Shown here: positions 1 to 64,000 of the stretch, piece by piece
Layout: the number at the start of each line of letters is the position of its first letter
Position numbering within the stretch: the first letter of the stretch is position 1
Assembly (NCBI GenBank): GCA_020723805.1
Contig: DYID01000007.1
Location: 62,001 to 126,000 of the forward strand
Source of the DNA: Anaerolinea sp.
GTDB lineage: Bacteria > Chloroflexota > Anaerolineae > Anaerolineales > Villigracilaceae
Reading direction: 5' to 3'
DNA length: 64,000 nucleotides
Notes under the pieces: model-generated
What the model was told of the DNA's origin: nothing
The model's input: only the letters and a program-made list of their open reading frames with translations
Database searches by the model: none
Position numbers and translations under genes: made by a program

Positions 1-1
1 T

Positions 2-787
2 TTCGGCGGGAAGGTCAAAGCCTACCCGCTGAATTTCGACGAAGCGGGTATGACCCAATCTCTGCGCGGCGTGGACGTGCTGGTCAACACCTATTGGGTG
101 CGGTTCGACAAGGGGGAGAACACCCAGCCGCGCGCGGTTGAGAACACCCGCAAACTGGTCCATGCTGCCAAAGCCGCGGGTGTGAAGCGGATTGTGCATA
201 TCAGCATCGCCAATCCGTCGGCGGATTCGCCTTTGCCGTATTACTGGGGCAAAGCGGCGAACGAGAAAGCAGTCATCGAGTCGGGGCTGTCGTATGCCAT
301 CCTGCGCCCCACCGTGCTTTACGGCGGCGAAGATGTCCTTATCAACAACATTGCCTTTTTCCTGCGGCGCTTCCCCGTGTTTTTCATCCCTGGCGATGGG
401 TCCTATGGGATTCAGCCCGTCCATGTGGAGGATTTGGCGGACCTGGCGGTGGAGGCTGTGTACAGCAGGGAGAACTACGTGATTGACGCAGTCGGACCCG
501 ATCGTTACACGTTCAAGGAACTGGTGCAGCTGGTCGGCGAAACCATCGGGGCGAGGCGACCATTGATTTCGGTCCCGCCGCGGCTGGCGTTGTTTGCGGC
601 GCAAGTCATCAGTCTGTTCGTGAGGGACGTGGTGTTGACCCCCGAGGAGGTGGAAGGATTGATGGCTAACCTGCTGGTTTCCAAAGAACCGCCGCGCGGC
701 AAGACGCTGTTCAAGGATTGGCTGAACGACAATTGGAAAAACGTCGGCGTCAGATATGCCTCTGAATTGAAAAGGCATTACGCATGA
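2..787 (+). CDS. NAD(P)-binding epimerase-like protein (NDUFA9/NmrA-like SDR), 5' partial
   Basis: The reading frame is open from base 2 through the ATG at 50, so the true start lies left of the window and the Rossmann GxxGxxG motif is not visible. What remains is a late atypical short-chain dehydrogenase: a run matching beta strand plus NT..N (VDVLVNTYW), a VENTRKLVHAAKAAGVKRIV block, a YYWGKAANEKAV segment carrying the YxxxK catalytic pair, and LRPTVLYGG. These are typical of NAD-dependent epimerases of the NmrA/complex I NDUFA9-like group. Such proteins bind NAD(P)H and act on sugar nucleotides or quinone-linked substrates; the substrate cannot be read here. A dispersed palindromic repeat begins about 27 bases after the stop. 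Confidence 0.8.
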   Translation, partial: FGGKVKAYPLNFDEAGMTQSLRGVDVLVNTYWVRFDKGENTQPRAVENTRKLVHAAKAAGVKRIVHISIANPSADSPLPYYWGKAANEKAVIESGLSYAILRPTVLYGGEDVLINNIAFFLRRFPVFFIPGDGSYGIQPVHVEDLADLAVEAVYSRENYVIDAVGPDRYTFKELVQLVGETIGARRPLISVPPRLALFAAQVISLFVRDVVLTPEEVEGLMANLLVSKEPPRGKTLFKDWLNDNWKNVGVRYASELKRHYA

Positions 788-813
788 AACCACAGACTGA
801 CTAACTCACCATA

Positions 814-902
814 TGCAGTTTCTTCACAGCGCAACACATTGTCCCCGAATGGGGTTTATGTCGCCTGAAAACGCGAGATAAATCTCGCGTTACCGCGTAA
901 CA
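814..902. repeat. Dispersed palindromic intergenic repeat, copy A
   Basis: This element shares GCAGTTTCTTC at its left end and a near-identical right half (TTTATGTCGCCTGAAAA then GCGAGATAAATCTCGCG) with 37833-37902. The right half contains the perfect palindrome GCGAGATAAATCTCGC. Compared with copy B this copy carries an extra short hairpin (CCCCGAATGGGG) in the left arm. It fills most of the gap between two convergent genes. It looks like a small non-autonomous repeat; no mobilising gene adjoins it. Confidence 0.75.
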
Positions 903-909
903 TGAGTGG

Positions 910-1512
910 CTAACCGATTTCCACTACCCCGCTGCATTTGGGACTGTCCATACACCCGTAATACTTTCTCCCGGCGTCAGGTCCGTTGCGGTGGATGCGC
1001 AGAACCATCATTTTCCCGCAGAGGGGGCACATTGGGACAGAGTCGGTTTCGGTCGAGGCGCGAAGCGGTCCCGTTTCCCGAACTTTCAGGACGGCAAGTT
1101 TGATCAATTCTTCCAGGTCGTCCTCCGAGTATGTGTCGTTCGAAGGGACATGTACCAGCGGCAGACCGGCGCTCAGGAAGAGGTCTTCCATGAACTGATC
1201 GGCTTCGCGGGTTTCATTGCGGCTAATCGGTTTGACCAACTCGACACCGATGGCGGGTTTGAACTTCTCCGGCTCGCAGAGCAAAAAGTCCACATGCTTG
1301 CGAAAAAATTTGTGGAAGAAATGCACGTTTTCGTTCGGGCGGACGATGTAGAAAATATCGGTGAGCGCCACCTTCGGGCAGACGACGTAATGTCCCCCTG
1401 CCATTTTCTGCAGGACGCGCAGCAACGCCAGTTCAGGCGCGGAGAGGAACGGCTCCCGCAGGCGATAAGGCAGACGGTCGAAAGGCTTGAGCGGCGGCTT
1501 GCGTTCGGGCAT
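910..1512 (-). CDS. DUF2726 protein with C-terminal topoisomerase-type zinc finger
   Basis: A 200-residue protein. Residues about 20-140 match the DUF2726 fold, a restriction-endonuclease-like core: LSAPELALLRVL at the front, then DIFYIV, HVDFLLCEP and GVELVKP, the last two resembling the D..ExK core of PD-(D/E)xK nucleases. The C-terminus carries a four-cysteine zinc finger of the topoisomerase I C-terminal type (CPLCGKMM ... YYGCMDSPKC). The combination suggests a DNA-binding protein with possible nuclease activity; no biochemical role can be assigned. A TATAAT lies 16 bases before the ATG, so the leader should be only about ten bases. Confidence 0.75.
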   Translation of the reverse strand: MPERKPPLKPFDRLPYRLREPFLSAPELALLRVLQKMAGGHYVVCPKVALTDIFYIVRPNENVHFFHKFFRKHVDFLLCEPEKFKPAIGVELVKPISRNETREADQFMEDLFLSAGLPLVHVPSNDTYSEDDLEELIKLAVLKVRETGPLRASTETDSVPMCPLCGKMMVLRIHRNGPDAGRKYYGCMDSPKCSGVVEIG

Positions 1513-1528
1513 TTGGATTTCTCAACCC

Positions 1529-1534
1529 ATTATA
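1529..1534 (-). promoter_or_regulatory. -10 element (TATAAT) for the DUF2726 gene
   Basis: A perfect TATAAT on the minus strand, 16 bases from the ATG at 1512. No convincing -35 hexamer is seen at the usual distance. Expected transcription start is about ten bases before the start codon, leaving little room for a ribosome binding site. Confidence 0.5.
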
Positions 1535-1597
1535 GCAGGCGGGGTTACGCCGTTCGCTTCAACTTCATGACGTTGGGCTGGTGCGCCGGCTGGAAGT

Positions 1598-2905
1598 TTA
1601 GGTGGAGGCTGGAGGCGGGTCGAGCAGCGCCTTGAGCAAGGCTTTTTCTTCCGCTTCCGTTTTCACTTCCCCATCCAGCCAGGCATTGCGGAGACGGCGC
1701 AGGATGACGGCATAGCGCGGTCCCGGTTCCACGCCGAGGGCTTTCAGATCATCTCCGTTGAGGTGTGGTTTGATGTAACGCCACTTCGAGATGTATTCAT
1801 CGAAGCATTCCTTCACGCGCGGGTCTTTTGCCGCGTACCCCACCGCTTCGACAGCGGCGAGGGGATAGGACTCCAGTCGTTCGACGCATTGGCTCGGCTT
1901 CAGCCCGATAAAAGACGACTGAGCGGCATACATTTTCGAGACGGCAAACAACGAAGCGAGCAGGTCTGCGGTGAAGTGGAGGCGGTCGTTCAACGCCGAC
2001 ACCTGTTCCTGAGAGAGGGACATGAGCCACAACAGCCAGCCGAGGTCGGAGGGACGCATCTGCTCGCCCCTGGTGATGTTCCAGGGAGAGAGGTGCTGAA
2101 GTCCGCGATAGGTGTGCAGGTGAGACAGCCGTTCCCGCATGGATTCGTCGAAGGTCAGGGCAGGGTGGATGGGCTGAAGCAGGTCCAACTCCGCAAGGCG
2201 GGCAAGCATGGCGGCGGCGTTCCATTCTTCGAGGATGAGGTCCAGTTCATGGCGGATGCGCTGAGCGGAGAGTTTTTCAATCAGCGGGCGGGCTTGGGGT
2301 ATCAACGTCAGCGTCTCTTCGGCAATTTTGAAGCCGTATCGTTCCGCATAACGGACGGCGCGGTACATGCGCGTGGGATCGTCCATGAAGGATTTTGCGT
2401 GCAGGACGCGGACAATCCCCTGCTTCAGGTCGTCCATGCCGCCGAGGTCGTCGCGCAATTCGCCGAAACGGTCGCCGTCGAGACGGATGGCAAGGGTGTT
2501 GATGGTGAAGTCGCGGCGGCGGATGTCGTCGTCCATGCTTCCCATTTTGACGGTGGGCAGGGCGGCGGGGTGTTTATAGGTTTCGGAACGCGCCGAGATG
2601 AGGTCGAGGGTTTCGGAGGATTCGGTCTGCAGGTCTTTGGGCAGGAACCATTTGGCAGTGCCGAATTTGGTATGCGCGGTCACTCTGCCGCCGTGACGTT
2701 TGGCGAGGGCGCGCGCCAGCGCGATGGCGTCCCCCTCGACGGTGAGGTCAAGGTCCTGAATGGCAGAGCCAAGAATCAGGTCCCGCACGGAGCCGCCGAT
2801 GATGTAGAGTGGGAGTCCACTTTGGGAGGCGGCATCCGCAGCGAGATGAAGGAGACGGAGTTGCCCGGGGGCAAGAGAGGCTTCGAGCCGCGATTTGAGG
2901 TTCAT
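1598..2905 (-). CDS. cca: CCA tRNA nucleotidyltransferase / poly(A) polymerase family
   Basis: A 435-residue class II nucleotidyltransferase. The N-terminal head has the diagnostic GGSVRDLILG motif (about residues 37-46) and DLDLTVEGD with two catalytic aspartates, followed by HTKFGTAK, RRDFTINTLA (metal/template region) and the DPTRMYRAVRYAERYGF motif of the neck. The C-terminal half is the helical body and tail. It adds or repairs the 3' CCA of tRNA in the cytoplasm; in some phyla this family splits into A-adding and CC-adding enzymes, which cannot be decided here. It is divergent from the small RNA locus, sharing a roughly 55-base intergenic space. Confidence 0.9.
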   Translation of the reverse strand: MNLKSRLEASLAPGQLRLLHLAADAASQSGLPLYIIGGSVRDLILGSAIQDLDLTVEGDAIALARALAKRHGGRVTAHTKFGTAKWFLPKDLQTESSETLDLISARSETYKHPAALPTVKMGSMDDDIRRRDFTINTLAIRLDGDRFGELRDDLGGMDDLKQGIVRVLHAKSFMDDPTRMYRAVRYAERYGFKIAEETLTLIPQARPLIEKLSAQRIRHELDLILEEWNAAAMLARLAELDLLQPIHPALTFDESMRERLSHLHTYRGLQHLSPWNITRGEQMRPSDLGWLLWLMSLSQEQVSALNDRLHFTADLLASLFAVSKMYAAQSSFIGLKPSQCVERLESYPLAAVEAVGYAAKDPRVKECFDEYISKWRYIKPHLNGDDLKALGVEPGPRYAVILRRLRNAWLDGEVKTEAEEKALLKALLDPPPAST

Positions 2906-2959
2906 GAGGACAAGTCCATTTTACCCGTAATCCAAATTTCATCACAAAAGTTTTTCAGG

Positions 2960-2965
2960 TATAAT
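2960..2965 (+). promoter_or_regulatory. -10 element of the small RNA locus
   Basis: A perfect TATAAT just before a stretch with no convincing reading frame that ends in a strong intrinsic terminator. The -35 region (around 2937-2942) is a poor match to TTGACA. Transcription should start at about 2972. Confidence 0.5.
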
Positions 2966-2969
2966 CGGC

Positions 2970-3105
2970 GCATCATGTACAGGATTGCTTTGTCCATGCT
3001 GAACCCGCTGCCGTCCCCTGCGAGCGACCATACACCTGCCTGGTCTGGTTAGGTCCAGTTCGACACGTCCGCGAGCGGCTCCCAGACCCTGGCGAGCCGT
3101 TTTTT
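2970..3105 (+). ncRNA. Candidate small RNA of unknown family, or attenuated leader of the MazG-like gene
   Basis: About 135 bases lie between a TATAAT at 2960 and a strong terminator at 3076-3105, without a plausible coding frame. Internal structure is visible: CTGG...CCAG around 3042-3060, a CCGCGAGCGG mini-hairpin just before the terminator, and GGTCTGG near 3043 that is complementary to CCAGACC inside the terminator loop and arm, which could compete with terminator folding. That last pairing would make it an attenuator rather than a free RNA. It lacks the GGAAG tetraloop of SRP RNA and is shorter than most 6S RNAs; no family is assigned. Confidence 0.45.
3076..3105 (+). terminator. Intrinsic terminator of the small RNA
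   Basis: Stem CGGCTC-CCAG / CTGG-C-GAGCCG with a three-base loop, followed directly by six T. It sits about 60 bases before the next gene's start. Confidence 0.8.
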
Positions 3106-3163
3106 GTTTCCTGCCGCGAAGCATAAGGAACGCCCAAAAAGGAAAGAGAGAAAGAAGAAAGAC

Positions 3164-3472
3164 GTGGACATCAAAGACCTTACAACCGAAATGCACCATT
3201 TCGTGCGCTCGAAAGGCTGGTACGAACCGAACAGCAAACGTCCGCAGACGCCGCGCAACCTGGCGGTGTCGCTGGCAATCGAAGCGGCGGAGATTCTGGA
3301 GCATTTCCAGTTCACCGATGAAATCAAGGACAAGGATGAATTGGGAAGCGAACTGGCGGATGTGACACTCTACCTCCTGCAACTGGCATCCGTTTCAGGG
3401 ATAGACCTGGAGGAGGCGGTGTTGAAGAAAATCGAAGTGAACAAATCCCGCGAATGGGATACCGATCACTGA
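3164..3472 (+). CDS. MazG-like nucleotide pyrophosphohydrolase
   Basis: A 102-residue single-domain protein starting at GTG, chosen because a purine-rich ribosome binding region (GAAAGAAGAAAG) precedes it and because upstream codons encode an implausible Lys/Arg run from within the terminator region. It has the all-alpha NTP-PPase signature: SLAIEAAEILEHFQF (E..E helix) and GSELADVTLYLLQLA (E..D metal-binding helix). Family members hydrolyse nucleoside triphosphates to monophosphate and pyrophosphate, often house-cleaning dCTP or non-canonical dNTPs. The final codons (Asp-His-stop) already lie inside a heptanucleotide repeat tract. Confidence 0.85.
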   Translation: MDIKDLTTEMHHFVRSKGWYEPNSKRPQTPRNLAVSLAIEAAEILEHFQFTDEIKDKDELGSELADVTLYLLQLASVSGIDLEEAVLKKIEVNKSREWDTDH

Positions 3473-3515
3473 TCACTGTTCACTGGTAACTCTGGCAATT
3501 GGTAACTGGTAACTG
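3464..3515. repeat. Heptanucleotide tandem repeat tract
   Basis: Degenerate 7-base units (GATCACT, GATCACT, GTTCACT, then GGTAACT-like units) span the junction between two genes and supply the stop codon of the first. Same repeat class as at 5542, 20100 and 51168. Confidence 0.8.
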
Positions 3516-3520
3516 AAATC

Positions 3521-4054
3521 ATGAACATCTCTGTATTTGGCGGCTCACAACCCAAAGAAGGCGACCAAGCCTACGAGGAGGCGATGCTCCTCGGGCGCCT
3601 GCTCGCCCAGCGCGGACATACCGTGCTGACCGGCGGTTACATCGGCACGATGGAGGCAGTCTCGCGCGGCGCGTATGAAGCGGGCGGGCATGTCGTCGGC
3701 GTGACGTGCGAGGACATCGAGAGGTGGAGGAATGTGGGTCCAAATCGTTGGGTGAAAGAGGAAAGACGAAAGAAAAGCCTGATGGACAGGCTGCAGGTTT
3801 TGGTCGAGGAATGCGATGCGGCGATTGCCCTGCCGGGCGGTCCCGGCACGTTGACCGAAATCGCCCTGACGTGGAATCTCATGATCGTGGAGTCCCGTCA
3901 CCGGAGCCCGTTGATACTGGTCGGGCGGGGTTGGCAGTCCACGTTCGATCAGTTCTTCAAGGAATTCGACGAGTACATCCCTGCACGACAGCGCGAGCTG
4001 GTACAGTTTGCGGAGGATGTGAAAACTGCCGTTGACATGTTGGATCATTCGTAA
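3521..4054 (+). CDS. LOG family protein (lysine decarboxylase-like Rossmann fold)
   Basis: A 177-residue protein of the LOG/TIGR00725 group. It opens with ISVFGGSQP, has GGYIGTMEAVSRGA (nucleotide-binding glycine loop) and the family-defining PGGPGTLTE motif, whose Glu is catalytic in LONELY GUY enzymes that release cytokinin bases from their 5'-monophosphates. In bacteria the general role is nucleoside-monophosphate phosphoribohydrolase or molybdenum cofactor carrier-like; which applies here is not known. A charged loop (EERRKKS) is encoded by near-heptad purine repeats (GTGAAAG, AGGAAAG, ACGAAAG). A 16-base palindrome begins two bases after the stop. Confidence 0.8.
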   Translation: MNISVFGGSQPKEGDQAYEEAMLLGRLLAQRGHTVLTGGYIGTMEAVSRGAYEAGGHVVGVTCEDIERWRNVGPNRWVKEERRKKSLMDRLQVLVEECDAAIALPGGPGTLTEIALTWNLMIVESRHRSPLILVGRGWQSTFDQFFKEFDEYIPARQRELVQFAEDVKTAVDMLDHS

Positions 4055-4055
4055 T

Positions 4056-4071
4056 GCCGACTTAAGTCGGC
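4056..4071. repeat. 16-base perfect palindrome (REP-like)
   Basis: GCCGACTTAAGTCGGC directly behind the LOG gene stop codon. The core CCG-CTTAAG-CGG recurs inside rnc at 55551-55572. No T-run follows, so it is not a clear intrinsic terminator. Confidence 0.6.
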
Positions 4072-4097
4072 GCTACAAAAATACTTGAAGAGGAAAA

Positions 4098-5540
4098 ATG
4101 GCTGAAGATAAATTACCCACCCGTGCAGAAGACTTTGCAGAATGGTACAACAAACTCGTCCTGAAAGCGGACCTGGCGGATTATGCCCCCGTGCGCGGCT
4201 GTATGGTCGTCAAACCCTACGGCTGGACGCTGTGGGAAAACATGCAAGCCGGGCTCGACCGCCGCTTCAAGGAGACGGGTCACGTCAATGCGGCGTTCCC
4301 CACGCTCATCCCCATGTCGTTCTTTGAAAAGGAAAAGGAACACGTGGAAGGCTTCGCGCCCGAACTGGCGGTGGTGACGCACGGCGGCGGCGAAAAACTG
4401 GAAGAGCCTTTGGTCGTGCGCCCCACCTCCGAGACCATCATCGGCTACATGTATTCCAAATGGGTCAAATCGTGGCGCGACCTGCCCATCCTCATCAACC
4501 AGTGGGGCTCCGTCCTGCGCTGGGAACTGCGGACGAAACTCTTTTTGCGCACCGCCGAGTTCTACTGGCAGGAAGGTCACACCGCGCACGCCACCGCCGA
4601 GGAAGCCAAAGAGGAAACCTTCCGCATGTTGGATGTGTACGCCGACTTCGCCATCAACGACTGCGCCATCCCCGTCATCAAGGGCATCAAGACCGAGACC
4701 GAAAAATTTGCCGGCGCGGTCATGTCCACCACCATCGAAGCGATGATGCAGGACAAGAAAGCGTTGCAGTCCGGCACGTCGCACTACTTTGGGCAAAACT
4801 TCGCCAAGGCGTTCAACATCCAATTCCTCAACAAGGAAAACACGCTCGAATACGCCTACACCACCTCGTGGGGTCTCTCCACGCGCATGATCGGCGCCAT
4901 CATCATGACGCACGGCGACGACCAGGGGCTCATCCTGCCTCCCAAAGTCGCGCCCATTCAGGCGGTCATCGTCCCCATCTACAAGAGCGACGCCGAAAAG
5001 AGCAAGGTCATGGAAGCGGCGGATAAAGTTTTCGCCGAGCTCAAAGCCGCGGGCATCCGCGTCAAAATGGACGACCGCGAGGGACTCACGCCGGGCTTCA
5101 AATTCAACGATTGGGAAATGCGCGGCGTGCCGGTGCGCATCGAGATCGGACCCAAGGATGTGGAAAAAGGCTCGGTGGCGCTGGCAAGACGGGACGTGGT
5201 GGGACGCGAGGGCAAATCCTTCGTCTCGCAAACGGGTCTCGCCTCGACCGTGAGCGGGCTCCTGTCCGAGATTCATGCTTCCCTCCTCAAACGCGCCACC
5301 GAATTCCGCGACGCCAACATCCGCGACCCCAAGACCTACGACGAACTCAAGGAGGTCGTCGCCGACGGCTGGGCATTCTCCTACTGGTGCGGCAGCAAGG
5401 AATGCGAAGCGAAAATCAAGGAAGACACCAAAGCCACCGCCCGCTGCATCCCTCTCGAAGGACAGCCCGAAAGCAAAGGCAAATGCATCGTCTGCGGCAA
5501 TGAAGCCGAAAAGAAAGTGCTGTTCGGAAGAGCGTATTAA
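4098..5540 (+). CDS. proS: Prolyl-tRNA synthetase, archaeal/eukaryotic type
   Basis: A 480-residue class II synthetase that charges tRNA-Pro. It lacks the large editing insertion of the E. coli type and instead shows the shorter archaeal-type layout: DYAPVRGCMVVKPYGWTLWE, the motif 2 region with RPTSETIIGYMYSKW and LRWELRTKLFLRTAEFYWQEGHTAH, and motif 3 (SWGLSTRMIGAIIMTHGDD). The anticodon-binding domain follows (about residues 290-390), and the C-terminus has the zinc-type cysteines CGSKEC and CIVCG with a terminal Tyr, as in eukaryote-like enzymes. It starts with ATG after GAAGAGGAAAA. A heptad repeat tract begins immediately after the stop. Confidence 0.95.
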   Translation: MAEDKLPTRAEDFAEWYNKLVLKADLADYAPVRGCMVVKPYGWTLWENMQAGLDRRFKETGHVNAAFPTLIPMSFFEKEKEHVEGFAPELAVVTHGGGEKLEEPLVVRPTSETIIGYMYSKWVKSWRDLPILINQWGSVLRWELRTKLFLRTAEFYWQEGHTAHATAEEAKEETFRMLDVYADFAINDCAIPVIKGIKTETEKFAGAVMSTTIEAMMQDKKALQSGTSHYFGQNFAKAFNIQFLNKENTLEYAYTTSWGLSTRMIGAIIMTHGDDQGLILPPKVAPIQAVIVPIYKSDAEKSKVMEAADKVFAELKAAGIRVKMDDREGLTPGFKFNDWEMRGVPVRIEIGPKDVEKGSVALARRDVVGREGKSFVSQTGLASTVSGLLSEIHASLLKRATEFRDANIRDPKTYDELKEVVADGWAFSYWCGSKECEAKIKEDTKATARCIPLEGQPESKGKCIVCGNEAEKKVLFGRAY

Positions 5541-5541
5541 A

Positions 5542-5635
5542 CCAGTTATCAGTTATCAGTTATCAGTGATCAGTGATCAGTAATCGGTGAATAGTCACTG
5601 ATCACTGTTCACTGATCACTTGATCACTGATCACT
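5542..5635. repeat. Heptanucleotide tandem repeat tract
   Basis: Thirteen or so 7-base units fill the whole gap between proS and the next gene: CAGTTAT x3, CAGTGAT x2, CAGTAAT, then CACTGAT/CACTGTT units. One unit carries an extra base. The next ATG follows within eight bases and no Shine-Dalgarno is evident, so the tract replaces the normal leader. Confidence 0.9.
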
Positions 5636-5642
5636 CCCCCTC

Positions 5643-6461
5643 ATGCCCGCCATAGACCTCGCCCGCCTGAAAAAACAAACCGCGCGTCTGGCAGACCTCT
5701 TCGACCAGCCCGCCGAGTTTTTGCGCGAATTGCGCGAAGTGCTCGATTACTACGTCAACCGCACCTTGCGCAGTCAGAGCGTGGCGCCGTCGTCGGTCCT
5801 CCCCACCTATCGAACGCCGCCTGTCGTCCTGCGTCAAATCGAAACGGAACTGGGTCCGCTGGCGGAAGAGCGTCCCATTCAGGCGCTCGAACTCGCCGAT
5901 GCCCTGTGGGATGAAGGCTGGCTGGAGACGCGCCTGCTCGCCGCATTTTTGCTCGGGCGAATCCCGCCGCAGGAGGAACGCCTGCTTGCCCGCCTCACCG
6001 CCTGGACTCAAGCCGTTCGCGACCCATCTGTCCGCGCCGCGTTGCTCACCACCAGTCTCACCCGCCTGCGCAGTGAAACACCCGACCTGTTCCTCGTCCT
6101 CGTGCGGGAGTGGCTGCATCCTGCCCGTCAGCGCATGTGGTCCAACGGCATTCAGGCGCTCGTGCCGCTGGTCAGAGCGCCTGATTTCGACAACCTCCCG
6201 CCCGTGCTGGACATCGTGGAGCCGATTTTCAAAGTTTCGCCTGCCGCGTTACAATTCGACCTGCAGGAACTCATCACGGCGCTCTATCAGGCTTCTCCCG
6301 ATGAGACCGTCTTCTTCCTCCAGCAAATTGTGACGAAAACCAAAAGCCCTCTGCCGGCGGTTTCTCTGCGGCGCATGTTGCCAGAATTACCGCAGGAACT
6401 CCAACTCAGTCTGCGCGAAATTCTACGCACCCGCCGGCAGAACGAAAGGAACGAACTGTGA
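5643..6461 (+). CDS. Helical-repeat (HEAT/AlkD-like) protein of unknown function
   Basis: A 272-residue all-helical protein. Features include an N-terminal amphipathic segment with FLRELREVLDYYVNRT, then successive paired helices (IQALELADALWDEGWLETRLLAAFLLG, DPSVRAALLTTSLTRLR) that resemble HEAT repeats and, loosely, the DNA alkylation repair AlkD fold. No catalytic motif is recognised. It overlaps the next membrane-protein gene by four bases, so the two are translationally coupled and probably act together. I do not assign a function. Confidence 0.6.
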   Translation: MPAIDLARLKKQTARLADLFDQPAEFLRELREVLDYYVNRTLRSQSVAPSSVLPTYRTPPVVLRQIETELGPLAEERPIQALELADALWDEGWLETRLLAAFLLGRIPPQEERLLARLTAWTQAVRDPSVRAALLTTSLTRLRSETPDLFLVLVREWLHPARQRMWSNGIQALVPLVRAPDFDNLPPVLDIVEPIFKVSPAALQFDLQELITALYQASPDETVFFLQQIVTKTKSPLPAVSLRRMLPELPQELQLSLREILRTRRQNERNEL

Positions 6462-6970
6462 ATCTACTCACTGTACGAGGCGCTGCCGGGATCGTCATTT
6501 TGTTCCTGGGGCGCGAGCTCAGTTTTCTCTTCTCTGCGGCGCTGGCGGCTTTTCTTGGAGCCCGCCTCACCCACCTCCTGCCGCCCGGTCTGCCTGCTTG
6601 GGCGGAGCCTGCGTTCTTACTAGCGATGGCGCTCCTCGGCGCGGCGCTGACGCTCATCAACAAAGAGACAGGCTATTACGTCACCGGCTTTTTGGTGGGC
6701 GGCTTTGCCTTCAACGAATACTTTACGCCGGGCAGCGCCACCCTCTCCCTTTTGCCCTTCGTGGTGGGCAGTGTTCTCGGAGCGGTTTTCATCGGCTTGC
6801 TCAAAGAGTGGGCGCTGATCCTCGTTTCCTGCCTGATTGGCACCTATCTCATCTACGGCGTCCTGCCCTTCTTTGGCGTCGCCCGCATCCTTGCCAGCGG
6901 CGCCATCTTCATCATCGGTGCCGTGGCGCAGGTTGTCATGTTCCAAATGCAAAAACACGCCGAGCGCTGA
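6458..6970 (+). CDS. Small integral membrane protein (DUF4203/TMEM198-like)
   Basis: A 170-residue, almost wholly hydrophobic protein starting at GTG within the stop of the previous gene (GTGA overlap). About six transmembrane segments are evident (residues 5-40, 52-68, 70-88, 95-115, 117-135, 140-162), with Gly-rich packing and a short loop after TLINKETGY. The pattern is like the DUF4203/TMEM198 group, but similarity is judged only from hydropathy and length. Two bases separate it from the hydrolase downstream, indicating a three-gene operon. Confidence 0.6.
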   Translation: MNLLTVRGAAGIVILFLGRELSFLFSAALAAFLGARLTHLLPPGLPAWAEPAFLLAMALLGAALTLINKETGYYVTGFLVGGFAFNEYFTPGSATLSLLPFVVGSVLGAVFIGLLKEWALILVSCLIGTYLIYGVLPFFGVARILASGAIFIIGAVAQVVMFQMQKHAER

Positions 6971-6972
6971 AG

Positions 6973-7455
6973 ATGGACACCAGCCGCCTCATCTACATTC
7001 ACGGTCTCGAAAGTGACAGCAACAGCGGCAAGGCGCGCCTGTTCCGCGAGTGGTTCCCCGGTATGCTCACCCCCGACTTCAAAGGCTCGTTCGAGGAGCG
7101 CATGACCCAACTCGAACCCATCCTTGCCACCAAAGATAACTGGACGATTATCGGTTCCTCTTTTGGCGGCTTGATGGGGACGGTCTATACCTGCAAGCAT
7201 CCCGCTCAAGTGCGGAAACTTGTCCTGCTTGCCCCTGCCCTCCTGCACGACCCGTTCGGTTCTTTTCTGGACGTCGAGCCTGTTTCCGTTCCGACGATCC
7301 TCATCCACGGGACGCTGGATACCGTCGTCCCGCTCGAACCGGTGCGGGAGGTTGCCCAGCGCCTCTTCACCAACCTGACCTATCACATCGCCGAAGATGA
7401 CCACCGCCTGCACAAAACGGTACATGAACTGGACTGGAAGACCATTCTCTCATAA
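6973..7455 (+). CDS. Alpha/beta hydrolase (YqiA-like esterase)
   Basis: A 160-residue small alpha/beta hydrolase. The start ATG at 6973 was chosen because the protein then opens with the first beta strand LIYIHGLES, typical of YqiA/UPF0227-type esterases. The nucleophile elbow is GSSFGG, the acid is in HGTLDTVVPL and the catalytic His in DDHRLHK, so the triad is complete. Substrate unknown; probably a cytoplasmic carboxylesterase or thioesterase. Last gene of the 5643-7455 operon. Confidence 0.8.
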   Translation: MDTSRLIYIHGLESDSNSGKARLFREWFPGMLTPDFKGSFEERMTQLEPILATKDNWTIIGSSFGGLMGTVYTCKHPAQVRKLVLLAPALLHDPFGSFLDVEPVSVPTILIHGTLDTVVPLEPVREVAQRLFTNLTYHIAEDDHRLHKTVHELDWKTILS

Positions 7456-7513
7456 CCAGACCTGACAGGTGCGCCACACAGAGACCCGTCAGGTCTTTTC
7501 GTTTCGGAGTACC

Positions 7514-8797
7514 ATGAATCAACTCAACTACTGGCTGATCACGGCAAAAATGCCGGCGGATGAGAATACCATCACCCCTCTGCCCGAAAGCGTGGACGTT
7601 GCCATCATCGGCGGAGGGTACACCGGGCTGAGCGCGGCGCGGGTACTGGCAAAGCAGGGTGTCAGCGTGGCAGTGCTGGAGGCGGAGAACATCGGCTGGG
7701 GGGCAAGTTCGCGCAACGGCGGCATGGTATTGACCGGGCTCAAACTCCCCATGCAAACCGTCCTCAAGCGTTACGGGCGCGACCTGGCAAGGCAGTTGTT
7801 CCAATGCTCGCTGGATTCGGTCAGCCTGGTGGAAGAAATCGTCCGCGAGGAAAATATTGACTGCGGCTTTACCCGCACGGGTCATTTGCTGACGGCAAAC
7901 AAACCCCAGCATTACGAAGCGCTCAAAGGCGAAGTCGAGTTCATGGCGAAGGAATTCAATCACAAAGTGCGGCTCGTTGCGCCGCGCGATCTGAAGGATG
8001 AAATCGGATCGGCGGTGTATCACGGCGGGCTGGTGGATGAGGTTAGCGGCGGGTTGAACCCGGCGCAGTACGTGGCGGGTCTGGCGCGCGCGGCGGAACA
8101 GGCTGGGGCGAGGCTCCATGCCCAGGCGCGGGTGAGCAGGCTCGAGCGGAGAGGGAGGCGGTTCTTCCTCCAAACCGCCCGAGGCGCATTGAGCGCAGAA
8201 TCCGTTTTGGCGGCAACGGCGGGTTATACGGGGAATGTCACAAAGCAATTGCAGAGAAAGGTCATCCCCATCGGTTCTTTCATCATCGCCACCGAACGGC
8301 TGCCCGACAAACTTGCCCGCGAACTCAGCCCCAGAAACCGCATGATTTTCGATTACAAGCATTACTTGAATTATTTCAGGCTGTGGGAGAACCGCCTGAT
8401 CTTCGGCGGACGTGCGGCGTTTTTCCCGGAGACCGCAAATACCATTCAGCGCAGTGCAGAGATTCTGCGCCGTGAAATGGTGCAGGTATTTCCGCAATTG
8501 CGGGAAGTAAAGGTGGAATACGCCTGGGGCGGCACACTCGATTTTGCATTCGATATGATGACACACGTAGGCGAAGAGGAGGGGGTGTACTATTCGCTGG
8601 GCTATGCCGGTCATGGCGTGGCGATGGGGACGTACCTGGGCAAGACGGTTGCGGAGGCGATGCTCAAAGGGAACATCAGAGAACATCCCTTCGCGCAATT
8701 CAAATTCCCCGGCGCACCGCTGGGATTATATAACGGCTTTCCGTGGTTCCTGCCGCTGGCAGGCGCATGGTATAAGTTTCTGGATTGGATCGAGTAG
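7514..8797 (+). CDS. FAD-dependent amine/amino acid oxidoreductase (PuuB/OrdL-like)
   Basis: A 427-residue member of the D-amino-acid oxidase superfamily. The start at 7514 follows CGGAG and places the FAD-binding signature VAIIGGGYTGLSAARVLA near residue 30, with an acidic E on the second strand (VAVLEAENIGWGASSRNGG). The GASSRNGG and C-terminal GYAGHGVAMGTYLGK motifs are characteristic of gamma-glutamylputrescine oxidase and related enzymes acting on primary or secondary amines. Substrate not determinable; there are no putrescine-catabolism genes alongside. A REP-like sequence begins four bases after the stop. Confidence 0.85.
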   Translation: MNQLNYWLITAKMPADENTITPLPESVDVAIIGGGYTGLSAARVLAKQGVSVAVLEAENIGWGASSRNGGMVLTGLKLPMQTVLKRYGRDLARQLFQCSLDSVSLVEEIVREENIDCGFTRTGHLLTANKPQHYEALKGEVEFMAKEFNHKVRLVAPRDLKDEIGSAVYHGGLVDEVSGGLNPAQYVAGLARAAEQAGARLHAQARVSRLERRGRRFFLQTARGALSAESVLAATAGYTGNVTKQLQRKVIPIGSFIIATERLPDKLARELSPRNRMIFDYKHYLNYFRLWENRLIFGGRAAFFPETANTIQRSAEILRREMVQVFPQLREVKVEYAWGGTLDFAFDMMTHVGEEEGVYYSLGYAGHGVAMGTYLGKTVAEAMLKGNIREHPFAQFKFPGAPLGLYNGFPWFLPLAGAWYKFLDWIE

Positions 8798-8801
8798 AAA
8801 A

Positions 8802-8812
8802 TGCGTCGCACC
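8802..8812. repeat. REP half-site upstream of the RAYT gene
   Basis: TGCGTCGCACC, an exact 11-base direct copy of the core at 9508-9518 on the other side of the transposase gene. Confidence 0.55.
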
Positions 8813-8904
8813 GCACAGATTAAAGTGTTCCACCTTTAAGGAAATGTTATCCCTACAAAGGGATAATCTCAATCAGCATGGTACGGCGCAACCTCGCGCT
8901 CAGG

Positions 8905-8910
8905 TATAAT
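8905..8910 (+). promoter_or_regulatory. -10 element for a leaderless transposase mRNA
   Basis: TATAAT with only six bases before the ATG at 8917, so the transcript should begin at or next to the start codon. Confidence 0.55.
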
Positions 8911-8916
8911 GCCATC

Positions 8917-9498
8917 ATGGCTCGCAGAAAAATTGCCTTCTCGCGAAACAATTACTATCATATCTATAACCGCGGCGCACATAAGGGAAAAATCTTCTGC
9001 AATGATGCAGATTACTTGTTCCTATTGAAATATGTCAAAAGAGAATTGAGAAAACACTCTATGACCGTTATTGCCTATTGTCTGATGGACAATCACTATC
9101 ATTTCTTTCTACGTCAGGATGAAGATATTGAAATCAGCAAATTCATGCAAGCGGTTTTTAATATTTACTCCAAGGCTTTCAACACCAAATACAATCACTC
9201 TGGCACGCTATTCGAAGGACCGTATAAAGCCATTCAGGTGGATAAAAACGAATATTTGCTTCATCTGTGCCGATACATACATCGAAACCCGCTCGAAGCA
9301 GGCTTGGTCGGCACACCAGAACAGTGGCCGTATTCCAATTATGCGGAATTTGTCGGAAAAAGAAACGGCACCTTGGTGGACAGGGAATTCGTCCAAACAA
9401 ACTTTGGATCGCCCGAAGCATATGAAGAGTTTGTGATGAATTACGTTCCTCCGGAGAAGACTCAAAGGGCGCTTCGGCACTATTTGTTTTTAGATTGA
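8917..9498 (+). CDS. REP-associated tyrosine transposase (RAYT, Y1_Tnp family)
   Basis: A 193-residue HUH-endonuclease of the Y1 transposase family. It shows the N-terminal YYHIYNRG strand, the HUH-type metal motif NHYHFFL, the LFEGPYKA block and the helix CRYIHRNPLEAGLV, whose Tyr is the single catalytic nucleophile. RAYTs nick single-stranded DNA at REP palindromes and are usually single-copy and immobile. The flanking REP-like palindromes (8802, 9505-9597) fit this. The start at 8917 is preferred over an upstream ATG because of the TATAAT at 8905. Its base composition is visibly more AT-rich than the neighbours, which suggests acquisition. Confidence 0.9.
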   Translation: MARRKIAFSRNNYYHIYNRGAHKGKIFCNDADYLFLLKYVKRELRKHSMTVIAYCLMDNHYHFFLRQDEDIEISKFMQAVFNIYSKAFNTKYNHSGTLFEGPYKAIQVDKNEYLLHLCRYIHRNPLEAGLVGTPEQWPYSNYAEFVGKRNGTLVDREFVQTNFGSPEAYEEFVMNYVPPEKTQRALRHYLFLD

Positions 9499-9504
9499 TG
9501 CACT

Positions 9505-9597
9505 GAGTGCGTCGCACCACACGAGATGGTTGATGCCGATAAAGGTGCGCTTGTTTTCTTCTGGAACACACCCACTCAGGAGTGGTGCGACGCACTC
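9505..9597. repeat. REP-type inverted repeat pair downstream of the RAYT
   Basis: GAGTGCGTCGCACCAC at 9505-9520 and its exact 16-base reverse complement at 9582-9597, with a nested perfect hairpin (CCACTC-AG-GAGTGG, 9572-9585) overlapping the right arm. This is the BIME-like arrangement expected of RAYT substrates. Confidence 0.8.
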
Positions 9598-9609
9598 CAA
9601 CGCCCGGAG

Positions 9610-9615
9610 TATAAT
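9610..9615 (+). promoter_or_regulatory. -10 element upstream of the membrane protein gene
   Basis: TATAAT 29 bases before the ATG at 9645; the leader contains a normal GAGGAG ribosome binding site. Confidence 0.5.
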
Positions 9616-9644
9616 TCTCCCTGCCAAAGGAGACTCAGAGGAGC

Positions 9645-10118
9645 ATGGACATCAGCACCTTCTATGCAGTCACATCTGCCACCTGTTTTACGCTGGTGGG
9701 ATTGTGGTGGTCGGTTGTGAAGGGAAAGGCAGAGTGGTTCAAGGACGAAGCGAAGAAACGCCTGGCAGGCGGCGTGTACGCTTCGTTTTTGGTTCCCGGC
9801 TTGATGGGGCTCGCCGCACAAGCGGGTGTTGACAGTCCCTTCGTGTGGCGGGCGATTTTCATCGTGGCGGCGGGGGCAGGCATGACGTTTTCCGGCAGGT
9901 TGATTCGGGTGACGCGGCAAACCAATCCCAGCGGCGCATTCAGCCGCAACAGTTGGGTGGTGCCGGCGCTGTATGCTCTGGTGCTGTTCTTTGCGGTCTT
10001 TTCCGACATCGCACGATTCGTGGGGCTGCATCCCCTGCAGCTGGAGGCGCTTCTGTTGAGCGGTTTGATTCTGTGCGCGCACGGCATGGCATGGGAGTTC
10101 ACCACATCCAATTTTTGA
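9645..10118 (+). CDS. Four-helix integral membrane protein of unknown function
   Basis: A 157-residue protein with about four transmembrane helices (residues 4-24, 42-58, 66-84, 106-125, with a further C-terminal hydrophobic stretch 130-148). It starts at ATG seven bases after GAGGAG. There is a charged cytoplasmic loop WFKDEAKKRLAGG. No family recognised. It precedes acetyl-CoA synthetase by 34 bases and could be co-transcribed; a role in acetate transport or sensing would be guesswork. Confidence 0.55.
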   Translation: MDISTFYAVTSATCFTLVGLWWSVVKGKAEWFKDEAKKRLAGGVYASFLVPGLMGLAAQAGVDSPFVWRAIFIVAAGAGMTFSGRLIRVTRQTNPSGAFSRNSWVVPALYALVLFFAVFSDIARFVGLHPLQLEALLLSGLILCAHGMAWEFTTSNF

Positions 10119-10152
10119 AATCCAAACCAAATTCCATTCGGAGGAGAGCAGT

Positions 10153-12057
10153 ATGATGGCAAAAACACAGAAGGAACTGGAAGGGGAAGTCTATTACCCG
10201 TCTGAGCAGGTGGTGGCGCAGGCAACCGTGCAAGACTGGGACGCGCTGGCGGAATTTGCCCGCAAAGACCTGCAGGGCTTTTGGGCAAAGGAAGCCGAAG
10301 AACTGGAATGGTTCAAAAAATGGGACAAGGTGCTGGACGACTCGAACAAGCCATTCTTCAAGTGGTTCGTCGGCGCCAAGGTCAACATCGTCCACAATGC
10401 CATTGACCGTCACCTCAAAACCTACCGCAAGAACAAACTGGCGCTGATTTGGGAAAGCGAAGACGGCAAGGAGCATCGCACCTTCTCCTACTTCGCCATG
10501 AACCGCGAAGTCAGCCGCATGGCAAACATCATCAAGGCAATGGGCATCCAAAAAGGCGACCGCGTCACCATCTACATGGGGCGCATCCCGGAGATTGTCT
10601 TCGCCATGCTGGCGTGCGCCAAAATCGGCGCCATTCACTCGGTAGTGTTCGGCGGCTTCTCGGTGGATGCTCTACAAGGGCGCATCGAGGACAGCCAGTC
10701 AAAACTGGTCATCACACAGGACCGCAGTTTCAACAACGGCAAGGTGGTGGAACTCAAAAAGACCGTGGATGAGGCGCTCAAACGTTGCCCCAGCGTGGAG
10801 AACGTCATCGTCGTCAAGCGCGTGAACGAAGACATCCCCATGGAAGCCGGGCGCGACCACTGGTACCACGACTTGTGCGCCCTGCCCATTGCCAACGGCA
10901 AATGCCCCACCGAAGTGATGGATGCCGAAGACCCGCTCTACATCCTCTACACCTCCGGCTCCACCGGCAAACCGAAAGCCATCCTGCACACACACGGCGG
11001 CTACATGGTCGGCACGTACACCACCCTCAAATACGTCTTCGACCTCAAGGACGATGACCGCTGGTGGTGCGCCGCCGACCCCGGCTGGGTGACCGGGCAC
11101 TCCTACATCGTCTATGGTCCCCTGCTCAACGGCGCTACATCCTTTATGTTCGAAGGCGGACCCACCTACCCCTACCCCAACCGCTGGTGGCAATGCGTCG
11201 AGCGTTACGGCATCACCATTCTCTACACCGCTCCCACCGCCATCCGCGGGTTGATGCGCTTCGGCGAAGCCTGGCCCAACAAACACGACCTCTCCTCCCT
11301 GCGCCTGCTTGGCTCTGTGGGCGAACCCATTAATCCCGAAGCCTGGAAATGGTACTACCGCGTCATCGGTAAGGAACGCTGTCCCATCATGGATACCTGG
11401 TGGCAGACCGAGACCGGCATGTTCATGATTACGCCGACGCCCGTGGTGCCGCTCAAACCCGGCTCCGGCACGCGTCCCTTCTTTGGACAGGAAGCGGAAG
11501 TGGTGGACGAAAACGGCAACCCCGTCCCCGACGGCACGGAGGGATACCTCGTCCTGAAGAATCCCTGGCCCGCCATGCTGCGCACCATCTACGGCGACCC
11601 GGATCGCTACGTGACCCAATACTGGTCCAAGAACCCGGGCAAATACACCACCGGCGACTCTGCCAAGCGCGACAAAGACGGCTACTTCTGGATCATCGGG
11701 CGCGTGGACGATGTCATCAAAGTCAGCGGGCATCGGCTCGGCACGGCAGAAATCGAATCGGCGCTGGTCAGCCATCCTGCCGTAGCGGAGGCGGCGGCAA
11801 TCGGGCTTCCGCACGAGGTCAAAGGACAGGGCATCCACACGTTCGTACTTCTGCGCGCCGGCTTTTCTCCCTCCCCCGAACTGGCAGAGGAACTGCGTCA
11901 GCATGTCGCCACGCACCTGGGCGCCATTGCGAGACCGGAAGAGGTCAAATTTGTGGACAAACTCCCCAAGACACGCTCCGGCAAAATCATGCGCCGCGTG
12001 CTCAAGGCGCGCGCACAGGGTCTGCCCGAAGGCGACATCAGCACGCTGGAGGAGTAG
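10153..12057 (+). CDS. acs: Acetyl-CoA synthetase
   Basis: A 634-residue AMP-forming acyl-CoA ligase that activates acetate via acetyl-AMP. It has the P-loop-like YTSGSTGKPKAILHTHGG (about residues 262-279), the DPGWVTGHSY and MDTWWQTETG motifs characteristic of Acs (Trp in the acetate pocket), the hinge GRVDDVIKVSGHRLGTAEIE and the C-terminal KTRSGKIMRR, whose Lys is the site of regulatory acetylation in this family. Length and motifs are complete. It starts at one of two adjacent ATG codons after GGAGGAG. An intrinsic terminator follows at 12096. Confidence 0.95.
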   Translation: MMAKTQKELEGEVYYPSEQVVAQATVQDWDALAEFARKDLQGFWAKEAEELEWFKKWDKVLDDSNKPFFKWFVGAKVNIVHNAIDRHLKTYRKNKLALIWESEDGKEHRTFSYFAMNREVSRMANIIKAMGIQKGDRVTIYMGRIPEIVFAMLACAKIGAIHSVVFGGFSVDALQGRIEDSQSKLVITQDRSFNNGKVVELKKTVDEALKRCPSVENVIVVKRVNEDIPMEAGRDHWYHDLCALPIANGKCPTEVMDAEDPLYILYTSGSTGKPKAILHTHGGYMVGTYTTLKYVFDLKDDDRWWCAADPGWVTGHSYIVYGPLLNGATSFMFEGGPTYPYPNRWWQCVERYGITILYTAPTAIRGLMRFGEAWPNKHDLSSLRLLGSVGEPINPEAWKWYYRVIGKERCPIMDTWWQTETGMFMITPTPVVPLKPGSGTRPFFGQEAEVVDENGNPVPDGTEGYLVLKNPWPAMLRTIYGDPDRYVTQYWSKNPGKYTTGDSAKRDKDGYFWIIGRVDDVIKVSGHRLGTAEIESALVSHPAVAEAAAIGLPHEVKGQGIHTFVLLRAGFSPSPELAEELRQHVATHLGAIARPEEVKFVDKLPKTRSGKIMRRVLKARAQGLPEGDISTLEE

Positions 12058-12064
12058 GCAAGCA

Positions 12065-12092
12065 GTGAGTGGTAATTGGTAATTGGAATGAG
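12065..12092. repeat. Short heptanucleotide tract after acs
   Basis: Four 7-base units (GTGAGTG, GTAATTG, GTAATTG, GAATGAG) between the acs stop and its terminator. The further gap to 12296 holds the terminator, imperfect inverted copies of CCAATC/GATTGG and CACTAAT/ATTAGTG, and no gene. Confidence 0.65.
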
Positions 12093-12095
12093 AAT

Positions 12096-12137
12096 GCCCC
12101 GCGACGGTCTTCTGACAAGGATTATCGTGGGGCTTTT
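12096..12137 (+). terminator. Intrinsic terminator of acs
   Basis: Nine-pair stem GCCCCGCGA / TCGTGGGGC (one G-U) with a 20-base loop and TTTT. Confidence 0.7.
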
Positions 12138-12283
12138 CTATGCGTGCAAGACTTTCGCAACCCAATCTTAAATCCGCCAATCCTTGCTAATCTGCACTAA
12201 TTCCGTTCAAAATTCGTGAAGATTGGTGTAGATTAGTGGACAAGAAAGCCTTCCGCATAGAAAGCGTCGCTTGTACATCAGAG

Positions 12284-12289
12284 TATAAT
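12284..12289 (+). promoter_or_regulatory. -10 element for a leaderless mRNA
   Basis: TATAAT ending seven bases before the ATG at 12297. An in-frame ATG overlaps the box itself (TATAATG), but translation from the later ATG is more plausible. Confidence 0.55.
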
Positions 12290-12296
12290 GACGCCC

Positions 12297-13121
12297 ATGT
12301 CCACCAAAAAAGAACGCGAATACGAGGAAAAAGTCTTGCAATGGCGCGCCAGGAAATACGACGAACTCGTCCGTGAAAACGGCTGGCTGGCGCTGGCGGG
12401 TTTGTTCTGGCTGAACGAAGGCAGGAACCTGATCGGCTCGAACCCCATGTGCGAGGTCGTCCTGCCCGAACGCGCCCCCACCTTCATCGGCGTCGCGGAA
12501 CTCAAAGGGACAACCGTCCGCTTTATGGCGGCAGAGGGCGTGCGGGTGAAGGTCAACGGCCGTTTGGTGGACAAGGCAGTCCTCAAGTCCAGCAAAGAGG
12601 CGAAGCCCAGTTTCATCACCTGGGACGAGACACTGCGGATGGTCGTCCACGAACATGCAGGCAGATTCGCCATCCGCATCTGGGATAACGCGCAAAAGGA
12701 ACGCTTCAACTTTCCGCCCCTGAAGTGGTTCCCCATCAACCGGCAGTTTCGCATCCCTGCGCGGTACACACGTTACAAGCAACCGCTGGTGACGGAACAT
12801 CCCGACACGTTCGGCGACATGGTGGAAGACCGCCTCGACGGATATATCACCTTCCGCTTCGGCTCCTCGACCTTCAAACTGGACGCCACCGAAAAAGCCG
12901 ACGGCGCCCTCTTCATCCGGTTCCGCGACCAGACGAGCGGCGTCGAGACCTACCCGCCCAGCCGCTACTGTTACACGGAGCCGGTCAAAAACGGCAGGGT
13001 GACCCTCGACTTCAACTTTGCCTACAACCCGCCTTGCGCGTTCACACCCTACGCCACCTGCATTTTTGCGCCTCTGCAAAACACCCTGCCCTTCCGCGTG
13101 GAAGCGGGAGAGATGTATTGA
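12297..13121 (+). CDS. DUF1684 domain protein
   Basis: A 274-residue cytosolic protein that matches DUF1684 end to end: YEEKVLQWRARKYDEL at the N-terminus, GLFWLNEGRNLIGS, then an FHA-like beta domain, a DGYITFRFG strand and the highly conserved C-terminal DFNFAYNPPCAFTPYATC motif. Function of the family is not established; the conserved cysteines and aromatic cluster suggest ligand binding. There is no signal peptide. The predicted transcript is leaderless. Confidence 0.8.
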   Translation: MSTKKEREYEEKVLQWRARKYDELVRENGWLALAGLFWLNEGRNLIGSNPMCEVVLPERAPTFIGVAELKGTTVRFMAAEGVRVKVNGRLVDKAVLKSSKEAKPSFITWDETLRMVVHEHAGRFAIRIWDNAQKERFNFPPLKWFPINRQFRIPARYTRYKQPLVTEHPDTFGDMVEDRLDGYITFRFGSSTFKLDATEKADGALFIRFRDQTSGVETYPPSRYCYTEPVKNGRVTLDFNFAYNPPCAFTPYATCIFAPLQNTLPFRVEAGEMY

Positions 13122-13237
13122 AAGCGAAAGAGTGTTCTTCCGCCCTGTTTGAGCAAGCGACTGCATTACGACTCGCTGCGTTTTTCGACAGTTTCATTGG
13201 ATAGTGTATAGAAAATTATGCATTAGGAAAATTAGAA

Positions 13238-13597
13238 ATGAACAACAACTCTAACAATCGGGTTTTTGGATATATCTTTGCAGATGTTTATCAACTATAC
13301 GTTCAAAAAGCGGAACGCAAAAACCGTACAAAAGAAGAAGTTGACCAGGTGATCTGCTGGTTGACCGGCTACCACCAGACAGAGTTGCAACAGCAAATCA
13401 AAAGCCGAATTGATTTAAGAACCTTTTTTTCTCAAGCCCCGGCGATCAATCCAAATAGTTCATTGATCAAAGGTGTAGTGTGCGGCGTGCGTGTGGAAGA
13501 AATCAAAGACCCATTGATGCAAAAGATACGCTACCTGGACAAATTGGTTGACGAACTTGCCAAAGGAAAAGCGATGGAGAAGATTTTGCGGCAATAG
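13238..13597 (+). CDS. DUF2200 family protein
   Basis: A 119-residue protein covering the full DUF2200 family: [20 protein letters not shown], then VICWLTGY and the invariant block [19 protein letters not shown] ending in [20 protein letters not shown]. Members are small cytosolic proteins of unknown function, often laterally exchanged. The gene and the 115 bases before it are more AT-rich than the neighbours. It is convergent with the acetyltransferase, eight bases apart. Confidence 0.8.
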
Positions 13598-13605
13598 ACG
13601 CTTTC

Positions 13606-14199
13606 TCAATACCCCAACATCCCCTCCAGCCTCTTCTTCACTTCTTCCCATTCCGAATCAATAATCGAATAAAACACCGAATGGCGGATGCGTCCATCAG
13701 GCAGAATCATGTGATTCCGCAGGATGCCCTCTTTCACTGCGCCGATCCGCTCGATGGCGCGCTGGGAACGCTCGTTGCGCAAATCGGTCTTCAACTGCAC
13801 GCGGATGCAGCCCAGCGTCTCGAAGGCGTGCTTCAAGAGCAGATACTTGCACTCCGTATTGACCGCCGTGCGTTGAAACTCCGGTCCATACCACGTCCCG
13901 CCGATTTCCAGCCCGCGGTGTTCGGGCGTGATATTCAAATAGCGCGTCGCCCCTGCCACCCGCCCCGAAGCGAGATGGACGGCAACGAACGGCAGGTCGG
14001 TCCCTCGCGCCGCGCGGGAGAGGATGTCGCGCACCCAGTTCGCCATATCGGCTTCGGTGTCCATCCTGCCATACAGCATAAAATCCCAAAACGGCTGTCC
14101 CACACCAATCTCTGCCAGCGCAGGGATGTGTTCCTCCGTCATCGGTTCGAGCCGCACGTATTTGCCGGTCAACGTAACCGGCGTCACCCAATTCGTCAT
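13606..14199 (-). CDS. GNAT family N-acetyltransferase (RimJ/RimL type)
   Basis: A 197-residue acetyltransferase. The start at 14199 is preferred because GGAGAGG lies at good spacing. Opening VTLTGKYVRLEPMTEEHI is typical of RimL-like proteins; acetyl-CoA-binding and late motifs are seen in HRGLEIGGTWYGPEFQRTAVN, KYLLLKHAFETLGCIRV and LRNERSQRAIERIGAVKEG. Such enzymes acetylate protein N-termini or small amines. It lies 31 bases downstream of murE on the same strand and may be the last gene of the arginine-murE operon. Confidence 0.85.
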   Translation of the reverse strand: MTNWVTPVTLTGKYVRLEPMTEEHIPALAEIGVGQPFWDFMLYGRMDTEADMANWVRDILSRAARGTDLPFVAVHLASGRVAGATRYLNITPEHRGLEIGGTWYGPEFQRTAVNTECKYLLLKHAFETLGCIRVQLKTDLRNERSQRAIERIGAVKEGILRNHMILPDGRIRHSVFYSIIDSEWEEVKKRLEGMLGY

Positions 14200-14230
14200 T
14201 TTGCCTCTCCACACAAAGCCGCTATGCTGC

Positions 14231-15835
14231 TTATCCCTTCAGCCACACTTCTTCGGGGGTATCGCTCGAGGGCAGGTACGGCATCGGCGGTCCCTCCACG
14301 CCCAACAGTTCCGCCAGCGCCGCGCGCATTGCCGTGCGGTCGTCCCAGAGATACTCGGTCTGACCGAAACACATGGACTGTTCATGCCCCTTTCCGCACG
14401 CCAGAACGATGTCACCGGGACGCGCCAGCCTCAACGCAAAGCGGATGGCTTCGCCCCGGTCGGCGATGCGCCAAAACGTCTCACCCTCGCGTCCTCCCTT
14501 GGACCTCGCGCCGGCTGCCATTTCCTCGAGAATTCCCTCCAACGACTCCGTTCGCGGGTCCTCGGCGGTCAGCACCGTCAGGTCCGCCAGTTCGGCGGAG
14601 GTCTCCGCCATCATGCGGCGCTTTTCCTTGTCCCGCAGCCCCGCCGAGCCGAAGACCGCAATCACCCGCCCCCTCTTTCCTCCTTCATCTTTCGTCTCTT
14701 CCAGCATCCCCCGAGCCGCCTCCAAAGCGGACTTCAAGGCATTCGGCGTGTGTGCAAAATCTACGATGGCGGTGAAATTCTGCCCCATGTCAATGCGCTC
14801 CATGCGCCCCGGCACCCCTTCCAACGCCGCAATCCCCTGCGCGGCAATTTCAGGAGCAATTCCCAAACCATACACCGCCGCCGTGAGCGCCGCCAGGCAA
14901 TTCGAAACATTGTACGCGCCGACCAGCCTGCTCGCCACCGCCACGCGGAAATCCCTGCTCTGCGCCGTAAACCGAATGCCGGATGGGCTGTACGAAATAT
15001 CCACCGCTCTCACGTCCGCCCCTTCGCTCAACCCGTAATTCACTTTATTGACTTTGATAAACTCGTTCAGAAAGTCGAACGACTTGGGATCATCACGGTT
15101 GATGACCGCCAGCCGCGGATTTCCCTGCGGCTTGGGCAAAGTGACTTCCAGGCTGGAGAACAGCCGGGCTTTGGCGGCGCGGTAATTTTCGAAATTGCCA
15201 TGTTCGTTCATGTGTTCGTGCGTGATGTTAGTGACCACGCCCACATCGAACTCGCAGGCGTCCACGCGATGCTGAGACCAGCCGTGCGAGGTGGTCTCAA
15301 GGACGACATGCGTCAGACCCGCCTCGACCATCTTTGCCAGATAACGTTGCACGTCGTGCGCGTCGGGCGTGGTGACGTGGAAGCCGGTGTCCAGCACTTC
15401 GTTTCCAATCACCGCGTTGACCGTGGAAATCATCCCCGCCTTGATGCCGGCGGCAAGCAGGATTTGGTAGATGAGGTTGGTCGTGGTGGTCTTGCCGTCG
15501 GTGCCGGTCACGCCGATGACCGTCAGACGCCGCGCGGGCCAGTTGTAAAACGCGGCAGCCAGCCAGGTCAGGGCGCGGCGCGTGTTCTCGAGGCGAATGT
15601 ATGGGACGGGGAGTCCGCTCAAATCCTTCTCCCCTACCACAGCGGCGGCGCCGTTTTCAATCGCTTTTGGGATGTAGTTGTGACCGTCCGTTGTGCCGCC
15701 GGTCATCGCCACAAAGAGTTGTCCCGGCTGAACCGCGCGGCTGTCTATGGCGATGCCGGAGATGGGAACATCCGGAACATCGGAGGGATACGAAAAAGGA
15801 AAATCAATGAAAAGTTGCGCAAGAGTTTTTGTCAT
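14231..15835 (-). CDS. murE: MurE: UDP-MurNAc-L-Ala-D-Glu third-residue ligase
   Basis: A 534-residue Mur ligase adding the diamino acid to the peptidoglycan stem peptide. It starts at the ATG giving MTKTLAQLF. Motifs: GVTGTDGKTTT (ATP P-loop, about residue 113), ETTSHG, TNITHEHMNEHG and the GKGHEQ motif near the C-terminus. The specificity motif, DNPR in meso-diaminopimelate-adding enzymes, reads EDPR here (TAEDPRTES), so DAP specificity should not be assumed. Chloroflexota such as Chloroflexus and Herpetosiphon carry L-ornithine at this position, and the upstream operon makes ornithine. A heptad-like tract (14672-14699) encodes the surface loop TKDEGGKRG. Confidence 0.9.
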   Translation of the reverse strand: MTKTLAQLFIDFPFSYPSDVPDVPISGIAIDSRAVQPGQLFVAMTGGTTDGHNYIPKAIENGAAAVVGEKDLSGLPVPYIRLENTRRALTWLAAAFYNWPARRLTVIGVTGTDGKTTTTNLIYQILLAAGIKAGMISTVNAVIGNEVLDTGFHVTTPDAHDVQRYLAKMVEAGLTHVVLETTSHGWSQHRVDACEFDVGVVTNITHEHMNEHGNFENYRAAKARLFSSLEVTLPKPQGNPRLAVINRDDPKSFDFLNEFIKVNKVNYGLSEGADVRAVDISYSPSGIRFTAQSRDFRVAVASRLVGAYNVSNCLAALTAAVYGLGIAPEIAAQGIAALEGVPGRMERIDMGQNFTAIVDFAHTPNALKSALEAARGMLEETKDEGGKRGRVIAVFGSAGLRDKEKRRMMAETSAELADLTVLTAEDPRTESLEGILEEMAAGARSKGGREGETFWRIADRGEAIRFALRLARPGDIVLACGKGHEQSMCFGQTEYLWDDRTAMRAALAELLGVEGPPMPYLPSSDTPEEVWLKG

Positions 15836-15919
15836 GTCCAAACCTGCCAAAGTTCCAGTGTCAAACAGCGGCTATTTTATCCTGAAGTGGAACTTCGGGG
15901 GACAATCGTGTAACGGAAA

Positions 15920-16975
15920 TCAATCGGTCAACGCCGAAAGCGCCGCCGCCAAAACATTCACCGCGCGGCGGTAGTCTTCCAGGTCAATATGCTCGTGCGG
16001 CGTATGATCGAGCGCCGAATCCCCCGGTCCATAGACCACCGCCGGGCACTGCCACACGGGCGCGACGATGTTCACATCCGCCGTTCCCGTCTTGTAGACA
16101 AAACGCGGCTCTCCGCCCTGAGAGCGGATGCCGCTCAAAAAAGCGCGCACCAGCCGGTTGTTTTTCTCCCCCCGCCACGCAGGGACGGGGAAGCCCGCCG
16201 GCTCGACCTGAACCCCGTCATCATCCGAAGCGTTCAGGAGCGCCTTCAAGTTGGAATACCATTCATCCGGCGAAACCTCCAGCGGCAGGCGGACGCCCAC
16301 CGTCAGCCGTGCCCACTGCGCGAACCCATCCTGTCCCGATTCCATGCCGCGCAGTGTGGGCAATAGTTTACCGAACAACGTTTGTTTGTCTGCGTTGAAG
16401 GCATCTACAAAGGATTTGATTTGCAGCCATGCGTCCACCGCCGCTTCGGCGGCAGTCTGCGAGCCGCTGGCGGTATGAGTCTGTTCGCGGCGCAGCGTTA
16501 CCGTTGCCCACGCGCTGCCCTTGTACCCCAGCGCGATGCGGTCCCATTGATTTGGCTCACCGATGATTGCGAAGTTGGGCTGATAACGGTCGGCGGCGAA
16601 TCGCGCCCCATCCGAATTGCGCTCCTCCTCCACCGCCCCAATGACCACAAACTGCCAGCCGTCCACCGCGCCAACCCGCGCCGCCGCGTCCACAAAGCAA
16701 GCCAGCGGTCCCTTTGCATCCACTGAGCCGCGCCCGTAAAGCAAATTACCGGCTTGCTCGACCTTGATTTCCCCTTCGACGGTGTCAATATGCCCCAGCA
16801 GCACTACCTGTTTCGGTCCCCGCCCCATCACGCCGACAGCATTGCCTGCCTCGTCAATAAAGGCATCATAACCCAGCGACGCCATACGCGCTGTCAGCCA
16901 TTTCACCGCTTCGCGCTCCCGCCCGGATGGGCTGTAACGCCAGAGCAAGCCCGTCAAGGTTTCAAACTCATTCAT
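15920..16975 (-). CDS. lysK: [LysW]-ornithine/lysine hydrolase (LysK family)
   Basis: A 351-residue zinc peptidase of the M20/ArgE-DapE group. It releases the finished amino acid from the C-terminal Glu of LysW. Motifs: [11 protein letters not shown] (first metal His and Asp), [13 protein letters not shown] (bridging Asp), [11 protein letters not shown] (catalytic Glu pair) and IIGEPN. The start overlaps the lysJ stop by eight bases, indicating translational coupling. The dimerisation domain occupies about residues 170-270. Given argG/argH in the same operon, ornithine is the likely main product. Confidence 0.88.
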
Positions 16976-18158
16976 TGGCTTCATCCGCTTCGAAAGCCGT
17001 CGAGAGGACTTCCGTCAACGCCTCCGCGAGGCAGTCCAACTGTTCGTAGGTAATCACCAGCGGAGGCAGGAGGCGAATCACCGTCATCCCCGCGTTCAAG
17101 GCGATAATGCGTCTCTCTTGCAGCGCTTTCAGATACGGCGCGGCTTTCTGTTTCATCTCGATACCGATCATCAAGCCCATGCCGCGCACTTCGCGGATGT
17201 ACGGCGAGGCGATGGCGCGCAGTTTCTTCATCAGGTATTCCCCTTTGGCGGCGGCTTGCGCGGACAAATCTTCCTCTTCCATGGCAGTCAACGCCGCCAC
17301 CGCCGCCGCGCACGCAAGCGGATTGCCTCCAAAGGTCGAAGCGTGAACGCCCGGCGTCAGGTTTTTCACCCGTTCCCCCATCAATACCGCACCCATCGGC
17401 AGTCCGCCCGCGAGCGATTTGGCGCAGCACAACAAGTCGGGTGTCACGCCGAAATGCTGGATGGCGAACATCCTCCCCGTCCGCCCGAAGCCGGTTTGTA
17501 CCTCATCCACAATCAACAGCGCGCCGCGCTCCTCGCAAATTCGATGCGCCGCCTGGAGGTATTCCGCGCTTGCGGGGTACACGCCGCCTTCGCCCTGCAC
17601 GACCTCCAAAATCACCGCGGCAGTCTGATTCGTCACTGCCTTCTCGAGCGCCTCGATGTTGTTGAAGGGCACATGCTGAAAGCCCGGCACCAGCGGCTCG
17701 AAGCCGCGGCGGTATTTCTTGTTGAACGTTGCGGAGAGAGAGCCAAAGGTACGACCGTGGAAAGCGCGCATGGCGGCGACCACCTCAGCCCGTCCTTTAG
17801 AGAGGCGGGCAAACTTCAACGCCGCCTCCACCGCCTCCGTTCCCGAGTTGCAAAAGAAGACGCGGTCCAAGCCATCCACCAGCGAGGTGATTTTCTTCAT
17901 CAATGCCGCCCGCTGGTCGTTCGGAAACGTTTCGAAAAGCGTGACCAGCGTGGATGCCTGCCGGGCGATGGCTTCGGCAACGCGCGGATGCGCATGACCG
18001 AGATTGGCAACGCCATGCCCCGACGAGCAATCCAGATACTCCACGCCATCGGCGTCGAACAACGAGGCGCCCTGCCCGCGCACGAAGACGATGGGCTGTT
18101 TGGCATACGTCCCCGCCGCAAATTTGTTTTCGATTGCGATGATTTCCTGTGCGTTCAT
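16968..18158 (-). CDS. lysJ: [LysW]-glutamate/aminoadipate semialdehyde transaminase
   Basis: A 396-residue class III aminotransferase close to acetylornithine aminotransferase. It converts the carrier-bound gamma-semialdehyde to the amine using PLP. Visible motifs: [57 protein letters not shown] and the PLP lysine in [17 protein letters not shown]. It overlaps lysZ by four bases (ATGA) and lysK by eight, so the three are tightly coupled. Confidence 0.9.
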
Positions 18159-19015
18159 TGGATGACCGTCCCATTGCCCGATAAAGCATTCGAAATTGGC
18201 TTTTGGATTCTGCCGTCGGCGATGACGACGCGGCGCACGCCGCCATTCAGCGCCTCCTCCGCGCCCAGCACCTTTTTCTTCATCCGTCCCTGCGCCGCCT
18301 CCATGAGGCTCGAAAGCCGCTCGCGCCTCACCTGCCGCAGGAGCGTGGACTCATCTGGGAAATTTTGCATCAAGCCGGGGACCGCCGTGAGCAGCACCAG
18401 CGTCTCCGCCTTGAGCGCCGAAGCGATCATCGCCGCGGCGCGGTCGGCATCCACGTTGAGCGCTTCGCCCTTTTCGCTCACCGCCAGCGGCGCAATGACC
18501 GGGAGGCAGCCGCTCTTCAACAAGGTCAAGAGCAAGCCCGCGTTGACGTTTTCGATTTTGCCCGTGTAATCGTCGCGGATGATTTTGCGTTTGCCGTTCT
18601 CCACACTTTGGATGGCATCCTTGCGCGAGGCTTGCATCAGTCTCCCGTCCACGCCGCTCAGCCCCAGCGCATTGACGCCCAACCTTTGCAGCCGCTCGAC
18701 CAGCAAGGTATTTACCTTTCCGTTCACAGCCATGGCAAAGATTTCGAGCGTCTTGCGGTCGGTGTAGCGGGAAGTGTAACCCGAAGGCGAAGTAATGAAC
18801 TTCGGCGGCGCTCCCAGCGCCTCGCCCAGCCAGTTCGCTTCGGCGGAGCCGCCATGCACGAAGACCAGCCGCTGCCCGGCGTTCAGCAATTCGGCGGCAT
18901 CCTGACAAATAGCGGAAAAATCCACGCCCTCCGTTCCGCCGAGTTTGACTATGGTGATCGGCTGGTAATTAGTGATTGGCGATTGGTAATTGGTAATTGG
19001 TGATTGGTCGCTCAT
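18155..19015 (-). CDS. lysZ: [LysW]-glutamate/aminoadipate kinase, with repeat-encoded N-terminus
   Basis: A 286-residue amino-acid kinase of the ArgB fold that phosphorylates the carrier-bound acyl group. Core motifs: IVKLGG, FVHGGSAEANWLG, YTDRKTLEIF, NVDADRAAAMIASAL and the LLTAVPGLM strand. Homologues begin directly at the first beta strand, but here 21 residues precede it (MSDQSPITNYQ then SPITNYQPIT) and are encoded by seven tandem heptanucleotides. No ATG, GTG or TTG lies in frame between the repeat and the kinase core, so the repeat must be translated unless a non-standard start such as ATT/ATC/ATA is used. An alternative start at 19027 only lengthens this tail. Confidence 0.88.
   Translation of the reverse strand: MSDQSPITNYQSPITNYQPITIVKLGGTEGVDFSAICQDAAELLNAGQRLVFVHGGSAEANWLGEALGAPPKFITSPSGYTSRYTDRKTLEIFAMAVNGKVNTLLVERLQRLGVNALGLSGVDGRLMQASRKDAIQSVENGKRKIIRDDYTGKIENVNAGLLLTLLKSGCLPVIAPLAVSEKGEALNVDADRAAAMIASALKAETLVLLTAVPGLMQNFPDESTLLRQVRRERLSSLMEAAQGRMKKKVLGAEEALNGGVRRVVIADGRIQKPISNALSGNGTVIQ
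18960..19009. repeat. Heptanucleotide repeats inside the lysZ coding sequence
   Basis: Seven units on the plus strand (TAATTAG, TGATTGG, CGATTGG, TAATTGG, TAATTGG, TGATTGG and a flanking variant) read on the minus strand as the LysZ N-terminal peptide. Three heptads make 21 bases, giving the seven-residue protein repeat SPITNYQ. Confidence 0.9.
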
Positions 19016-19041
19016 TGAATGCTCCATTCCTCATTCATCCT

Positions 19042-20079
19042 CTAGATTGGATGCAGTCCCGAAAACTCCAGCCCCAGCGTCTCGTCCCAGCCCATCATCA
19101 GGTTCATACACTGCACCGCCGAGCCAGCCGCGCCTTTCATGAGATTGTCAATCGCGCACATCGAAACGACATGACCGGCCGACTCGTCCAACTCGAAGCC
19201 AATATCAGCATAGTTCGAGCCAGCCACAATCTTCGGTTCCGGCACGCGATAAATGCCGCGCTGTTCTTTGACGATGCGGATGAACGGATTTTCATTCGCC
19301 GCGGCGCGATACGCCTTCCACAGGTCTTTGTTCGCCACGCCCGGCTTGACCAGCGCATGAGCCGTCGCCAGCACGCCCCGCACCAAGTCCACAGCGGTCA
19401 TCGTCAGCGAGACGTTGGTCACGCCCATTTCCTGAATCACCTCGGCGGTATGACGATGACCGAACGCCGAAAAGGTGCGGATGACATTGGCGCGTTCGGC
19501 GTGATGCGAGCCGGCGTTCCCCTCCGCGCCCGACTCGGACGACCCCACCTTGACCTCGATGATGACCGGCGCGTCACGGTCAATCAAACCCGCCCGGACG
19601 AGCGGCAGCAAAGCCAGGTTCGCCGCCGTAGCGTTGCACCCCACGCCGCTGACGTAAGAGGCGGCGGCAATCTCCGCACGGTGAAGTTCGGGCAAACCGT
19701 ACACGAAACGATCCAGCCATTGCGGGGCGGCGTGTTTTTCCCCGTACCACGTCTCATACAGCGCCGCGTCGCGCAGACGAAAGTCCGCCGCCAGGTCAAC
19801 GATTTTCGGCGCAAGGCGGGCGTACTGCTCGATGCTGCGCTGCGACTGTCCGTGCGGCTGGGCGAGGAAAAGCACATCCACAGGCTCGAGTAACGAAGGG
19901 TCGCTGAAGCGCAGATGAGTTCGCTTGCGCAAATTGGGATGAACCTGATAGACGTACTCGCCCGCGTGCGAACGCGAGGTCACCTGCCTCACTTCGACTT
20001 GCGGATGCCCCAGCAAAAGCCGCAGCGCCTCCCCGCCGCCGTAGCCGGAGCCGCCGATGATAGAAACGGTTGTCTTCAT
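19042..20079 (-). CDS. lysY: [LysW]-glutamyl/aminoadipyl phosphate reductase
   Basis: A 345-residue dehydrogenase of the ArgC family that reduces the carrier-bound acyl phosphate with NADPH. The start at 20079 puts the Rossmann motif SIIGGSGYGGGEALRLL at the N-terminus. The catalytic Cys is in SGVGCNATAA; the family's conserved HxRxxE-like block appears as HHAERANVIRTFSAFGHRHTAE, and GSNYADIGF lies near the end. Length is as for other LysY/ArgC proteins. It is followed by lysZ after 14 bases and separated from lysX by a long heptad tract. Confidence 0.9.
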   Translation of the reverse strand: MKTTVSIIGGSGYGGGEALRLLLGHPQVEVRQVTSRSHAGEYVYQVHPNLRKRTHLRFSDPSLLEPVDVLFLAQPHGQSQRSIEQYARLAPKIVDLAADFRLRDAALYETWYGEKHAAPQWLDRFVYGLPELHRAEIAAASYVSGVGCNATAANLALLPLVRAGLIDRDAPVIIEVKVGSSESGAEGNAGSHHAERANVIRTFSAFGHRHTAEVIQEMGVTNVSLTMTAVDLVRGVLATAHALVKPGVANKDLWKAYRAAANENPFIRIVKEQRGIYRVPEPKIVAGSNYADIGFELDESAGHVVSMCAIDNLMKGAAGSAVQCMNLMMGWDETLGLEFSGLHPI

Positions 20080-20099
20080 AAAAATAAGCGCTCCTCTTT

Positions 20100-20268
20100 T
20101 AGTCATCGGTCATCAGTTATCAGGCGTGGTTTTGTTCAGCGACGACTGTCCACTGATCACTATTCACCGTTCACTGATCACTGTTCACTGACCACTGATC
20201 ACTGTTCACTGACCACTGATCACTGTTCACTGACCACTGATCACTGTTCACTGACTACTGACCACTGG
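20100..20268. repeat. Long heptanucleotide tandem tract between lysX and lysY
   Basis: About twenty 7-base units; a higher-order 21-base unit (GATCACTGTTCACTGACCACT) repeats three to four times. The right end provides the last codons and stop of lysX (minus strand). It is the largest tract in the window. Confidence 0.92.
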
Positions 20269-21118
20269 CTGCCCTCATCACATACTCCACAATCTCTCCG
20301 GCAATGTCAATTCCGCTCAACGGCTGGGCGGTATGGAACTCCATCGTGTGATTGATTTCGTTGACGAGAAAACCGCGTGCGGGATGCTCGATGAGGTCCA
20401 CCGCCAGCACGCCGCCGCCCACCGCCTGCGCCGCCTGCAAGCACAAGGCTTCGATCTCCGGCGTGACGGGACACAACTCCCCCCGCCCGCCGCGCGCCGT
20501 GTTTGTAATCCAATGCTCCGAATTGCGGTACATCGCCGTCAGCACACGGTCACCGATGACAATCGCGCGGATGTCGCGCCCGGGCTTTTCGATATATTCC
20601 TGAATGTAGAAGACCTGATGCTGCGCCGAGCCAAGCGTGGCTTTATGCTCGAAGACCGCCTCTGCCGCATCGCGGTCGTTGATCTTTGCCAGCAGCCGCC
20701 CCCACGACCCCACCACCGGCTTGACCACGGCAGGATAGCCGAGTTCCTCCAGCGCATCCAACGCCGATTCGGGCGTGAACGCCACCACGTTACGCGGCTG
20801 CGGCACGCCCGCCTTCCTCAGCAGCGCGCTCGTCGTCAGTTTATCGCCGCAGGCTTCCGCCACTTCCACCGTGTTCACCGTCCGCACGCCAAACGCGTCG
20901 AGAACTCGCAGCGCGTAGAGTCCGCTGGTGTAACTGATGCTCCGCTCCAGCACCGCATCGTACTGCCGCCACGGTTCGGGCTTCTCCAAATCGAAATGCA
21001 CGGCGCGGTCATCGAGGCGGTCGAAGTCAACGCCGCGCTTTTCGAGGGCGGCAAAAATCCATTTCTCCTCCACGCGCACGCGCGAATAGAGGACGCCAAT
21101 ACGCAATCGTTTTTGCAT
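20255..21118 (-). CDS. lysX: [LysW]-glutamate/aminoadipate ligase (LysX/ArgX)
   Basis: A 287-residue ATP-grasp ligase that joins the alpha-amino group of glutamate or alpha-aminoadipate to the C-terminal Glu of LysW. Features: [13 protein letters not shown] at the N-terminus, [38 protein letters not shown] (ATP-grasp lysine and glycine loop), [15 protein letters not shown] and the terminal metal-binding [13 protein letters not shown] at 21118 is preferred over a TTG two codons earlier. Whether glutamate (arginine route), aminoadipate (lysine route) or both are used cannot be settled by eye; argG and argH in the operon favour glutamate. The C-terminal residues ASGQ lie in the heptad tract. Confidence 0.88.
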
Positions 21119-21178
21119 AATCAATTCTCTCGGAAGCGCAATCCTGCAACTTACGTATCACGAATCACGCCTTACGCC

Positions 21179-21349
21179 TCACTCTCCCCAATCCTCCTGC
21201 TCCATCGGCGCCAACTGCACCGCCGCCGGGTCGAGCGCGGTCACTTCCAAGTCCACGCCGCAATCGGGGCAAACGACAATCTCGCCGACTTCCGCGCCGG
21301 CTTCCAGAGTAATCTGGGCTTCGCATTCGGGACAAATGACGGTTTTCAT
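21179..21349 (-). CDS. lysW: LysW amino-group carrier protein
   Basis: A 56-residue acidic protein. It has a zinc-ribbon made of two CxxC pairs (MKTVICPEC and VVCPDCG) and ends in the diagnostic EDWGE motif, whose final Glu is the attachment site for the amino-acid substrate. All intermediates from lysX to lysK are carried on this residue. Start codon is preceded by AGGAGAAAAA. It lies between argH and lysX on the same strand, 60 bases before lysX. Confidence 0.95.
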   Translation of the reverse strand: MKTVICPECEAQITLEAGAEVGEIVVCPDCGVDLEVTALDPAAVQLAPMEQEDWGE

Positions 21350-21364
21350 GATTTTTCTCCTTTT

Positions 21365-21394
21365 GAAAACTGATGACTGATTACTGATGACTGA

Positions 21395-21412
<18 letters not shown>
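21365..21412. repeat. Heptanucleotide tract at the argH 3' end
   Basis: Six to seven units alternating ACTGATG and ACTGATT, then ACTGATA. On the minus strand they encode the last residues of ArgH (VISHQ) and its stop, and they fill the gap to lysW. Confidence 0.9.
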
Positions 21413-22765
<1,353 letters not shown>

Positions 22766-22782
22766 GGTGGTCTCCTGGTCAG

Positions 22783-22836
22783 GTGGTCGGGTAGCCAGAT
22801 GGTCTGACTATCAGACCATGAGACTATCAGACTCCA
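22783..22836. repeat. Degenerate heptanucleotide tract between argG and argH
   Basis: Units of the type GACTATCA/GACCATGA: GACTATCAGAC occurs twice 14 bases apart, preceded by looser GGTGGTC/GGTAGCC units. Confidence 0.65.
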
Positions 22837-22840
22837 AAGA

Positions 22841-24112
22841 CTAATCCCGCTTGAACTTCGAATAATCCGGCTTGGGCATATCGAGACCCGAAACCGGCAA
22901 GCCGTTCAACGCGCGGACTTTGAGACTGAGACCGAACAGGCGGATGAACCCCTCGGCGTGACTCTGGTCGTAAACGTCTTCCTGACCGAACGTGGCAAAG
23001 TCTTCGCGGTAGAGGCTGAACGGCGATTGGCGTCCCGCAGAGATGATGCTGCCCTTGAAAAGTTTGAGGCGCACCGTGCCTGTGACGGGTCCCTGGGTGG
23101 CGTTGACGAAGGCGTCGAGGGCTTCCCGCAAAGGCGTAAACCACAAGCCGTAGTAAACCAGTTCGGCATATTTCACTGCCGCCATCTCCTTGAAGTGCAT
23201 GGTCTCCCGGTCGAGGACGAGGGACTCGAGTTCGCGATGTGCAAAGAGCAGGATGGTCCCGCCGGGGGTCTCGTACACGCCGCGCGATTTCATGCCGACC
23301 AGGCGGTTCTCGACCAGGTCCACACGCCCGATGCCGTGCGCGCCTCCAATCGCATTGAGGGTTTCGATGAGTTTGGCGGGCGAAAGTCTCTCGCCATTGA
23401 CAGCGACGGGGGTGCCGGACTCGAACTCGATTTCCACGTATTCGGGTTCGTCGGGCGCGCTTTCGGGCGAAGCCGAGATTTGGTACATCGTCTCCTCGGG
23501 TTCGTTCCACGGATCTTCGAGCAGTCCTCCCTCGTGCGAAAGATGCCAGAGATTCGAGTCGCGGCTGTAAATGGACTTGATGGTTGCCGTCACCGGAACG
23601 TTGTGTTTGGCGGCATAGGCAATCGCGTCCTCCCGCGAGCGAATGTCCCATTCCCGCCAGGGGGCGATAATCTGAAGGCGCGGGTCGAGCGCCATCACGG
23701 TCAATTCGAAGCGGACCTGGTCGTTGCCCTTGCCCGTCGCGCCGTGAGCCACCGCATCGGCGCCAACCTGGTGCGCCACATCCACGAGATGCCGGGCAAT
23801 CAACGGGCGCGCCGCGGAGGTCCCAAGCAGATACTTGTGTTCATACACCGCCCCCATTTTGAGCAGGGGAAAGAGATAGTCTAAGGCAAATTCCTCCTTC
23901 ACATCACGGACGATGAACTGGCTGGCTCCGCTGGCGAGGGCTTTTTGCTCGAGTCCGCGCAGGTCTTCGTCACCCTGACCGATGTCTGCGCAAAAGCAGA
24001 CCACCTCACAGCCGTAGTTTTCCCTGAGCCACGGCACGATGACGGAGGTGTCCAGCCCGCCGGAATAGGCAAGCGCCACTTTCTTTACTTGCGGTTTCGG
24101 TTTTGGTTTCAT
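22841..24112 (-). CDS. argG: Argininosuccinate synthase
   Basis: A 423-residue enzyme condensing citrulline and aspartate with ATP. The PP-loop motif is at the N-terminus ([17 protein letters not shown]); other conserved blocks are [55 protein letters not shown] and [25 protein letters not shown] basic Pro-Lys leader ([11 protein letters not shown]) precedes the first strand. First gene of the arginine operon; a symmetrical terminator hairpin lies 54 bases before its start. argF is not in the window. Confidence 0.95.
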
Positions 24113-24165
24113 CCTTACTCCTTATGTTTTCGTCCTCATCTCCATGGCGGGAGGCGAGGAAAAAT

Positions 24166-24198
24166 AAAAACAGCCCTCCGAAAAGGAGGGCTGTTTTT
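24166..24198. terminator. Bidirectional terminator hairpin between the atp and arg operons
   Basis: A near-perfect palindrome, AAAAACAGCCCTCC / GGAGGGCTGTTTTT with a five-base loop. On the minus strand it ends atp transcription and stands in the argG leader region. No other gene is seen in the 303-base gap 24113-24415. Confidence 0.8.
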
Positions 24199-24415
24199 GT
24201 AAACGGATACGCCTGGTTCAATACCTGTCTGCGGTCATCCTTCCGTCATCCAAACAACACAAACCCAACCTTCTCGGCAAGAGAAGCGGGCTTCGGACGA
24301 CGGGAACGCGGCAGAGCAAACAGGCTGAACATATTGGGCGCAATTCTACTACTGATGCAAAATGTGTCAATGGTTTTGAACGACAAGTTTTGGCTTCCGG
24401 AGGGAAACACAAAAA

Positions 24416-25135
24416 CTATTTCAAACTGTGGCGCAGACCTTCGAGTTTGCCAGCCACCGAGCCATCGAGCACCTTGTCGCCGATCTTGACGACCAGACCG
24501 CCCAGAATGGAGGGGTTGACCTTGAAGGTGACTTCCTTCGCTTTGAAGCTTTTCTTCACGGCTTCCTGCTCTTCGCCGGTGAGCGGCAGTGCGCTGGTGA
24601 CTTCGGCGGCTTCGCCCTGGAACTCACCCTCGACCACAACCACCTTGCCGGCTTTGACGCCGGAGAAGAACTCATCGAGCAAGGCGCGCTGTTTCTTCTC
24701 GTCGAGCGCTTCACCAACCAGTTTATTGGCGGCGGCAACCGCAAGCGAGGCAACCTGACCGCGCAGTTCGCCGAGAATGCGGGCGCGTTCGAGTTCCACT
24801 TCGGCAAGAGCGGCTTCGCGCGCCTTGGCGGCTTCGGCTTCGGCGGCGGCTTTCACTTCCTTGCCCGCCGATTCGGCACGCTCGGTGGCGTCACGAATGA
24901 CCTTGCTGGCTTCCGCCTGCGCCTCGGCGATGATTTTCGCCGCTTCCTTTTCGGCGTTGGCGCGGGCTTCCGCCGCCACGCGGGCATCTTCCAAGCCTTG
25001 GGCAATCTTCTGTTTGCGGGTTTCCATCATGTCCAGCATCGGCTTGTAGATCCAGGCGTTCAACGTCAGGAAAAGGATGGTGAACGCGATGATCTGGACG
25101 ATGAGAAAACCCAGGTTGATACCAAGTGCTTCCAT
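24416..25135 (-). CDS. atpF: ATP synthase subunit b fused to the delta C-terminal domain
   Basis: A 239-residue protein. Residues 1-30 form the membrane anchor (GFLIVQIIAFTILFLTLNAW), residues 35-150 the Ala/Glu/Arg-rich coiled-coil stalk of subunit b. From about residue 175 the sequence is the C-terminal part of subunit delta: ALPLTGEEQEAVKKSF and the signature NPSILGGLVVKIGDKVLDGS. The N-terminal helical domain of delta, which binds subunit alpha, is not recognisable. Fused b-delta proteins are known in mycobacteria, but there the delta part is complete. It forms the peripheral stalk of F1Fo. Downstream of atpE by 18 bases. Confidence 0.88.
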   Translation of the reverse strand: MEALGINLGFLIVQIIAFTILFLTLNAWIYKPMLDMMETRKQKIAQGLEDARVAAEARANAEKEAAKIIAEAQAEASKVIRDATERAESAGKEVKAAAEAEAAKAREAALAEVELERARILGELRGQVASLAVAAANKLVGEALDEKKQRALLDEFFSGVKAGKVVVVEGEFQGEAAEVTSALPLTGEEQEAVKKSFKAKEVTFKVNPSILGGLVVKIGDKVLDGSVAGKLEGLRHSLK

Positions 25136-25153
25136 CTATCGGCTCCTATCCGC

Positions 25154-25393
25154 TTACACAACCTTGAAGAGCATGAGGAACGAAATCACCAGACAGTAGA
25201 TCGCGATGGCTTCGGAGAAGGCGATGCCGAGGATCATACTGCTCAAGAGGTTGCCATACGTATCGGGGTTGCGAGCCATGCCCGTCAACGCGCCCAACGC
25301 GCTCAATCCCACACCGATACCTGCGCCAGCCGCGCCCAGCATTGCCAATCCGGCGCCAACATAGCGCCCTGCTTCCATGATACTACCTTCCAT
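25154..25393 (-). CDS. atpE: ATP synthase subunit c
   Basis: A 79-residue proteolipid with two membrane helices joined by the polar loop ARNPDTYG. The proton-binding carboxylate is the Glu in GIAFSEAIAIYCLV. The first helix is Gly/Ala rich (AGLAMLGAAGAGIGVGLSALG) and lacks the Gln of Na+-type rings, so proton coupling is expected. The start at 25393 follows AGGAGG; a longer frame to 25465 is not used. Confidence 0.93.
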   Translation of the reverse strand: MEGSIMEAGRYVGAGLAMLGAAGAGIGVGLSALGALTGMARNPDTYGNLLSSMILGIAFSEAIAIYCLVISFLMLFKVV

Positions 25394-25436
25394 TTTTGTG
25401 CCTCCTTGGATTAATTCCTGTGTGTTATTTAAATTT

Positions 25437-26420
25437 CTAATGTCCTGCGTGTTCTTCACCGCCATGACCCTGCGTAGCCATGGACATGAAGACCATCGTC
25501 AAAATGCCGAACACAAACGCTTGAATGATGCCGACGAACAACTCGAACATGTAGATCGCCGCCGGCACAATGCTGATCTTGCCGAGCAACGCGCCGAATA
25601 CAGAAACCAGCACGATACCCGCAAACATGTTCCCGAATAGACGGAAGGCAAACGAGAGGATCTTCGCAAACTCCGAAATCAACTCCAGAATGCCCATGAA
25701 CATGTCAATCACGCCGAAAACGGGCTTCTTGAAAACGCCGCCAAAGTTGAAAAACTTGGTCAGGTATCCCCAACCCTGCGCGCGGAAGCCGACCACCTGA
25801 ATGGCGACCACCGCAATCAATGCCAGCGTGAAGGTGAAGTTCAAATCCACCGAGATACCGCGGAAGAACGGCGCAAGAATGTATTCGCCTTCCTCGGCGG
25901 TAAAGAGGTACCACTTGCCTGCCAGCAGTTCCTTCGCATGTCCTTCATGACCGGGCGCAACATGGTGCAACACGCCGATGGATTCAAAGCCCGGCAGCAG
26001 CTTCAACAGGTTTGCAAACAACACGTAGATCATGATGGTCGCAAACCAAGGGAAGACTGTCCTCACCCACTTACCCGCCGCACCTTCGGTCATATTGTAG
26101 ATGACCTCCAAGATGGCTTCCGTGGCGTTGCCAATGCCGCGCGGCACCAGGTCGGTCTGCGCGCTCTTCTTCAGCGAGCGGTTGACGGCATACGCAAAGA
26201 TCAACAGCAAAATGACCGTCAGAATCAGCGTCGGCATCGTGTTCACCAAATAAAAGTCGCCGATGACCGGCAGGGTGAACAACGGCTCCTCGATGAGTTT
26301 TTCCGGCGCAACGGTGATCTCAGGCTGAACGGGCACGAACCGGCCGCCCAAAATGTACCCCACAATCAATAGCCCAAGCAGAACCCATCTGCGCCAGGGT
26401 CTGCGTTTAACTTGTTCCAA
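25437..26420 (-). CDS. atpB: ATP synthase subunit a
   Basis: A 327-residue, multi-spanning Fo subunit that forms the proton half-channels against the c-ring. The essential Arg lies in EFAKILSFAFRLFGNMFAG. An N-terminal basic cytoplasmic tail is followed by a first helix and a long periplasmic loop (about residues 28-60), then LANLLKLLPGFESIG and the QVVGFRAQGWGY segment. The C-terminus is His-rich (GHGGEEHAGH), an unusual but harmless tail. Confidence 0.93.
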   Translation of the reverse strand: MEQVKRRPWRRWVLLGLLIVGYILGGRFVPVQPEITVAPEKLIEEPLFTLPVIGDFYLVNTMPTLILTVILLLIFAYAVNRSLKKSAQTDLVPRGIGNATEAILEVIYNMTEGAAGKWVRTVFPWFATIMIYVLFANLLKLLPGFESIGVLHHVAPGHEGHAKELLAGKWYLFTAEEGEYILAPFFRGISVDLNFTFTLALIAVVAIQVVGFRAQGWGYLTKFFNFGGVFKKPVFGVIDMFMGILELISEFAKILSFAFRLFGNMFAGIVLVSVFGALLGKISIVPAAIYMFELFVGIIQAFVFGILTMVFMSMATQGHGGEEHAGH

Positions 26421-26431
26421 AGTCCGCCTCC

Positions 26432-26701
26432 TTACGAAGTCTGAGATTCTTTTTCGACGTTCTCTTTCAACCGCGCCAGCGTCTTGCGCGCTACACCGAG
26501 CATCACAAGCACCGACACGGGAATTCCCGCAAACAACAAAGCCAGCGTGATCACCGGCTTTGTTCCAAATACACCATCAAGCCATAAGCCGAGAAGCACC
26601 GTAACCAAGATGATGACCAGGGTCAGACACCCCACCTGTCCGATCATGACGATCAACACGTTCGTCAGGATGCTTCTGCCTTTTTGTTCAGATTGTGTCA
26701 T
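26432..26701 (-). CDS. AtpZ/AtpI-like small membrane protein
   Basis: An 89-residue protein with two transmembrane helices (about residues 11-40 and 48-68), typical in size and position for AtpI/AtpZ proteins encoded first in atp operons, which assist c-ring assembly or Mg2+ supply. First gene of the Fo cluster; its ATG is eight bases from a strong -10 box, so the operon transcript is predicted to be leaderless. Confidence 0.75.
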   Translation of the reverse strand: MTQSEQKGRSILTNVLIVMIGQVGCLTLVIILVTVLLGLWLDGVFGTKPVITLALLFAGIPVSVLVMLGVARKTLARLKENVEKESQTS

Positions 26702-26709
26702 GTTGCACG

Positions 26710-26739
26710 ATTATAAACGAGGGGCGGAAGGTGTGTCAA
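26710..26739 (-). promoter_or_regulatory. Strong promoter of the ATP synthase Fo operon
   Basis: On the minus strand, perfect TTGACA (26739-26734) and perfect TATAAT (26715-26710) at 18-base spacing. Only eight bases separate TATAAT from the ATG, so the start codon is at or within a base or two of the transcript end. Confidence 0.8.
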
Positions 26740-26796
26740 ACAATAATCCAGACGACTTTGCTCGCCTCTTTTCGGACCTTCCGCCTGCCTCCGTTG

Positions 26797-28245
26797 CTAG
26801 AAAAGCGTCAACGCCGCCGCATCGGACCAGCCGAACCACGGGGCAAAGACGGTACCAATCAGAATCACACCCAACGCGAGCACGGTCAGGGTGATGAGAT
26901 ACGGACGGGTCAGCGGCACGGGGTGGTTTTCCTCGTCCTCATTCGGCATTCGGTACAGGTACACGAACTTCATCACGTTCAGGTAGTAGTACACGCCGAT
27001 GATCGAGTTGATAATACCCACAAACACCAGCCAGACATACCCCGCCTGCACGCCCGCCGTAAAGACAAACACCTTCGCCACGAATCCGCCAAACGGCGGC
27101 ATTCCCGCCAGCGAGAGGAAAGCAGCCAGCATCATCAACGCCAGCCAGGGATTGCGGCGGCTCAGGCCGGAGAAATCTCTGATTTCGTCCACTCCGGTCA
27201 CGCGGCTGAATGCCATGACAACGCCGAAGGCGAGCAGGTTCGTCAAAATGTACGCCGCAAGGTAAAAGATCACACTCGTCACGCCCAATTGTGAAAGGGC
27301 GACCACACCAATCATGGCATAACCGGCGTGAGCGACCGAGGAATACGCCAGCAGACGTTTGATATTTGTTTGTTGAAGGGTGAGCAGGTTACCCACTGTC
27401 ATGGTGATGGCGGAGAGGATGGCAAGGGTCAGCGTCCACGAGGCGGCAAACTCAGGGAAGGCGACGAAGAACAGGCGCACCAAGACGGCAAACCCCGCCG
27501 CCTTCGAAGCCGTGGACAGGAAGCCGGAGACCGGCGTCGGCGCACCTTCGTACACATCCGGCGCCCAGAAGTGGAACGGCACAATCGAGACCTTGAAGCC
27601 CAGCCCCACCAGGATCAATGCCAACACGCCAAACGCGGTAGTCAGGGGAAGGCTCTCTGCCTTGAACATCTCAACCAACTGATACAGGTTGGTCGTCCCG
27701 GCAAAGCCGAAGACCAGGCTGAAGCCGTAGAGCATGAATGCCGATGCGAGCGCACCGAAGAGCAGGTATTTGAAACCCGCTTCGGTGGACTTCTTATCCG
27801 CCAGCATGAAGCCGGAGAGGACGTAGAGCGGTATCGAGGTGGTTTCGATTGCAAGGTAGAGCATGACCAGGTCGGCGGAAACAGCCATCAGGTCCATGCC
27901 AAGAAGCGAGGCGAGGAGCAGAAGATACGCCTCTCCGCGCTGACCGATCTTCTCGTTGTCCATGAAGAGCAGGGCGGTCGCCGCTCCCGCAAACATGAAG
28001 AGCAGTTTGAAAAAGAAGCCGAGCCAGTCGAAGCGGATCATGCCGCCGAAGGTGGCGGTCGGTTCGCCCGGCTGACCGAAGAGCAGGCTGACAATTATGG
28101 CGGCAAGCAAACCGCCCGCCGTAAGCCAGCCCACGTTGCGCCGTCCTTCCGCCTTCCAGAACGGTTCGACGATAAAGATCAGGACGGCAAGTACGAGGAT
28201 GAGCACCTCGGGGAGGATGGACAGGAAAGTTGTCGAAGTGAACAT
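26797..28245 (-). CDS. nuoN: NADH-quinone oxidoreductase subunit N
   Basis: A 482-residue antiporter-like proton channel subunit of complex I with about 14 transmembrane helices. The conserved helix-7 lysine is in GFKVSIVPFHFWAPDVYEG and the helix-8 lysine in STASKAAGFAVLVRL. The start overlaps the stop of the preceding nuoM2 by one base (TAATG). It is the last gene of the cluster and ends about 95 bases before the atp promoter region. Confidence 0.92.
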   Translation of the reverse strand: MFTSTTFLSILPEVLILVLAVLIFIVEPFWKAEGRRNVGWLTAGGLLAAIIVSLLFGQPGEPTATFGGMIRFDWLGFFFKLLFMFAGAATALLFMDNEKIGQRGEAYLLLLASLLGMDLMAVSADLVMLYLAIETTSIPLYVLSGFMLADKKSTEAGFKYLLFGALASAFMLYGFSLVFGFAGTTNLYQLVEMFKAESLPLTTAFGVLALILVGLGFKVSIVPFHFWAPDVYEGAPTPVSGFLSTASKAAGFAVLVRLFFVAFPEFAASWTLTLAILSAITMTVGNLLTLQQTNIKRLLAYSSVAHAGYAMIGVVALSQLGVTSVIFYLAAYILTNLLAFGVVMAFSRVTGVDEIRDFSGLSRRNPWLALMMLAAFLSLAGMPPFGGFVAKVFVFTAGVQAGYVWLVFVGIINSIIGVYYYLNVMKFVYLYRMPNEDEENHPVPLTRPYLITLTVLALGVILIGTVFAPWFGWSDAAALTLF

Positions 28246-29759
28246 TATGCGCCTCCCAACAGGCGGAGGATGTTTTCAACGCCAGTCTGCACCATGGGAA
28301 CCATCAGACCTGGGAACAAGCCGAGACCAATCATCAGGATGCAGAGCGTGACGATGGCGATTTTGTCCAGCACGGTGATGTCGCCGACGTGTCCATGCAG
28401 TTTTTCGGGCAGTTCGGCGAAGAAGACCTTGCGGATGTTGGTCATGATGTACGCCGCAGTGATGACGATGGAAATGCTGGCGATGACCGCTACCAGCCAT
28501 TGCTTCTGCCAGACACCCATGAAGATGGGGAATTCAGCCACGAAGCCCGAGAAGCCGGGCATACCCATTGAGACCAGACCGCCGATGATGAAACCGACGC
28601 CGGCAAAGGGCATGATCTTCATCATGCCGCCCAGTTCGGGGATCATGCGGGTGTGCGCTCGGTCGTAGATCATGCCGGTGACGGCAAAGAAGAGAGCTGT
28701 CATCACGCCGTGCGAGAACATTTGTACGCCTGCGCCGGTCAATCCGTCGCGGTTGAGGGTCGAGAGACCGAGCATGACCAACCCCATGTGGGAAACGGAC
28801 GAGAAACCAATCATGTATTTCATGTCGGTCTGCACGAAGGCGATGTAGGCGCCATAGACCACCGCGATGCCGGCAAAGGTCATGATGAGCCATGACCAGT
28901 ATTTGGCGCCCTCGGGCAGGAGCATGATGCCCACACGCAGGGCAGCGAACGCGCCCAGTTTCATCAACACGCCCGCATGGAACATGGAGACAGCGGTCGG
29001 CGCGGCGACGTGACCATCCGGCGACCAGTTGTGGAAGGGCCAAATGCCGCCGAGTACTGCGAAACCGAGGAACACCGGCAGGAACCAGGCGATTTGAAGC
29101 GCCTGCGAGAAGCCGGCGTTTTCCATGACGAGCATGTCGAAGGACAGGATGCCGGTGTTTTTGTATTGTGTCCAGTACATGACAAGCACGCCAACCAGCG
29201 AAACCACCGAACCAACGAACAGGTAAAGGGTAAGTTTCATGGCGGCGTATTCGCGAGTTACCACCCAGCCCCAAATGGCGATGAGCAGGTACATGGGGAA
29301 GACCGCGATTTCGTAGAAGAAGAACAGCATGAACAGGTCGAGCGAGACGAACACGCCGAACACGCCTCCCGCCAGCAGGAACAGGAAGGCGAAGAACTCG
29401 CGCGGGCGGTCTTGAATGCCCGCTTTGACGTGCGGGTCTTCATCACCCCAGGAGATGAGCACACCCGTAAACATGACCACACCCGTCAGCAGGACGAGCG
29501 GGGCGCTCATGCCGTCCACGCCAAAGTGCAGGCTGATGCCCAGCGCAGGGAGCCAGTTATATTTCTCGACGAATTGATACCCTCCCAGCGACTGGTCGTA
29601 GGAAAAGTACACCCAGAGCGAGAGCAGCAGGGCGAATGTCGCCGAGGCAAGCGCGACCGCACGGGTTTCATTCCTCCGATGAGACGGCATCATGAGGATG
29701 ATCAATGCCGCCACCATCGGTGTGAACGTGATGGCACTTAGAACAGGAAAATTCATCAT
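28245..29759 (-). CDS. nuoM: Second NuoM-type subunit (NuoM2), lacking the helix-7 lysine
   Basis: A 504-residue paralogue of NuoM. It keeps the helix-5 glutamate (FFFYEIAVFPMY, E150) and the helix-8 lysine (HAGVLMKLGAF, K267), but at the helix-7 position, where NuoM has (A/G)(V/I)KxP, it reads FAVLGGIWPFHNW, so the central pumping lysine is missing. A second NuoM of this WPFHxWSPDGH type is the mark of the 2M complex I variant. It stands directly after the canonical nuoM (seven-base gap). Confidence 0.88.
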   Translation of the reverse strand: MMNFPVLSAITFTPMVAALIILMMPSHRRNETRAVALASATFALLLSLWVYFSYDQSLGGYQFVEKYNWLPALGISLHFGVDGMSAPLVLLTGVVMFTGVLISWGDEDPHVKAGIQDRPREFFAFLFLLAGGVFGVFVSLDLFMLFFFYEIAVFPMYLLIAIWGWVVTREYAAMKLTLYLFVGSVVSLVGVLVMYWTQYKNTGILSFDMLVMENAGFSQALQIAWFLPVFLGFAVLGGIWPFHNWSPDGHVAAPTAVSMFHAGVLMKLGAFAALRVGIMLLPEGAKYWSWLIMTFAGIAVVYGAYIAFVQTDMKYMIGFSSVSHMGLVMLGLSTLNRDGLTGAGVQMFSHGVMTALFFAVTGMIYDRAHTRMIPELGGMMKIMPFAGVGFIIGGLVSMGMPGFSGFVAEFPIFMGVWQKQWLVAVIASISIVITAAYIMTNIRKVFFAELPEKLHGHVGDITVLDKIAIVTLCILMIGLGLFPGLMVPMVQTGVENILRLLGGA

Positions 29760-29766
29760 CCACCTC

Positions 29767-31308
29767 TTAGAAAAGCATGACCACGGCTTTGTTGATCACG
29801 TCCAGTATCCAGGAGGGATACAAACCGATCCACAAGATCAACACCATGAGCGGGACCATGACGATGATTTCGCGCGTGTTGATTTCGGTCAATTTGTGTT
29901 CGCCATGCGCCCAATGTTCGTTCATGGGACCATGCAACACTTTCTTGATTCCCTTCAAAATGTATGCGCCTGTGAAGAGCAATCCCAGCATCGCTACGGC
30001 AGTATAAACCGCCATCACAGGCACGGAATTGACGCCGACGCCAAAGGAGCCCCGCACTACAAGGAATTCGGAAATGAAGCCGTTGAGACCGGGCAAGCCC
30101 AGCGACGCCATGCTGGTGAAAATCAGGATGCCGCCATAGACCGGCACCAGCGGGAACAAGCCGCCGAACTCCTCAAGGTTGCGGGTGTGAGTCCGTTCGT
30201 AGATGACGCCGACCAGAAAGAACATGCCAGCCGCCGATAAGCCGTGATTGAACATTTGCAGGATCGCGCCGTTCAGGGCGATGCGCGCATCGGCTGTACC
30301 GGCGGCATACGCGGCGGCGGCAATCCCCAGCACCACGAAGCCCATGTGATTGACCGACGAGTACGCCACCAGCCGCTTGAAGTCCGTTTGGGCATAAGAA
30401 CCGAACGCGCCGAAGACAATCGCGGCAACGGCAAGGAACGCCAGCGCGCCGGCAAAGTACTTGGCTTCCGCAGGATACAGCGGCAGGACCAGACGCAGGA
30501 AGCCGTAAGCGCCCAGTTTCAACAGGACGCCCGCCAGGATCATCGAGCCGGCGGTCGGCGCTTCGGTGTGGGCATCGGGAAGCCAGGTGTGGAAGGGCCA
30601 GAGCGGAACCTTGACCGCGAACGCAATCACGAACGCCCAGAAAGCAACCGTTTTGAATGTGCTGGCTGGAATGCCGCCGATGGGGGCTGTGTAGGCAGAC
30701 CACTGTTCTGTAATCGTCTGCAGGTCATAGGTCTTGAAAAGAACGCCCAACAACTGAACCGCAAGCAGCAGCCCCAGCGAACCGCCCATGGTGTAGATCA
30801 TGAACTTGAGCGAGGCGTAGTTGCGGTTGGCGCTTCCCCACTGGTTGATGAGGAAGTACATCGGGACCAGACCCACCTCCCAGAAGACGAAGAAGATCAG
30901 CAGGTCGAGCGCCATGAACACGCCGAGCATGCCCGTTTCCAGGAAGAGGAACAGCATCATGTACGCTTTGGTGCGGTCGTTGATGCTGAAGGAGGCGAGG
31001 ATGGCAATCGGGGTGAGGAGCGTGGTCAGCAGAACCATCGAAAGCGAGAGACCGTCCACGCCGAGGTGCAGGGAGGAGCCGATTGCCGCGTACCAGGTGT
31101 ACATCTCTTCGAACTGGTAACCGGGTTGTGACGGATCGAAGTTGAACCACAACACCAGCGACAGCACAAAGGGAACCAGGCTCGCCGCCAGCGCAAACCA
31201 CTTGTGAAGTTTCGCCTCATCCTTCGGCAGGAAGAGCATCACCAGCGCCGCGAGGGCGGGAAAGAACAAGATGGTCGAAAGAAGATGAGTAGAGATGAAA
31301 TCCATCAT
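29767..31308 (-). CDS. nuoM: NADH-quinone oxidoreductase subunit M (canonical)
   Basis: A 513-residue antiporter-like subunit. All channel residues are present: E144 in FVFWEVGLVPMYF, K233 in FAVKVPLWPFHTWLPDAH and the helix-8 lysine in LAGVLLKLGAYGFLR. About 14 transmembrane helices. Start follows AGGAGTAA, with two adjacent ATG codons. It pumps one proton per NADH in standard complex I. Confidence 0.93.
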   Translation of the reverse strand: MMDFISTHLLSTILFFPALAALVMLFLPKDEAKLHKWFALAASLVPFVLSLVLWFNFDPSQPGYQFEEMYTWYAAIGSSLHLGVDGLSLSMVLLTTLLTPIAILASFSINDRTKAYMMLFLFLETGMLGVFMALDLLIFFVFWEVGLVPMYFLINQWGSANRNYASLKFMIYTMGGSLGLLLAVQLLGVLFKTYDLQTITEQWSAYTAPIGGIPASTFKTVAFWAFVIAFAVKVPLWPFHTWLPDAHTEAPTAGSMILAGVLLKLGAYGFLRLVLPLYPAEAKYFAGALAFLAVAAIVFGAFGSYAQTDFKRLVAYSSVNHMGFVVLGIAAAAYAAGTADARIALNGAILQMFNHGLSAAGMFFLVGVIYERTHTRNLEEFGGLFPLVPVYGGILIFTSMASLGLPGLNGFISEFLVVRGSFGVGVNSVPVMAVYTAVAMLGLLFTGAYILKGIKKVLHGPMNEHWAHGEHKLTEINTREIIVMVPLMVLILWIGLYPSWILDVINKAVVMLF

Positions 31309-31369
31309 TTACTCCTATAGGATAGGCGTAGAAGGCATTCTCCAATGCCGCCGCGCCAGAGAGCGCAGC

Positions 31370-33529
31370 CTACGCCGCAAACACAAAGAAATACAGCGCC
31401 GCACCGATGACGATAAACGTCACCAACGCCAGCATGAGATACTGCTGGACGCGTCCGGTTTGGATGCCGCGCAGTTTTCCGCCGAACCAGTAGGTAATTT
31501 CCGCCGAACCATCGCCGATGGCGCGGTTGATGACGGGCAGGTCGAAGTAGTTGCGCAGCGCCGAACCCGTGCCCTGCGTGAAGGGACCGAAGGCATGCAG
31601 GAAGCCGTCAATCACGCCCTTGTCGAGGAACTTGTACACGACGTTCTCGGCGAACCAATAAGCGGGTCGGATGAAGAGGAAGTTATACGCTTCGTCGAAG
31701 TAGTACTTGTTCTTGAGAAGCGGGATTTGGAATTTGTCCTCGCTGACGGATTTGACGTTGCGATAGGTCAAATATCCCAGCGCCAAACCGCCAAGCGCAA
31801 CGACCAGTGAGGTCAGCAGAGGAATCCAACTGAATTCGGGCGCTTCGGGAACTTCCGCCAGGGTGTGACCAACGAAATCGTGGAACCAGTTCGGGACGAG
31901 TCCACCGAGGATGGGGAAATGCTCGGAGATGCCGACCCAGCCATAGGTCACGGCAAAGAACGCGAGGACGATGAGCGGCGTCGTCATCGTCCAGGGAGTC
32001 TCCTGGGCGTGTTTTGCTTCTTCCGTGCGCGGTTCGCCGAGGAAGGTCAGGGTGATTTGGCGCATGGTGTAGAAGGCGGTCAGGAAGGCGGCGATTGCCA
32101 GCGTGACGAAGACCGCAAGGTGACCGTGACCAAAGGCATCGGCGAGAATTTCATCCTTCGACCAGAAACCAGCCGTGACGAGCGGGAAGCCGGAGAGGGC
32201 GAAGCCGCCGATGAGGAACGTCCAGAAGGTAATGGGCATCTTCTTGCGCAGCCCGCCCATGTTGTACATGTCCTGCGGGTCCACGTGATGGTTGCCCGTG
32301 TGCAAAACGCCATGCTCCATGCCGTGAATGACGGAGCCGGAGCCGAGGAAGAGCAAAGCCTTGAAGAAGGCGTGCGTGATAAGGTGGAACGCCGCGGCGA
32401 CATACGCGCCAATGCCGAGCGCGGCGATCATGTAACCGAGTTGTGAAATGGTCGAGTAGGCGAGGACGCGCTTGATGTCGTTCTGCGCCACCGCGATGGT
32501 TGCGGCAAAGAGCGCAGTGAACGCGCCGATGAACGCCACGATGGTCATCGTGGTGGTGAGTTCATGCCCGTTCCAATCCGCCGTCAGCAGTGGGAACATG
32601 CGGATGACGGCATACACGCCTGCCGAGACCATCGTCGCGGCATGGATCATCGCGCTGACCGGGGTGGGACCTTCCATCGCGTCGGGAAGCCAGACGTGGA
32701 GGGGCCACTGCGCCGATTTGCCGACCGTGCCGATGAAGAGCAGCAGGGCAATCAGCCCCGAAGCGGTCATGCCGAACCAGGCGGGGGTCGAGGCGAGAGC
32801 GTGCAGGGTCTCTTCGGTGAAGATTTCGCGGAAGGTCAGTGTGCCGGTGGCGGAATAGAGGAAGGCAATCCCCAACAGCATGAACACATCGCCCACGCGG
32901 GTGGTCATGAAGGCTTTGACCGCCGCATCCCGTGCGGAGGGTTTGCCATACCAGAAGCCGATGAGCAGGTAAGAGCACAAGCCCATGATTTCCCAGCCGA
33001 CAAAGAGCGTGAGTAGATTGTCGGAAACCACCAGCGTGTACATGCCAAAAGCGAACAAGCCGAGGAAGGCAAAGAAGCGCGAGTACATCGGCTCGACGGA
33101 GGGGACGACATGTTTGTGCCCGTGCTCGTCGGTAACAGTCGCGCCGTGAGGCGGCAGACCCTTCACGTCATGGTCGCCGGCCGGTTGACCATAGTTGTGG
33201 TAGCCAACGCTGTACAGGAAAATCATGAAAATGGTGATGGCGACGAAGAACAGCACTGCCGCGCCGAGCGGGTCAATCAACACACCGATGCGGAACCAGG
33301 TATCGCCCGTCGGCAGCCAGTTGATGGCAGATTCAAAGGGATGTTCGCCCAAATGCTCCACCCCCAGCGCGCGGACAAATACAATCATACTCCCGATGAA
33401 CGAGAGCGCCGCCGCCCCAACCGCAATCGTGTGGCTAAGCGCCTTGCTCCTGTTCGTGAACAGCACAATCAGGAAAAACGCCAGCAGAGGAGGAAGGGGA
33501 ATTAACCAAATCAATGTTGTCGTTTCCAT
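31370..33529 (-). CDS. nuoL: NADH-quinone oxidoreductase subunit L with extended lateral-helix region
   Basis: A 719-residue distal antiporter-like subunit, roughly 100 residues longer than E. coli NuoL. Motifs: WEIMGLCSYLLIGFWY, GKSAQWPLHVWLPDAMEGPT and HAATMVSAGVYAVIR. The C-terminal tail first shows KYYFDEAYN and KGVIDGFLH, as in other NuoL, then an additional segment of about 27 residues (around residues 660-686, including VINRAIGDGSAEITYWFGG) before the usual LRGIQTGRVQQY and last helix. This is where the lateral helix lies, and lengthening fits an arm with one more antiporter subunit. The start at 33529 follows AGGGA. Confidence 0.92.
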   Translation of the reverse strand: METTTLIWLIPLPPLLAFFLIVLFTNRSKALSHTIAVGAAALSFIGSMIVFVRALGVEHLGEHPFESAINWLPTGDTWFRIGVLIDPLGAAVLFFVAITIFMIFLYSVGYHNYGQPAGDHDVKGLPPHGATVTDEHGHKHVVPSVEPMYSRFFAFLGLFAFGMYTLVVSDNLLTLFVGWEIMGLCSYLLIGFWYGKPSARDAAVKAFMTTRVGDVFMLLGIAFLYSATGTLTFREIFTEETLHALASTPAWFGMTASGLIALLLFIGTVGKSAQWPLHVWLPDAMEGPTPVSAMIHAATMVSAGVYAVIRMFPLLTADWNGHELTTTMTIVAFIGAFTALFAATIAVAQNDIKRVLAYSTISQLGYMIAALGIGAYVAAAFHLITHAFFKALLFLGSGSVIHGMEHGVLHTGNHHVDPQDMYNMGGLRKKMPITFWTFLIGGFALSGFPLVTAGFWSKDEILADAFGHGHLAVFVTLAIAAFLTAFYTMRQITLTFLGEPRTEEAKHAQETPWTMTTPLIVLAFFAVTYGWVGISEHFPILGGLVPNWFHDFVGHTLAEVPEAPEFSWIPLLTSLVVALGGLALGYLTYRNVKSVSEDKFQIPLLKNKYYFDEAYNFLFIRPAYWFAENVVYKFLDKGVIDGFLHAFGPFTQGTGSALRNYFDLPVINRAIGDGSAEITYWFGGKLRGIQTGRVQQYLMLALVTFIVIGAALYFFVFAA

Positions 33530-33537
33530 AAATGTCC

Positions 33538-33846
33538 CTACCACTTCATCATGTCAATTTCATCCGCCACGACCGTACGGCGGCTGCGATAGACCGAGAT
33601 GACCAGCGCCAAGCCCACCGCCACTTCCGCCGCGGCGACCGCGAAAACGATGATGGCAAATACCTGCCCTGCCATCAAGTGAACGTCACCGTAACGCCAG
33701 AATGCGGCAAGGTTGATGTTCACCGAGTTCAGCATCAACTCGATGCCGAGCAGGATGGCGACAGCGTTGCGCCGCGACAACACACCAAACATGCCAATGC
33801 TAAAAAGCGCCGCGGCAAAAATGAGATACCAGGAAAGTGGAACCAT
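33538..33846 (-). CDS. nuoK: NADH-quinone oxidoreductase subunit K
   Basis: A 102-residue protein with three membrane helices. It has the two buried glutamates of the E-channel: GIELMLNSVNINL in helix 2 and AAAEVAVGLALVI in helix 3. Standard length. Starts 12 bases after nuoJ and ends eight bases before nuoL. Confidence 0.94.
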   Translation of the reverse strand: MVPLSWYLIFAAALFSIGMFGVLSRRNAVAILLGIELMLNSVNINLAAFWRYGDVHLMAGQVFAIIVFAVAAAEVAVGLALVISVYRSRRTVVADEIDMMKW

Positions 33847-33858
33847 GGTCTGCGCCTC

Positions 33859-34386
33859 CTATTTCCCAGAGTTCCCGTTGCGGGGATTGAACGCGACATA
33901 GACCGCGCCCACCAGCGCCGCCACCAACAGGACAGATGCAACCTCGAACGGCAACACGTATCCCGCCGGCGAGACCAGCGCATTGCCCAACTCGGAAATC
34001 GCGTCAAAACCGACGGGGTAACTGGTCGCTGTTTTCGTCATGCCTTCCCAACCCTGAAGCAGGAAGTACAACCCGCCGAAGGTTAACACCGCCAGCACCG
34101 CGCCGAACCACCAGTTCTTGTTCATCTGCGGACCCTGGTCGCGCATATCTCTGCGGGTGAGCATGACGGCAAAGATGAACAGGATGGCAATCGCGCCGAT
34201 ATAGACCACCACCTGAACCACTGCCAGGAAATTGGCGTGCAGAATAACGTAGGTCACCGCCACGCCGAACAACGCCGCCACCAGCCACAGCGCGGCATGG
34301 ACAAGGTTACGCGTCGTCACCACCATGAGACCTGCAAACAACGTGACAAACGCAACCACCAGAAAGACAATTTGTTCACCAGTCAT
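33859..34386 (-). CDS. nuoJ: NADH-quinone oxidoreductase subunit J
   Basis: A 175-residue membrane subunit with five predicted helices. It contains the hallmark NLVHAALWLVAALFGVA and VVQVVVYIGAIAILFIFAVML, the latter being the TM3 segment whose pi-bulge takes part in coupling. It ends with a VAALVGAVYVAFNPRN helix. Normal length and position after nuoH. Confidence 0.93.
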   Translation of the reverse strand: MTGEQIVFLVVAFVTLFAGLMVVTTRNLVHAALWLVAALFGVAVTYVILHANFLAVVQVVVYIGAIAILFIFAVMLTRRDMRDQGPQMNKNWWFGAVLAVLTFGGLYFLLQGWEGMTKTATSYPVGFDAISELGNALVSPAGYVLPFEVASVLLVAALVGAVYVAFNPRNGNSGK

Positions 34387-34396
34387 AATTACCTCT

Positions 34397-35587
34397 TTAA
34401 TGTCCAGCCTCTACGATCCTCTTCCCCTCAATCCGCTCGCGTTCTCTGCGGCTGTAGGAGCGTGCAATTTCGAGCGCTCCCCACGCAACCAGGACGTTCG
34501 AGAGGAACATGCCGGTGACGTAGAGCCAGGTTGAGGTCCCCGAAAGAAGCGCGTTCATCAAAGCAGTCACCATGATGAGGGTAAACGCCAGCGGCGTGAG
34601 GAACTTCCAGTTGAACGCCAGCATGTGGTCAATGCGAATGCGGAGCAGGGTGTAACGCACCCACATGATGAGCCAGTATCCGATGAAGGCTTTGAAGAGA
34701 AGGACGGCAATGGCGAGGAAAGGACTGACTTTTTCCAGCCCAAAGAAACGGTAACCGCCAAAGAACAGAATTGCCCAGAAGCCGCCGAAGGTGAAGGCAT
34801 GCAGGAGTTCGCCCGCGTAGAACATGCCAAACTTCATGCCGGAGTATTCGATGTTGTAACCGGAGACCAGTTCCGACTCGCCTTCCGCCAGGTCGAAGGG
34901 AGCGCGTCCCAGTTCGGCGATTGCCGCAACGAGGAAAATCAATGCGCCCAGCGGCGCAAGCAGGACATACCAAATATCCTGTCCTTCGACGATGGCGGCG
35001 GTTCCCATCGAACCCGCCAAAATGGTGGGAATGAGCAGGGTCGCCAGCATGGGCACCTCGAAGGAAATCATTACCGCCACCTGACGGAACGCGCCAATCA
35101 GGGCATACTTGTTGTTCGACGACCAGCCCGCCATGATGATGGACAGCGTGCCGATGGCGCCGGCGGCGATGATGTACAGCACGCCGATGTTCAAATCCAC
35201 GCCGAGGATGGTGGGAGCCAGCGGTACCACCGCCCACAAAATCAACACCGACATCATCGAGAGCATCGGCGCAATGTTGTAGACGACCTTGTCTGCGCCG
35301 GCTGGGGTGATGTCTTCCTTGATCATCAGTTTGATGATGTCGGCAAACGGCTGGATCAAGCCGAATGGACCCAAACGGTTCGGACCGATGCGGTCCTGAA
35401 ACCGCGCCACCACTTTGCGCTCGACCCAGACCAGACCAATATCCAACACCATCAAAATGGAGATCAGGATCAGCACGCCAAGGAAACCAATCAGAATGTT
35501 TGCGGCAAGTTCGGGCATTCCCCAGGCGGTGAAAACGCCCAGCAACCAGTCCGCAGCAACTTTGAGGGGATCGTTCCAAAAACTCAT
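34397..35587 (-). CDS. nuoH: NADH-quinone oxidoreductase subunit H
   Basis: A 396-residue eight-helix subunit that forms much of the quinone chamber. Motifs: VWVERKVVARFQDRIGPNRLGPFGLIQPFAD, seen here as VERKVVARFQDRIGPNR then LGPFGLIQPFADIIKL, the loop RAPFDLAEGESELVSGYNIEYSGMKFG in two halves (RAPFDLAEGESELVSGYN, EYSGMKFGMFYAGE) and the C-terminal RIRIDHMLAFNWKFLTPLA. The C-terminus is long and charged. A hairpin separates it from nuoA upstream. Confidence 0.94.
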   Translation of the reverse strand: MSFWNDPLKVAADWLLGVFTAWGMPELAANILIGFLGVLILISILMVLDIGLVWVERKVVARFQDRIGPNRLGPFGLIQPFADIIKLMIKEDITPAGADKVVYNIAPMLSMMSVLILWAVVPLAPTILGVDLNIGVLYIIAAGAIGTLSIIMAGWSSNNKYALIGAFRQVAVMISFEVPMLATLLIPTILAGSMGTAAIVEGQDIWYVLLAPLGALIFLVAAIAELGRAPFDLAEGESELVSGYNIEYSGMKFGMFYAGELLHAFTFGGFWAILFFGGYRFFGLEKVSPFLAIAVLLFKAFIGYWLIMWVRYTLLRIRIDHMLAFNWKFLTPLAFTLIMVTALMNALLSGTSTWLYVTGMFLSNVLVAWGALEIARSYSRRERERIEGKRIVEAGH

Positions 35588-35602
35588 GCGTCGCTCCTAT
35601 TA

Positions 35603-35641
35603 CACAAAGAAAAGGCTGAATGGGGGAACCAATTCAGCCTT
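35603..35641 (-). terminator. Hairpin with T-run between nuoA and nuoH
   Basis: Minus-strand stem AAGGCTGAAT / ATTCAGCCTT (ten pairs, ten-base loop) followed by TTTTCTTTG. It lies inside the nuo cluster, 21 bases after the nuoA stop and 16 bases before the nuoH start codon. It may act as a partial terminator that lowers or regulates the rest of the operon. Confidence 0.7.
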
Positions 35642-35661
35642 CTCCATGATTTGCATACGAT

Positions 35662-36015
35662 TTATGCCCATTCCAGCATTCCCTTGCGCCAGGTATAGAC
35701 CAACCCCGCAACGAGAATCAGGATGAAGATGATACCTTCGATGACGGCAAACAAACCCAGCGCGCCCAGTTTCACCGCCCAGGGGAAAAGGAAAACCGTC
35801 TCCACATCGAAGACGAGGAACACCAGCGCAAAGATGTAATATTGCGCCTTGAACTGCACCCAACTCTCGCCCACCGTCTCGATACCGCACTCATAAACAG
35901 ATTGCTTGATGGGATTGGGCTTCTTGGGTCCCAACAGCCATGCGATCCCAATCGCGCCCACCGGGATCAACAATCCGACGACAAAAAACAAGCCAACGAA
36001 GATCCATGGATTCAT
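35662..36015 (-). CDS. nuoA: NADH-quinone oxidoreductase subunit A
   Basis: A 117-residue three-helix subunit at the junction of the two arms. It has NPIKQSVYECGIETVG (the Cys of the flexible quinone-site loop), then FKAQYYIFALVFLVFDVETVFLFPWA, best read as two parts around FDVE. Start follows CTGGAG. It is first in the cluster, but nuoB-G and nuoI, which normally follow, are absent. Confidence 0.94.
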   Translation of the reverse strand: MNPWIFVGLFFVVGLLIPVGAIGIAWLLGPKKPNPIKQSVYECGIETVGESWVQFKAQYYIFALVFLVFDVETVFLFPWAVKLGALGLFAVIEGIIFILILVAGLVYTWRKGMLEWA

Positions 36016-36049
36016 AGTTTCTCCAGCAAAAGGGCTAACAATGTGCGAA

Positions 36050-36082
36050 ATTGTACCATAAAGAACAATCGCCCCCTGTCAA
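36050..36082 (-). promoter_or_regulatory. Probable promoter of the nuo membrane-arm operon
   Basis: Minus-strand TTGACA (36082-36077). At 16 bases it is followed by TATGGT, overlapping a TACAAT nearer the gene. The leader to nuoA is then about 30-40 bases with a GGAG site. Confidence 0.5.
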
Positions 36083-36111
36083 ACGCTTGTCAATTTTTCA
36101 GGTGATTTTCG

Positions 36112-36888
36112 TCATATTTTTGATTTTTTGCGCCAACGTCCGAAGAGAAACTTGAGGATGTCTTCGAAGAACGGAAAGCCGATGACCGCCCCGACCACCG
36201 ACCCGATGCCGCCGGCGGTTCGCACAAAATTGGCAGGCAACCCCAAGACATTCACCGCTTCGATTTCGACGGGTTGAGCGGATACTGCTTTTCGGCTTTC
36301 CTCTCCGCTGACTTTTTCCACAAACCTCAAATACAACCACACCGTGCCGCGATAAATGCCCGGCTCCTGCGGGCGGACACTCCAATAGAAATTGAGCGAC
36401 TGTCCCGGCGCAAGAGACTGGCTGATGAGTTCGGGCGGGGAGACTTGTAAACCGGCAATATCGAATCTCGCTTCGGCAATGACGTGATGCGTTTCGTACA
36501 AGTTGGGAATTTCTATGACCTCGCCGGTCACCACGTTCCCCTCGAATTGGGCGGTGGGAGTGATGTTGCCGAGGTCATCCATCTCCAGCGTCAGGCGGAC
36601 GATGTCCGAATCGCCGGCGCGGATTTTCGCCGGGAATTCCAGGGTCACCCGGCGGCGTTCGGGGATGGCAGGCAGAGGCGTGGGTTCTTCTCCCCCGCCG
36701 CCGGTGACAGGGATGAGCACCTCGCTGGTTGGAGACGGAACGCTGGAAACTTGCGTCGGCTCGGCGGCAGGGAATTCATCAGGCGGCGCGCCGGCGCCAA
36801 ACCCACAAGCGAGGATGGCGAGGGTTAAGCCCATCCACGCCGCAAGGAGACGAAAAAGGCTGCGGGGAGAAAAAGGCATAGGGGTCAT
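36112..36888 (-). CDS. Lipoprotein with immunoglobulin-like ectodomain
   Basis: A 258-residue exported protein. It begins MTPMPFSPRSLFRLL, then a hydrophobic stretch and the lipobox LAILACG, so Cys near residue 26 should be lipidated. A Pro/Thr/Ser linker (about residues 38-70) leads into a beta-rich domain (RRRVTLEFPAKIRAGDSD onward) and a C-terminal hydrophobic segment (GGIGSVVGAVIGFPFFEDIL) ending in a basic RWRKKSKI tail. So it probably has a lipid anchor and a C-terminal membrane helix. Function unknown. The ATG overlaps the stop of the small upstream gene (ATGA). Confidence 0.7.
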   Translation of the reverse strand: MTPMPFSPRSLFRLLAAWMGLTLAILACGFGAGAPPDEFPAAEPTQVSSVPSPTSEVLIPVTGGGGEEPTPLPAIPERRRVTLEFPAKIRAGDSDIVRLTLEMDDLGNITPTAQFEGNVVTGEVIEIPNLYETHHVIAEARFDIAGLQVSPPELISQSLAPGQSLNFYWSVRPQEPGIYRGTVWLYLRFVEKVSGEESRKAVSAQPVEIEAVNVLGLPANFVRTAGGIGSVVGAVIGFPFFEDILKFLFGRWRKKSKI

Positions 36889-37061
36889 GAAACAGCCGCC
36901 GGCGGGATGAGAAGCGAGGAGGGGGTCGGGAGTTGCAAGTCGGTGGGGGAAATCGGCTGGGTACGGGTGATGCGTTCGAGGGGCATGAATCCCCAAATCA
37001 ACAAAGCGAGGGAGATGATGAGGATCAAGAGTCCCAGCAGGATGCGCAGACGGCGGTTCAC
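36885..37061 (-). CDS. Small single-pass membrane protein
   Basis: A 58-residue frame starting with GTG that overlaps the stop codon of the upstream gene (GTGA) and whose own stop overlaps the next start (ATGA). It has a basic N-terminus (VNRRLR), one hydrophobic helix (ILLGLLILIISLALLIWGF) and a Pro-rich outer tail. The double overlap and clean topology argue that it is real although short. Function unknown. Confidence 0.65.
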   Translation of the reverse strand: MNRRLRILLGLLILIISLALLIWGFMPLERITRTQPISPTDLQLPTPSSLLIPPAAVS

Positions 37062-37813
37062 TGATGCACCTCTTCCACTTCGAGATACCAGCGGACGCGC
37101 GTGCCAACTTTGGCGCGCATTTGCCATGCCAGAGTCTTTGGGGTTTCTTCGAGGGCGGTTTTGAGGCGGGAGATGCGGCTGGCGAGCAACCCGAGTTCGG
37201 CGGGTGTGAGGGGTAAGTCGCCGCTGGCGAGCAGTTCTTCGACGCGCTCGAGGTTGAGGGTGACGGTTTTGTAGAGACCCCAATCCTGGGCACAGAGCGA
37301 GGCGATGCGGCTCAATCCGATGTGTCCGTGCGCTTCGTCGCCGACTTCGTTGTTGAGGAACAGGGAAATGATGTCGAGGGCGTCTTTGCGGTTGAGTTGG
37401 ACGACTTGCGCCTTGGTGAGGAGCAGGTCGGCGAGGGGGATGGTGAGCGGGTCGAGGTCGAGGCGTCCGTCGAGCGGGAGTTTGTGGCACATCTCGAAGT
37501 CGCCGATGAGGATGTCCACGTGCAGGCTGGGGGAGGGATCGTAATAGTAGATTTGGCGGCGCATGCCGTTGAGCAGGTTGAAGCGTTTGTCGGGCGAGTA
37601 GCCCATTTCGCGGAAGAAAGGCTCCAGTTTTTGCCGGTCGGTTTTGGGGGCGAGGAAGTCGAGGTCGGGGGCTTCGCGCTGGAAGAGTTTGGGGTTGGGC
37701 TGGCTGTGGGCAAGGATGGCAAGCCCGCCAAAGGCGCGCAGATGCAGTTGATACGCGCCGGCGGCGTCCACAAGATGCTTCATCTCGCGGAAGAGTTCTT
37801 CCAGAGTTTGCAT
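37058..37813 (-). CDS. Nucleotidyltransferase-like protein (AbiEii/DUF-type)
   Basis: A 251-residue protein with a minimal nucleotidyltransferase core: LRAFGGLAILAHS (the GG/GS strand-turn), then PDLDFLAPK (the DxD metal pair) and LHVDILIGDF (third acidic strand). The C-terminal half is helical, with LADLLLTKAQVVQLNRKDALDI, similar to AbiEii and related antitoxin or toxin transferases. It heads a three-gene overlapping operon with two membrane-attached proteins. A TATAAT lies five bases before the ATG, predicting a leaderless mRNA. Confidence 0.7.
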   Translation of the reverse strand: MQTLEELFREMKHLVDAAGAYQLHLRAFGGLAILAHSQPNPKLFQREAPDLDFLAPKTDRQKLEPFFREMGYSPDKRFNLLNGMRRQIYYYDPSPSLHVDILIGDFEMCHKLPLDGRLDLDPLTIPLADLLLTKAQVVQLNRKDALDIISLFLNNEVGDEAHGHIGLSRIASLCAQDWGLYKTVTLNLERVEELLASGDLPLTPAELGLLASRISRLKTALEETPKTLAWQMRAKVGTRVRWYLEVEEVHQ

Positions 37814-37818
37814 AAAAA

Positions 37819-37824
37819 ATTATA
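37819..37824 (-). promoter_or_regulatory. -10 element for a leaderless mRNA
   Basis: Minus-strand TATAAT with five T bases before the ATG at 37813. Confidence 0.55.
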
Positions 37825-37832
37825 AGTCACTT

Positions 37833-37902
37833 ACGCAGTTTCTTCGTAGCGCGACATTTATGTCGCCTGAAAATGCGAGATAAATCTCGCGCTACTGCGC
37901 AA
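37833..37902. repeat. Dispersed palindromic intergenic repeat, copy B
   Basis: Copy of the element at 814-902. It contains two perfect hairpins side by side (GCGACATTTATGTCGC and GCGAGATAAATCTCGC) enclosed by an outer inverted pair GTAGCGCGA / TCGCGCTAC, and it starts with GCAGTTTCTTC. It is the cleaner of the two copies. Confidence 0.8.
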
Positions 37903-37913
37903 GATGAAATTAT

Positions 37914-37946
37914 AACCCTTCTCCCCCACCGGGAGGGAGAAGGGTT
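37914..37946. terminator. Hairpin at the 3' side of the permease gene
   Basis: Twelve-pair perfect stem AACCCTTCTCCC / GGGAGAAGGGTT. On the minus strand it follows the permease stop by 15 bases, with only a weak T-rich tail (TTATAATTT). Similar CTCTCC/GGAGAG hairpins occur in the ggt insertion. Confidence 0.5.
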
Positions 37947-37960
37947 GTGGAGCGATGTGG

Positions 37961-39589
37961 TTATTCAACGGGGATTTCCGCCTGGACCTTGTCCATGTCA
38001 ATGCCCTGGCGTTTGCGGGCAGTCTTGAAGCCGAAGTAGATGATGGCGGCAAGGACGTACATGGAGAGCATATAAATCACCGAACTGGTGTTGGAAATGC
38101 CGATGCCGTACAAGCCGTTGGGATCGAGAATCCACTCATAGAGCAGGAAGACGAGGAAGCCGCCGAAGATGACGCCTGCCACGGTAATGAGCGGAATGCC
38201 CAGCAGGTCGTATTGGGCAATCGGGGAGGCTTTGTAAAGGTCCGGCTTGACGTAGGGCAGGACGATGGCGGAGATGGTCGTGCCGAGGTAGGTCACGGCA
38301 ATGACAAGGGTGGAGCAAAGGGTGAGGGTCTGGAAGTTGGCGATGTTGTAGGAGAACAGCCAGGCAACCAGCACGGAGGGGATGACCATCAAGAGCAGGG
38401 CGTAGATGGGCGTGCCGGTGCGCTCGTCCACTTCGGCGACCTTTTCGGGGAGCAGGCGGTCGAAGGCGGCGGCGAAGATGACGCGCGTGGAGGAGAGGAA
38501 GACCGTGCCGCTCCAGCCGAACCACCACAGGCTCATGAGGACGACGACGATGAGTTGCAGGAGGCGGTTGGAGGTCAGGAAAGCGGCGAAGAGGGCGGGA
38601 TAGGGCCACACCGGCAGGGCGGGAGGCACGTCCGTATATCCCCAAGCATAGTTCCACCAAGCGGCGCCCGCCTGTACGTAGAAGTCCCAGCCGATGGTGC
38701 GGCTGATGGCATAGAGCAAGATCACTGCCAGCAGCGTGGTGATGCCGAGCGCCCAGCCCATGCCGGCGACGTTGCGCTTGAAGTCGGTCGCGCCGCGCAC
38801 TTCACCGTAGAGGGTGGCGCCCCAGTTGGGCCACAGGTTGAAGAAGACCATGTAGGGGAGGACGAGGAAGACCGCCAGGCTCAAGCCGCCGCCGGCAAAC
38901 GGCGTCATTGCACCCGCTTCCGTCCCCAATGCGACGGTTGTATCGTACACCCCCGGCTGTGCGCCAAACAACTGCGCGGCGTTTGCATCCAGTCCGGCTT
39001 TGAAGGCAGCGTTGGAACCGGTCAGCAGGAGGACGATGACAATGAACAAGCCCAGAATGCCGCCGTAGAAGGAATACTTCTGGATTTTGGCGTAGGTCTT
39101 CATGCCCAAAGCAATGAAGACGCTCACCACGGCAAGGGTAATCAATGAGGCGACGAACGCGCCGTGTTCCGTGCCGGCAAACCACAGCGCGGCGTCCTTT
39201 GCGCCGAGGATGCCCAGGATGGGCACCAACACGATGTGGCGGAACATGTCGCCGTAGAGCGGCACCCACAGCCACAGGATGAACCACCAGCCGGTGACTG
39301 CCAGGATGAAGCCAACCGCGCCGCCCAGAATGCGGCTCTGCCAAACGTAGTCGCCGCCCGAACGCGGCATGACGGCAATCAGCCCGGCATAGACGATGAC
39401 CTCGAAGAAGATGAACACCGCGCTGACAATCAGGGCGTTGATCATGCCGCCTTCGAAGTAATACATCTGGCTGAAACTGTACAAGCCGAGCGTGATGAGG
39501 TTGATCGAAAAGAACGCGTACACGAACGCGTCGAAGACCGACCACGAACGCACCAGGCCGGTCGCCTTACGGACAAACAGGTTGCTCAT
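37961..39589 (-). CDS. APC family amino acid permease
   Basis: A 542-residue membrane transporter. The start at 39589 follows AAGGAGG. About 12-14 helices are evident. The first helix region (VFDAFVYAFFSINLITLGLYSF) and MPRSGGDYVWQSRILGGAVGF in helix 2-3 (PRSGGDYVW motif) are typical of amino acid-polyamine-organocation permeases. Loops contain TSNRLLQL and a long cytoplasmic tail. Substrate not determinable. No metabolic gene flanks it directly. Confidence 0.85.
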   Translation of the reverse strand: MSNLFVRKATGLVRSWSVFDAFVYAFFSINLITLGLYSFSQMYYFEGGMINALIVSAVFIFFEVIVYAGLIAVMPRSGGDYVWQSRILGGAVGFILAVTGWWFILWLWVPLYGDMFRHIVLVPILGILGAKDAALWFAGTEHGAFVASLITLAVVSVFIALGMKTYAKIQKYSFYGGILGLFIVIVLLLTGSNAAFKAGLDANAAQLFGAQPGVYDTTVALGTEAGAMTPFAGGGLSLAVFLVLPYMVFFNLWPNWGATLYGEVRGATDFKRNVAGMGWALGITTLLAVILLYAISRTIGWDFYVQAGAAWWNYAWGYTDVPPALPVWPYPALFAAFLTSNRLLQLIVVVLMSLWWFGWSGTVFLSSTRVIFAAAFDRLLPEKVAEVDERTGTPIYALLLMVIPSVLVAWLFSYNIANFQTLTLCSTLVIAVTYLGTTISAIVLPYVKPDLYKASPIAQYDLLGIPLITVAGVIFGGFLVFLLYEWILDPNGLYGIGISNTSSVIYMLSMYVLAAIIYFGFKTARKRQGIDMDKVQAEIPVE

Positions 39590-39661
39590 GAGAACGCTCC
39601 TCCTTGAGGTGGGATTGGTTTTCAACGTGCTACATGCTGTAACACGGGACGCCCATAAAAG

Positions 39662-40603
39662 TTAACCTGATGTCAGCACGTAATTTTCGATTTTGCGGTT
39701 TCCCAAAACGACGATGGCGCCCAGTAGTGTCCCCTGTTCGTACATGGAGCCGGGGTTGATGCACAGCGTCTTGCCGATGCGCGTCGCGCCGCGCCCTTCG
39801 TGGATGTGTCCGTGCAAGCCAAGCAGGGGCTGGGTCTCTTCGATGGCTTTACGCAGGGCGGTCGAGCCGACGGGTTTGAGCGCCTGCCCTGCCAGCACGG
39901 GACGCAGGTCCTTGTCCAGTTCGGGCGCTTCGTCCAGACCCGATTTATAGGGCGGGACGTGGATGTTGAAGATGGCATTGCGCGGGTCCTTGAGGCGGGA
40001 AATCATCGCTTCATACCGGACCTTGAGTTGGTCCTCGTCCTCTTCGCGGTGCGTATCCCAGGGCGTGCGGTTCGACCAGCCGGAGGCGATCATTTCGTGG
40101 ACGCCGTCGAGGGGAATCACCTGTCCCTCGGCGTGAATCACGCTGCGGCTGGCGCGAACGATTTCGTCCACCTCATCCATGTCGTCGTTGCCGGGACAGC
40201 AATAGACCTTCATGCCGGTGCCGTCCAGTTTCTTATCCGCCAAATCCATCCACTGCTGGACGACCTTCAACACTTCCTGCAAAAAGATTTGATGCACACG
40301 GGCGGGGTCTTTTTCGAGTTCGGCAATTTCGTCGGGAGTGGTCAGGTAGGGATAGTAGCCGCGGCTGCGGACACGCTTTTGCAAATCGGCAAGTTCGTCT
40401 TCGTTCGTAATTTGAAACTCCTGCTCGAGGAGGGTGACTTTGTAGTTCTTCCCGCCCTGATGGATGAATGGCACCACCGCCTTGCCTGTCATGTCGCCGC
40501 CGAGGATGAGCACATCCACGCCATAAAACTTGCCCGCATTCAAAAACTTGCTCCAGCAAATATCCGAACCGTGAATATCCGTGGCAAAGAAAAGTTTGGT
40601 CAT
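39662..40603 (-). CDS. Calcineurin-like metallophosphoesterase
   Basis: A 313-residue dimetal phosphoesterase. Motifs in order: FFATDIHGSD (D-x-H), LILGGDMTGK (GGD), CCPGNDDMDEV (GND variant of GNH), IFNIHVPPY (H) and GLHGHIHEG (GHxH). The start MTKLFFATD at 40603 follows AAAGGA; a frame extension to 40660 has no site. Substrate unknown; cytosolic, no signal peptide. Its -10 is probably the TATAAT at about 40655 on the minus strand. Confidence 0.82.
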   Translation of the reverse strand: MTKLFFATDIHGSDICWSKFLNAGKFYGVDVLILGGDMTGKAVVPFIHQGGKNYKVTLLEQEFQITNEDELADLQKRVRSRGYYPYLTTPDEIAELEKDPARVHQIFLQEVLKVVQQWMDLADKKLDGTGMKVYCCPGNDDMDEVDEIVRASRSVIHAEGQVIPLDGVHEMIASGWSNRTPWDTHREEDEDQLKVRYEAMISRLKDPRNAIFNIHVPPYKSGLDEAPELDKDLRPVLAGQALKPVGSTALRKAIEETQPLLGLHGHIHEGRGATRIGKTLCINPGSMYEQGTLLGAIVVLGNRKIENYVLTSG

Positions 40604-40792
40604 TGCAAATCCTTTGGCGGGATGTAACAGGGTCAAGCCTGACGATTTGCAATTATACATCGCACAATCGCATTCAAAGCATTCGGCTTGTTATGGAATT
40701 ATAATCGGAGCAGGAGTTGTTACAGGCGAGGAACCATCCACGAATGAGGCTGCGAATACTCGAATGCAAGACTCTCATTCGTGAAAAACTTG

Positions 40793-40811
40793 CCCTGAGC
40801 CTGTCGAAAGG
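40793..40811. repeat. Fragment of a widespread CCTGAGCCTGTCGAAGG-type repeat
   Basis: CCCTGAGCCTGTCGAAAGG resembles a short repeat that occurs in many unrelated bacterial genomes. The 348-base gap 40604-40951 also has imperfect inverted ACGAATGAG/CTCATTCGTG arms (about 40739-40782) and no gene. Confidence 0.5.
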
Positions 40812-40939
40812 TTCGTGGCTGGTTTGCCCACAAAAAAAAATGCCGGCAGAGATCGAGGAAAGGATGAAGGCTTGCATTAAGCAACACTTGTGCCTGGCGC
40901 AATTGCAGGCAAGTCGAAATGATGCAAGCGGGAGACAGG

Positions 40940-40945
40940 TATAAT
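40940..40945 (+). promoter_or_regulatory. -10 element of the first HEPN-MNT operon (leaderless)
   Basis: TATAAT with six bases before the ATG at 40952; no Shine-Dalgarno between. Confidence 0.6.
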
Positions 40946-40951
40946 AAACTT

Positions 40952-41254
40952 ATGCCAAGACAAACCCGTTTGCAGAAATTCATGGACATCCTCCGCCAAC
41001 AGCGCCCTATACTGGCGGAGCAATACAACGTCGCCACGCTGGAGGTGTTCGGTTCCTACGTGCGCCATGAGCAGCGCAAGGATAGCGACCTTGACATTTT
41101 GGTTACATTCAGCAAGCCGCCGAGTTTGTTCAAATTCGTCCGTTTGGAAAATTACCTTTCCGACCTTCTGGGCGTTAAAGTGGATCTGGTGATGAAAGAT
41201 TCGCTCAAACCAGCGATTGGCAAAAATATTCTGCGCGAGGCCATCCCTGTATGA
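40952..41254 (+). CDS. mntA: MntA-type nucleotidyltransferase antitoxin
   Basis: A 100-residue minimal nucleotidyltransferase. It carries the complete GSx10DxD motif (G34-S35, D46, D48, in VFGSYVRHE...SDLDILV) and a later KVDLVMKD strand with the third acid. In the HepT-MntA system the antitoxin adds AMP to a tyrosine of the HEPN toxin and so disarms it. It overlaps the toxin gene by four bases (ATGA). The start at 40952 is chosen over 40919 because the TATAAT falls between them. Confidence 0.88.
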   Translation: MPRQTRLQKFMDILRQQRPILAEQYNVATLEVFGSYVRHEQRKDSDLDILVTFSKPPSLFKFVRLENYLSDLLGVKVDLVMKDSLKPAIGKNILREAIPV

Positions 41255-41595
41255 ACCGTGAATATGCCGATTTCTTCCGTGACATGTTGGAAAACGCCCA
41301 GCGCGCCATTCAGTTTACAGAAGGCATGGATTACGAATCCTTCTCCAAAGACGAGAAAACAGTCTATGCTGTCATTCGCGCCGTTGAAATCATCGGGGAA
41401 GCCGCGGCGAATATTCCAGCGAAAGTTCGTTCAGAATATCCCGGCATCCCCTGGCGCGAAATCAAAGGGATGAGAAACAAACTCGTGCATCATTATTTTG
41501 GCGTCAACACGGAAGTGGTTTGGCAAACGATAAATGAAGACCTGCCGATGTTGATCAAGGAATTGAAGAGTATTCCCATCGAAGCCAAAGAGTGA
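41251..41595 (+). CDS. hepT: HepT-type HEPN ribonuclease toxin (DUF86)
   Basis: A 114-residue all-helical DUF86 protein. It has the HEPN catalytic motif in MRNKLVHHYFG: R75 and H80 (Rx4H), with Tyr82 in the Rx4HxY position that MntA adenylylates. VIRAVEIIGEAA is the conserved earlier helix. The toxin cleaves RNA (tRNA in studied cases). The pair is closed by a strong terminator at 41606. Confidence 0.9.
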   Translation: MNREYADFFRDMLENAQRAIQFTEGMDYESFSKDEKTVYAVIRAVEIIGEAAANIPAKVRSEYPGIPWREIKGMRNKLVHHYFGVNTEVVWQTINEDLPMLIKELKSIPIEAKE

Positions 41596-41605
41596 ATGAA
41601 ATATC

Positions 41606-41635
41606 AAAACGGCGTACACCCAGGTACGCCGTTTT
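41606..41635 (+). terminator. Intrinsic terminator of the first HEPN-MNT operon
   Basis: Twelve-pair perfect stem AAAACGGCGTAC / GTACGCCGTTTT with a six-base loop; symmetrical and so possibly active both ways. Confidence 0.85.
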
Positions 41636-41682
41636 AATTATGCCCATCCATTCCCAACTATTCACCCAAAACTGGAGCCTTC

Positions 41683-43056
41683 ATGCACTACCCCCCCGAA
41701 CCCTTCCGCATCAAAGTCACCGAACCCATCCGCCTCATCCCGCGCGAGGAGCGCGAAGCGGCGCTCAAAGCCGCGGGCTACAACCTCTTCGCCCTCAAAG
41801 CCGAAGACATTTTCATTGACCTGCTGACCGACTCCGGCACCGGCGCGATGAGCCACGACCAGTGGGCGGCGCTCATGCGCGGCGACGAGTCCTATGCGGG
41901 CGCGCGCTCGTTCCACCGCCTCAAAGCCGCCGTGGAAGACATCTTCGGCTTTAAGTATTTCGTCCCCACCCATCAGGGACGCGCCGCCGAAAACATTCTT
42001 GCCGCGTGCCTCGTCAAGCCTGGGATGTACGTCCCCAGCAACATGCACTTCGACACCACCGACGCCAACGTCCGCGCCCGCCGCGGACGCCCCGTCAACC
42101 TCGTCATTGACGAAGCCGCCGACCCCGCCAACCCGCACCCCTTCAAGGGCAACCTCGACATCGCCAAACTCAAAGCCTTCATCGCACAGCACGGACGCGA
42201 AAACATTCCCTTCGGCATGATCACCGTCACCAACAACGCCGGCGGCGGACAACCCGTCTCGATGGAAAATCTCAAAGCAGTGGCAGATGCCTATCACGAG
42301 GCGGGCATCCCGTTCTTCATAGACGCGGCGCGCTACGCCGAAAACTGCTACTTCATCCAACAGCGCGAACCCGGCTACCGGCATCGTTCCGTCAAAGACA
42401 TCGCCCGCGAAATGTTCGCCCTGGCAGACGGCATGTGCATGTCCGCCAAAAAGGACGCCATCGTCAACATCGGCGGCTTGTTGTGCGTGAACGACGAAAC
42501 GTTGTTCCAGAACATCAAGAACGAACTCATCCTGCGCGAAGGCTTCCCCACCTACGGCGGACTTGCCGGGCGCGACCTCGACGCCATGGCAGTCGGCTTG
42601 TACGAAGGCTTGGACGAAACCTACCTAGCCTACCGCATCGCCCAAACCGCCTACCTCGCACAGCGGCTCAACGATGCAGGCATTCCCACCATCCAGCCCG
42701 CCGGCGGACATGGCGTATATGTCAATGCCGGGGCGGTGCTTCCCCACATCCCCCAACACGAATTTCCGGCGCAGGCGCTCGCCGTCGAACTGTACCGCGA
42801 AGGCGGCATTCGCGGCGTGGAAATCGGCTCGGTCATGTTCGCTCATCCCGACCCCGACACCGGGCAGATGGTCTATCCCAAACTCGAACTGCTGCGCCTC
42901 GCCATCCCGCGCCGCACGTACACCCAGAGCCATTTCGATTATGTAGTGGAAACGCTGGCAAACATCAAATCCCGCGCCGCTGAAGTGCGGGGTTACAAAT
43001 TCACCTACGCGCCTGAGTTATTGAGGCACTTCACCGCGAGGTTCGAGCCGCTGTAA
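41683..43056 (+). CDS. tnaA: Tryptophanase (TnaA/tyrosine phenol-lyase family)
   Basis: A 457-residue PLP beta-eliminating lyase. [26 protein letters not shown], the PLP lysine in [13 protein letters not shown] (K257) and [12 protein letters not shown] are all present. Overall wording at the N-terminus is closer to tyrosine phenol-lyase, but the residues that separate the two enzymes favour tryptophanase: D124 (Thr in tyrosine phenol-lyase), I381 (Arg there) and LRHFTAR at the C-terminus (Phe-Phe there). It should cleave tryptophan to indole, pyruvate and ammonia. There is no tnaC-like leader or tnaB permease; a monocistronic gene after a terminator. Confidence 0.88.
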
Positions 43057-43081
43057 GTGGTCACGTCCCCAAATAACGCCG

Positions 43082-43130
43082 AACACGTTGGACACTTGAC
43101 ACGCCGCACTGGACACCTGATACTCCAACC
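43082..43130. repeat. Heptanucleotide tract upstream of recJ
   Basis: Seven-base units of the type TGGACAC, TTGACAC, GCCGCAC, TGGACAC, CTGATAC. They lie between tnaA and recJ and end two bases before the recJ ATG, leaving no Shine-Dalgarno. Confidence 0.8.
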
Positions 43131-43131
43131 C

Positions 43132-45408
43132 ATGACTCGCTGGCTCGACCCCTCACCTGTCCAAATTCCCGCCTCCTTCGCGGACCTGAACCTGCCTCCC
43201 CTCATCGCGCAGACTCTCATCCGACGCGGCATCTACTCACCCGAATCTGCCCGCGCATTTCTACATCCCGATGAAAATCCATCTGTGCCATTCCCTGAGA
43301 TAGAAAAGGCAACAGACATAATCAAAGCGGCTATACGCAAACAAGAGAGAATCTGCGTCTGGGGCGACTTCGACGTGGACGGGCAGACCGCCACCACCCT
43401 GCTCGTCCAAACCCTTCAAGCACTCGGCGCAGACGTGGTGTACTACATTCCGATTCGCGGCAAAGAAAATCATGGCGTTCACGTCGAAAGCCTTCAACCG
43501 ATTTTGGATGGCGGCGTCAGTCTCCTGCTTACCTGCGATACCGGCATCACCGCCCACGAAGCCATTGACTACTGCAACTCGCGCGGCGTGGATGTCATCG
43601 TCACCGACCATCACGACCTCGGCGAAACGCTCCCCAACGCCAAAGCCATCATCAACCCCAAATTGCTGCCAGATGACCACCCGCTTAAAAACCTGGCAGG
43701 CGTGGGGGTGGCGTATAAGCTGGCGGAGGCTTTAATTGCGAGTCGAACGTCGAAAGTCGAAAGTCAGGACTTACTCGACCTTGTCGCGCTGGGACTGATT
43801 GCGGATGTGGCGCTGTTGAAGGGAGAAACGCGCTCGCTGGCACAAAAGGGAATTCGAAAACTGCGCGAGACGAAACGGCTCGGCATAAAGGTGATGGCAG
43901 AACTGGCAGGCGCAAGTCTCGAAACCCTCACCGAGGAAACCATCGGCTTTACCTTCGCGCCGCGCCTGAACGCACTTGGACGCTTGAGTGACGCCAACCC
44001 CGCCGTCGAATTACTAATTACCAACAACGCTTCCAGAGCCCGCGTCCTTGCCGCGCAGATCGAGGGTCTCAACGCCCAGCGCAGGCTGTTGACCAGTCAG
44101 GTCACGGAAGCGGCGGAGGCGCAGCTGCGCGAGAACCCCAGCCTGTTGAGCGAACCCGTCATTGTGTTGTCGCATCCCAATTGGCCCGGCGGCGTGGTGG
44201 GCATCGTCGCCAACCGCCTCGTGGAGCGGTACCACAAACCTGCCCTGCTCCTCACTGAAGGCGAAGACGGCATCCTGCGCGGCTCCGCCCGTTCTGTGGA
44301 GGGACTGCACATCACCGAAGCCATCGCCTCACAGAAAGACTTGCTCCTCGGCTTCGGCGGTCACCCCATGGCGGCAGGACTTTCCCTCCCCAAAGACAAC
44401 CTGCCCGCCTTCCGCCGCGGACTGGGCAAAGCCATCGAACGCCAACTAGGGGCAATGATCCGCAAGGAGCCAACGCTGCAAATTGACGCTTGGCTGGAAT
44501 TGCACGAAATCAATCTCGAACTGGCAGACGCCTTGGAGACGCTGGCGCCCTTCGGCGCGGGAAACCCGGAGTTGATTTTGGCGACGCGGAATGTGACGCT
44601 CAAATCGGCAACGGAAATCGGAAAGACAAAAGAGCATCTGCGGTTGACCGTGGAGGACGAACGCGGTAATGTGCAAAGTCTCCTGTGGTGGGGCGGCGCC
44701 GGGGAAGAACTGCCGGAAGCGGGCGCAAAACTCGACATCGCCTATGCACTGCGCGCCTCCGCCTACCGCGGACAGCGACAGGTCAGCCTGACGTTCGAGG
44801 AGTACCGCCTCACCGAAGAAAAGCCCATCGAAATTCACAAACCCAAATTGGAAGTGCGGGATATGCGCTTGCAGCCCTCCCTCTTAAACCTTCAGCCTTC
44901 CACCCTCATCTGGGCGGAGGGACCCGACCGAGCCGCCGGCGTGCCCCGCTTCGAACTGCGCCCTGCGGAAGAGTTCTCCATCTACACCACGCCCCCCTCC
45001 CCCGCCGACCTGCACCGTGCGCTCGAAATCGTCCAGCCAAAGGTCGTGTATGTCTTCGCCGTCACCCCGCCGCCGGAAAAAACAGATGAATTCCTCACCC
45101 ACTTGGCGGGGTTGTGCAAGTATGTGTTGAATCAACGGAAGGGAAAGGTCAGCCTGCAGGAACTTGCCGCCGCCATGGCAGCGCGCGAAAGCGCGGTGCG
45201 GATCGGCTTGGAGTGGCTGGCGGCTGGGGGTCACCTCGCAGTTTCCGGCGGGGACGATGCGCTCGTCCTAACGCGGGGAAATGGCGAGGCGAATCAGTAT
45301 CTTCAAAAAGAGTTGTATGTCGCAGTGAAGGGCATCCTGGAAGAGACCGCCGCCTATCGCGCCTACTTCGCCAAAGCGGATATTCACCGTCTCATGGAGT
45401 GGGAGTAG
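43132..45408 (+). CDS. recJ: Single-stranded-DNA-specific exonuclease RecJ
   Basis: A 758-residue DHH-family exonuclease with 5'-3' polarity, used in recombination and mismatch repair. Motifs: VWGDFDVDGQTATTLL (motif I), LTCDTGITAHEAI (II), IVTDHHDLGETLP (III, DHH), IINPKLLPDDHPLKNLAG (IV), and the DHHA1 region with FGGHPMAAGLSL. The start MTRWLDP is chosen because it matches RecJ N-termini; upstream codons lie in a heptad tract. The C-terminal 180 residues are a loosely conserved extension. Two heptad tracts lie in frame (residues 204-213 and 580-592). It overlaps the convergent downstream gene by 17 bases. Confidence 0.92.
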   Translation: MTRWLDPSPVQIPASFADLNLPPLIAQTLIRRGIYSPESARAFLHPDENPSVPFPEIEKATDIIKAAIRKQERICVWGDFDVDGQTATTLLVQTLQALGADVVYYIPIRGKENHGVHVESLQPILDGGVSLLLTCDTGITAHEAIDYCNSRGVDVIVTDHHDLGETLPNAKAIINPKLLPDDHPLKNLAGVGVAYKLAEALIASRTSKVESQDLLDLVALGLIADVALLKGETRSLAQKGIRKLRETKRLGIKVMAELAGASLETLTEETIGFTFAPRLNALGRLSDANPAVELLITNNASRARVLAAQIEGLNAQRRLLTSQVTEAAEAQLRENPSLLSEPVIVLSHPNWPGGVVGIVANRLVERYHKPALLLTEGEDGILRGSARSVEGLHITEAIASQKDLLLGFGGHPMAAGLSLPKDNLPAFRRGLGKAIERQLGAMIRKEPTLQIDAWLELHEINLELADALETLAPFGAGNPELILATRNVTLKSATEIGKTKEHLRLTVEDERGNVQSLLWWGGAGEELPEAGAKLDIAYALRASAYRGQRQVSLTFEEYRLTEEKPIEIHKPKLEVRDMRLQPSLLNLQPSTLIWAEGPDRAAGVPRFELRPAEEFSIYTTPPSPADLHRALEIVQPKVVYVFAVTPPPEKTDEFLTHLAGLCKYVLNQRKGKVSLQELAAAMAARESAVRIGLEWLAAGGHLAVSGGDDALVLTRGNGEANQYLQKELYVAVKGILEETAAYRAYFAKADIHRLMEWE
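43742..43769. repeat. Heptanucleotide units inside recJ, site 1
   Basis: GTCGAAC, GTCGAAA, GTCGAAA, GTCAGGA: four units encoding SRTSKVESQD in a surface loop between conserved motifs. Confidence 0.75.
44872..44906. repeat. Heptanucleotide units inside recJ, site 2
   Basis: CAGCCCT, CCCTCTT, AAACCTT, CAGCCTT, CCACCCT: five degenerate units encoding a LQPSLLNLQPSTL linker before the C-terminal extension. Confidence 0.7.
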
Positions 45409-46219
45409 CCGTGCGGACATCGGGGATGGTAATCGAGTCAATGTTGATTGAACCCCCGCTCAAATGCTCGATGACCAGTTCATGCGTCCCCATGATGAGG
45501 ACGGGGGAAACCCAGTCTGCCAGTTGAGTCTGCGGGCTGGCTTGGCTCACCTCGAACTCGATGCCGTCCAAGTCAATGCGCATTGTCCCCAAACTGGGTC
45601 CCGCCTGATAGGTGACGATGACCTGCTGACCCACAAAGGTAAAGAGGGCGTAATTTTCGATGGTAAAGGAGATGTGCAGGGTGTTTTGATAAGCGCCCGT
45701 CACGTTGGTCTGGCTGGTCCATTCGCCGTCGTAGAGAATGGCGTAGTAGGTGTCATCATACTTTGCCAGCACCGAAGGGATGGTGGGGGTAAAGGTGGGA
45801 GTAAACAACGAGGACGGCGGCTTGGTCGAAAATGAAGGCTCCGTTTCGACAGGCGGCTGTGACCCCGAACGGGTGGGAGAAGGCTGCGGCGGGAAGAATG
45901 GACCGCCACCCCCCGGCGGGATAAACGGCGCAGTGGTGGGGGTGGGTGCGCCCAAAGGAGGTCTGGAAGTGGGGCGATTGGAGACCGGCGAAGGCACAAT
46001 GACGACTTGCGTCGCAGTGGGTTCGGGTGTTAGCGTTGAAAGACCGGGTTCGGTCCCTACATAGAGAAAACGGAAGCGGGTCGGCGTGGGCGTAATTTCC
46101 ACCGGCTGAAGCGAAGCAGCGCGGACAGAGAAAAAAATCACCACAATGCCCACCAAGGACAACGCGCCGATGATGAGGGGCGTCAATACACTGGGGTCAA
46201 GGGAGGGTTTATTTTCCAT
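45392..46219 (-). CDS. Membrane-anchored extracytoplasmic protein with Pro/Thr linker
   Basis: A 275-residue protein with a single N-terminal transmembrane helix (PLIIGALSLVGIVVIFFSV, no lipobox), a very Pro/Thr/Gly-rich linker (about residues 40-145) and a C-terminal beta-sandwich of about 120 residues (YDDTYYAILYDGEWTSQ onward), resembling carbohydrate-binding or CBM-like folds with the repeated pattern SFTIENYALFTFVGQQV. Function unknown. Its start overlaps the aminotransferase stop by 11 bases. Confidence 0.7.
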   Translation of the reverse strand: MENKPSLDPSVLTPLIIGALSLVGIVVIFFSVRAASLQPVEITPTPTRFRFLYVGTEPGLSTLTPEPTATQVVIVPSPVSNRPTSRPPLGAPTPTTAPFIPPGGGGPFFPPQPSPTRSGSQPPVETEPSFSTKPPSSLFTPTFTPTIPSVLAKYDDTYYAILYDGEWTSQTNVTGAYQNTLHISFTIENYALFTFVGQQVIVTYQAGPSLGTMRIDLDGIEFEVSQASPQTQLADWVSPVLIMGTHELVIEHLSGGSINIDSITIPDVRTATPTP

Positions 46220-47564
46220 TCGTCGCCTGATCGGTAATTTCCAACGCTTTGTCGAGTATCGCGAATCCCTCCTGCAATTGCTCTTCGGTGATGATCAGCG
46301 GAGGGATAATCAATATCGTGTGCCAGTGGGTGTACAGGAACAAGCCGTTGTCGAGGCAATACTTTCGCAGAGCGGTCATTTCGGGCGACGAGCCGTTCCA
46401 AGGCGCCATCGGCTCTTTCGTCTTGCGGTTTTTGACCAACTCGATGATGCCAAACAACCCAATCGAACGGACATCGCCCACGGAGGGATGCGCCTCGCCC
46501 AGATCGGACAACATCCGCTTCAAAACGGGACCCATGCCTGCCGCGTGCTCGACGACTTGATCCTCCCTCATGGCTTGGATGTTCGCCACCGCCGCCGCCA
46601 GCGAGACCGGGTGTGAGGTGTAGGTCAAGCCGCTCTCGAAGGGCGTGTCGTTGAACGCCGCCGCGATCTCCGGCTTCATCGCCACCGCCCCCAGCGGCGC
46701 ATACGCGGAGGTGAGTCCTTTTGCCATGGTCATGATGTCTGGCACCACGTCCCAATGCTCGACGGCAAACCATTTGCCGGTGCGCCCGAAGCCGCTCATG
46801 ACTTCATCGGCAATCATGACGATGCCGTACTTGTCGCACAAAGCGCGCACGCCCTGCATGTATCCCTGCGGAGGGATGATGATGCCGTTGGTGCCGGTCA
46901 CCGATTCCATGAGGATTGCCGCAATAGTCTCCGGTCCCTCGTATTGGATGATCTCTTCGAGGTGATTGACGTAATCGCGGGCGAACTCCTCCTCCGAAAT
47001 ATCGGGGTTGGTGCGGTGAAAGGTGGAACGGTAGCGGTACGGGTCGAGGAAATGCACCACGCCGCTCATCAGGTTCGGCTCCCAGGCAACGCGGCGCGGG
47101 TCGCCGGTGGCTGCCATTGCGCCGGCGGTGGCGCCGTGGTAGGAGCGGTAACGGGCGAGAATCTTGTGGCGTCCCGTGTAGCCGCGCGCCAGCTTGATGG
47201 CGTTTTCGTTGGCATCTGCCCCGCCGAGGGTGAAAAGGATCTTGGTCAGGGCGCGCTGCGGGGTCACATCCGCAACTGCTTTGCCCGCCAGCGCGCGGAT
47301 TTTGGTCGTCATGCCTGGCGCGGCGTAGGGCAACTCCGCCGCCTGCTCCTGCATGGCGCGGATGATGCGCTCGTCGCCGTGACCGATGTTGACGCACATG
47401 GTCATCGAATTGAAATCGAGGTAGCGTTTGCCGTCCACATCCCAAAAATACACGCCCTTGGCGCGCTGGACCGGGATGGGATTCACCCTGGCTTGCGCCG
47501 ACCATGTCCAAAAAATGTGTTCTTTTGAAAGAGGGAGAATTTCGCTATCGGGGAGGTCAAACAT
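46209..47564 (-). CDS. Class III (omega) aminotransferase
   Basis: A 451-residue PLP fold type I enzyme, near the taurine-pyruvate and beta-alanine/omega-amino-acid aminotransferases. Features: VYFWDVDGKRYLDFNSMTMCVNIGHGDE, seen as FWDVDGKRYLDF and NIGHGDE, then TLGGADANENAIKLAR, YRSYHGATAGAMAATGDPRR, MIADEVMSGFGRTGKWF and the PLP lysine in MTMAKGLTSAYAPLGAV. It transfers amino groups from an omega-amine or amino acid to pyruvate or a related keto acid. The substrate is not assignable. Co-transcribed with the membrane-anchored protein that follows. Confidence 0.85.
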   Translation of the reverse strand: MFDLPDSEILPLSKEHIFWTWSAQARVNPIPVQRAKGVYFWDVDGKRYLDFNSMTMCVNIGHGDERIIRAMQEQAAELPYAAPGMTTKIRALAGKAVADVTPQRALTKILFTLGGADANENAIKLARGYTGRHKILARYRSYHGATAGAMAATGDPRRVAWEPNLMSGVVHFLDPYRYRSTFHRTNPDISEEEFARDYVNHLEEIIQYEGPETIAAILMESVTGTNGIIIPPQGYMQGVRALCDKYGIVMIADEVMSGFGRTGKWFAVEHWDVVPDIMTMAKGLTSAYAPLGAVAMKPEIAAAFNDTPFESGLTYTSHPVSLAAAVANIQAMREDQVVEHAAGMGPVLKRMLSDLGEAHPSVGDVRSIGLFGIIELVKNRKTKEPMAPWNGSSPEMTALRKYCLDNGLFLYTHWHTILIIPPLIITEEQLQEGFAILDKALEITDQATNGK

Positions 47565-47624
47565 AATTTTCCTTATAAATATGCGTGTTGACGATGACGA
47601 GAAAAGGTCACCCCTGAGCGCGGC

Positions 47625-48083
47625 TTACAAGGTTTCATCCAGCAGATTTGGATTATTTACGAGCCAGCCGCGCAAAGCCTCAGCCAGACATTCGACATCC
47701 CCCAAACGGGAAGAACAAATTTCGAACAGTTCATCTTCACTGACATCATGATAAAAATGCACGAGACGATTTCGGTAGCCTGCCAATTTTTGCATAAGCG
47801 AAAAGTCTTTACTGGAGATAACCTTATGCCGATGCAACACAGAGGCAATTTCCTTGTATTCGGTAACGGCTTCGCCAAAACCCTTCGCCGCGATATGTCT
47901 TCCGAGGTCAAAAAGGGCTTCCAAAGCGCGGCGCAGGCAGGATTCCGCCGTCCAGATATTCCGGCTGTCCTGCAAAAAGTCTGTTTTTGAGTCCAAAGGC
48001 AAAGAGCGAATTTCGCTCAACATTCGATTGACCCAGCCTAATCTATCTGCCGCAACACGCTTGGAGATTTTTCCAGGGACCAT
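47625..48083 (-). CDS. Second HepT-type HEPN toxin (DUF86-like)
   Basis: A 152-residue helical protein with the HEPN motif AGYRNRLVHFYHDV: R104 and H109 form Rx4H, with Tyr111 in the modifiable HxY position. It is longer than the first HepT at its N-terminus (an extra 45-residue helical part with DRLGWVNRMLSEI). The gene lies two bases after its MNT partner, antitoxin first. Confidence 0.85.
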   Translation of the reverse strand: MVPGKISKRVAADRLGWVNRMLSEIRSLPLDSKTDFLQDSRNIWTAESCLRRALEALFDLGRHIAAKGFGEAVTEYKEIASVLHRHKVISSKDFSLMQKLAGYRNRLVHFYHDVSEDELFEICSSRLGDVECLAEALRGWLVNNPNLLDETL

Positions 48084-48085
48084 TG

Positions 48086-48502
48086 CTAACTTTCCTCTAA
48101 AATTGCCGCCATTCGCTGGCGTTCGAACCCGGCTAAATCCCCCGCGCGGCGCAGAACGAACAATTCGTATTCATCGGCAAGATAGTCATCCTCGGCATAG
48201 ACGCGTTCGCCGCGAATGATGTTTGCCGCCAGGAACGCGTCCACCTCCTGCAAAACGACCAAATCCACATTGGCGTTCCCGAATAATCCTTCGAGATCGG
48301 ATGTCAAGCCGACTTTATCGTCAACGGAAAAAGGAGAATGGGTCAAAACGCCAATATCCAGGTCGCTTTGTGAAGCGGAAAGAGAAAGGCGGTCATCTCG
48401 CAGGACTTCGAATAACTCCCTGCCGCGACTGCCAAAACCATACAGCGCCTTGACGCCGTATTTCTTACAAATTTGCTCAATCGCCTGATATCGCCTGCTC
48501 AT
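48086..48502 (-). CDS. Second MNT nucleotidyltransferase antitoxin
   Basis: A 138-residue minimal nucleotidyltransferase. It has LYGFGSRGREL and SQSDLDIGVL, so the GS and DxD motifs are present, but 21 residues separate them rather than 10, an enlarged loop. The third acid is in NVDLVVL. The start at 48502 (MSRRYQ) is chosen since TATAAT lies six bases before it; the frame extends to 48541 but would include the promoter. Predicted partner of the adjacent HEPN protein. Confidence 0.83.
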   Translation of the reverse strand: MSRRYQAIEQICKKYGVKALYGFGSRGRELFEVLRDDRLSLSASQSDLDIGVLTHSPFSVDDKVGLTSDLEGLFGNANVDLVVLQEVDAFLAANIIRGERVYAEDDYLADEYELFVLRRAGDLAGFERQRMAAILEES

Positions 48503-48508
48503 AAAATA

Positions 48509-48514
48509 ATTATA
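48509..48514 (-). promoter_or_regulatory. -10 element of the second HEPN-MNT operon (leaderless)
   Basis: Minus-strand TATAAT six bases before the ATG at 48502. Confidence 0.6.
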
Positions 48515-48605
48515 CCCTGTTGCCGATTCAATCCTCCTCATTTCGCCGATTTGTGATAAACTTGCGCCCGTTGTAACACAGGTACGTCACATCACGTGCC
48601 TTTCC

Positions 48606-48637
48606 GCTCCCGGCGAACCTACGGTTTGAACGGGAGC
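48606..48637 (+). promoter_or_regulatory. Hairpin in the rpsF leader, possible S6:S18 autoregulatory site
   Basis: Stem GCTCCCG / CGGGAGC with an inner AACC / GGTT pairing, 27 bases before the rpsF ATG. A regulatory hairpin bound by the S6:S18 complex is known in rpsF leaders of many bacteria; match to that motif has not been verified here. Confidence 0.45.
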
Positions 48638-48664
48638 AATCCCAAGGAAAGGAGGAAGCCCCTC

Positions 48665-48946
48665 ATGCGCAAATACGAGTTGATCTGCATCTTCCAGCCC
48701 GAACTGGACGAGAACGCATTTAAAAGCGCTCTGGAACGCGTCCAAGGCTGGGTTGGCGAAGCAGGCGGCAGCGTGGACAGAACCGAGGTCTGGGGTCGCC
48801 GCAAACTTGCCTACCCCATCCGCAAGCAGACCGAAGGTCAATACGTTCTGATGAACGTCACGCTCGACCCCAAGTCCACCAGCGGACTGGAGCGGAACAT
48901 CCGCTACCTCGAGCCGGTGCTCCGTCACATGCTGACGGTTGTGTAA
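48665..48946 (+). CDS. rpsF: Ribosomal protein S6
   Basis: A 93-residue protein starting at MRKYELICIF after AAAGGAGG. It shows the S6 fold markers: YELICIFQPELDE, TEVWGRRKLAYPIRKQTEGQYV and LERNIRYLEPVLRHM. It binds S18 in the platform of the 30S subunit. First gene of the rpsF-ssb-rpsR operon. Confidence 0.96.
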   Translation: MRKYELICIFQPELDENAFKSALERVQGWVGEAGGSVDRTEVWGRRKLAYPIRKQTEGQYVLMNVTLDPKSTSGLERNIRYLEPVLRHMLTVV

Positions 48947-48996
48947 CATTCCCGCCAAATCGTTGAACGTTCTGGCGTTCGTAAGGAGTTTTCAAA

Positions 48997-49410
48997 ATGA
49001 GCCGAGGATTGAATAAAGTCCAGATCATTGGTCACTTGGGCAAGGACCCCGAAATGCGCTACACGCCTTCGGGCAAACCGGTGACCACCTTCACTGTGGC
49101 GGTCAGCCGCGCCTGGAATTCGGCGGACGGCGAACGCCACAATGAGACGGAATGGTTCAACGTGGTTGCTTGGGGCAACCTGGCGGAAATTTGCAAACAA
49201 TATCTCTCCAAGGGTCAGCAGGTTTATGTGGAAGGACGCCTGCAGACCCGCCGCTGGGACGACAAAGAAGGCGTCAAACACACCAGCGTCGAAGTGGTTG
49301 CCAGCGAAATGATGATGCTCGGCGAACGCCGCGACCACAACAACAGCGCCGATGTCTCTGCGGCTGAAGGTTCCACGGAAACCACCGACGAAGAAGAGTT
49401 TCCTTTCTAG
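48997..49410 (+). CDS. ssb: Single-stranded DNA-binding protein
   Basis: A 137-residue SSB with one OB fold: NKVQIIGHLGKDPEMRYTPSG, TFTVAVSR, NETEWFNVVAWGNLAEIC and KGQQVYVEGRLQTRRW. The acidic tail ends EEEFPF, the protein-docking tip. Located between rpsF and rpsR as in many bacteria. Start after AAGGAG. Confidence 0.96.
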   Translation: MSRGLNKVQIIGHLGKDPEMRYTPSGKPVTTFTVAVSRAWNSADGERHNETEWFNVVAWGNLAEICKQYLSKGQQVYVEGRLQTRRWDDKEGVKHTSVEVVASEMMMLGERRDHNNSADVSAAEGSTETTDEEEFPF

Positions 49411-49429
49411 ATTTCAAGCGGAGTAAGAA

Positions 49430-49717
49430 ATGGCTGACGACAAAAAAACACCCGAGACGCAGCAACAGGCACAGGGCGGCGCGCGCTTCTTTGCCAAGCC
49501 CAAGTTTTGCCAGTTTTGCGCCGATAAGACCCTGACGATTGACTACAAAAAAGTTGACCTGCTCAGGAAATACATTACCGAGGAAGGCACCATCCGCCCG
49601 CGGCGGCAGACCGGCGCCTGCGCCAAACATCAGCGCGCCATTGCAACGGCAATCAAGCAAGCCCGCCAGATTGCCTTGCTTCCCTTCACCGGCAAACATG
49701 CCGAAGAAATGCGCTAA
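49430..49717 (+). CDS. rpsR: Ribosomal protein S18
   Basis: A 95-residue S18: [33 protein letters not shown] and [26 protein letters not shown] are all diagnostic. The paired cysteines (CQFC, with TGAC later) suggest a zinc-binding C+ form. The N-terminal 20 residues are Gln-rich and variable. A large terminator follows. Confidence 0.96.
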
Positions 49718-49735
49718 GCTCAACTGACCAGCGCA

Positions 49736-49790
49736 GCGGGGCATGAGACGCCCACAAGGCGTGGGTCTCCATGCCCCGCATTTTCGTTTT
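49736..49790 (+). terminator. Long terminator hairpin after rpsR
   Basis: Outer stem GCGGGGCATG / CATGCCCCGC, with an inner arm CGCCCAC / GTGGG, followed by ATTTTCGTTTT. It ends only 13 bases before the next ATG. Confidence 0.8.
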
Positions 49791-49802
49791 GGAGCATTCA
49801 TC

Positions 49803-51098
49803 ATGTCAAATCAGGAAAAGAAACCCAAAGTCCTTACCAAAAAACACATTGCCCGCCTCGAACGCGAACGCCGCCAGGTCACCATCGTGCGCACGGTGGC
49901 AATCGCCATGATTATCATCGTTGCCGGCTTGATCGGCTATGGCATCCTCGATGTCAACTACCTGCAACTGCAAAAACCGGCGGTCGAAGTCAACGGCGAA
50001 AAAATCTCCATCAAGCAATTTCAGGAGCGTGTCCAACTTCAGCGGGCGAACCTGGTCAACATCTACCAGCAATATCAGTTCTACCAGCAAACCTTCGGCA
50101 TGGACATGTCTCAGCAAATTCAGCAAATCAGTTACTACCTCCAGTCCCCCGAAGCGGTCGGTCAACTGGTCATTGACCAGCTGATTGACGAGGCGCTCAT
50201 CCGCCAGGAAGCCGAGAAACGCGGCATCACGGTCTCCGATGAGGAAGTGGAAAAGGCGATTCAGGAAGCCTACAACTTTTTCCCGAACGGGACTCCCACC
50301 CCCACCATCACCCCCACCCCCTTTGAATACCCGACTCTCACTTCCGAACAGTTGACCCTCTACCCCCACACTCCCACCCCAACGACGGCTCCCACATTCA
50401 CCCCTGAGCCGACCTCCACACCCGACCCCGCCGCCACCGCCACGCCCACGCCCTCCGGTCGCCCCACCCCCACCCTCGTGCCGGAAGACATTCCACCCAC
50501 CGCCACGCCTTACACACTCGAAGGCTTCCAGACCCAATATACCGACACCGTGGATCGCTTCAAATCCTACGGCGTCAGCGAAGCGACTTTGCGCGACGTG
50601 TACCGCAACAACATCCTGCGCCAGAAACTTCAGGATGCCATCGCCGCCGACTTGCCCACCAGCGAAGAACAGGTCTGGGCGCGGCATATCCTCGTTGACA
50701 CCGAGAGCGAAGCGGTCGCCATCGTTCAACTCCTCAAGAACGGTTCCGACTTCGCCCGCCTCGCCAAAGAATTCTCCAAAGACACCGGCTCCGGCGCCCA
50801 GGGCGGCGATCTGGGCTGGTTCGGCAGAGGCGTCATGGTTCCCGAATTCGAGAATGCCGCCTTCAGCCAGCCGATTGGAGAAATCGGCGAGCCGGTCAAG
50901 ACCCAGTTCGGTTACCACATCATCCAGGTGCTGGATAGGCGGGAACTGCCGCTCACACCCAGCCAGTTGGAAAACAACCGCCAAAAAGCCTTCACCGACT
51001 GGCTCGACGCGGCAAAAGCCGCCGCCCAAATCACCACCTACGACACCTGGCGGCAGCACATCCCGCCCATGCCCGATTTCCAACCTATCCCGCAATAA
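49803..51098 (+). CDS. Membrane-anchored parvulin-type peptidyl-prolyl isomerase (PrsA/SurA-like)
   Basis: A 431-residue extracytoplasmic foldase. A basic N-terminus and one transmembrane helix (TVAIAMIIIVAGLIGYGIL) anchor it. A SurA-type N-domain (VEVNGEKISIKQF ... QLVIDQLIDEALIRQEAEKRGI) is split by a long Thr/Pro-rich insert (about residues 165-245) of TPTPT repeats. The PpiC domain follows: ARHILVDTESEA, GGDLGWFGRGVMVPEFE and TQFGYHIIQVLDR. It helps secreted proteins to fold. The start at 49803 is preferred over a frame extension through the terminator. Confidence 0.88.
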   Translation: MSNQEKKPKVLTKKHIARLERERRQVTIVRTVAIAMIIIVAGLIGYGILDVNYLQLQKPAVEVNGEKISIKQFQERVQLQRANLVNIYQQYQFYQQTFGMDMSQQIQQISYYLQSPEAVGQLVIDQLIDEALIRQEAEKRGITVSDEEVEKAIQEAYNFFPNGTPTPTITPTPFEYPTLTSEQLTLYPHTPTPTTAPTFTPEPTSTPDPAATATPTPSGRPTPTLVPEDIPPTATPYTLEGFQTQYTDTVDRFKSYGVSEATLRDVYRNNILRQKLQDAIAADLPTSEEQVWARHILVDTESEAVAIVQLLKNGSDFARLAKEFSKDTGSGAQGGDLGWFGRGVMVPEFENAAFSQPIGEIGEPVKTQFGYHIIQVLDRRELPLTPSQLENNRQKAFTDWLDAAKAAAQITTYDTWRQHIPPMPDFQPIPQ

Positions 51099-51114
51099 AC
51101 AAGAAGCGAACATG

Positions 51115-51152
51115 AAAAAAATCGCCCGCGCTCTCCTGAGCCGGGCGATTTT
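51115..51152 (+). terminator. Intrinsic terminator of the foldase gene
   Basis: Stem AAAATCGCCCG-GCTC / GAGC-CGGGCGATTTT with a short loop and T-rich tail. Confidence 0.75.
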
Positions 51153-51167
51153 CTTGTCCATCACAAG

Positions 51168-51191
51168 ATCACTGATCACTGTTCACTGTCC
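51168..51191. repeat. Short heptanucleotide tract between foldase and smc
   Basis: Units GATCACT, GATCACT, GTTCACT, then GTCCCAC; the same sequence class as at 3464 and 20100. Confidence 0.75.
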
Positions 51192-51208
51192 CACTATTCC
51201 CCCACCCC

Positions 51209-54200
51209 CTACCCCCGCTTCAACATCTCATCCGTCACCTGATCCAGCCGCAGGCTGATGACCTGACTCGCCGAATCGCGTCCCATTGTCACGCCATAAA
51301 TCACATCCGCCGCCTGCACCGTATTGCGGTTATGTGTGATGATGATGAACTGCGTATCTTTGCTCAACTCCACCAGCAAATCGCGGAAGCGCCCCACGTT
51401 CGCCTCGTCGAGCATGGCGTCCACCTCATCCATCACACACAGCGGCGTCGGCGAGACCTTCAACAGCGCAAACACCAGCGCCACCGCCGTCAGACTGCGC
51501 TCGCCGCCTGAAAGCAACGCCAACGACTGCTCGCGGCGTCCCGGCAGGCGCGTCTCGATTTCGATGCCGGTCTCCACCAGATTCTCCGGGTCGGTCAGCG
51601 CAAGACGCGCCGAACCGCCGCCGAACAACCGCGTGAACATCGCGCGGAACTGTTTGTCCACTGCGTCGAACGTCTTCGCAAATTCCTGCCGCGTCAACTC
51701 ATCCAACTCGGCAATCACCTTGCGCAGGTCTTCCTCCGCCTTCCGCAAATCCTCCACCTGCGACTTCATGAACGCATACCGTTCCGACTCGCGGTCATAC
51801 TCCTGCTTTGCCTCCGGGTTGATCGGTCCCATGCGCCGCACCTGCGTCCGCTGACGAATCAACTGCGCCTCCAAATCGGGTGACACCTCCGCCACCACGG
51901 GCAATTCCTCCACCATCCCCTCGAACGGCAGCGGCACGGGACCGGAAACATCCTCCGCATACTCGAACATCACCAGCCCGAAATCATCCATGATCTTCTG
52001 GCGCAGATTGTCCAGCGCCTCCTGCTTGCGCAACTGTTCCAACTGCACCTGACCCTGCAAACGCTCGGCGGTTGCCAGCATCCGCTGGGTATTCGCCTCC
52101 ACCTCCTGCAGGCGCGCCTCTTCCGCCTCCGCCGTCTCCAACTCACGCTCGGCGGGGCTCATCTCCAGGTTCAACGCCTCGATCTGTTCCCGCAGGGCAT
52201 TCTCTCGTTCATGCAAGCCGGCTTGCCGGGCGTCCAAATCGGCGAGCAGGGTCTCCGCCTCCCCCAAACGGGACGACATTTCAGAACGCCGCGTTTCGAA
52301 CCGCCCCGCCTCTTTCGCCCGCTCCTCCCGCCTCGCCCGCGCATCCGCCAGCGCGCGCTCCGCCACAGCCTTGCGCGTCGCCCAATACGACACCTGCCCC
52401 TGCGCCTCTGCCAGGTCCATTCCGCTCAAACGGCTGGAAATTTCCTTCCACTCCGCGTCTGCCTTTGCCAGTTCCGCTTCGACGTTCGATAGCGTCTCCG
52501 TCAAACTTTTTTGGATGGATTCCGCCTCCGCCGCCTCTGCCTTCAACTGGACTTGCTGACTCTTCTGCCACTCCAACTCCCGGCGTTTCGCTTCGGACTC
52601 CAACCCAGCCTGCTTCTCCAACTCTTCGGCTTCTCCCACACTGACGCGCATCCGGCGCGCCGCCTCCGCCGCCTCCTGCCAGGTGCGCTGTGCCTCGTGC
52701 AGTCTTTCGGAAAGCGCGTCTGCTTCGCGGTTCAGTGCCTCGATCTGCCCGCTCAACACGGTCAGGGCTTCGGTCAACTCCCGTTTCTGGCGCGGACGGC
52801 TCAGGGCGGAGGAAGACGCGGATTTTCCGGCGATGATCAAGCCGTCGCCGCGGAAGACTTCCCCGCGCAGCGTCACGACGCGGGCATGAGGCGGCAGGTC
52901 CCGAATCAATTTGCGGGCGGCGGCGCGGTCGCGCACAATCAGGGTCTGCCCAAGCATCAGCCTCACCGCCGGGCGCAATTCTTCCGGCGCGTGAACCAGT
53001 TCGGAAGCGACGCCGAGGGCATCGGCATCCGAGGTCGTCAAAATTTCAGAAGCCTGACCGAGCGGCAGCAACACCGCCCGCCCCGCCTCATTCGACTCGA
53101 GCAATTGCAAGGCGTCTTCGATTTCATTTCCATCAAGAAGGACAGCATCGAGCGTATCGCCCAAGGCGGCGGCGATGGCGGTTTCGAGTTCCGCCGGCAC
53201 ATCGAGCGCCGCGCTCAAAGCGCCGCGTGCGCCGCGCAGTTTCATCTGGCGGGCGGCTTCGAGCAGGAAGCGCGCTCCCTCGGCGTATCCTGCCAGCGAC
53301 TGTTCGGCTTGTTCGATGACCTCCAACTGAGCAGTGATGCGGGTGTGCGCGGCAAGGAGTTTGGTGCGCTCCTCGCTGTTGGCGCGCCGTTCGTTTTCGA
53401 GCCGCTCCACTTCCTGTTTGCTCTTCTGTTCGATTTCTTCCGCCTGACGTAACTGCGCTTCCAGTGCCTCTCGTTTGGCTTGTGCGGCGGCGTGCTGTTC
53501 GCCGGCTTCGCGCGTCAGGCGTTCGGCTGTTTCCACCGCCCGGCTTGCCGCTTCGATTTTTGCCGTCAGCGCTTCGAGGCGTTGTTTCAACTCATCCAGC
53601 CGCGCCTGCGATTCGGCGCGCTGGGCGTTCCAGGCTTCGATGCGTCCGCGCATGGAACGCATCTGCTCCTCCAGCGCGGCGCGTTCCGACTGACGCTCCT
53701 GCAAAGACCGCTGAACTTCCTCGTACTGTCTTTGCGCCTCTTCGTACTCCGCCTGCAGGCGGGCAACTTCCTGCTCCGCTTCGACGAGACGTTCCTGCGC
53801 CAGGCGTTCTTCATCCGAGAGGCGTTCCCGGTCGGCGAGCGCGGAAGTTTGCAGGGAGAGCAAGGCGCGGCGGCGCTCTTCGAGGACTGCCAATTCGCGG
53901 CTGATTTCCTCGCGCTGACTGTGCAGCTCAGCGGATTGACGATGCCAGGCATTCAACTGCGCCCGCAACTCCGAGAGACGCTCGCGGAAGGCGTTGTAAT
54001 CTGCCTGCGCCTTCGCGTGTTCCTCACGCGCCTCCTGGACGCGCGCTTCCTGGGCGCGAACCGCTTCGCGCGCGGCGGTGAGTTCCTGCTGTGCGCGATG
54101 CCAGTGATAGCCGTACCACTCGCGCAAAATCACTTTGAGGTCTGCCTGGGCGCGGGCATATTCCGAGGCGCGTTTCGCCTGCCGCTCCAAACTGCGCAAA

Positions 54201-54808
54201 CGCGGCTCCAGTTCGGACATGATGTCGAGCACGCGTTCGAGGTTGCGCTGGGTGGTTTCGAGCCGTTTCAGGGCTTCTTCGCGGCGCGAACGATACAACC
54301 CCACGCCCGCCGCCTCTTCGAACAATTTGCGGCGCTCCTCGGCTTTGAGCGCCAGCGAGGCATCCACCAACCCCTGCCCCATGATGGTGTAGGTGCGGTC
54401 TGCCAGCCCGGCGGCGGAGAGCAGTTCGTTCAGGTCGCGCAGGCGCACCGGTTGGTCGTTCAGCAGGTATTCGTTGTGTCCGTCGCGGTAGGCACGGCGG
54501 GTCATGGCGACTTCCGTGAATTCCACCGGCAGCCAGCCGGTGGAATTGTCGAACACGATATGCGCCGAAGCCATGCTGGCGCGGGCGCGGTGTTCCGAGC
54601 CGTTGAAGATCATGTCTTCGGTTTTTTTGCCGCGTAACAGCGAATAGGACTGCTCGCCCAGTACCCAGCGCAGGGCATCGGCAATGTTCGACTTCCCCGA
54701 ACCGTTCGGTCCGACGATGGCGGTGATGCCCGCGGCGAATTCGAACGTGGTTTTCGATGCGAACGTTTTGTAACCTTGAAGTTCCAGTGATTTAAGACGA
54801 AGAGGCAT
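51209..54808 (-). CDS. smc: Chromosome segregation ATPase SMC
   Basis: A 1199-residue SMC. Head: ITAIVGPNGSGKSNIADALRWVLGEQ (Walker A; about residues 29-54), here best noted as GPNGSGKSN. Two long coiled coils (about 165-500 and 670-1030) flank the hinge (around residues 510-650, LRGARGALSAALDVPAELE onward). C-terminal head: LLSGGERSLTAVALVFALL (signature) and PLCVMDEVDAMLDEANV (Walker B). It compacts chromosomes with ScpAB. It precedes nothing on its strand in the window and follows rnc by 83 bases. Confidence 0.96.
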   Translation of the reverse strand: MPLRLKSLELQGYKTFASKTTFEFAAGITAIVGPNGSGKSNIADALRWVLGEQSYSLLRGKKTEDMIFNGSEHRARASMASAHIVFDNSTGWLPVEFTEVAMTRRAYRDGHNEYLLNDQPVRLRDLNELLSAAGLADRTYTIMGQGLVDASLALKAEERRKLFEEAAGVGLYRSRREEALKRLETTQRNLERVLDIMSELEPRLRSLERQAKRASEYARAQADLKVILREWYGYHWHRAQQELTAAREAVRAQEARVQEAREEHAKAQADYNAFRERLSELRAQLNAWHRQSAELHSQREEISRELAVLEERRRALLSLQTSALADRERLSDEERLAQERLVEAEQEVARLQAEYEEAQRQYEEVQRSLQERQSERAALEEQMRSMRGRIEAWNAQRAESQARLDELKQRLEALTAKIEAASRAVETAERLTREAGEQHAAAQAKREALEAQLRQAEEIEQKSKQEVERLENERRANSEERTKLLAAHTRITAQLEVIEQAEQSLAGYAEGARFLLEAARQMKLRGARGALSAALDVPAELETAIAAALGDTLDAVLLDGNEIEDALQLLESNEAGRAVLLPLGQASEILTTSDADALGVASELVHAPEELRPAVRLMLGQTLIVRDRAAARKLIRDLPPHARVVTLRGEVFRGDGLIIAGKSASSSALSRPRQKRELTEALTVLSGQIEALNREADALSERLHEAQRTWQEAAEAARRMRVSVGEAEELEKQAGLESEAKRRELEWQKSQQVQLKAEAAEAESIQKSLTETLSNVEAELAKADAEWKEISSRLSGMDLAEAQGQVSYWATRKAVAERALADARARREERAKEAGRFETRRSEMSSRLGEAETLLADLDARQAGLHERENALREQIEALNLEMSPAERELETAEAEEARLQEVEANTQRMLATAERLQGQVQLEQLRKQEALDNLRQKIMDDFGLVMFEYAEDVSGPVPLPFEGMVEELPVVAEVSPDLEAQLIRQRTQVRRMGPINPEAKQEYDRESERYAFMKSQVEDLRKAEEDLRKVIAELDELTRQEFAKTFDAVDKQFRAMFTRLFGGGSARLALTDPENLVETGIEIETRLPGRREQSLALLSGGERSLTAVALVFALLKVSPTPLCVMDEVDAMLDEANVGRFRDLLVELSKDTQFIIITHNRNTVQAADVIYGVTMGRDSASQVISLRLDQVTDEMLKRG

Positions 54809-54814
54809 GGTGGT

Positions 54815-54886
54815 TTACGATTTTGGATTTTGGATTTTGGATTTTAGATTTGGGATTTTGGATTTGGGATTTGGGATTGGCGGTTG
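54815..54886. repeat. Heptanucleotide tract between rnc and smc
   Basis: About ten units of ATTTTGG/ATTTGGG type fill the 83-base gap almost completely, so no normal promoter fits and smc probably depends on read-through from rnc. Confidence 0.9.
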
Positions 54887-54891
54887 TCCAG

Positions 54892-55608
54892 TTACTTGAA
54901 GGTGATGCCGAGCGCTTCGAGGGCGGTTTGGGCGGCGATGCGGGCGGCGATGCCCTTACTGGAGCCGTGCCCCCTGCCATAGGTCACGCCCTGGATGCGT
55001 ACTTCCACCTCGAACTCTTTGGCGTGGTCGGGTCCCTTTGCCGAGACGGTGACATATTGCGGCGTTCCCAGTTTCTCCGCCTGCGCCCATTCCTGCAAAC
55101 GGCTTTTCGGGTCCTGAATTTCATCGAGGATGTAATCCTGGATGTCATCCAGAATCGGGTTGACAAACTCCTCGACCGCCTTCAGACCCGAGTCCAGGTA
55201 CAACGCGCCGATGAGCGCCTCGAACGCAGAACCCAGCAAGGTATCCCGCTCCTTCCCGCCGGAGGAGTTTTCGCCGCGTCCCAGGCGGAGGGCGCGTCCC
55301 AGGTCGAGGCGGCGGGCAAAATTTGCCAACTGGTCATTGCGGACAATGGCAGAGCGGATTTTCGTCAAATCGCCCTCGGGCATTTCAGGGAAGCGGTTAT
55401 ACACCCAGGCGCCCACGATGAAATCCAGCACGGCATCGCCGAGGAATTCGAGGCGTTCGTTGTCTTCCTGGACGGTGGGATTCTCGTTCACGTAGGAACG
55501 ATGCGTGAGGGCACGTGTCAGAAGAGACAAATTCGAGAAGGGCAGATTCAGCCGCCGGCTTAAGTCGGCGGCGGATTCGTAGTCGCGCGGTTTAAGGTCT
55601 TGTGTCAT
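54892..55608 (-). CDS. rnc: Ribonuclease III
   Basis: A 238-residue double-strand-specific endoribonuclease. Signature NERLEFLGDAVLDFIVG (about residues 50-66) carries catalytic Glu/Asp; the second acidic pair is in GSAFEALIGALYLDSG. The C-terminal dsRNA-binding domain has DPKSRLQEWAQAEKLGTPQY and GRGHGSSKGIAARIAAQTALEAL. The N-terminal codons (SAADLSRRLN) coincide with a 22-base palindrome (55551-55572). A TACAAT -10 lies about 19 bases before the ATG. Confidence 0.95.
   Translation of the reverse strand: MTQDLKPRDYESAADLSRRLNLPFSNLSLLTRALTHRSYVNENPTVQEDNERLEFLGDAVLDFIVGAWVYNRFPEMPEGDLTKIRSAIVRNDQLANFARRLDLGRALRLGRGENSSGGKERDTLLGSAFEALIGALYLDSGLKAVEEFVNPILDDIQDYILDEIQDPKSRLQEWAQAEKLGTPQYVTVSAKGPDHAKEFEVEVRIQGVTYGRGHGSSKGIAARIAAQTALEALGITFK
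55551..55572. repeat. 22-base palindrome inside rnc
   Basis: GCCGCCG-G-CTTAAG-T-CGGCGGC, symmetric apart from one central G/T pair. It shares the CTTAAG core and CCG/CGG arms with the palindrome at 4056. Confidence 0.6.
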
Positions 55609-55674
55609 ACGGATTGAGCGGGCAGAATTGTATCATGACTGAAGTTATGTACCCGCTCGCAATCGCCCAAGCGA

Positions 55675-57366
55675 TTATGTCAGGGTCATCGCGCACCCAT
55701 CTGCGCGCGGGTCGCTCCCGCCGCACAAGACGCCCGTTTCCTGGTCGCGCCAAATGACCTGACCGCGCCCGAACAACGCGCGTTCATAGCCTGTCACCTC
55801 ATACACTGGATGTCCCATCGCTTGCAGGGCATCCAGTGTTTCTTTCGGCATTCCTTCTTCGATGGCAACGCGCCCGCCGGCTTCGTCCACGTCAATGCAG
55901 AAGCGCGGCAGGTCGAGGGCGGACTGCGGGTCGAGCCGCGCATCGTGCAACGCAGAGAGGACCTGAACATGTCCCTGCGGCTGCATGAATCCGCCCATCA
56001 CGCCGTAGGAGGCGTAGAGGACCTCACCCCCAACCCCTCTCCTAAAAGGAGAGGGGGGCATGCCCCCGTCCTCTCTCCCAAAGGGAGAGGGGGGGCGAGT
56101 CACCATTGCCGGGATGATGGTGTGATACGGTCGCTTGCGCGGGGCGAGGCAGTTGGGGTGATTGGGGTCGAGGCTGAAGTTGTGTCCGCGGTTTTGCAGG
56201 GTGAAGCCCCAGCCCTTGGGGACGATGCCCGTGCCGAAGCCCATGTAGTTGCTGTTGATGAACGAGCAGGCGTTGCCGAATTTATCCACCACGCTCAGGT
56301 ACACCGTGTCTGATGAAGACACCGGCGTGCCGCGCGAAACATCGAGCGTGGCGCGGCGCGGATGGATGAGTTTGCGGCGTTCGGCGGCGTACTCTTTCGA
56401 CAACAACTCCTGCACCGGCGCATGGAAAAACTGCAGGTCGGCAACGTACCAGCGCGCATCGGCAAACGCCAATCGCAGCGCCTCGATCATCAGGTGCATT
56501 TTCTCAGGCGAAGTTGCATCGAGCGACGCAAGGTCGAAGCCTTCGAGGATGTTCAAGGCAATGAGCGCGGTGATGCCCTGTCCGTTGGGCGGACATTCGT
56601 ACACGCGCAAACCGCGATAATCAACCGAGATGGGCTCCTCCCACGTGGACTCGTGCGCCGCGAGGTCGTCCATCGTCATACAGCCGCCCGCCTCTTTCAG
56701 GACGCCGACAATTGCCTCTGCAATCGGACCTTGGTAAAAGCCGAGAGCGCCCCGCTCCGCCACGAGTTTGAACGTCCGCGCCAAGCCGGGGTTGCGGAAG
56801 AGTTCGCCAGCCTTCGGCGCGCGTCCGTCAATGGTCAACTCCTGCCCATTGGGCGCAGACTTGAGTTGCCGCTCCGCGCCGCGCGCCCAAAAGTGAGCCG
56901 TGAGCGGCGCGACGGGAAAGCCCTCCTCCGCGAGGCGAACCGCAGGCGCGAGAACCTCGCTCATCGAAAGCGAGCCATGCTTTGCGATAAGGTCACACCA
57001 GCCCGCGCACGCGCCCGGCACAGTGACCGTGTGCGGGTGAAACGGAGGCAAGGCTTCAGCGAGGAGTCCTTCGCTCTTTAGCCGATCCAGCGTCAGGGCG
57101 GCGGGAGCGCGCCCCGAGCCGTTGAGGGCGGTCACCTGTCCCGTATCCGCAGAGTAGTAGAGAGCAAACATATCCCCGCCGATCCCTGTGGAGGTGGGTT
57201 CGGTCACATTGAGCGCGGCGGCGGCGGCAACGGCGGCATCGGCGGCATTGCCGCCCTTCGCAAGGATTTCAAGACCTGCCGCGGTGGCGAGCGGCTGAGA
57301 CGTGGCGACGATGCCATTGCGGCTATAGACGGGCGAACGGCGGGAGGTGAAGGCAGGTTGGGACAT
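55675..57366 (-). CDS. ggt: Gamma-glutamyltransferase family protein with in-frame repeat insertion
   Basis: A 563-residue Ntn-hydrolase. N-terminal block NGIVATSQPLATAAGLEILAKGGNAADAA is partly seen as ATSQPLATAAGLEIL and GGNAADAAVAAAAALNV. The self-cleavage/nucleophile Thr is in SSSDTVYLSVVDKFGNA, and GFGTGIVPKGWGFTLQNRG plus APRKRPYHTIIPAMV follow. Immediately after PAMVTR about 25 extra residues (PPSPFGREDGGMPPSPFRRG and VGGEV) interrupt the usual run into YASYGVMGGFMQPQGHVQV; they are encoded by a palindromic repeat. No signal peptide is evident, so it may be cytosolic. The start MSQPAFTSRR avoids an upstream repeat. Confidence 0.88.
   Translation of the reverse strand: MSQPAFTSRRSPVYSRNGIVATSQPLATAAGLEILAKGGNAADAAVAAAAALNVTEPTSTGIGGDMFALYYSADTGQVTALNGSGRAPAALTLDRLKSEGLLAEALPPFHPHTVTVPGACAGWCDLIAKHGSLSMSEVLAPAVRLAEEGFPVAPLTAHFWARGAERQLKSAPNGQELTIDGRAPKAGELFRNPGLARTFKLVAERGALGFYQGPIAEAIVGVLKEAGGCMTMDDLAAHESTWEEPISVDYRGLRVYECPPNGQGITALIALNILEGFDLASLDATSPEKMHLMIEALRLAFADARWYVADLQFFHAPVQELLSKEYAAERRKLIHPRRATLDVSRGTPVSSSDTVYLSVVDKFGNACSFINSNYMGFGTGIVPKGWGFTLQNRGHNFSLDPNHPNCLAPRKRPYHTIIPAMVTRPPSPFGREDGGMPPSPFRRGVGGEVLYASYGVMGGFMQPQGHVQVLSALHDARLDPQSALDLPRFCIDVDEAGGRVAIEEGMPKETLDALQAMGHPVYEVTGYERALFGRGQVIWRDQETGVLCGGSDPRADGCAMTLT
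56022..56096. repeat. Triple-palindrome element inserted in frame in ggt
   Basis: Three adjacent palindromes: CCCCTCTCCT/AGGAGAGGGG (56034-56056), the perfect GGGGGCATGCCCCC (56054-56067) and CTCTCCC/GGGAGAG (56073-56089). The CCTCACCCCCAACCCCTCTCC wording is that of a common intergenic repeat. The frame stays open through it on the coding strand. Confidence 0.85.
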
Positions 57367-57381
57367 GGGTTCCTCGATTCT

Positions 57382-57448
57382 GTCATCCTGAGCGGAGTGA
57401 AGGATCTCTGAGATCATTGTAGAGACTCTTCGCTCCGCTCAGAGTGAC
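57382..57448. repeat. Inverted-repeat element (GTCATCCTGAGCGGAG type)
   Basis: CTGAGCGGAG (57388-57397) and CTCCGCTCAG (57433-57442), with outer GTCA/TGAC, enclose GGATCTCTGAGATC. Repeats of this wording occur in many bacterial genomes. It lies between divergent genes and would extend the ggt frame artefactually (ISEILHSAQDD). Confidence 0.75.
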
Positions 57449-57457
57449 ATGCGGAAG

Positions 57458-57463
57458 TATAAT
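57458..57463 (+). promoter_or_regulatory. -10 element of the mosaic lipoprotein gene
   Basis: TATAAT 19 bases before the ATG at 57483, directly next to the inverted repeat; the leader contains GAGG. Confidence 0.5.
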
Positions 57464-57482
57464 CCCATCAACGAGGTGGACG

Positions 57483-58892
57483 ATGAAAAAATTTTTCTCC
57501 CTGCTCTTCGTTCTTGGACTGGCGCTCTCCGCTTGCGGGACATCACCAACGCAATCTGTGCCGCCTATTCAAACCTCCACGCCTTCGCTGGCTCCAACAG
57601 CGACGCAAACGCCCATCCCGCCGACAGCCACCATCACGCCCCTGCCCACCATCCCAACCTTCACACCGACATTCGATGTCTCAACCATCGTCACGGTCAC
57701 GCCGGCAGAGAAGGCGGAGTATCCAACAATTGATTCAACAGTAAACGTCAAAGATTATTTTCCTGAAATTTTAGAAAACCCCTCTCCTAACGCGACAGAC
57801 AAAATCCTAAAATTCTTGAACGAAGGAGGAAATGGAGAAACTCTTGTTAAAAGACTGGACGAGGTATACATGAAATCGGATTTTCGAGGCGGATATGCAC
57901 TTCGCGACGTAACAGGCGATCAAGTCCCCGAATTTCTTTTTGTAGAGGTAAATTATTTTGGAAAACCTGTCGTCTTCTCATGTCAGAAAGGAGGCTTTGA
58001 ACTGATTTCTGTCTTATCAGGTGATTTTGAATTTTGGGATTACACCTTTGCACTTGATGATTTGAATGCTGATAATATTCCTGAAATAATCGTCACTGGG
58101 ACAGGCGGAGTAAGTTTTCCAAACTCAAAAATATTCTTTTATGAATGGGTTGGAAACAAATTTTCAATTTTAGGGCAACTGAATTTCTTAGCATTAAGAC
58201 AGATTCAGATCAATGACTCAAACGGAAATGGAATTAAAGAAATTTCATTTACGGGAGGTAATCCAGGATGTTTGAGCTGTACCAATTTTATACCCCAGAG
58301 GCAAAGAACTGTTGAATACGAATGGAACGGTAAAGAATTTATTGAAATTTCTAGCACATTCACGTCGCCAAAATATCGCTTTCAAGCAGTTCAAGATGCC
58401 GATGCTGCAATCAACTCTGGAAAATTTGACGAAGCATTTAGCCTTTATGGGGAAGTAATATCAAATAAAAATCTTGAGTGGTGGTCACCTGAACGATTTA
58501 CATATGAACAAGACGCTTCCCAGAGATGGATACCAGAAATAACCTCAATTCTAGAACCAATCAAAGACCCCTCCGAATACCCCCGCCTCGCCGCCTACGC
58601 CTATTACCGCATCATGCTCCTCCACCTCGTGCAGGGACAGGAGGCAGAAGCCGCGTCCGCGTATCAAACTTTGCAAGAGACCTTCGGCACAGATCCCTAC
58701 GCCGCTCCGTATGTGGAGATGGCGTCCAAATTCTGGGAGGCGTACCAATCCACGCGCAGGATGTACGATGGCTGTGCGGCGGCGATCCAATACGCGGTGG
58801 AACACCCCGACATTCTGGTTCCGCTGGGGAGTGATTATCATGGCTGGCAAAGTCACATCTACGAGCCTGCGGATGTGTGTCCGTTTCGGTAG
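57483..58892 (+). CDS. Lipoprotein with VCBS/FG-GAP-like domain; composition mosaic
   Basis: A 469-residue lipoprotein: MKKFFSLLFVLGLALSACG gives a clear lipobox (Cys18). A TPTATQTPIPPTAT linker follows to about residue 65. The middle (residues 85-270) has calcium-loop-like blocks, LRDVTGDQVPEFLFVEV, LDDLNADNIPEIIVTG and NDSNGNGIKEISF, as in FG-GAP/VCBS propeller blades. The C-terminal third is helical with TPR-like helices (AAYAYYRIMLLHLVQGQEAEAASAYQ). Codon and base use switch sharply: 57720-58560 is AT-rich, while both ends are GC-rich like the genome. Function unknown. Confidence 0.75.
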   Translation: MKKFFSLLFVLGLALSACGTSPTQSVPPIQTSTPSLAPTATQTPIPPTATITPLPTIPTFTPTFDVSTIVTVTPAEKAEYPTIDSTVNVKDYFPEILENPSPNATDKILKFLNEGGNGETLVKRLDEVYMKSDFRGGYALRDVTGDQVPEFLFVEVNYFGKPVVFSCQKGGFELISVLSGDFEFWDYTFALDDLNADNIPEIIVTGTGGVSFPNSKIFFYEWVGNKFSILGQLNFLALRQIQINDSNGNGIKEISFTGGNPGCLSCTNFIPQRQRTVEYEWNGKEFIEISSTFTSPKYRFQAVQDADAAINSGKFDEAFSLYGEVISNKNLEWWSPERFTYEQDASQRWIPEITSILEPIKDPSEYPRLAAYAYYRIMLLHLVQGQEAEAASAYQTLQETFGTDPYAAPYVEMASKFWEAYQSTRRMYDGCAAAIQYAVEHPDILVPLGSDYHGWQSHIYEPADVCPFR

Positions 58893-58984
58893 TGTTCAGA
58901 ACGAGGAGGAATCGAAAAAGTTCACGATGCTCTCCAAAAACCCAATTTTTTGAGCTCCCTTGATAAATTTTTAATAACCTCCAC

Positions 58985-59012
58985 TTGACATATTGAAATA
59001 TCTTTTTATAAT
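58985..59012 (+). promoter_or_regulatory. Consensus sigma-70 promoter of the MFS gene
   Basis: TTGACA, 16-base spacer, TATAAT in an AT-rich island (about 58960-59075). Predicted leader to the ATG at 59076 is about 57 bases. The 183-base gap 58893-59075 holds nothing else recognisable. Confidence 0.75.
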
Positions 59013-59075
59013 ATATGAAAATCTCGACAAAATTAATTGAAATTCTTTACATCAAATTGAAAATATTGAGGCATT

Positions 59076-60356
59076 ATGCAAAATCCGCCCCAGCCCCTTT
59101 CTGAAAACTGGGCTGTCCGCTTCTTCACTATCTGGACGGGACAAGCCTTCTCGCTCTTTGGTTCGGCGCTCGTGCAATTTGCCCTGGTCTGGTGGCTGAC
59201 GCGGGAAACGGGCTCCGCCACCGTGCTGGCAACCGCGACTTTGGCGGCGCTCTTACCGCAAATCGTTCTCGGTCCGTTTGTGGGCGCATTGGTTGACCGC
59301 TGGAACCGCCGCGTCATCATGATCGCGGCAGATACGTCCATTGCGCTCGCCACGCTCCTGTTGTTTTATCTCTTCGCCGCAGGGCAAATACAAACTTGGC
59401 ACGTCTTTGCGCTCATGGCAATCCGTTCTTTGGGAGGCACGTTTCATCACCCCGCCATGACCGCATCCACCTCCCTCATGGTCCCAGACAAGCACCTCGC
59501 CCGAGTCGCCGGCGCCAACCAGACCCTGCAAGGCTTGCTCAACATCTTCGCTCCGCCGCTGGGCGCACTGCTCATCGAAGTTATTTCCACCCAAAACGTC
59601 CTACTGATTGACGTGGGCACGGCTCTCCTCGCTATTCTGCCCCTGTTCTTCATCTCCATCCCGCAGCCCTCCCGCCACGCCCTGCAAGCCAGCGGCGCGA
59701 TTGCCCCCACCACCTACTTCCACGACCTGCGCGAAGGCTTTGCCTACGTCCTCCGCTGGAAGGGATTGCTGGGGCTCATCCTGCTCGCCATGCTGCTCAA
59801 CTTCATGCTCGTCCCCGCCTCCTCCCTGCTGCCGCTGGTCGTGACGAAGGTCTTCAACGGCGGCGCGGCAGAATTGGGCTGGGTGGAATCCGTCTTTGGC
59901 GTTGGCGTCATCGCGGGCGGAATCCTGCTCGGCATTTGGGGCGGGTTCAAGCGCCGCATTGTCACTTCTTTCACCGGTATCATCGGCATTGGCATGGGCG
60001 TTATCCTCACGGGTCTCACCCCTGCGACCATGTTTTACCTTTTGCTTGCCGCCCAATTTCTGCTGGGATTCATGCAGGTCTTTGCCAACGGACCTTTGAT
60101 GGCAATCATGCAGTCCACCGTCGCTTCCGACGTGCAGGGGCGCGTCTTTTCTCTGCTGGGGGCGGGCGCCACCGCCATGATGCCGCTCAGCCTGCTGATT
60201 GCGGGTCCCGTCTCGGACGTGCTGGGCATCCGCTTCTGGTACATCCTCGGTGGAACGGTTTGCATCCTGATGACGGTCGTATCCTTCTTCATCCCCGCTA
60301 TCATGGACATCGAGACGAACCATCAAACCATTGCCACTGTTACAGAAGCCGATTAA
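59076..60356 (+). CDS. MFS transporter (MefA/EntS-type efflux)
   Basis: A 426-residue major facilitator with 12 predicted helices. FTIWTGQAFSLFGSALVQFALVWWLT in helix 1 and GPFVGALVDRWNRRVIMIAAD (motif A, loop 2-3) are typical of the MefA macrolide-efflux/enterobactin-exporter group, as are GANQTLQGLLNIFAPPLGALL and the NGPLMAIMQSTVASDVQGRVFS block in loop 10. Substrate unknown; likely a drug or siderophore exporter. Its strong, AT-rich promoter sets it apart from neighbours. Confidence 0.85.
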   Translation: MQNPPQPLSENWAVRFFTIWTGQAFSLFGSALVQFALVWWLTRETGSATVLATATLAALLPQIVLGPFVGALVDRWNRRVIMIAADTSIALATLLLFYLFAAGQIQTWHVFALMAIRSLGGTFHHPAMTASTSLMVPDKHLARVAGANQTLQGLLNIFAPPLGALLIEVISTQNVLLIDVGTALLAILPLFFISIPQPSRHALQASGAIAPTTYFHDLREGFAYVLRWKGLLGLILLAMLLNFMLVPASSLLPLVVTKVFNGGAAELGWVESVFGVGVIAGGILLGIWGGFKRRIVTSFTGIIGIGMGVILTGLTPATMFYLLLAAQFLLGFMQVFANGPLMAIMQSTVASDVQGRVFSLLGAGATAMMPLSLLIAGPVSDVLGIRFWYILGGTVCILMTVVSFFIPAIMDIETNHQTIATVTEAD

Positions 60357-60438
60357 TCCCGCCTTCTGAAAGCATTTTGAAGCGGCGTTAGAGAACGTCT
60401 TCTATGCCGGTTTCTGCCACTTTCAAAACGCACCTTTG

Positions 60439-60465
60439 CCCGCGTCTTTCCCGGACGCGGGCTTT
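60439..60465 (+). terminator. Possible terminator after the MFS gene
   Basis: Stem CCCGCGTC / GACGCGGG, seven-base loop, followed by CTTTG; the T-run is weak. Confidence 0.45.
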
Positions 60466-60543
60466 GATTCTGCCAAAAGGCATGAGCCTCCCCCTGATTT
60501 TTATCCTCAAAATCTCCGCCTTCAAAATTTCTCCACCTTTGGG

Positions 60544-60579
60544 CAGGCAGTATCTGGTAGGCTTGATTTACGTCAGAAA
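60544..60579 (+). promoter_or_regulatory. Bipartite motif before the ECF sigma gene, copy 1 (candidate autoregulated promoter)
   Basis: CAGGCAGTATCTG, 14 bases, CGTCAGAAA. Both blocks recur exactly at the same spacing at 61240-61275. CGTC is the common -10 core of ECF promoters. It ends seven bases before the sigma ATG, so the transcript would be leaderless. Confidence 0.55.
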
Positions 60580-60581
60580 AG

Positions 60582-61124
60582 ATGAACAAACCAGTGACCG
60601 ATGAACAAAGCCTGCTGCAACGCGCCACGCAATTGGAAACCCAAGCCTTGGCGGAAATTTACGATGCCTACAGCCCGGGCATTTACCGTTATGCCATGCG
60701 CCTGCTCGGTGATGTGACGCTGGCGGAGGATTGCGTCGCCGAAACCTTTGCCCGCTTTCTCAAGTCCCTGCAGGAGCGGCGCGGTCCGCGCGAGAACCTT
60801 CAGGCGTTTCTCTACCGCATCGCCCACAATCTGATTGTGGATTCGTACCGGCGGCAGGAAAACACGTCAGCGTTGGACGATGCCCTTCGGAGCGAAGCAG
60901 ATGTCCCTGAGGAGGAAGCGGCGAAGCGTATCCGTCAGAAAGAGGTGCGCGAGGCAATCCGCCATCTGACGCCCGACCAACAGCAGGTCATCGCGCTCAA
61001 GTATCTGGAGGAATGGAACAACGAAGAGATTGCCAGGGCGTTGAAAAAGCCTGTCGGCGCGGTGAAGTCCATTCAACACCGCGCTTTGAGGAGCCTGTAT
61101 AGATTGTTGAAAGAAAAGGGTTAA
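60582..61124 (+). CDS. ECF-type RNA polymerase sigma factor
   Basis: A 180-residue sigma-70 family protein with region 2 (LAEIYDAYSPGIYRYAMRLLGD then LAEDCVAETFARFLKSL, LQAFLYRIAHNLIVDSYRR) and region 4 (LTPDQQQVIALKYLEEWNNEEIARALKKPVGAVKSIQHRALRSLYRLL, ending in the HTH recognition helix). A charged linker (EEEAAKRIRQKEVREA) separates them. No zinc-type anti-sigma follows; the next gene, one base after the stop, is a DUF5667 membrane protein likely to control it. The ATG has no clear Shine-Dalgarno. Confidence 0.92.
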   Translation: MNKPVTDEQSLLQRATQLETQALAEIYDAYSPGIYRYAMRLLGDVTLAEDCVAETFARFLKSLQERRGPRENLQAFLYRIAHNLIVDSYRRQENTSALDDALRSEADVPEEEAAKRIRQKEVREAIRHLTPDQQQVIALKYLEEWNNEEIARALKKPVGAVKSIQHRALRSLYRLLKEKG

Positions 61125-61125
61125 C

Positions 61126-62061
61126 ATGAAGAAACAAGATGAATTCGAGTCGTTCGTAAAGCCAAGGCTGGATGAACTCAAGCCTGTGCCGCCGCGCGAC
61201 GCACACATGGCTTCACGCGGGCGCAGCCGGTTTTTGAGCCAGGCAGTATCTGCGGCTTCGCTCCCGCGTCAGAAAGGGTGGAGTTTCAATTTCAGAAAGG
61301 AGCGATATGCTATGAACGTGTTACTCTCCATCCTTGTGATTGCCGGGCTGTTGTTCGGCGGAGGTGCGACGGTGGTCGGCGCAGCGCAGGACGATTTGCC
61401 GGGCGACCCGTTGTATGTTGTCAAGACTTTGAGCGAAGATGTCGGTCTGCAGTTTCAGTACGACGCGGAAGAAAAGGCTCTGCGGCTGATGGAACTGGCG
61501 CAGGTGCGCATCGAAGAAATGACGCGCCTCGCGGAGGAAGGGCAGCCCATCCCCGCTCAGGTGCAGCAGCGGCTCGAACTGCACATCCAGCAAGCGCTGC
61601 AACTGTGCGCCCAACTGGATGACCCTGCCATGGAACGCGCACTGTTGCAAATCCGCGAGCGGCTCCAATTGCAAGTTCAGGAAATGACTCAGTTGCAAGC
61701 GCAGGCGCAGCAGCAAGCCAACCCCAACGCGCCGCAACAACTGCAACTGATGACGCAGACACAAACCATGCTGCAACAGCGTTTGCAGGCAGTGGATGAG
61801 GGTCTGCAGAACCGCGAATTGTTCCGCGAGCAGGTGCAGAATGAGTTCCAGTATGGGCAGGATGAAGTCACGCCGCCCGCTCAGAACGGCAACGGAGAAC
61901 AAAACGGTCAGCCCAACCCCGATGCTGGCGGTCCGAACCCCGCACCCGGCGGACCGGGCGAGCCCAATCCGAACCCCACCCCCGACCCTATGCCCACACC
62001 AATGCCCAATCCAATGCCGGGCGGTAACGGGAACGGTTCCGGCGGAGGAAACAAGCCGTAA
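61126..62061 (+). CDS. DUF5667 membrane protein, putative anti-sigma partner
   Basis: A 311-residue protein. The cytoplasmic N-terminus (residues 1-58) has VKPRLDELKPVPPRD and SRGRSRFLSQA, as in DUF5667/anti-sigma-like proteins. One transmembrane helix (MNVLLSILVIAGLLFGGGATVVGA, about residues 63-84) is followed by the DUF5667 motif LPGDPLYVVKTLSEDVGLQF, Gln-rich coiled coil (about 110-235) and a Pro/Asn/Gly-rich tail. Met63 has its own AAAGGAG site nine bases ahead and a second copy of the bipartite promoter motif, so a shorter signal-peptide form may also be made. Confidence 0.82.
   Translation: MKKQDEFESFVKPRLDELKPVPPRDAHMASRGRSRFLSQAVSAASLPRQKGWSFNFRKERYAMNVLLSILVIAGLLFGGGATVVGAAQDDLPGDPLYVVKTLSEDVGLQFQYDAEEKALRLMELAQVRIEEMTRLAEEGQPIPAQVQQRLELHIQQALQLCAQLDDPAMERALLQIRERLQLQVQEMTQLQAQAQQQANPNAPQQLQLMTQTQTMLQQRLQAVDEGLQNRELFREQVQNEFQYGQDEVTPPAQNGNGEQNGQPNPDAGGPNPAPGGPGEPNPNPTPDPMPTPMPNPMPGGNGNGSGGGNKP
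61240..61275 (+). promoter_or_regulatory. Bipartite motif, copy 2, inside the DUF5667 gene
   Basis: CAGGCAGTATCTG and CGTCAGAAA at 14-base spacing, identical to copy 1. It lies 36 bases before the internal start at 61312, which has a strong AAAGGAG site. Confidence 0.5.
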
Positions 62062-62131
62062 TCCAACGTTCCTCACCCCCCCATCTAATCGTTCGATGAT
62101 TTAGCAGCGGATTTCACAGATTGACGCGAAC

Positions 62132-62165
62132 AAAAAGCCAGCCTCATGCAAGAGGTTGGCTTTTT
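62132..62165 (+). terminator. Intrinsic terminator of the sigma-DUF5667 operon
   Basis: AAAAAGCCAGCCTC / GAGGTTGGCTTTTT with a six-base loop (one G-U pair). Confidence 0.85.
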
Positions 62166-62196
62166 GTTTGGCTTGATTCAGAGTAACTTATTCACC

Positions 62197-62268
62197 TTAC
62201 GCGAAACGTCCCGAAGGTTCTCGCAAACTGCATCTATTTTTCAGCCAAACCTTCGGGACGGTGCGTAA
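62197..62268. repeat. Inverted-repeat element (CGTCCCGAAGGTT)
   Basis: Thirteen-base perfect arms CGTCCCGAAGGTT (62207-62219) and AACCTTCGGGACG (62248-62260), with outer TTACGC/GCGTAA arms at 62197 and 62263. The 290-base gap 62062-62351 holds this and the terminator, no gene. Confidence 0.8.
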
Positions 62269-62351
62269 CATCAGTAACTCAATCAACCCCATGGGCATCC
62301 GTGCAATCCGTGGCTGAATTCTTCAATTTGGGGCAAATCATGTATTGCGCC

Positions 62352-63746
62352 TCAATCGTCATCGCCGCCTTCGCCTCCCTCGCCATCGGGGTTGTTGCTG
62401 TCGTGACAGGCGGTGCAGGTTGCAGAGCGCAAGTTTTGCGTGTGGCAATCGCGGCAGGACGCGCCGCCATGGTTGACACCGCTGCCGCCTTCGTCGGCAA
62501 TGACGGGGTGAGGTCCGTGATAGGGCGCGTACCAGTTGTTCGTGGTATGGCATTGCGCACAGTCGCTGCCGAACATGCCGGCATGGAACTGCGGATCGCT
62601 GTGACAACTCACGCACGCGGTGGACAGTCCCTTGAATTGCCCGCCGGTATGACAGCGTTCGCAAGACACGTTTACGTGCGCGCCGGTCAAGGGGAAGTTG
62701 CTGCGGCTGTGGTCGAAGGTGGCGTTCTCCCAATCCGTCGGGTTGTGGCAGGCGGCGCAGTCCGTGCCAAATTGACCGTTGTGTTCATCGTCCTGGCGGT
62801 GACAGGAATAACAGTCGGTGGGCGTGCCTTTGTACACGTTGTTCACATGGCACTGTTCACAGCGCACCTCAGCGTGCTTGCCTTCCAGTTTGAAGGCGGA
62901 GAGATTGTGGTCGAACGAGGCGGGTGTCCAGCCGTCCACCGAGTGACAGGCGGCGCAGTCCCGTCCGAAGCGTCCTTCATGCGGCTCGTCGGCGTAATGA
63001 CAGGCATAACAATCCTGAGGCGCGGCGGCAAAGTCTGCCAAACGGCGGGCATCCACATGGCATTTGACACAATCCACGCCAGCGTGTTTTCCATTCAACT
63101 TGAAAGGGAAGGAATTGTGATTGAACCCGCTCACCAGGCTGTCCACGCCGTCGTGGCAATCCAGGCACGACGAGCCGAACGCCAGGACGTGCGCCGTCAT
63201 AAAACCGAGGTCGGTTTGACGATGACAGGTATCGCAGGTTTGGGGATCGAACTTGGAGATGTCGCCGGCATGACAATCGGAACAAACGAACGCCTCGCGC
63301 GTGACCTTGAACTGGTGCCCTTTCAAGGAGAATCCCACCGCCTCATGCGGGAACGAGATACCGTTCAATTCCGTGAGGCTGGCGGTGGGACCGCGGTGTT
63401 CGGGGTGGCAAAAGCGGCAGCGCAGATCCGGCTGGTCGGTCAGGAGTGAACCGTGCAGGGTCGCCACGTCTTTCATCTGCACGGCAATATTCCCATGACA
63501 GTCCACACAGCGGTCCTCCATGCGGGCGGATTCCCACGGCGCGGTGTGACAGGCTTTGCAGTTTCCGCCCGTCTCGGCATGGGAAGTGACGCCGCCGAGC
63601 ATCTCTCCGCTTTGCGCGTTCAAGGGACCGGGGTTATACAGTACACCGCCCCGGGCGTAGGCATATCCGGCAATGACCAGGGCGGTGATCAGCGCCGCAA
63701 TCATGCCCAACCCAGACATACAGCCTAAACGACTTGTAGTTTGCAT
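62352..63746 (-). CDS. 17-heme c-type cytochrome
   Basis: A 464-residue exported multiheme protein. The start at 63746 follows GGGAGGG; a membrane anchor or signal (GMIAALITALVIAGYAYA) comes first. I count 17 CxxCH heme sites, from NCKACH to TCTACH, with many further His available as distal ligands. Middle and end show modular repeats of about 30-40 residues of the form (F/S)DH...F.L.GKHA.V.C..CHV, then a second CxxCH (for example CVKCHVD with CYACHY and CAACHS), as in cytochrome c7/c3-type and doubled-CXXCH proteins. It probably carries electrons outside the cytoplasmic membrane. A gene of the same type follows upstream on the strand. Confidence 0.93.
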   Translation of the reverse strand: MQTTSRLGCMSGLGMIAALITALVIAGYAYARGGVLYNPGPLNAQSGEMLGGVTSHAETGGNCKACHTAPWESARMEDRCVDCHGNIAVQMKDVATLHGSLLTDQPDLRCRFCHPEHRGPTASLTELNGISFPHEAVGFSLKGHQFKVTREAFVCSDCHAGDISKFDPQTCDTCHRQTDLGFMTAHVLAFGSSCLDCHDGVDSLVSGFNHNSFPFKLNGKHAGVDCVKCHVDARRLADFAAAPQDCYACHYADEPHEGRFGRDCAACHSVDGWTPASFDHNLSAFKLEGKHAEVRCEQCHVNNVYKGTPTDCYSCHRQDDEHNGQFGTDCAACHNPTDWENATFDHSRSNFPLTGAHVNVSCERCHTGGQFKGLSTACVSCHSDPQFHAGMFGSDCAQCHTTNNWYAPYHGPHPVIADEGGSGVNHGGASCRDCHTQNLRSATCTACHDSNNPDGEGGEGGDDD

Positions 63747-63789
63747 TTGTGCCCTCCCAGGCTGATTTGTAATTTGCAATTGCTGCAGG

Positions 63790-64000
63790 TTAGTTGCCCC
63801 AGCCCTTTGGCGAGTGACATGCCGCGCAATCGGTGCCTTTCTCGCCGTTGTGCTTATCCTGATGACAAGCCGCGCACTGGCTGGGTGTGCCTTTATATAC
63901 TCCGTTTTGATGACACTTCTTGCAGTCCACTTTGGCATGTTTCCCTTCGAGCGGGAAACCGGTCTGGTTATGGTTGAAGGAAGCGTTGCCCCATCCGTTG
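63790..64000 (-). CDS. Second multiheme c-type cytochrome, partial (C-terminus only)
   Basis: An open minus-strand frame from the window edge to a TAA, 69 residues, with three heme sites (CKKCH, CAACH, CAACH) in the same modular layout: FPLEGKHAKVDCKKCHQNG, YKGTPSQCAACH and KGTDCAACHSPKGWGN. It ends about 45 bases before the start of the 17-heme gene, so the two are probably co-transcribed. The rest lies right of the window. Confidence 0.88.
   Translation of the reverse strand, partial: NGWGNASFNHNQTGFPLEGKHAKVDCKKCHQNGVYKGTPSQCAACHQDKHNGEKGTDCAACHSPKGWGN

Follow-up and report, generated by a model that had tools for sequence, protein, structure and literature searches.

A conserved sequence pair before an ECF sigma gene and inside its DUF5667 partner gene is very probably a promoter pair of that sigma factor

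The window analysed here, a stretch of 64,000 nucleotides from Anaerolinea sp. (contig DYID01000007.1), carries an ECF sigma gene followed by the gene of a DUF5667 protein (Table 1). The sigma factor is small and comprises only region 2 (residues 26–93) and region 4 (residues 121–172) by Pfam, which fits the ECF (group IV) sigma factors. Its best NCBIfam model is TIGR02952 (BldN family), with 140.4 bits against a curated cut-off of 206.45, and its best sequence match in the PDB is 6dxo_A. The partner protein matches DUF5667 (PF18915) with 45.9 bits (gathering score 27) and is laid out as a presumed cytoplasmic segment of two helices, a linker of low model confidence, a membrane helix, the DUF5667 helices and a tail rich in Pro, Gly and Asn. 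The AlphaFold2 model of the partner (mean pLDDT 78) places helices at residues 3–18 and 26–44 and the membrane helix at residues 61–78, with pLDDT <50 at residues 45–57 and block means of at least 90 over residues 91–240. A fold search with this model returned nothing at E ≤ 0.001, the top rows being generic helical proteins, and a profile of the partner N-terminus gave no match in the PDB at E values up to 10, RsbN included.

A strong hairpin followed by a U run lies 3′ of the partner gene and is likely to be a terminator, although it is absent from a simple terminator scan whose own matches were at chance level. With a terminator at this place, a transcript starting at the second of the two sites described below would contain no more of the partner gene than its 3′ part and give one product. 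A simple consensus scan for sigma-70-like sites between positions 60300 and 62400 found none, with 1.0 expected by chance. Further downstream, a multihaem cytochrome c gene (62352–63938, reverse strand) is convergent with the partner gene.

Table 1 Features of the sigma/partner locus, in positions of the window.
Feature	Positions	Strand	Basis
Promoter 1 (candidate): GTATC (60550–60554), 16-base spacer, CGTC (60571–60574), precedes sigma gene	60550–60574	+	Core in 59/61 loci, spacer of 16 in 58/59
ECF sigma gene, 180 aa, BldN-like	60582–61124	+	Pfam Sigma70_r2 and r4_2
Full-length partner, 311 aa, DUF5667, presumed anti-sigma factor	61126–62061	+	PF18915
Promoter 2 (candidate), intragenic: GTATC (61246–61250), 16-base spacer, CGTC (61267–61270)	61246–61270	+	Core in 54/61 loci, spacer of 16 in 54/54
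Internal Shine-Dalgarno-like AAAGGAG	61296–61302	+	Ribosome site and ATG in 51/54 core-bearing loci
Predicted short form, 249 aa: membrane helix/signal peptide, DUF5667 domain and tail, lacking the N-terminal segment	61312–62061	+	Translation
Strong hairpin and U run 3′ of partner gene, likely terminator	62127–62170		RNA fold −30.8 kcal/mol, z −6.7

Two exact copies of CAGGCAGTATCTG-N14-CGTCAGAAA are present at this locus, at 60544–60579 and 61240–61275, identical at 22/22 bases and in the length of their 14-base gap, while their spacers are identical at 0/14 positions; the claim of the first-pass annotation that two exact copies share their spacing and differ in their spacer is therefore borne out. 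Allowing up to three mismatches adds no further match, either in the window (100 shuffles give 0) or in the rest of the assembly (3.69 Mb, 97.2% complete). Random occurrence across the genome, which that annotation had named as a result that would speak against its reading, was thus not seen, the shorter GTATC-N16-CGTCANA being found at four sites. Two bases separate the first copy from the sigma ATG (60582), and the second copy takes up codons 39–50 of the DUF5667 gene. Profiles over relatives retain a conserved core of GTATC (starting at 60550 and 61246), a 16-base spacer and CGTC (starting at 60571 and 61267), with a nearly invariant A two bases past CGTC, the remaining identical bases being less conserved or not conserved. 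The 22/22 identity therefore overstates what is presumably the functional motif.

Relatives of the sigma factor were drawn from 81 genomes and from genome contigs, and the sequence before the sigma gene and within the partner gene was read. Seventy-four loci were located (L005–L078), 66 of them distinct and 65 with a partner gene (L014, at a contig end, was left out). Removal of L032, L033, L034 and L077, in which sigma identity is ≤39% and none of which has the promoter pair, gave the 61 distinct loci counted here, the window included and L079–L114 left out. The core was scored as [AG]TA[TAC]C, 15 to 17 bases and CGTC, a class widened after the loci were inspected, and the second position was defined as 30–230 bases 3′ of the sigma stop codon. 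So scored, 59 loci have the core upstream of sigma, 54 have it at the second position and 53 have both, whereas the chance expectation for all 61 second-position windows together is 0.7–1.0 (estimated from antisense sequence and the remaining sense sequence); strict GTATC is found in 47 of the 54 second-position sites. The spacer is 16 bases long in all second-position sites and in all but one of those upstream. The commonest bases 3′ of CGTC are A, T and A at both sites, the first two at 61–86% and the last at 100% and 96%, and the second site lies within the DUF5667 gene in 53/54 loci. The group that carries this sigma/partner arrangement consists mostly of uncultured bacteria; among named strains, Leptolinea tardivitalis YMTK-2 (L059) carries both sites. 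The identity of 22/22 bases within 700 bp might by itself suggest a chance repeat or a recent duplication of a 36-bp stretch, but the spacers of the two copies have no position in common and the pair recurs in 53/61 loci with different spacers; we give this explanation practically no weight, and the relatives exclude it.

The second site codes for residues 41–49 of the partner (V-S-x5-R-Q), at the end of predicted helix 2 and the start of the linker. These residues are conserved and the reading frame is constant wherever the site is intragenic, as would be the case if the internal match were a protein motif, V-S-x5-R, and the DNA identity incidental. This explanation, which we regard as very improbable, is at odds with the codons used. 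When V-S-x5-R was sought at the amino-acid level, irrespective of the DNA motif and with V-P-x-R/E-D/N matches set aside, the Val codon at the internal site was GTA in 51/52 cases and the Arg codon CGT in 53/56, whereas control positions in the same genes vary (GTA in 6/35, 3/30 and 7/40 for Val; CGT in 7/47, 5/43 and 6/40 for Arg). With the N-terminal V-P-x-R/E-D/N matches kept in, the counts are 51/58 for GTA and 53/58 for CGT. The codon exceptions (the second match of L024, and the matches of L026 and L078) are matches elsewhere than at the site; in L066 and L068 the Val of the site is replaced by Ile, encoded by ATA. Codon choice thus supports the view that the internal site is selected as DNA and not merely as protein. 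The linker stretch seems rather free in sequence to serve as a promoter, since the site coincides in the model with the end of the helix at residues 26–44 and with the low-confidence stretch that follows it. Some 25 bases would then be dual-coding, read both as codons and as a promoter specific to the sigma factor.

In most loci a TGG codon lies 8 bases past the internal CGTC (61271–61282 in the window), so that [AGT]TGG falls near the predicted transcript start, and C before TGG is rare (7%). The TGG probably encodes a juxtamembrane Trp, and would in addition provide an out-of-frame leaderless start at that point.

The −35 elements of the two sites vary together in part. Where the upstream −35 is not GTATC (14 loci), the second site is non-GTATC in six and GTATC in eight; where it is GTATC (39 loci), the second site is non-GTATC in one. 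An A at the fourth −35 position occurs at both sites in five loci, upstream only in three, at the second site only in none and at neither in 45. The five A-type pairs carry Ser→Thr in the partner protein and all belong to one six-row clade, and the two loci with Val→Ile both have ATAAC upstream; these replacements accompany changes of the upstream −35 in every case, which counts against a protein motif. Ser→Pro matches an upstream change in L072 but not in L030. The agreement between the −35 elements is partial in the family of the window, with its clearest cases confined to one clade.

Fourteen other ECF/DUF5667 pairs, including a paralogue in the window genome, were tested for an exact shared motif (37 DUF5667 places are listed), and the motif pair was missing in 13 of them, the paralogue among these. 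The sole positive, L193 (G060), was the reason for choosing its family as a second family, of which 30 fetched loci were read (L193/L203, both G060:C12, and L205–L232). In this family, in which the sigma factor is ~30% identical and the N-terminal segment is different, GTAAC-N16-CGNN is found upstream in 26 loci, internally in 17 and at both positions in 16, with one or both sites absent in 14/30 and an antisense control expectation of 0.4; of the two upstream matches in L225, the gene-proximal one was used. The −10 tetramers (CGTC, CGTA, CGTT and CGAC) agree between the two sites in 16/16 pairs, a level of agreement reached by 0 of 20000 permutations that ignore relatedness. A ribosome site and ATG lie downstream in all 16 pairs, and an in-frame Met with a ribosome site in 15. 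Because the second family follows its −10 variants exactly and the codons at the site are nearly fixed, the protein-motif reading was rejected. The family offers a natural series of sigma-matched −10 variants that should be useful for learning ECF promoter specificity.

The first-pass annotation also held that the second copy precedes an internal AAAGGAG and ATG from which a form lacking the presumed cytoplasmic segment could be made, and the comparison supports this. In the window, AAAGGAG is followed first by an out-of-frame ATG (61307) and then by the in-frame one (61312). Immediately ahead of the membrane helix, an ATG with an AAGGAG-type site is present in 51 of the 54 loci with the core at the second position and in 0/7 of those without it (Fisher 3e-7, relatedness ignored); L069 and L074 have the second site but no internal ATG with a ribosome site. 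The juxtamembrane Lys before Glu or Asp is encoded by AAG in 49/51 cases, compared with 13/39 elsewhere in the same proteins, as counted at the amino-acid level irrespective of a ribosome site. Translation of the short form is a prediction, and the internal site might instead bind the sigma holoenzyme as a decoy, act as a roadblock or be the source of a non-coding RNA, with no protein made. We consider this very improbable given the close association of ribosome site and ATG with the promoter core and the selection on the AAG that encodes Lys within that ribosome site.

The start of the short form directly precedes a hydrophobic helix, and Ala-Ala-Gln was recognised by eye near the end of this helix in many loci. 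For the proposal that the helix is a signal peptide the signs are mixed: the hydrophobic helix and the small residues agree with it, but the first six residues have no net charge in 44/51 loci, which is unusual for a signal peptide, and either secretion or membrane anchoring would fit. Translation of the short form, with its product facing outward, is probable in our view.

The second site is missing in 7/61 loci. On the sigma tree (unrooted, with bootstrap not fully settled) its absence needs five changes, at least three of them forced by well supported branches, so that promoter and internal start seem to have been gained or lost together more than once. In four genomes without the internal site (G040, G041, G045 and G061) no stand-alone DUF5667 gene was seen, and their other DUF5667 matches adjoin other ECF genes. 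The one second site outside the partner coding sequence is that of L029 (G080:C3), which lies ahead of the whole partner gene, itself devoid of an internal start; the locus may represent a natural switch to driving the full-length partner. Two further arrangements were observed among the relatives, namely two adjoining sigma copies with a promoter match before each (L012, G016:C190) and, upstream of sigma, a gene with sigma region 4 only that also has a promoter match before it (L144, G005:C5).

We conclude that the repeat is very probably a promoter pair of the adjacent ECF sigma factor, associated with a truncated partner product. The first-pass annotation had proposed such a pair, one promoter autoregulatory and one intragenic for a truncated partner, and its proposal is supported by conservation, codon choice, the joint presence of promoter and start, the −10 agreement in the second family, the partial −35 agreement and the further targets described below. 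Promoter 1 would drive sigma and, by read-through, the full-length membrane partner. Active sigma would also start transcription at promoter 2, in the codons that separate the presumed cytoplasmic segment from the membrane helix, and the internal AAAGGAG and ATG would then give a truncated partner that consists of the membrane/export segment and the DUF5667 domain and lacks the part presumed to hold sigma off. A leaderless sigma mRNA, also proposed earlier, is plausible in the window, where CGTC lies 7 bases before the ATG, but the first in-frame start is at exactly this distance in only 17/59 loci and is 10–19 bases from CGTC in 37 of the remaining 42.

The full-length partner is likely to be an anti-sigma factor whose N-terminal helices bind sigma. 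The gene order, the 4-base overlap that is frequent between the called sigma and partner frames among relatives, and the analogy with anti-sigma factors of the RsbN kind (ASDIII) point this way. RsbN is described as blocking BldN and holding it at the membrane (PMC8103513), and class I anti-sigma domains are reported to lie near 72% of Chloroflexi ECFs (PMC7406223). The sigma-BldN/RsbN system of Streptomyces resembles the window in that an ECF sigma gene adjoins the gene of a membrane anti-sigma factor (presumed in the window), and 6dxo_A is the closest solved relative of the sigma factor, which nevertheless scores under the BldN-family cut-off. For Streptomyces venezuelae, a BldN-dependent promoter of rsbN itself is described, the position of which is not given in that passage (PMC4255298). 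The second promoter of the window differs from the RsbN arrangement in being intragenic in the partner, where it would bypass the N-terminal segment; only L029 of the 61 loci has it before the whole gene.

In ECF sigma/anti-sigma operons it is common, though not universal, for the sigma factor to switch on its own operon through a bipartite promoter whose −10 is of the CGTC type, to which the window would add a second promoter copy within the partner coding sequence and an internal translation start. Alternative-start isoforms made from intragenic promoters likewise give two proteins from one gene, one of them lacking the N-terminal part. The intragenic promoter of the window differs from these in belonging to a sigma factor whose presumed inhibitor is the protein truncated, and that of the second family also tracks the −10 of its sigma factor. 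An intragenic autoregulatory promoter combined with an internal start was not found in the literature searched, which was covered in part and included few subscription journals; the circuit topology proposed here, a variant of ECF autoregulation, was likewise not found described in that partial coverage. DUF5667 is not named in the literature searched, where DUF5666 is mentioned, and the present results may offer a first functional hint for both.

Exact matches to GTATC-N16-CGTCATA number 29 in 25 sigma-bearing genomes, compared with two for the reversed control; from a reading of their context, 18 are at sigma loci, four before DUF5666 genes and seven elsewhere. The DUF5666 protein, which is small and exported, occurs in 11 of the 25 sigma genomes, in five of them on the contig of sigma and in four of these divergent from it. 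By eye, 10 of the 11 DUF5666 genes (among L157, L159, L142, L150 and L164–L174) have the promoter core together with a ribosome site and a start that resembles a signal peptide, the eleventh, L173, showing only a partial resemblance. Exported DUF5666 proteins thus appear to be recurrent further targets of the same promoter. A search of the window genome for the DUF5666 protein gave no match. Beyond the pair itself, the two other GTATC-N16-CGTCANA sites of that genome are L129 (G000:C6:29936), a CGTCATA match 7 bases ahead of an ATG in a long frame that encodes a secreted S8 subtilase, and L130, in apparent coding sequence; a search of 30 relatives with residues 1–210 of the subtilase frame gave nothing at E ≤ 1e-20. 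The stricter CGTATC...CGTCWTA has 14 sites in 61 genomes and six in the control, seven of the 14 being at sigma loci and the other seven at control level.

As to its role, the short form may act as an exported effector that is co-produced with the DUF5666 protein in genomes that have one, with the full-length partner carrying the same ectodomain tethered to an anti-sigma segment; we put this at about even odds and favour it because the recurrent co-target, DUF5666, is a small exported protein without a regulatory part. The cell would then sense the state of its envelope with the same domain that it exports as a response. The same co-target speaks against a mainly regulatory role, in which the short form would compete with the full-length partner for a ligand, a protease or oligomer partners, as a decoy or dominant-negative form, and so feed back on sigma. 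We regard such a role, the main rival reading, as rather unlikely, although the short form is the same ectodomain minus the part presumed to bind sigma, and the motif recurs only twice beyond the pair in the window genome, so that feedback could be its main role there. A broader interpretation, which we consider roughly as probable as its converse, is a regulatory design shared by two divergent ECF/DUF5667 families of the order of the window. In this design the coding sequence of the anti-sigma factor would carry the promoter of its sigma factor between the inhibitor segment and the ectodomain; sigma activity would shift how much tethered inhibitor there is relative to free, exported ectodomain, and the sensor domain would double as the exported output. 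At one further place, L163 (G005:C31), a promoter match beside a DUF5666 gene points away from it and lies ahead of another gene, whose product looks like a TadG-type pilus protein.
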